A DNA stretch of 11,035 bases, from assembly GCA_016928395.1 (NCBI GenBank), contig JAFGKV010000164.1, positions 1 through 11,035 of the forward strand, given 5' to 3'. Below the pieces are notes generated by a model. The model worked only from the letters and a program-made list of their open reading frames with translations, made no database searches and was not told where the DNA came from. The stretch comes from Candidatus Fermentibacterota bacterium. GTDB taxonomy: Bacteria > JAFGKV01. The position numbers and the translations under genes were made by a program. Positions within the stretch are counted from its first letter, which is position 1; each line of letters begins with the position of its first letter. Below, piece after piece: positions 1 to 11,035 of this stretch.

Positions 1-1821
1 ACCGCCGGTGCGGCCAATGTCGTCGTTCGCGCGATCTCATCATCCCCGTCGGTGGTGGTGCTGGATTCCGTCGCGACCGTGGGCTCCCTCGCCACTGGTC
101 AGACGATGGCTGTGCAGGGCGCTCTGGTGGTTGTCGTGGCTCCGGATGCGTATCACGGCCAGCAAGTTTTCATCACCCTCTCCATGAGTGCCGATGGCGG
201 CTACGGTGCCTCAGCCGAGATTCCGCTGACCCTCTCTGCCTCCATGCCCCATTGGCCGCGTTCGTTTGACGCTATGGTGAGCGCTCCCAAGGCGTTAGAT
301 TTGGATGGCGACGGAGATCGTGAGCTGGTGTTCGGCGATGGCAATGGCCTGGTTCACGCCGTACACCATGATGGAACCCCGCTGGCTGGGTGGCCCGTGT
401 CCGTCGGCGCCGGCGTGTCGGCGGTCGGCGCCCCGGTCCTGGGCGACATGGATGGTGATGGGCAGCCCGAGATCGTGGCAACCGCCGGCACCGGCGTCTA
501 TGCCTGGCGGCGCGACGGCACGCCCATGCCGGGGTGGCCCTTCGCCATCGGCCTGTCGTCAAACTCCCTGTTGCGGCTCTCGACCATGATGGAGGATCTG
601 AACAATGACGGCACGCAGGAGGTCGTGGTCACCGCCACCTTCGGCCAGATCTCTGTGCTGAGCCGCACAGGCGCCCAGCTTGCCTCCATTTCAGCCGGCG
701 ACAGCATCTACTGCGCCCCAGCCCTGGCCGATCTGGATGGCGACGGCGATCTCGAGATCGTGGTGGCCTGCGGCCCGCCTACGGGTACCACAGGGAGTGT
801 CAAGGCGTGGCATCACAACGGGTCGCCCATGCAGGGCGCATGGCCGGTTGCGACCGAGGGATTGCCCCAGGGAGGAATCACTGCCGCCGACCTGGACGGC
901 GACGGCGCTGATGAGATTATCGTGCCCGCCGGAACGCTTGGCGCATCCCCGAACGGGAATCTCTATGTGCTGAAGGGCGACGGTTCGAACTATGCGGGAT
1001 GGCCCAAGTCGTTGGCGCCCATGATCGTGTGCCAGCCCTCCATCGCCGATCTGGACGGCGACGGCCAGCTCGACATCGTGATTCCGGTTCGCGATACGCC
1101 TTCAACGAGCCAGATTCACGCCCTACGCCGCACGGGTGCATCGTTGCCCGGATGGCCCGTGGCCGTGCTGGCCAAGGTCTCGTTCATATCACCGGCGCTG
1201 GCGGATCTGGATTCGGATCGGAAGCTCGACGTAGTCGTCACCACCGAGACCGGAGCGGTGCATGCGTGGGACCGCATGGGGGCGCCGCTGGCGGGATTTC
1301 CTATCCAGGTGAGCCCCACGTTCTCTTTCACCGGCGTGCCGACCTTGGACGACCTGGATGTAGACGGGGATCTCGACCTTGTTGCCGCGAGCCTGGAGGG
1401 CACGGTGCACGCATGGGATCTACCTGGCGTATACACCCCAAGTATGATTGCGTGGGCAATGAGCCGCCACGATCACGGCAATACCAGCAACATCAGGCTG
1501 CGAGGCGCCGGTTCCGGGCCAGGCCAGACGCGGCCCTCGGCACTGACCCTGGCGTGGCCGGTTCCCAACCCCTCAACGGGAGAGACCGAGATCAAGTTTG
1601 CGTTGCCGGCTGCGGCAGAAGTGACCCTTCAGATCTGTGATGTATCAGGAAGACTGATCTATGTGTTGTCTTCGGAGGAGCGCCTTGAACCCGGAGCGCA
1701 CCACATCCGCTGGCACGGCCTGAATGACGCCGGCCTCCGCGTCCCCTCAGGCCTCTACCTTGTCACGCTCGAGGCTGGAGGCCTCATCCGCACCCGCCCT
1801 GTGGTGCTCTTTCGGTCGTAG
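1..1821 (+). CDS. Secreted FG-GAP/VCBS-type beta-propeller protein with FlgD-Ig-like C-terminal sorting tail (5' end missing)
   Basis: The reading frame is open from the first base, so the gene starts upstream of the window; GTG at 52 is only an internal codon. Eight acidic loops of the DxDxDG type are seen, starting near bases 298, 445, 595, 730, 889, 1048, 1204 and 1351, about 150 bases apart. Each is followed by a strand such as EIVVA or DIVIP and linked by a GWP motif. This is the FG-GAP/VCBS calcium-binding propeller pattern, one blade per repeat. From about base 1540 the protein changes to PxPNPSTGETEI...SGRLIY...GLYLVTLEAGG...RTRPVV, a FlgD-Ig-like or type IX-like C-terminal tail. Family knowledge suggests export and surface attachment, with binding or a degradative activity carried in the missing N-terminal part. 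The residues before base 240 look like a beta-rich extracellular domain. The stop codon TAG at 1819 lies inside a hairpin repeat. Enzyme class cannot be told from this part. Confidence 0.9.
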   Translation, partial: TAGAANVVVRAISSSPSVVVLDSVATVGSLATGQTMAVQGALVVVVAPDAYHGQQVFITLSMSADGGYGASAEIPLTLSASMPHWPRSFDAMVSAPKALDLDGDGDRELVFGDGNGLVHAVHHDGTPLAGWPVSVGAGVSAVGAPVLGDMDGDGQPEIVATAGTGVYAWRRDGTPMPGWPFAIGLSSNSLLRLSTMMEDLNNDGTQEVVVTATFGQISVLSRTGAQLASISAGDSIYCAPALADLDGDGDLEIVVACGPPTGTTGSVKAWHHNGSPMQGAWPVATEGLPQGGITAADLDGDGADEIIVPAGTLGASPNGNLYVLKGDGSNYAGWPKSLAPMIVCQPSIADLDGDGQLDIVIPVRDTPSTSQIHALRRTGASLPGWPVAVLAKVSFISPALADLDSDRKLDVVVTTETGAVHAWDRMGAPLAGFPIQVSPTFSFTGVPTLDDLDVDGDLDLVAASLEGTVHAWDLPGVYTPSMIAWAMSRHDHGNTSNIRLRGAGSGPGQTRPSALTLAWPVPNPSTGETEIKFALPAAAEVTLQICDVSGRLIYVLSSEERLEPGAHHIRWHGLNDAGLRVPSGLYLVTLEAGGLIRTRPVVLFRS

Positions 1822-1909
1822 GGGAGGGCGTCTGCCCTCCCATCGTCTTGTCCGTAGGAAAGGCACCCGTGGCCTCCCGAGGCCATCTATCGTGGTTTCG
1901 GGCACGAGA
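1817..1909 (+). repeat. Degenerate copies of the CGTAGGGG hairpin repeat at the end of the propeller gene
   Basis: CGTAGGGG at 1817 is followed by the stem GGGAGGGC, a shortened loop and GCCCTCCC. A second, decayed copy begins near 1853 (CGTAGG, then ACCCGTG and CCTCCCG). It ends in a piece resembling the linker before the second hairpin (CGTGGTTTCGGGC). The first copy supplies the TAG stop of the propeller gene. The bases from 1910 to 1990 hold nothing I recognise. Confidence 0.75.
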
Positions 1910-1990
1910 AATCATGGGTCCGACAGGGAGGACCATGTCCTGAACCTCCGCCTTATGGAGCCTCAGGGGATGGAGCATCCGTAGCGCTAT

Positions 1991-2263
1991 CTAAACCTCG
2001 TCCGCCGAGTTGCCGACGTAGCAGGCCGTGGTAGGGACCGGACCCTCGTAGCAACTTGGCACAAACTCACCCAGAGCGGCGGTGCCAGTGTAGCACCAGG
2101 TCCCGTCTCCGCCGCCGCTCTCGCAGGCCCCTAGGCCGGTGTAGCCATCCCCGAAACTGCAATCTCCTCCGGCTATCGCACCCGAGCCGGCAGCGCATCC
2201 TTGGGAATCGCCCTTGGCACTGCGGGCATTGAGGGGTCGAAGTTCAGGTCGTTGATAGATCAT
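1991..2263 (-). CDS. Small Cys/Gly-rich peptide with YxxPxL leader and six CxxG units; candidate RiPP precursor
   Basis: This 90-residue gene has a strong ribosome binding site, GGAGGA five bases before ATG at 2263, and a sigma70-like promoter further upstream. The peptide starts MIYQRPELRPLNARSAKGDS and has no signal peptide or membrane segment. Cysteines are at residues 23, 35, 47, 57, 71 and 81, and every one is followed by xxG (CAAG, CSFG, CESG, CYTG, CYEG, CYVG), spaced 10 to 14 residues apart and separated by Gly, Ala, Ser and Thr. Y3-x-x-P6-x-L8 matches the leader motif that PqqD-like RiPP recognition elements bind in lasso peptide precursors. I infer a ribosomally made, modified peptide with repeated Cys core units. 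No maturation enzyme, protease or transporter lies in the window, so it is orphan here. It could instead be a small metal-binding protein. That the gene is real is well supported; the RiPP role is a guess from pattern. Confidence 0.72.
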   Translation of the reverse strand: MIYQRPELRPLNARSAKGDSQGCAAGSGAIAGGDCSFGDGYTGLGACESGGGDGTWCYTGTAALGEFVPSCYEGPVPTTACYVGNSADEV

Positions 2264-2316
2264 CTCGCTCCTCCAAGGTTGGAGAAAAGATGTAACTCCC
2301 CTATAGAACAGATATC

Positions 2317-2344
2317 AAAATAGCACATCTCCAAAAGCTGTCAA
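2317..2344 (-). promoter_or_regulatory. Sigma70-like promoter of the Cys-rich peptide gene
   Basis: On the minus strand a perfect TTGACA (2344-2339) is separated by 16 bases from TATTTT (2322-2317). It sits in a locally AT-rich stretch, unlike the GC-rich repeats next to it. Transcription would start near 2310, giving a leader of about 45 bases before the GGAGGA site. Confidence 0.6.
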
Positions 2345-2399
2345 TAGCCTTTCGCAAAACGATCGGCCGCCCCCCGTGCAGTCGGGGCCAAAGCGATCA

Positions 2400-2535
2400 C
2401 CGTAGGGGAGGGACCTGTGCCCTCCCGTTGTTCCCACCGTAGGGGAGGGACCCGTGCCCTCCCGTTGTTCCATCCGTAGGGGAGGGCGTCTCTGCCCTCT
2501 CGGTCTTCGGGCGACCAGGGGCGGTCGCCCCTACG
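2400..2535 (+). repeat. REP-like hairpin array: two short units then one complete unit
   Basis: Units begin with CGTAGGGG at 2401, 2438 and 2475, a 37-bp period. The first two have stem GGGAGGG/CCCTCCC with loops ACCTGTG and ACCCGTG and end in GTTGTTCC. The third has the GTCTCT loop and continues into a second hairpin (GGGCGACC, loop, GGTCGCCC) ending in CCCCTACG, the inverse of its own start. The complete unit, 2475-2535, is the clearest reference copy. Confidence 0.88.
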
Positions 2536-2559
2536 AGGCAACGGTTCCGTGGTCGGCTC

Positions 2560-2749
2560 CGTAGGGGAGGGACCTGTGCCCTCGGTTCGCTCGGAGTTGT
2601 CAGTCATCAGTTGTCAGTGGGTTTTGCCCGTTTGGGAGGGCCTTGTCTTGGCATCCGCCGGTGCGGGAGCAACTGCCCTCCCGTTGTTCCATCCGTAGGG
2701 GAGGGCGTCTCTGCCCTCCCGTTGTTCGGGCGACCAGAGGCGGTCGCGC
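2560..2749 (+). repeat. REP-like hairpin units upstream of the RAYT gene, partly degenerate
   Basis: A short unit starts at 2560 and loses its right stem near 2583. The next stretch has an imperfect direct repeat, GTTGTCAGT, at 2596 and 2611. A variant unit with GGTGCGGGAGCAACTGCCC lies at 2661-2684. A near-complete unit starts at 2694 but its right end has decayed from GGTCGCCCC to GGTCGCGCG. It is followed by GGTTGACATC, the linker seen after other copies, which here serves as a possible -35 for the RAYT gene. Confidence 0.8.
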
Positions 2750-2764
2750 GCCATGGCGGAATGG

Positions 2765-2793
2765 TTGACATCTCGACCTTCATGTCGTGACAT
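2765..2793 (+). promoter_or_regulatory. Possible RAYT promoter built on the repeat linker
   Basis: TTGACA at 2765 is 17 bases from TGACAT at 2788, a poor -10 match. The -35 is part of the GGTTGACATC linker that follows the repeat elsewhere. An inverted repeat ATGTC-GT-GACAT (2782-2793) overlaps the -10 and could be an operator. Weak promoter at best. Confidence 0.35.
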
Positions 2794-2814
2794 CGGACAC
2801 AGGAGAATGATGTC

Positions 2815-3282
2815 ATGGTTGAAAACGCCCACTGTCCCCGTCGGAAGCAAATTCGTCTGGATGCCCCGGCGTATGCAGTACCCGGCACGGTCTTCCATGT
2901 GACGGTCTGCTGTCGTGACCATGCTCCGCTCCTCTCCGATGTCGATACCGCAAGGGTCATCCGGGAGACTCTCATGAGTGGCGACTTCGCCGGCCGATGG
3001 GATCTCTATGCGTTCGCAATCATGCCCGATCATGTCCATCTTCTCATCGGTGTGTCCGAGTGGAATCTTGTTCGGGCAATCGCTGCCTGGAAGTCCCAGA
3101 CAACTCGGCGTCTGTGGGCCCGGGGTCATTCTGGCTCCGTATGGCAACGGTCATTCCATGATCACGGGCTTCGTCAACAGGAATCGGCGAAGGATGTGGC
3201 GGAGTACATCGTCGCAAACCCAGAGCGGGCTGGTCTACCCGAACGCACCCAATTCGTATGGCATCGTTGGATGGCTCCGTAG
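2815..3282 (+). CDS. REP-associated tyrosine transposase (RAYT), Y1 HUH family
   Basis: The 155-residue protein is a Y1 transposase of the TnpA-REP type, which cuts and joins single-stranded REP hairpins. The HUH motif is H73-V-H75 in MPDHVHLL, and the catalytic tyrosine is Tyr131 in VAEYIVANPERAGL. Between them is the conserved W110-QRSFHDHGLR block. The N-terminus (KQIRL, then GTVFHVTVCCRD) matches the first strand of the family. Length is normal, so the gene looks intact. ATG at 2815 is chosen because AGGAGA at 2801 is eight bases before it. Hairpin repeats lie on both sides, the usual REPtron layout, and the final codons are MAP followed by a TAG supplied by the downstream repeat. Established knowledge: single-copy RAYTs are domesticated or slowly mobile and act on their flanking REPs. 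That this protein handles these repeats is inference from position. Confidence 0.9.
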   Translation: MVENAHCPRRKQIRLDAPAYAVPGTVFHVTVCCRDHAPLLSDVDTARVIRETLMSGDFAGRWDLYAFAIMPDHVHLLIGVSEWNLVRAIAAWKSQTTRRLWARGHSGSVWQRSFHDHGLRQQESAKDVAEYIVANPERAGLPERTQFVWHRWMAP

Positions 3283-3452
3283 GGGAGGGCGTCTCTGCCC
3301 TCCCGTTGTTGTTTGTTTGTAGGGGAGGGACCTGTGCCCTCCCGTTGTTGTTCGTTCGTAGGGGAGGGACCCGTGCCCTCCCGTTGTTCCATCCGTAGGG
3401 GAGGGCGTCTCTGCCCTCCCGTTTCGGGCGACCAGAGGCGGTCGCCCCTACG
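3278..3452 (+). repeat. REP-like hairpin array downstream of the RAYT gene
   Basis: Four units begin near 3278, 3318, 3357 and 3394. The loops read GTCTCT, ACCTGTG, ACCCGTG and GTCTCT, and the last unit carries the second hairpin and ends CCCCTACG at 3452. Connectors are rich in GTT (GTTGTTGTTTGTTTGT, GTTGTTGTTCGTTC). TAG at 3280-3282 ends the RAYT frame. The linker GGGTTGACATCGG follows at 3458. Confidence 0.88.
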
Positions 3453-3472
3453 AGGCTGGGTTGACATCGGTT

Positions 3473-3492
3473 CCGGACCCGTGCCCTCCCGC
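3473..3492 (+). repeat. Truncated hairpin repeat fragment
   Basis: GGACCCGTGCCCTCCCG remains of a short unit whose CGTAGGGG start has been lost, joined directly to the GGGTTGACATCGGTT linker of the previous copy. Confidence 0.55.
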
Positions 3493-3506
3493 GCCACCCC
3501 TAAGTC

Positions 3507-3535
3507 TTGACAGCCTACCGCCTGGCAGCTCATAT
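3507..3535 (+). promoter_or_regulatory. Possible promoter of the sulfotransferase gene
   Basis: TTGACA at 3507 and TCATAT at 3530 are separated by 17 bases. The -35 is perfect and the -10 is weak. Transcription would start near 3542, about 60 bases before the start codon. Confidence 0.4.
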
Positions 3536-3603
3536 GCATCTCAAGTCCTTCGCGCGGTCTGCCGTGGTTGTTCGATGTGATTCCACTGTCCTGAGGAGGC
3601 TCG

Positions 3604-4590
3604 ATGCTGGGAACCCTAATTAGGCGCCTCCGACTGGAGCGGGGCATCTCCTTGGGGGCTTTGGCCGACGACGCCGGCGTCGCCCCAGAGATGCTCGAAG
3701 CTCTTGAAGCCGAACGTGTCGAGCTGATTGACGACTCAGAGGAGTTCCTGAGGATCATAGATCGGCTCGAAGTGCGCCAGGCGTTCACATTCGGGCAACT
3801 CCTCGATGCCAACCAGCCTCGGCGCTTTCGGGCCTACAATGTCGGGTTGATGAAGAGCGGCACATCCTCCATCGCGGGCATCTTTGGAGACTATCGTACC
3901 AGGCACGAGTTCATGCTGCTCAAGACCAGCAACGAATACGGCCGCTATTGCCACGGCACAATCTCCCGAGATGAGTTCCGCGAGTTCCTTCGACACCGGG
4001 ATGTCTCCGGCGCCCTTGAAATGGATTCGACGAGTTGGTCTTTCGAGTATGTCGATTTCCTGGTCGATGAGTACCCGGATGCGCTGTTCATCTTCACCTT
4101 CAGAGACTGCTACTCGTGGCTCAACTCGGTCATCGACTTCATACTGTGGTCAGAAAGGATTGAGTTCACGGGAAGACTGCGCGGCCGGCTCGGAATTCCC
4201 TTCGACCTCGCGCGTGGCGACGCAGCATCACGGGACAAGCTCGTGCCTACGATGGCTTCACTGGCCGAGGGCTTCCTGAGATTGTGGCGCGAGGCCAACG
4301 AGAAGGTGCTCCAGGCAGTACCGCCCGAGCGGCTGTTGATAGTGCGGACCCATGAGATATCGAAGAGTCTTGGAAGGATGGCGGAGTTCATCGGCGTTCC
4401 AGCGGATACGCTGATCCAGCGGCGATCCCACCTGTTCAAGACCCCGGTGAAGAGGCGAATCCTTCACACCATGGAGTTCGATCGCCTGAACGCCTTCTGC
4501 GATCAGCATTGCGGGCCGCTCATGCGCCGGCACTTCCCGGAGTTAAACCTCAAAGAGTATCTGGCCCAGACCTCGTCCGCGAAGCCCTGA
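3604..4590 (+). CDS. Sulfotransferase-family protein with N-terminal helix-turn-helix
   Basis: ATG at 3604 follows GAGGAGG with a four-base gap. In this 328-residue protein residues 5 to 55 (IRRLRLERGISLGALADDAG, then APEMLEALEAE) look like an XRE-type helix-turn-helix. From residue 78 it matches the PAPS-dependent sulfotransferase fold. VGLMKSGTSSI at 80-90 is the 5'-phosphosulfate loop. FRDCYSWLNSV at 166-176, with Arg167 and Ser175 eight residues apart, is the 3'-phosphate site. Conserved-looking acidic and aromatic residues (MDSTSW, 140-145) lie between. Family role: moving sulfate from PAPS to a sugar, lipid or small molecule; the substrate cannot be told. The DNA-binding-like front is unusual for this family and may be regulatory or a misread helical cap. 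No partner gene is adjacent: RAYT repeats lie upstream and a half repeat lies downstream. Confidence 0.82.
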   Translation: MLGTLIRRLRLERGISLGALADDAGVAPEMLEALEAERVELIDDSEEFLRIIDRLEVRQAFTFGQLLDANQPRRFRAYNVGLMKSGTSSIAGIFGDYRTRHEFMLLKTSNEYGRYCHGTISRDEFREFLRHRDVSGALEMDSTSWSFEYVDFLVDEYPDALFIFTFRDCYSWLNSVIDFILWSERIEFTGRLRGRLGIPFDLARGDAASRDKLVPTMASLAEGFLRLWREANEKVLQAVPPERLLIVRTHEISKSLGRMAEFIGVPADTLIQRRSHLFKTPVKRRILHTMEFDRLNAFCDQHCGPLMRRHFPELNLKEYLAQTSSAKP

Positions 4591-4608
4591 CTCCCAGTCG
4601 AGCGACAG

Positions 4609-4648
4609 CTCCCGTGGTTTCGGGCGACCAGGGGCGGTCGCCCCTACG
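4609..4648 (+). repeat. Right half of the hairpin repeat after the sulfotransferase gene
   Basis: CTCCCGTGGTTT followed by the second hairpin (GGGCGACC, AGGGGC, GGTCGCCC) and CTACG. The left hairpin is missing. It lies 18 bases after the TGA stop and could act as a transcription end signal, though it has no T tract. Confidence 0.8.
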
Positions 4649-4706
4649 AACGCGGGCTTCGCATCGCACCACCGAAAGCCTGTATCCTCCTCGAAGTTTC
4701 GGGATC

Positions 4707-4759
4707 TTGACACAGACTCCATACACAATTAGTATGGATGCGTACTCAGTATGCATACC
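4707..4759 (+). promoter_or_regulatory. vapBC-type promoter with inverted-repeat operator
   Basis: TTGACA (4707) and TAGTAT (4730) are 17 bases apart. CCATAC (4719) and GTATGG (4732) form an inverted repeat across the -10. A perfect palindrome GTATGCATAC lies at 4749-4758, just before the GGAGGT ribosome site. The repeated GTATG/CATAC half-sites suggest autorepression by the toxin-antitoxin complex, as is usual for these operons. Confidence 0.6.
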
Positions 4760-4770
4760 GGAGGTGTTCA

Positions 4771-4992
4771 ATGAAGAGTGTGGTGGCGGAACGAGGGCAG
4801 GTGACGATTCCGAAGCCCATGCGCGAAAAGCTTGGGATCAAGCCGAAGTCGGTGCTCGATTTCACGGAAGAAGACGGGCGACTTATCGCCGTGCGGATTG
4901 ACGAGCACGACGTGGTTGAGGCGGTGCGCGGGTGCCTGAAAACCGGCAAGACCACCGAGGAGATCATGACCGAGCTGCGAGGGCTCGAGTGA
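4771..4992 (+). CDS. AbrB/SpoVT-type antitoxin (VapB-like)
   Basis: ATG at 4771 is chosen because GGAGGT lies five bases upstream; a longer frame back to 4738 would run through the operator. The 73-residue product starts MKSVVAERGQVTIPKPMREK, then LGIKPKSVLDF and RLIAVRI. This is the swapped-hairpin AbrB DNA-binding fold at residues 1-45. The C-terminal part (VVEAVRGCLKTGKTTEEIMTELRG) is helical and would bind and block the toxin. Its stop overlaps the start of the PIN toxin gene, so the two are translationally coupled. Family knowledge: the antitoxin neutralises VapC and, with it, represses the shared promoter. Confidence 0.88.
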   Translation: MKSVVAERGQVTIPKPMREKLGIKPKSVLDFTEEDGRLIAVRIDEHDVVEAVRGCLKTGKTTEEIMTELRGLE

Positions 4993-5420
4993 TCACGGCG
5001 GTCGACACGAATGTGCTCTTGGATGTCTTCCTCGACGATCCTTGCTTCGGCATGTCATCAGCGGCGCTGCTGCGAAGATGTATCGGCGAGGGAGTCGTTG
5101 CTGTGGGCGAGGTTGTGTGGGCGGAATGTGCGGCGGCCTTCCCGAATGATGAGGATTTCCGCACGGCCATGGCTGCCCTGGGCGTGAACTTCGTGGCCAC
5201 ATCCGCAGACGCGGCCCTTCGAGCGGGACGCGCGTGGCGGCAGTATCGGAGCCGAGGGGGATCGAGGCAGCGGATGGTTGCCGACTTCTTGATTGGGGCG
5301 CACGCGCTGGTGCAGACCGACCGCCTGCTGAGCCGCGATCGAGGCTTCTATGCGACCTACTTCCATGACCTGACCGTGCTCGACCCATCGCACCAGGTTC
5401 GCCCAACACCGTCTTCGTAG
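4989..5420 (+). CDS. PIN-domain ribonuclease toxin (VapC-like)
   Basis: GTG at 4989 is the likely start: it overlaps the antitoxin TGA by two bases and gives the standard beginning MITAVDTNVLLDVF. The 143-residue protein has the four PIN acidic residues: Asp6, Glu46 (VVWAEC), Asp99 (MVADFLIGAHA) and Asp117 (LLSRDRGFY). They coordinate metal for RNA cleavage, typically of tRNA or rRNA. Length is normal. The frame ends SS followed by a TAG that belongs to the hairpin repeat starting at 5416, so the original C-terminus may have been replaced or slightly changed. Specific RNA target unknown. Confidence 0.9.
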   Translation: MITAVDTNVLLDVFLDDPCFGMSSAALLRRCIGEGVVAVGEVVWAECAAAFPNDEDFRTAMAALGVNFVATSADAALRAGRAWRQYRSRGGSRQRMVADFLIGAHALVQTDRLLSRDRGFYATYFHDLTVLDPSHQVRPTPSS

Positions 5421-5513
5421 GGGAGGGACCCGTGCCCTCCCGTCGTTCCGTTCGTAGGGGAGGGCGTCTCTGCCCTCCCGTTGTTCGTGCGACCAGGGGC
5501 CGTCGCTCCTACG
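5416..5513 (+). repeat. REP-like hairpin pair between the two vapC genes
   Basis: A short unit (loop ACCCGTG) at 5416 and a complete unit at 5453, 37 bp apart. The complete unit has changes in its second hairpin (GTGCGACC...CGTCGCTCC), weakening that stem, and ends CTACG at 5513. It lies between convergent toxin genes, 23 bases from the stop of the minus-strand one, so it could end transcription from both sides. Confidence 0.85.
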
Positions 5514-5536
5514 AGCGAAGCGAAGGATTCATCCAT

Positions 5537-5932
5537 TCACCAGATGACCGACAGGCCTTCGGCCTGACGAAGCTTTCGGTCGGCGGTCACCAGAGGTGCC
5601 CCGAGGACAGAGGCGGTGGCCATGATGAGGCGGTCGGCAGGATCGCGGGGAGCGGGTTCGGGCAGCATTACTGCCCGAAGGGCAATCCGGTTGTCCACCG
5701 GCACGAACCTGAGAAACGGCACGCCCTCCGATCTGGCGATCCACGCCGCAATATCCATGGTGAGGACCAGGCGGCCGCGGGAGACAAGCATGGCCACCTC
5801 CCAGGCGCTGATGGAGGATACCCGTAGCCCGTCACGGGCGATCTCGGAATCTATGGCTTCTCTGGCCGCGGGCGAGAGTTTCTCCGGCGAGGCCGCCCAC
5901 CACACCCAGGCGTGGGTGTCCAACACGATCAC
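5537..5932 (-). CDS. PIN-domain toxin (VapC-like) paired with Phd-type antitoxin
   Basis: GTG at 5932 is preferred because it overlaps the antitoxin TGA (GTGA) and gives MIVLDTHAWVWW, the usual beginning of this PIN subgroup; a GTG at 5947 would add five residues. The 131-residue protein has Asp5, Glu45 (SISAWEVAML), Asp100 (PADRLIMATA) and Asp118 (VTADRKL), the four metal-binding acidic residues. It is a predicted metal-dependent ribonuclease. It differs from the plus-strand VapC in sequence subgroup and partner, so the two operons are not simple duplicates. It appears intact. Confidence 0.9.
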   Translation of the reverse strand: MIVLDTHAWVWWAASPEKLSPAAREAIDSEIARDGLRVSSISAWEVAMLVSRGRLVLTMDIAAWIARSEGVPFLRFVPVDNRIALRAVMLPEPAPRDPADRLIMATASVLGAPLVTADRKLRQAEGLSVIW

Positions 5933-6165
5933 GACAGTGCCTCCCACTCCTCGGGAGGGATCGCCGGTTCGGTCGGCCTATCATAGCGGATGACCGAGCC
6001 ACGCACGCCAGCAAGGGCTTTGTTTACATCAACGCGATAGGGCGCAACGACCGCAACCGGGTTGCCGCGATCAGTGATGATCACCTCGTTGCCCGTTCGC
6101 TCCACATCGCGGAGATACTCCAGCGCCCGGGCCTTGAACCGTGACTTTGACACTGTGACAGCCAT
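5929..6165 (-). CDS. Phd/YefM-family antitoxin
   Basis: ATG at 6165 is chosen because GGAGG lies six bases upstream; a TTG-started longer form would cover that site. The 78-residue product begins MAVTVSKSRFKARALEYLRD and has the Phd core VERTGNEVIITDRGNPVAVV, a dimerising DNA-binding fold over about residues 1-50. The C-terminus (PTEPAIPPEEWEALS) is likely the disordered toxin-binding segment. Its stop overlaps the PIN toxin start. Family knowledge: neutralises the toxin and represses its own promoter; a palindrome over the predicted transcription start supports this. Confidence 0.88.
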   Translation of the reverse strand: MAVTVSKSRFKARALEYLRDVERTGNEVIITDRGNPVAVVAPYRVDVNKALAGVRGSVIRYDRPTEPAIPPEEWEALS

Positions 6166-6181
6166 TGCCATCCTCCATTTC

Positions 6182-6223
6182 AAAGACCATGGTCATATTA
6201 CTGTAGTCTTTAAAGAAAGGCAA
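6182..6223 (-). promoter_or_regulatory. Promoter and operator of the phd-vapC-type operon
   Basis: On the minus strand TTGCCT (6223-6218) and TAATAT (6200-6195) are 17 bases apart. A perfect palindrome GACCATGGTC (6185-6194) sits at the predicted start of transcription. A wider inverted pair, AAAGAC (6182) and GTCTTT (6206), encloses the -10. Both fit an autorepressor site. Confidence 0.55.
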
Positions 6224-6490
6224 GGCTCCGCCCCTACGATGGTGGGTTGACATCGGTTGTCCGTAGGGGAGGGCGTCTCTGCCCTCCCGTGGTTTCGGGC
6301 GACCAGGGCATTCGCCCCTACGGGGCTGGGTTGAGATCGGTTGTTCCGTCCGTAGGGGAGGGCGTCTCTGCCCTCCCGATCTTCGGGCGACCAGGGGCGG
6401 TCGCCCCTACGGGGGTGGGTTGCCCATCGGATGCCGTAGGGGAAGGACCTGTCCCACATCAGGCGGTGCGGGAGCAACTGGCCTCCCGGG
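6223..6490 (+). repeat. REP-like hairpin array between phd and hicA: fragment, two complete units, one decayed unit
   Basis: A right-end fragment (CCGCCCCTACG) at 6229-6239 is followed by the linker GGGTTGACATCGGTT. Complete units lie at 6262-6322 (right stem altered to GGGCATTCGCCCC) and 6351-6411. The linkers after them decay stepwise (GGGTTGAGATCGG, then GGGTTGCCCATCGG). A last unit at 6435 has lost its stem and runs into a GGTGCGGGAGCAACTG variant like the one at 2661. The bases from 6491 to 6604 hold no gene that I can see. Confidence 0.82.
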
Positions 6491-6604
6491 AGGATGCCGC
6501 TAACCAGGGGCGGCTCGACTGTCGGTTGCCGGCGTACTCGCCCGGCTCCTGATCCGGTGTCTGGAGGTTGACTCTCCTTTGCGCCGGCCGGGTAGGCGGT
6601 GTCC

Positions 6605-6633
6605 TTGGCATCACTCCGTCTTGCTCGTAGATT
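6605..6633 (+). promoter_or_regulatory. Possible hicAB promoter giving a leaderless message
   Basis: TTGGCA at 6605 and TAGATT at 6628 are 17 bases apart. The A of the ATG at 6640 is seven bases after the -10, where transcription normally starts, and no Shine-Dalgarno sequence is present before the gene. The message may therefore be leaderless. Confidence 0.4.
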
Positions 6634-6639
6634 ACTCCC

Positions 6640-6894
6640 ATGGGTACATATGAACGGCTGTATGAACACATTCTCGTGCGTCGCTCCGACGCGCACGTTC
6701 GTTTCGATGCGCTCTGCAACCTTCTCGTTCGCTTGGGTTTCGAGGAACGGATCAAGGGCGACCACCACATCTTCACGATGACCGGTGTCGAAGAGATCCT
6801 CAACCTCCAGCCAGTTGGCAGCCATGGCAAGGCGTACCAGGTCAAGCAGGTCAGGGACATCATCCTGAAGTACCGTCTGAGATTGGGAGAATGA
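6640..6894 (+). CDS. HicA-like mRNA interferase toxin
   Basis: This 84-residue protein has the HicA core: VRFDALCNLLVRLGF (residues 20-34), then GDHHIF (40-45) with the family's His residues at 42-43, and HGKAYQVKQVRDIILKY near the end. HicA folds as a small double-stranded-RNA-binding domain that cleaves mRNA with a histidine. It is somewhat longer than the roughly 60-residue classic HicA because of an N-terminal helix (MGTYERLYEHILVRRSDAHV). No ribosome binding site precedes ATG 6640. The gene ends two bases before the best start of the antitoxin. Pairing with HicB makes the assignment firm. Confidence 0.85.
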   Translation: MGTYERLYEHILVRRSDAHVRFDALCNLLVRLGFEERIKGDHHIFTMTGVEEILNLQPVGSHGKAYQVKQVRDIILKYRLRLGE

Positions 6895-6896
6895 GC

Positions 6897-7109
6897 ATGA
6901 AGTCCAAGTACGAGATTCTCATCTACTGGAGCGATGAAGACTCGGCATTTGTGGCTGAGGTCCCAGAGCTGCCTGGATGCATGGCGGACGGAAAAACCTA
7001 CCAGGAAGTTCTGTCGAATGTCGAGCAGATCATCGCGGAATGGATCGAGACTGCAGAAAGACTCGGTCGGCCGATCCCGCAGCCGAAGGGCCGCCTCGTC
7101 TACGCTTGA
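6897..7109 (+). CDS. HicB-family antitoxin
   Basis: ATG at 6897 has GGGAGA seven to eight bases upstream; ATG at 6891, overlapping the hicA stop, is the alternative and adds two residues. The 70-residue protein reads YEILIYWSDEDSAFVAEVPE, then LPGCMADGKTYQEVLSNVEQ and WIETAERLGRPIPQPKG, the partial RNase H-like fold of HicB. It lacks a separate DNA-binding domain, which is usual for this short class. It should bind HicA and block its active site. Translation is probably coupled to hicA. Confidence 0.9.
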   Translation: MKSKYEILIYWSDEDSAFVAEVPELPGCMADGKTYQEVLSNVEQIIAEWIETAERLGRPIPQPKGRLVYA

Positions 7110-7116
7110 GCCCCAT

Positions 7117-7136
7117 CCGCGCGTGGAACACCGCGG
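7117..7136 (+). terminator. Hairpin after hicB, possible terminator
   Basis: CCGCG-(C)-GTG, loop GAA, CAC-CGCGG forms an eight-pair stem with one bulged base, seven bases after the hicB stop. No T tract follows, so an intrinsic terminator is doubtful. Confidence 0.3.
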
Positions 7137-7525
7137 TGAGGTCGGGGGCGAGTCGAGGGGACGTTCGTTCTAAGAGGGTCAAGAGGGGCAAGGCCTGGCC
7201 AGGCATGGGCGGCCTCAGTGCACGCATCATGCACGACTGTCGACGGTTGCCCCCGCATCCGCCTGTGCGGGAAGCCACGCGCGAGGTCCGAAAGGCAGCG
7301 ACATGCGCGGCTGCCGCCAGCTCCTACACTCGCGAAGTAGCGTGATAGGACTGCCTGGGAGGCGCGGGTGTCGCCCAGCATCCTGAGAATCTTGCACGTG
7401 GACTGAAACTGGACACATGGGGTCCTTGATCCGCACAGCTCCCCCACCGTGCGTCATCCCCATATGGGCCTTCGCGAGAAAGGATACCTCCACCGTCCGA
7501 CCTGCCACATGTCCGGCCCTAACCC
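7137..7525. other. Non-coding stretch after hicAB
   Basis: No gene with a ribosome site or family pattern is seen on either strand. A weak hairpin-like GCATCCGCCTGTGCGGG at 7256 resembles variant repeats at 2651 and 6464. GTGGACTGAAACTGGACAC at 7397 looks like an insertion-sequence end, but no partner end is found. Confidence 0.4.
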
Positions 7526-7611
7526 CTGAGCGTCCCTCGGGTATCTACATGATCCGCCTCAGAGCCGGCGGTTCAAGCCGTACGCGACCCGTTGTTGTTG
7601 TGAGGTCGTAG
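7526..7611 (+). pseudogene. Fossil C-terminal sorting tail (FlgD-Ig-like remnant)
   Basis: The frame ending at TAG 7609 reads PSGIYMIRLRAGGSSRTRPV then VVVRS. The end of the propeller gene reads PSGLYLVTLEAGGLIRTRPV then VLFRS. Sixteen of 25 positions match. Upstream of PSG the similarity stops and there is no plausible start or domain, so this is the last 25 codons of a lost secreted-protein gene. Like the intact gene, it takes its stop from the hairpin repeat. Deletion or recombination has removed the rest. Confidence 0.75.
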
Positions 7612-7667
7612 GGGAGGGCGTCTCTGCCCTCCCGGTCTTCGGGCGACCAGGGGCGGTCGCCCCTACG
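7607..7667 (+). repeat. Complete REP-like hairpin unit at the fossil tail
   Basis: CGTAGGGG, stem GGGAGGGC/GCCCTCCC with loop GTCTCT, connector GGTCTTC, stem GGGCGACC/GGTCGCCC with loop AGGGGC, ending CTACG. It matches the unit at 2475 almost base for base. The following linker is interrupted by the MITE-like element. Confidence 0.9.
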
Positions 7668-7673
7668 AGGTCG

Positions 7674-7873
7674 GGTTGACTGAACTCCTGACATGGGTTC
7701 CGTTTTGCCTGCGGTTTTTCGGCCAGAAAACGCACGCCGAAGTTTATTTTGAACGTCCCTCGCGCGCGCGTGCGCGCGCCTGAGAAAACCGCAATGAGTA
7801 GTGCAGACCCGCAGGATCACATCGCCTTGCAGGACAATAGGTTGCACGTGGTATGTCAGGAGTTCAGGTTGAC
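7674..7873. mobile_element. MITE-like insertion (7681-7866) with 14-bp inverted ends and 7-bp target duplication
   Basis: TGAACTCCTGACAT at 7681-7694 and its exact reverse complement ATGTCAGGAGTTCA at 7853-7866 bound a 186-bp element without a plausible gene. GGTTGAC is found directly before (7674-7680) and directly after (7867-7873). Removing the element and one GGTTGAC restores GGGTTGACATCG, the linker found after other repeat copies, so the empty site can be read off. Inside are an inverted repeat TGCGGTTTT (7710) / AAAACCGCA (7785) and a CG-alternating palindrome at 7761-7779. The transposase that moved it is not in the window. Confidence 0.78.
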
Positions 7874-7946
7874 ATCGTTGCCCGAATGGACTGAACCCTC
7901 CAACCCTGGCGTCTGATCGTTGCCTGCGTCGCGCAGCGAGCCCCCG

Positions 7947-9671
7947 TCAGTCGCAGCCGCTAGAGCAGGCCTTGAAGTCGAGATTCAGGAAGGCCTTGAA
8001 GTCGTCGGTTTCGAGGTAGTCCATCTCCCGCTGGAAATCTCGTGAGGCCACGCTCTTGGCACCCTCAACCGACAGTGGAATCTCAAAGGCCGAGTCGTCT
8101 CCCGCAGTGCCCGTGACCCGGGTGAAGAACCACTCGGCGCCAGGGACCGGCACATCCACGATATCGGGCAAGGGCACCAGCTGAAATGCCGAGAACAAGA
8201 TTATGCAGAATCGGTACATGGCGCGTTCGAAATCGGTGAATGCGGGGCGGAGGAGCTGAAGCCGGAGCTTGTCGTGAAGGGCCTCGCCTTCGACGCCGAT
8301 AAGGTAGTTGCGCGGGATGTACCGGGGGATATTGAACGCAATGTAGTCGGTTCCGGGCAGGCCCTGAACCACGTGGCGGAGATCCATGCTGCCGATGAAC
8401 ATCCGGCAGTCCCCCCGGAGCTTGCCCTTGAGACTGACCACATCGGCGGGGCCTCGCCGCTTCTCGAAGAATAGCTCGGCCTTGCCCGTGACCTTGTAGC
8501 GGGTTCGCATATAGGGCGCGCCGGCCAAGTAGTAGTCGATCCTGAGGTCGCCGTCTAGCGGGCCTATGTAGCGCTCGCAGTTGCTGAGCGCATCGTCAAC
8601 TACCCACTCGGTGCATTTCTCGATAGCGGTGGTCAGCGGCCCCTGAATATCCTGGAACCCACCGCAGGCGTTTTCGATCTCCCTGACGGCCAGGAGGCCA
8701 TTCCGCTTGCATTCCTGTATCATCGCCTGCTGCTCGGGGGTGTACTGGTCGAACAAGTAGCTGTCAATGAGCTTCTGAACACCCTCGGTCAGCGCGTTCT
8801 TCATGGTGTTCAGACACCACACCGTGACCCCCTCCACCAATGTCACGACCTTCAGATAGAGGTTCAAGGTCTCCTTAACGACTTCGCACTGATAGAACCA
8901 GTGCTGACACCAAAAGGCGGTTGACTTCGTATCGGCGACCCTGTCCACCACAACGGCCTGGGCCTGGCGAACCGCGTCGCTATGCGTTGCGAGCAGCAGG
9001 GCTCCTTGCGCCAGCGCCTCCTGTACTTCAGGCGCGGGAACCCCCTCAGCCGCGGAGGTCAGGGCTTCCATGGCAATCTGGAACTGAGTGATGCGTTCTT
9101 GGGCGGAGTCGAGTGCCTGCAGGGCCGCGGCCGCCTGCTGCAAAGCCTCCCCCTGGCCCGGGGTTGCCGGGTAGTCCGCCGTGGCAGTGTGAAACAGGCG
9201 AATGGCCTCCATCTGAGTGCGGCCGGCGTCGGCAAGAGCCTGGGCAGCGAGCCCGAATGCGGCCGCGGTTTCGACAACCTCGAATGACTCTTCGGCCACC
9301 TCGTCAAGCCCGGGCGCTTCGACTCTCGCAATCCAGTTGCCCGCAACGGCCAGCGGCCCTGAGGTCCAGGAGAAGCGCCCATCGTCAGCCCGGGTTACCG
9401 AGCCGTCTGTGCCAACCTGGGTTAAGGCAGTGGCCGGGGGCACGAGCATCACGTGAACCTCATTTGCCGCCGCAGACGGAGCCGCCCACCCGCTGACCGT
9501 GAGAGACAGCCCCCGCACCGCCGGGGTCGGAGCGATGGTGAATTGAATGAACTGCCCATCGTAGGCAGCCGACTCTCCCGCCAAAGCTTGCAACAGCATC
9601 GCCGCCAGCCCCGCGCGAGACCACCCCGCGAGGCCGTGGGTGCCGCCCGGGCTAGACCTCATCGGAGGCAT
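7947..9671 (-). CDS. Secreted Cys-rich protein of unknown function
   Basis: I do not recognise this 574-residue protein. A signal peptide is visible: Arg19, then AGLAAMLLQALAG and a likely cut after SAA at residue 36. Residues 38-133 look like a beta-sandwich (Ig-like) domain (LTVSGWAAP, HVMLVPP, GRFSWTSGPL, GNWIARVEAPG). Residues 134-250 are Ala/Gln-rich and helical. Residues 251-370 hold seven of the eleven cysteines (255, 262, 286, 321, 336, 353, 365), suggesting disulfides outside the cytoplasm. Residues 375-540 look mostly beta, with a hydrophobic stretch at 488-503. The last residues contain CSSGC. Start: ATG 9671 overlaps the end of the upstream gene by 20 bases; ATG 9662, with AGGA eight bases before it, is equally possible. 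Co-transcription with the small membrane protein suggests a shared envelope role. No catalytic motif was found. Confidence 0.82.
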   Translation of the reverse strand: MPPMRSSPGGTHGLAGWSRAGLAAMLLQALAGESAAYDGQFIQFTIAPTPAVRGLSLTVSGWAAPSAAANEVHVMLVPPATALTQVGTDGSVTRADDGRFSWTSGPLAVAGNWIARVEAPGLDEVAEESFEVVETAAAFGLAAQALADAGRTQMEAIRLFHTATADYPATPGQGEALQQAAAALQALDSAQERITQFQIAMEALTSAAEGVPAPEVQEALAQGALLLATHSDAVRQAQAVVVDRVADTKSTAFWCQHWFYQCEVVKETLNLYLKVVTLVEGVTVWCLNTMKNALTEGVQKLIDSYLFDQYTPEQQAMIQECKRNGLLAVREIENACGGFQDIQGPLTTAIEKCTEWVVDDALSNCERYIGPLDGDLRIDYYLAGAPYMRTRYKVTGKAELFFEKRRGPADVVSLKGKLRGDCRMFIGSMDLRHVVQGLPGTDYIAFNIPRYIPRNYLIGVEGEALHDKLRLQLLRPAFTDFERAMYRFCIILFSAFQLVPLPDIVDVPVPGAEWFFTRVTGTAGDDSAFEIPLSVEGAKSVASRDFQREMDYLETDDFKAFLNLDFKACSSGCD

Positions 9672-10020
9672 CCTGGGGCAATGACGCTGTCTGGGTCAGC
9701 CCACGAACAATAGTCATGTACCGCTGCTCCAAGGCCAAGGCAGTAAACCCGAAGCCGATCATCACCGTGGTGGTGAAGAAGCACCCCAGCACGGCCAGAG
9801 GAAGCACGGCGGCCATGAGTTCCACCGTGCCCCGTTCCAGGGATCCGGTTTCCAGGGCGTTGACAACGAAGATGGGGTTGACTAGAGCCGGGGACTTGAT
9901 GAACAGCCAGGCCAGGGTTGTGGCGAGGATCACCAGGGATAGTATTCCCGCCGGCTTCCAGGATCGGAGCAATCGCGTCCGTTTTTGGATGAACAGTGCG
10001 TCACGATCTGAGATGGGCAT
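9652..10020 (-). CDS. Small two-helix membrane protein of unknown function
   Basis: ATG at 10020 is chosen because GGGAGA lies a few bases upstream; a TTG at 10071 would add 17 residues without a ribosome site. The 122-residue protein has a basic start (FIQKRTRLLRSWK), a membrane helix at about 24-41 (AGILSLVILATTLAWLFI), an external or periplasmic stretch of about 28 residues, and a second long helix at about 67-97 (ELMAAVLPLAVLGCFFTTTV). The tail is polar. No known family comes to mind. Its end overlaps the start of the secreted Cys-rich protein, so the two form a small operon and may assemble together at the inner membrane. Confidence 0.75.
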   Translation of the reverse strand: MPISDRDALFIQKRTRLLRSWKPAGILSLVILATTLAWLFIKSPALVNPIFVVNALETGSLERGTVELMAAVLPLAVLGCFFTTTVMIGFGFTALALEQRYMTIVRGLTQTASLPQDASDEV

Positions 10021-10218
10021 CGGCTTCTCCCTCGTATCGATTGGCCTCTTGACGGTATCCGTGGCCGCCAAGGATAGCGCCGCCTCTATCGCGCGGAAGG
10101 CACTCCGGGTGTAAAGGCATCCACGCGAGTTTTCACCGTCGTCGGCGAGGCGGCGAGGTGCGCAATGGGCCGTAGGGTCATGTCGTGCGACGTGCGTCTC
10201 TCACGATGTGCCACGCGA

Positions 10219-10247
10219 GGATGGCCCACAGAAGAACAAGGCCATCC
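10219..10247 (-). terminator. Hairpin after the cupin gene, possible terminator
   Basis: GGATGGCC and GGCCATCC pair perfectly over eight bases around a 13-base loop, 15 bases past the cupin stop. No T tract follows on the minus strand, so this is only a candidate. The rest of the gap 10021-10261 holds no gene that I can support. Confidence 0.35.
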
Positions 10248-10261
10248 ACCGTTCCTTGGCA

Positions 10262-10603
10262 TCAGGTTGCGCCGTGGGGCACAAGGCACAGGAAGCGCAT
10301 GCCTTCGAGGCCGGCCGCGAATTGGTGCTCCTCGCCCGGCTTCACCAGAGCGAAACAGCCCCGCTCCAGGGCGGTCCAGTGGCCTTCGGCCCAGAGTTTG
10401 CCGGTGCCGTCGATCACGAAGACTTCGTGTTCCCACGCGTGTTCATGGCGCGGGGTCTGGCCATTGGGTTCGAGCCGAATGAGACGCATGGCAAAGGTCG
10501 GTGCGCCCTTGGCTCTGTCGATCAGCCATGAGATGGATGCGCCTGATGCGCCTTCGGCGTTCACCGGATTCAGTATCGCGTCATTGATGGTTCCCATGAG
10601 CAT
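10262..10603 (-). CDS. Single-domain cupin protein
   Basis: ATG at 10603 has AGGAGG seven bases upstream. The 113-residue protein shows both cupin motifs: G-QTPR-H53-x-H55 with Glu60 (HEHAWEHEVFVIDG), then KPGEEHQF with His93. These residues bind one metal ion in a small beta-barrel. The ligand set is complete, so metal-dependent binding or catalysis is likely. Known relatives are sensors of small ligands, sugar isomerases or dioxygenases, and the sequence does not choose among them. The gene stands alone, with long non-coding stretches either side. Confidence 0.88.
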   Translation of the reverse strand: MLMGTINDAILNPVNAEGASGASISWLIDRAKGAPTFAMRLIRLEPNGQTPRHEHAWEHEVFVIDGTGKLWAEGHWTALERGCFALVKPGEEHQFAAGLEGMRFLCLVPHGAT

Positions 10604-10617
10604 TGGGGTTCCTCCTA

Positions 10618-10757
10618 GCTTTGGTGAGGAGTGAGGAGTGAGGAGACAGCCAGTTCACTCTTCTGCTCCCTTCCATTTTCTGTGTTCTCTGTGCCTCTCT
10701 GTGGTGAGTCTGCCTTCGCTCGTAGTGCGCAGTGCGCAGGGTTCAGGGTTCAGTAAG
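10618..10757. repeat. Cluster of short tandem duplications
   Basis: GTGAGGA is repeated three times (10624-10644), AGTGCGC twice (10725-10738) and GGTTCAG twice (10740-10753). Between them is TTCTGTGTTCTCTGTGCCTC and TCTGTGGTGA, a CT/TG-rich phrase I recall from intergenic DNA of many environmental genomes. No coding signal was found. Confidence 0.5.
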
Positions 10758-10836
10758 GCCTCTGAGTGCCAAGGCACTCAGGGCTTTCAAGGTTGAGAGG
10801 ACGGCGCATTGCAGGTGCGCGGTGCCACGGTTTCCC

Positions 10837-11023
10837 TGTAGGAGCGGCGTCCGCCGCGAACGGGTCGGGCTCAACGTCAGATTGTCTACACCTTCGCGCC
10901 TTACGGCGCTCCTACATTGTAGCCACGCCGCTCTGCGGCGTGTCACCTGGGCGGGCACAGAGTCCCGCCCCTACGGACATGATGGGCACCAGCCCTCGTA
11001 GGGGCGACCGTCTCCCGTCGCCC
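10837..11023. repeat. Cluster of five diverged hairpin repeats
   Basis: TGTAGGAGCGGCG-TC-CGCCGC (10837), GCGCC-TTAC-GGCGCTCCTACA (10896), ACGCCGC-TCT-GCGGCGT (10925), GGGCGGG-CACAGAGT-CCCGCCC with CTACGG (10949) and CGTAGGGGCGAC-CGTCTCCC-GTCGCCC (10997). Ends TGTAGGAG or CGTAGGGG recur in both orientations. They keep the pairing of the main repeat while changing its bases, so they are related or convergent REP-like elements. The array probably continues past the window. Confidence 0.7.
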
Positions 11024-11035
11024 GCCGGGGGTTCG

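Follow-up and report, generated by a model that had tools for sequence, protein, structure and literature searches.

A CxxG-repeat peptide gene of a Candidatus Fermentibacterota bacterium as a likely scattered precursor of SCM-type (SynChlorMet) radical-SAM RiPPs

Does a short gene for a cysteine-rich peptide that stands without a maturase on its contig encode a RiPP precursor, and which enzymes would then modify the product? This question was raised by an 11,035-nucleotide stretch of DNA from a Candidatus Fermentibacterota bacterium (hereafter the window), which makes up all of C207, one of the 343 contigs of a 4.8-Mb genome, and the surroundings of the gene therefore stop at the window edges. 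The initial annotation had taken the span 1991-2344, which corresponds to the precursor gene and its promoter, for a candidate orphan RiPP precursor, possibly of an undescribed class. The analysis described herein well supported the assignment as a RiPP precursor, and we consider it likely that the gene encodes a scattered precursor for a radical-SAM RiPP of SCM (SynChlorMet) type.

The precursor gene and its contig

The features of the window are as follows.
1991..2263, minus strand: ScmA-like precursor peptide gene, 90 aa, ATG start, leader approximately residues 1-22, six-CxxG core (from ORF and profile)
2240..2257, minus strand: leader motif YQRPEL, residues 3-8, predicted docking site of ScmD, a PqqD-like RRE (from sequence)
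2264..2274, minus strand: ribosome-binding site region, GGAGGAGCGAG ahead of the ATG (from sequence)
2317..2344, minus strand: sigma-70-like promoter TTGACA-N16-TATTTT, with TG ahead of the -10 element
2815..3282, plus strand: REP-associated tyrosine transposase, between the precursor and HTH-sulfotransferase genes (NF047646, 96.6 bits, cut-off 80)
3604..4590, plus strand: XRE-type HTH fused to a sulfotransferase domain, 328 aa, candidate tailoring enzyme (Pfam)
4738-4992 with 4932-5420: MazE/AbrB with PIN, toxin-antitoxin-like module
5929-6183 with 5537-5947, both minus strand: Phd with PIN, toxin-antitoxin-like module
6640-6894 with 6891-7109: HicA-like/HicB-like pair, toxin-antitoxin-like module, the HicA-like/HicB-like call being by eye only

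The ORF at 1991-2263 bore out the initial description of the peptide. Its leader, MIYQRPELRPLN, carries the YxxPxL motif, all six cysteines (residues 23, 35, 47, 57, 71, and 81; spacings 12, 12, 10, 14, and 10) have Gly at the +3 position, and the final three CxxG units are CYTG, CYEG, and CYVG. Six such units were reached in 4 of 300,000 shuffles of the whole peptide and in 18 of 300,000 trials upon shuffling of the core only. The expression signals claimed for the gene were likewise recovered, the promoter being found once against 0.1 expected from shuffles, and a GGAGG sequence lying a few bases 5' of the ATG. The GC content by codon position was flat (0.63/0.63/0.66); since the precursor in the C329 cassette of the same genome, described below, was equally flat (0.59/0.66/0.61), this is no argument against the ORF. 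We judge the window ORF to be a real precursor gene that is probably expressed.

Elsewhere in the window, Rfam and tRNA scans were empty, and the 574-aa protein encoded at 7947-9671 on the minus strand gave no significant family match. The REP-associated transposase was regarded as lying outside the pathway and as a possible cause of the separation of the precursor gene. REP-like repeats of approximately 100 nt, present in at least seven copies between positions 1810 and 7669, surround this transposase (CGTAGGGGAGGG...CCCTCCCG and GGGCGACCAGGGGCGGTCGCCC), and the three toxin-antitoxin-like modules follow one another within 4738-7109.

CxxG peptides and SCM cassettes in this and other genomes

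No maturase was found on the 11-kb window contig. A survey of the RiPP enzymes of the genome, by which its SCM cassettes came to light, identified four clear PqqD-like proteins, two of which, on contigs C329 and C88, adjoin radical SAM genes and small CxxG-repeat peptides with YxxPxL-like leaders. Each of these cassettes comprises a CxxG peptide, ScmD, ScmF (534 bits on C329 and 524 bits on C88; curated NCBIfam cut-off, 400 bits), and ScmC. The C329 peptide (MGKYESPILIPLGEMAKGSGLCETGSS...CTAGTAALNACTAG) contains seven CxxG units, and the C88 peptide reads MNYTAPCLYRL...CTSG..CISG..CTTG..CANG. ScmE seems to have been lost from both cassettes; a short radical-SAM fragment lies between ScmD and ScmF of C329 (L072:1554-1800), at the usual place of ScmE. 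On contig C308, a CxxG peptide adjoins an ScmF-like protein (384 bits, below the cut-off) and an ScmC-like P-loop protein, bringing the genome to two ScmF proteins that pass the curated cut-off plus one ScmF-like protein that does not. Profile searches additionally revealed a CxxG peptide on the 5.5-kb contig C306, which has no maturase, and two tandem CxxG peptides in a same-genus genome. Two further candidates were set aside, namely a PqqD/radical SAM pair on C3, which looks like a different system and has no CxxG peptide nearby, and a match at L003 in the same genome, which overlaps ordinary genes. The term orphan used in the initial annotation thus holds for the contig but not for the genome.

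A scan of named genomes for ScmF yielded 25 loci, at most of which a CxxG peptide accompanies ScmD/E/F/C and an ABC exporter, in genomes labelled as Aminicenantes, Desulfobacterota/Deltaproteobacteria, Brocadiaceae, Acidobacteriota, Verrucomicrobia/Lentisphaerae/Kiritimatiellae, Anaerolineales, Riflebacteria, Contendobacter, and KSB1. On sufficiently long contigs, the usual order was either CxxG peptide-ScmD-ScmE-ScmF-ScmC-ABC exporter or ScmD-ScmE-ScmF-peptide-ScmC-exporter. The exporter is MsbA-like, ScmC is weakly HprK-like, and a signal-peptidase-I-like gene was present in two cassettes checked. In the alignment of 26 ScmF and ScmF-like proteins, ten Cys residues were invariant, consisting of the three of the CX3CX2C motif and seven of the SPASM domain. 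Among 29 CxxG peptides besides that of the window, Gly occupied the +3 position of 88% of the 174 Cys residues, in comparison with 5-34% at other nearby positions. Both checks proposed in the initial annotation therefore came out in its favor, in that the Cys pattern is conserved and the relatives adjoin radical SAM and PqqD-like genes.

The cassette corresponds to NCBIfam TIGR04248-TIGR04252 (ScmD, ScmC, ScmE, ScmF, and ScmA), and the proposal of an undescribed peptide class was accordingly abandoned. The class is already named in NCBIfam and hence not new, although apparently known by name rather than by product and chemistry; no paper in the library searched characterised SCM, contained 'SynChlorMet', or combined CXXG with RiPP.

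As to whether the window peptide belongs with these precursors, a profile built from ScmF-adjacent peptides of other genomes gave it 25.6 bits, whereas the maxima of the controls were 16.7 bits (2000 plain shuffles) and 23.9 bits (2000 CxxG-preserving shuffles), none of the 2000 in either set exceeding the window peptide. Together with the ScmF-adjacent relatives, this profile test well supported a RiPP-type precursor built on a CxxG repeat unit. The leader alone scored a weak 4.2 bits against a general leader profile, approximately 14 of 5000 shuffles being at least equal, and matched the leaders of the C306 peptide and of the peptide on G064:C9 (Candidatus Brocadiaceae B4_bin.26) better than did all 5000 shuffles. 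The curated ScmA model TIGR04252 (cut-off, 35 bits) did not match the window peptide; the model gave the C329 peptide 29.2 bits, below its cut-off, and matched 4 of 24 family members at E<=1. Because the curated model missed the peptide, as it did most cassette-adjacent relatives, we name it ScmA-like and not a member of TIGR04252. The gene does not lie beside ScmD, ScmE, or ScmF on its 11-kb contig, and it is of SCM type in the wider sense of a YxxPxL leader followed by a CxxG-repeat core with ScmD and ScmF in the same genome (C329 and C88). Close relatives were absent from the 60 nearest genomes and the GTDB collection, a query with the single peptide returned chance matches only, no curated family was found for it, and neither the same-genus genome (82% complete) nor any other genome searched yielded an ortholog.

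Maturation in trans and rival explanations

To place this separation in context, a CxxG profile was searched against 23 genomes and gave 30 matches; since the profile included the window and own-genome peptides, their scores in this search are not independent. ScmF (or, on two contigs, an ScmF-like protein) was present on the same contig, within approximately 2.1 kb, for 24 of the 30 peptides. The six without ScmF on their contig were the window peptide, that on C306 of the same genome, two on G001:C279, and one each on G072:C136 and G069:C242. Since the G072:C136 peptide lies well inside a contig of 40.8 kb, it represents a real stray, and every stray-bearing genome encodes ScmF or an ScmF-like protein elsewhere. 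Maturation of the window peptide in trans is supported by these observations rather than proven. Between the two tandem CxxG precursors of contig G001:C279 (L087; 19 kb without ScmF), a glycosyltransferase-like ORF was discerned by eye; the contig also carries genes that are ScmC-like and, weakly, ScmD-like.

The separation would be only apparent if an SCM cassette lay beyond the left end of the contig or if assembly had split the locus, in which case the peptide would be an ordinary cassette precursor. The position of the gene, 2 kb from the left contig end, and the short, broken state of the other cassette contigs of the genome (7.0, 4.9, and 3.2 kb) speak for this possibility, whereas a long ORF for an FG-GAP secreted protein (1-1821) fills the left side, 8.7 kb to the right of the gene are devoid of a maturase, and all 24 linked peptides lie within approximately 2.1 kb of ScmF; we hold a hidden cassette to be unlikely, while according it some weight. 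The gene could instead be a relic copy, left by cassette loss or REP-element shuffling and no longer modified or used, in keeping with the REP-like repeats and transposase that flank it and with its absence from the same-genus genome. The intact ORF and six CxxG units, the strong promoter and ribosome-binding site, and the maturases retained in the genome argue against such decay, which we judge improbable.

A Cys/Gly-rich peptide of non-RiPP nature, metal-binding or structural, might resemble the family through composition, and indeed CxxG spacing alone accounts for much of the profile score, as the best CxxG-preserving shuffle indicates. Such a composition effect is nevertheless quite implausible in view of the YxxPxL leader, its similarity to leaders elsewhere in the CxxG family (reached by 0 of 5000 shuffles), and the matching peptides in cassettes of the same genome. 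Modification by a YcaO protein or a lanthipeptide synthetase in place of a radical SAM enzyme was named among the options of the initial annotation, which is all that recommends it; with 0 YcaO matches in the source genome and relatives that adjoin ScmF radical SAM proteins, it is highly improbable.

For the preferred reading, that of a scattered SCM-type precursor, the following route is proposed. The YxxPxL leader would be bound by ScmD supplied from an unlinked cassette, and ScmF would then act on each CxxG unit, most likely by linking its Cys through a thioether to the Gly or to some other residue of that unit. Thioether formation at every Cys is the likeliest reaction because SPASM radical SAM enzymes make Cys thioethers in sactipeptides and ranthipeptides, and by this analogy the Cys residues of the window peptide are probably modified by ScmF. 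ScmC may phosphorylate the peptide, a role suggested by its weak HprK-related match, and leader removal and export would proceed as in the systems for linear polyphosphorylated peptides (LPP).

The HTH-sulfotransferase and comparison with known systems

The protein encoded at 3604-4590 matched Pfam Sulfotransfer_4 (PF17784; 6e-9, 36.4 bits, cut-off 22.8) and, more weakly, HTH_31/HTH_25, and its gene lies 1.3 kb from the precursor gene in divergent orientation. Among the 23 genomes, such proteins occurred only in the source genome and in the above Candidatus Brocadiaceae B4_bin.26, with a full-length identity of 37-38% (37% over 323 residues). In the latter, the gene is part of a complete SCM cassette whose genes share one strand and run ScmD (124 bits)-ScmE (611)-CxxG peptide-ScmF (589)-ScmC (302)-HTH-sulfotransferase-signal-peptidase-I-like gene. 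No further HTH-fused full-length relative was found in 392 genomes of that phylum and a domain-wide sample of 386, so that the 23 + 392 + 386 genomes searched (approximately 800) gave this cassette protein as the sole full-length relative; the viral collection likewise contained no relative. Three sulfotransferase relatives that lack the HTH part, from G104, G600, and G016, are not accompanied by a CxxG peptide and hence do not extend the link. What is new here is an HTH-sulfotransferase near a CxxG precursor, with a relative in an SCM cassette.

The CxxG peptide of the Brocadiaceae cassette (IYSKPSLQPINSASHGAFCLNG..CNTG..CYTG) has a leader closely resembling that of the window peptide; its gene shows no ordinary start codon and is preceded by an RT-like ORF. 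Within the first panel, CYxG was confined to these two peptides. An exclusive link between CYxG and the sulfotransferase was dropped, however, since four Syntrophaceae precursors (L104 and L106) carry CYxG without such a sulfotransferase, and for the same reason Tyr sulfation is a guess. The HTH-sulfotransferase gene probably has a tailoring role in the SCM sub-branch represented by the window, with the Tyr of CYxG as a candidate site, and the window peptide is possibly sulfated. A more elaborate and decidedly tentative proposal is that this sub-branch comprises unlinked CxxG precursors that would be matured in trans by shared ScmD/ScmF, with a thioether-type crosslink per CxxG and the Tyr of CYxG sulfated by the dedicated HTH-sulfotransferase, giving a bacterial peptide with several crosslinks, sulfation, and possibly phosphorylation.

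The window peptide resembles SCM systems in its YxxPxL leader, its CxxG-repeat core, and the presence of such maturases in the same genome; it differs from them in a contig without cassette, in being missed by the curated ScmA model, and in an HTH-sulfotransferase neighbor that is atypical of cassettes. Lasso and LPP systems employ a discrete PqqD-like RRE to bind the YxxP motif, which is essential for this contact (PMC13381572). LPP clusters further encode an HprK-like kinase for phosphorylation of the peptide, a leader peptidase resembling signal peptidase I, and an MsbA-like pump (PMC13381572). SCM cassettes hold the RRE, kinase-like, peptidase-like, and pump parts plus radical SAM/SPASM enzymes; the LPP paper names no radical SAM enzyme and describes no CxxG core, and the LPP leader consensus YxxPxVLxHQxIxFETxxS, compared by eye, is not matched by the window leader YQRPELRPLNARSAKG (PMC13381572). 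Neither a lasso macrolactam synthetase nor a B2 protease was detected among the main window ORFs scanned.

Radical SAM/SPASM enzymes of sactipeptides and ranthipeptides (SkfB and others) act on several Cys units and make Cys thioethers, freyrasin having six Cys-Asp bridges (PMC8326336). The window unit is CxxG instead of Cys-Asp, the precursor and maturase families differ, and the crosslinks of the window peptide are predicted ones. RaxX/RaxST (PMC6637879) likewise pairs a small precursor with a sulfotransferase and serves as precedent for bacterial peptide sulfation only, with no sequence relation claimed.

The CxxG unit common to approximately 30 precursors makes the modification site directly testable. 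Precursors located away from their maturases imply that part of the class escapes genome mining by clusters, and should the sulfotransferase link be right, it would bring in a second tailoring chemistry. In the Syntrophaceae locus L104 (9650-13769), three CxxG precursors alternate with three copies of ScmC (peptide-ScmC three times), which suggests one kinase-like ScmC per precursor; the precursors of L104 and L106, with 14-15 Cys residues, far exceed the rest of the family in Cys content and contain CC and CxC pairs in addition to CxxG.
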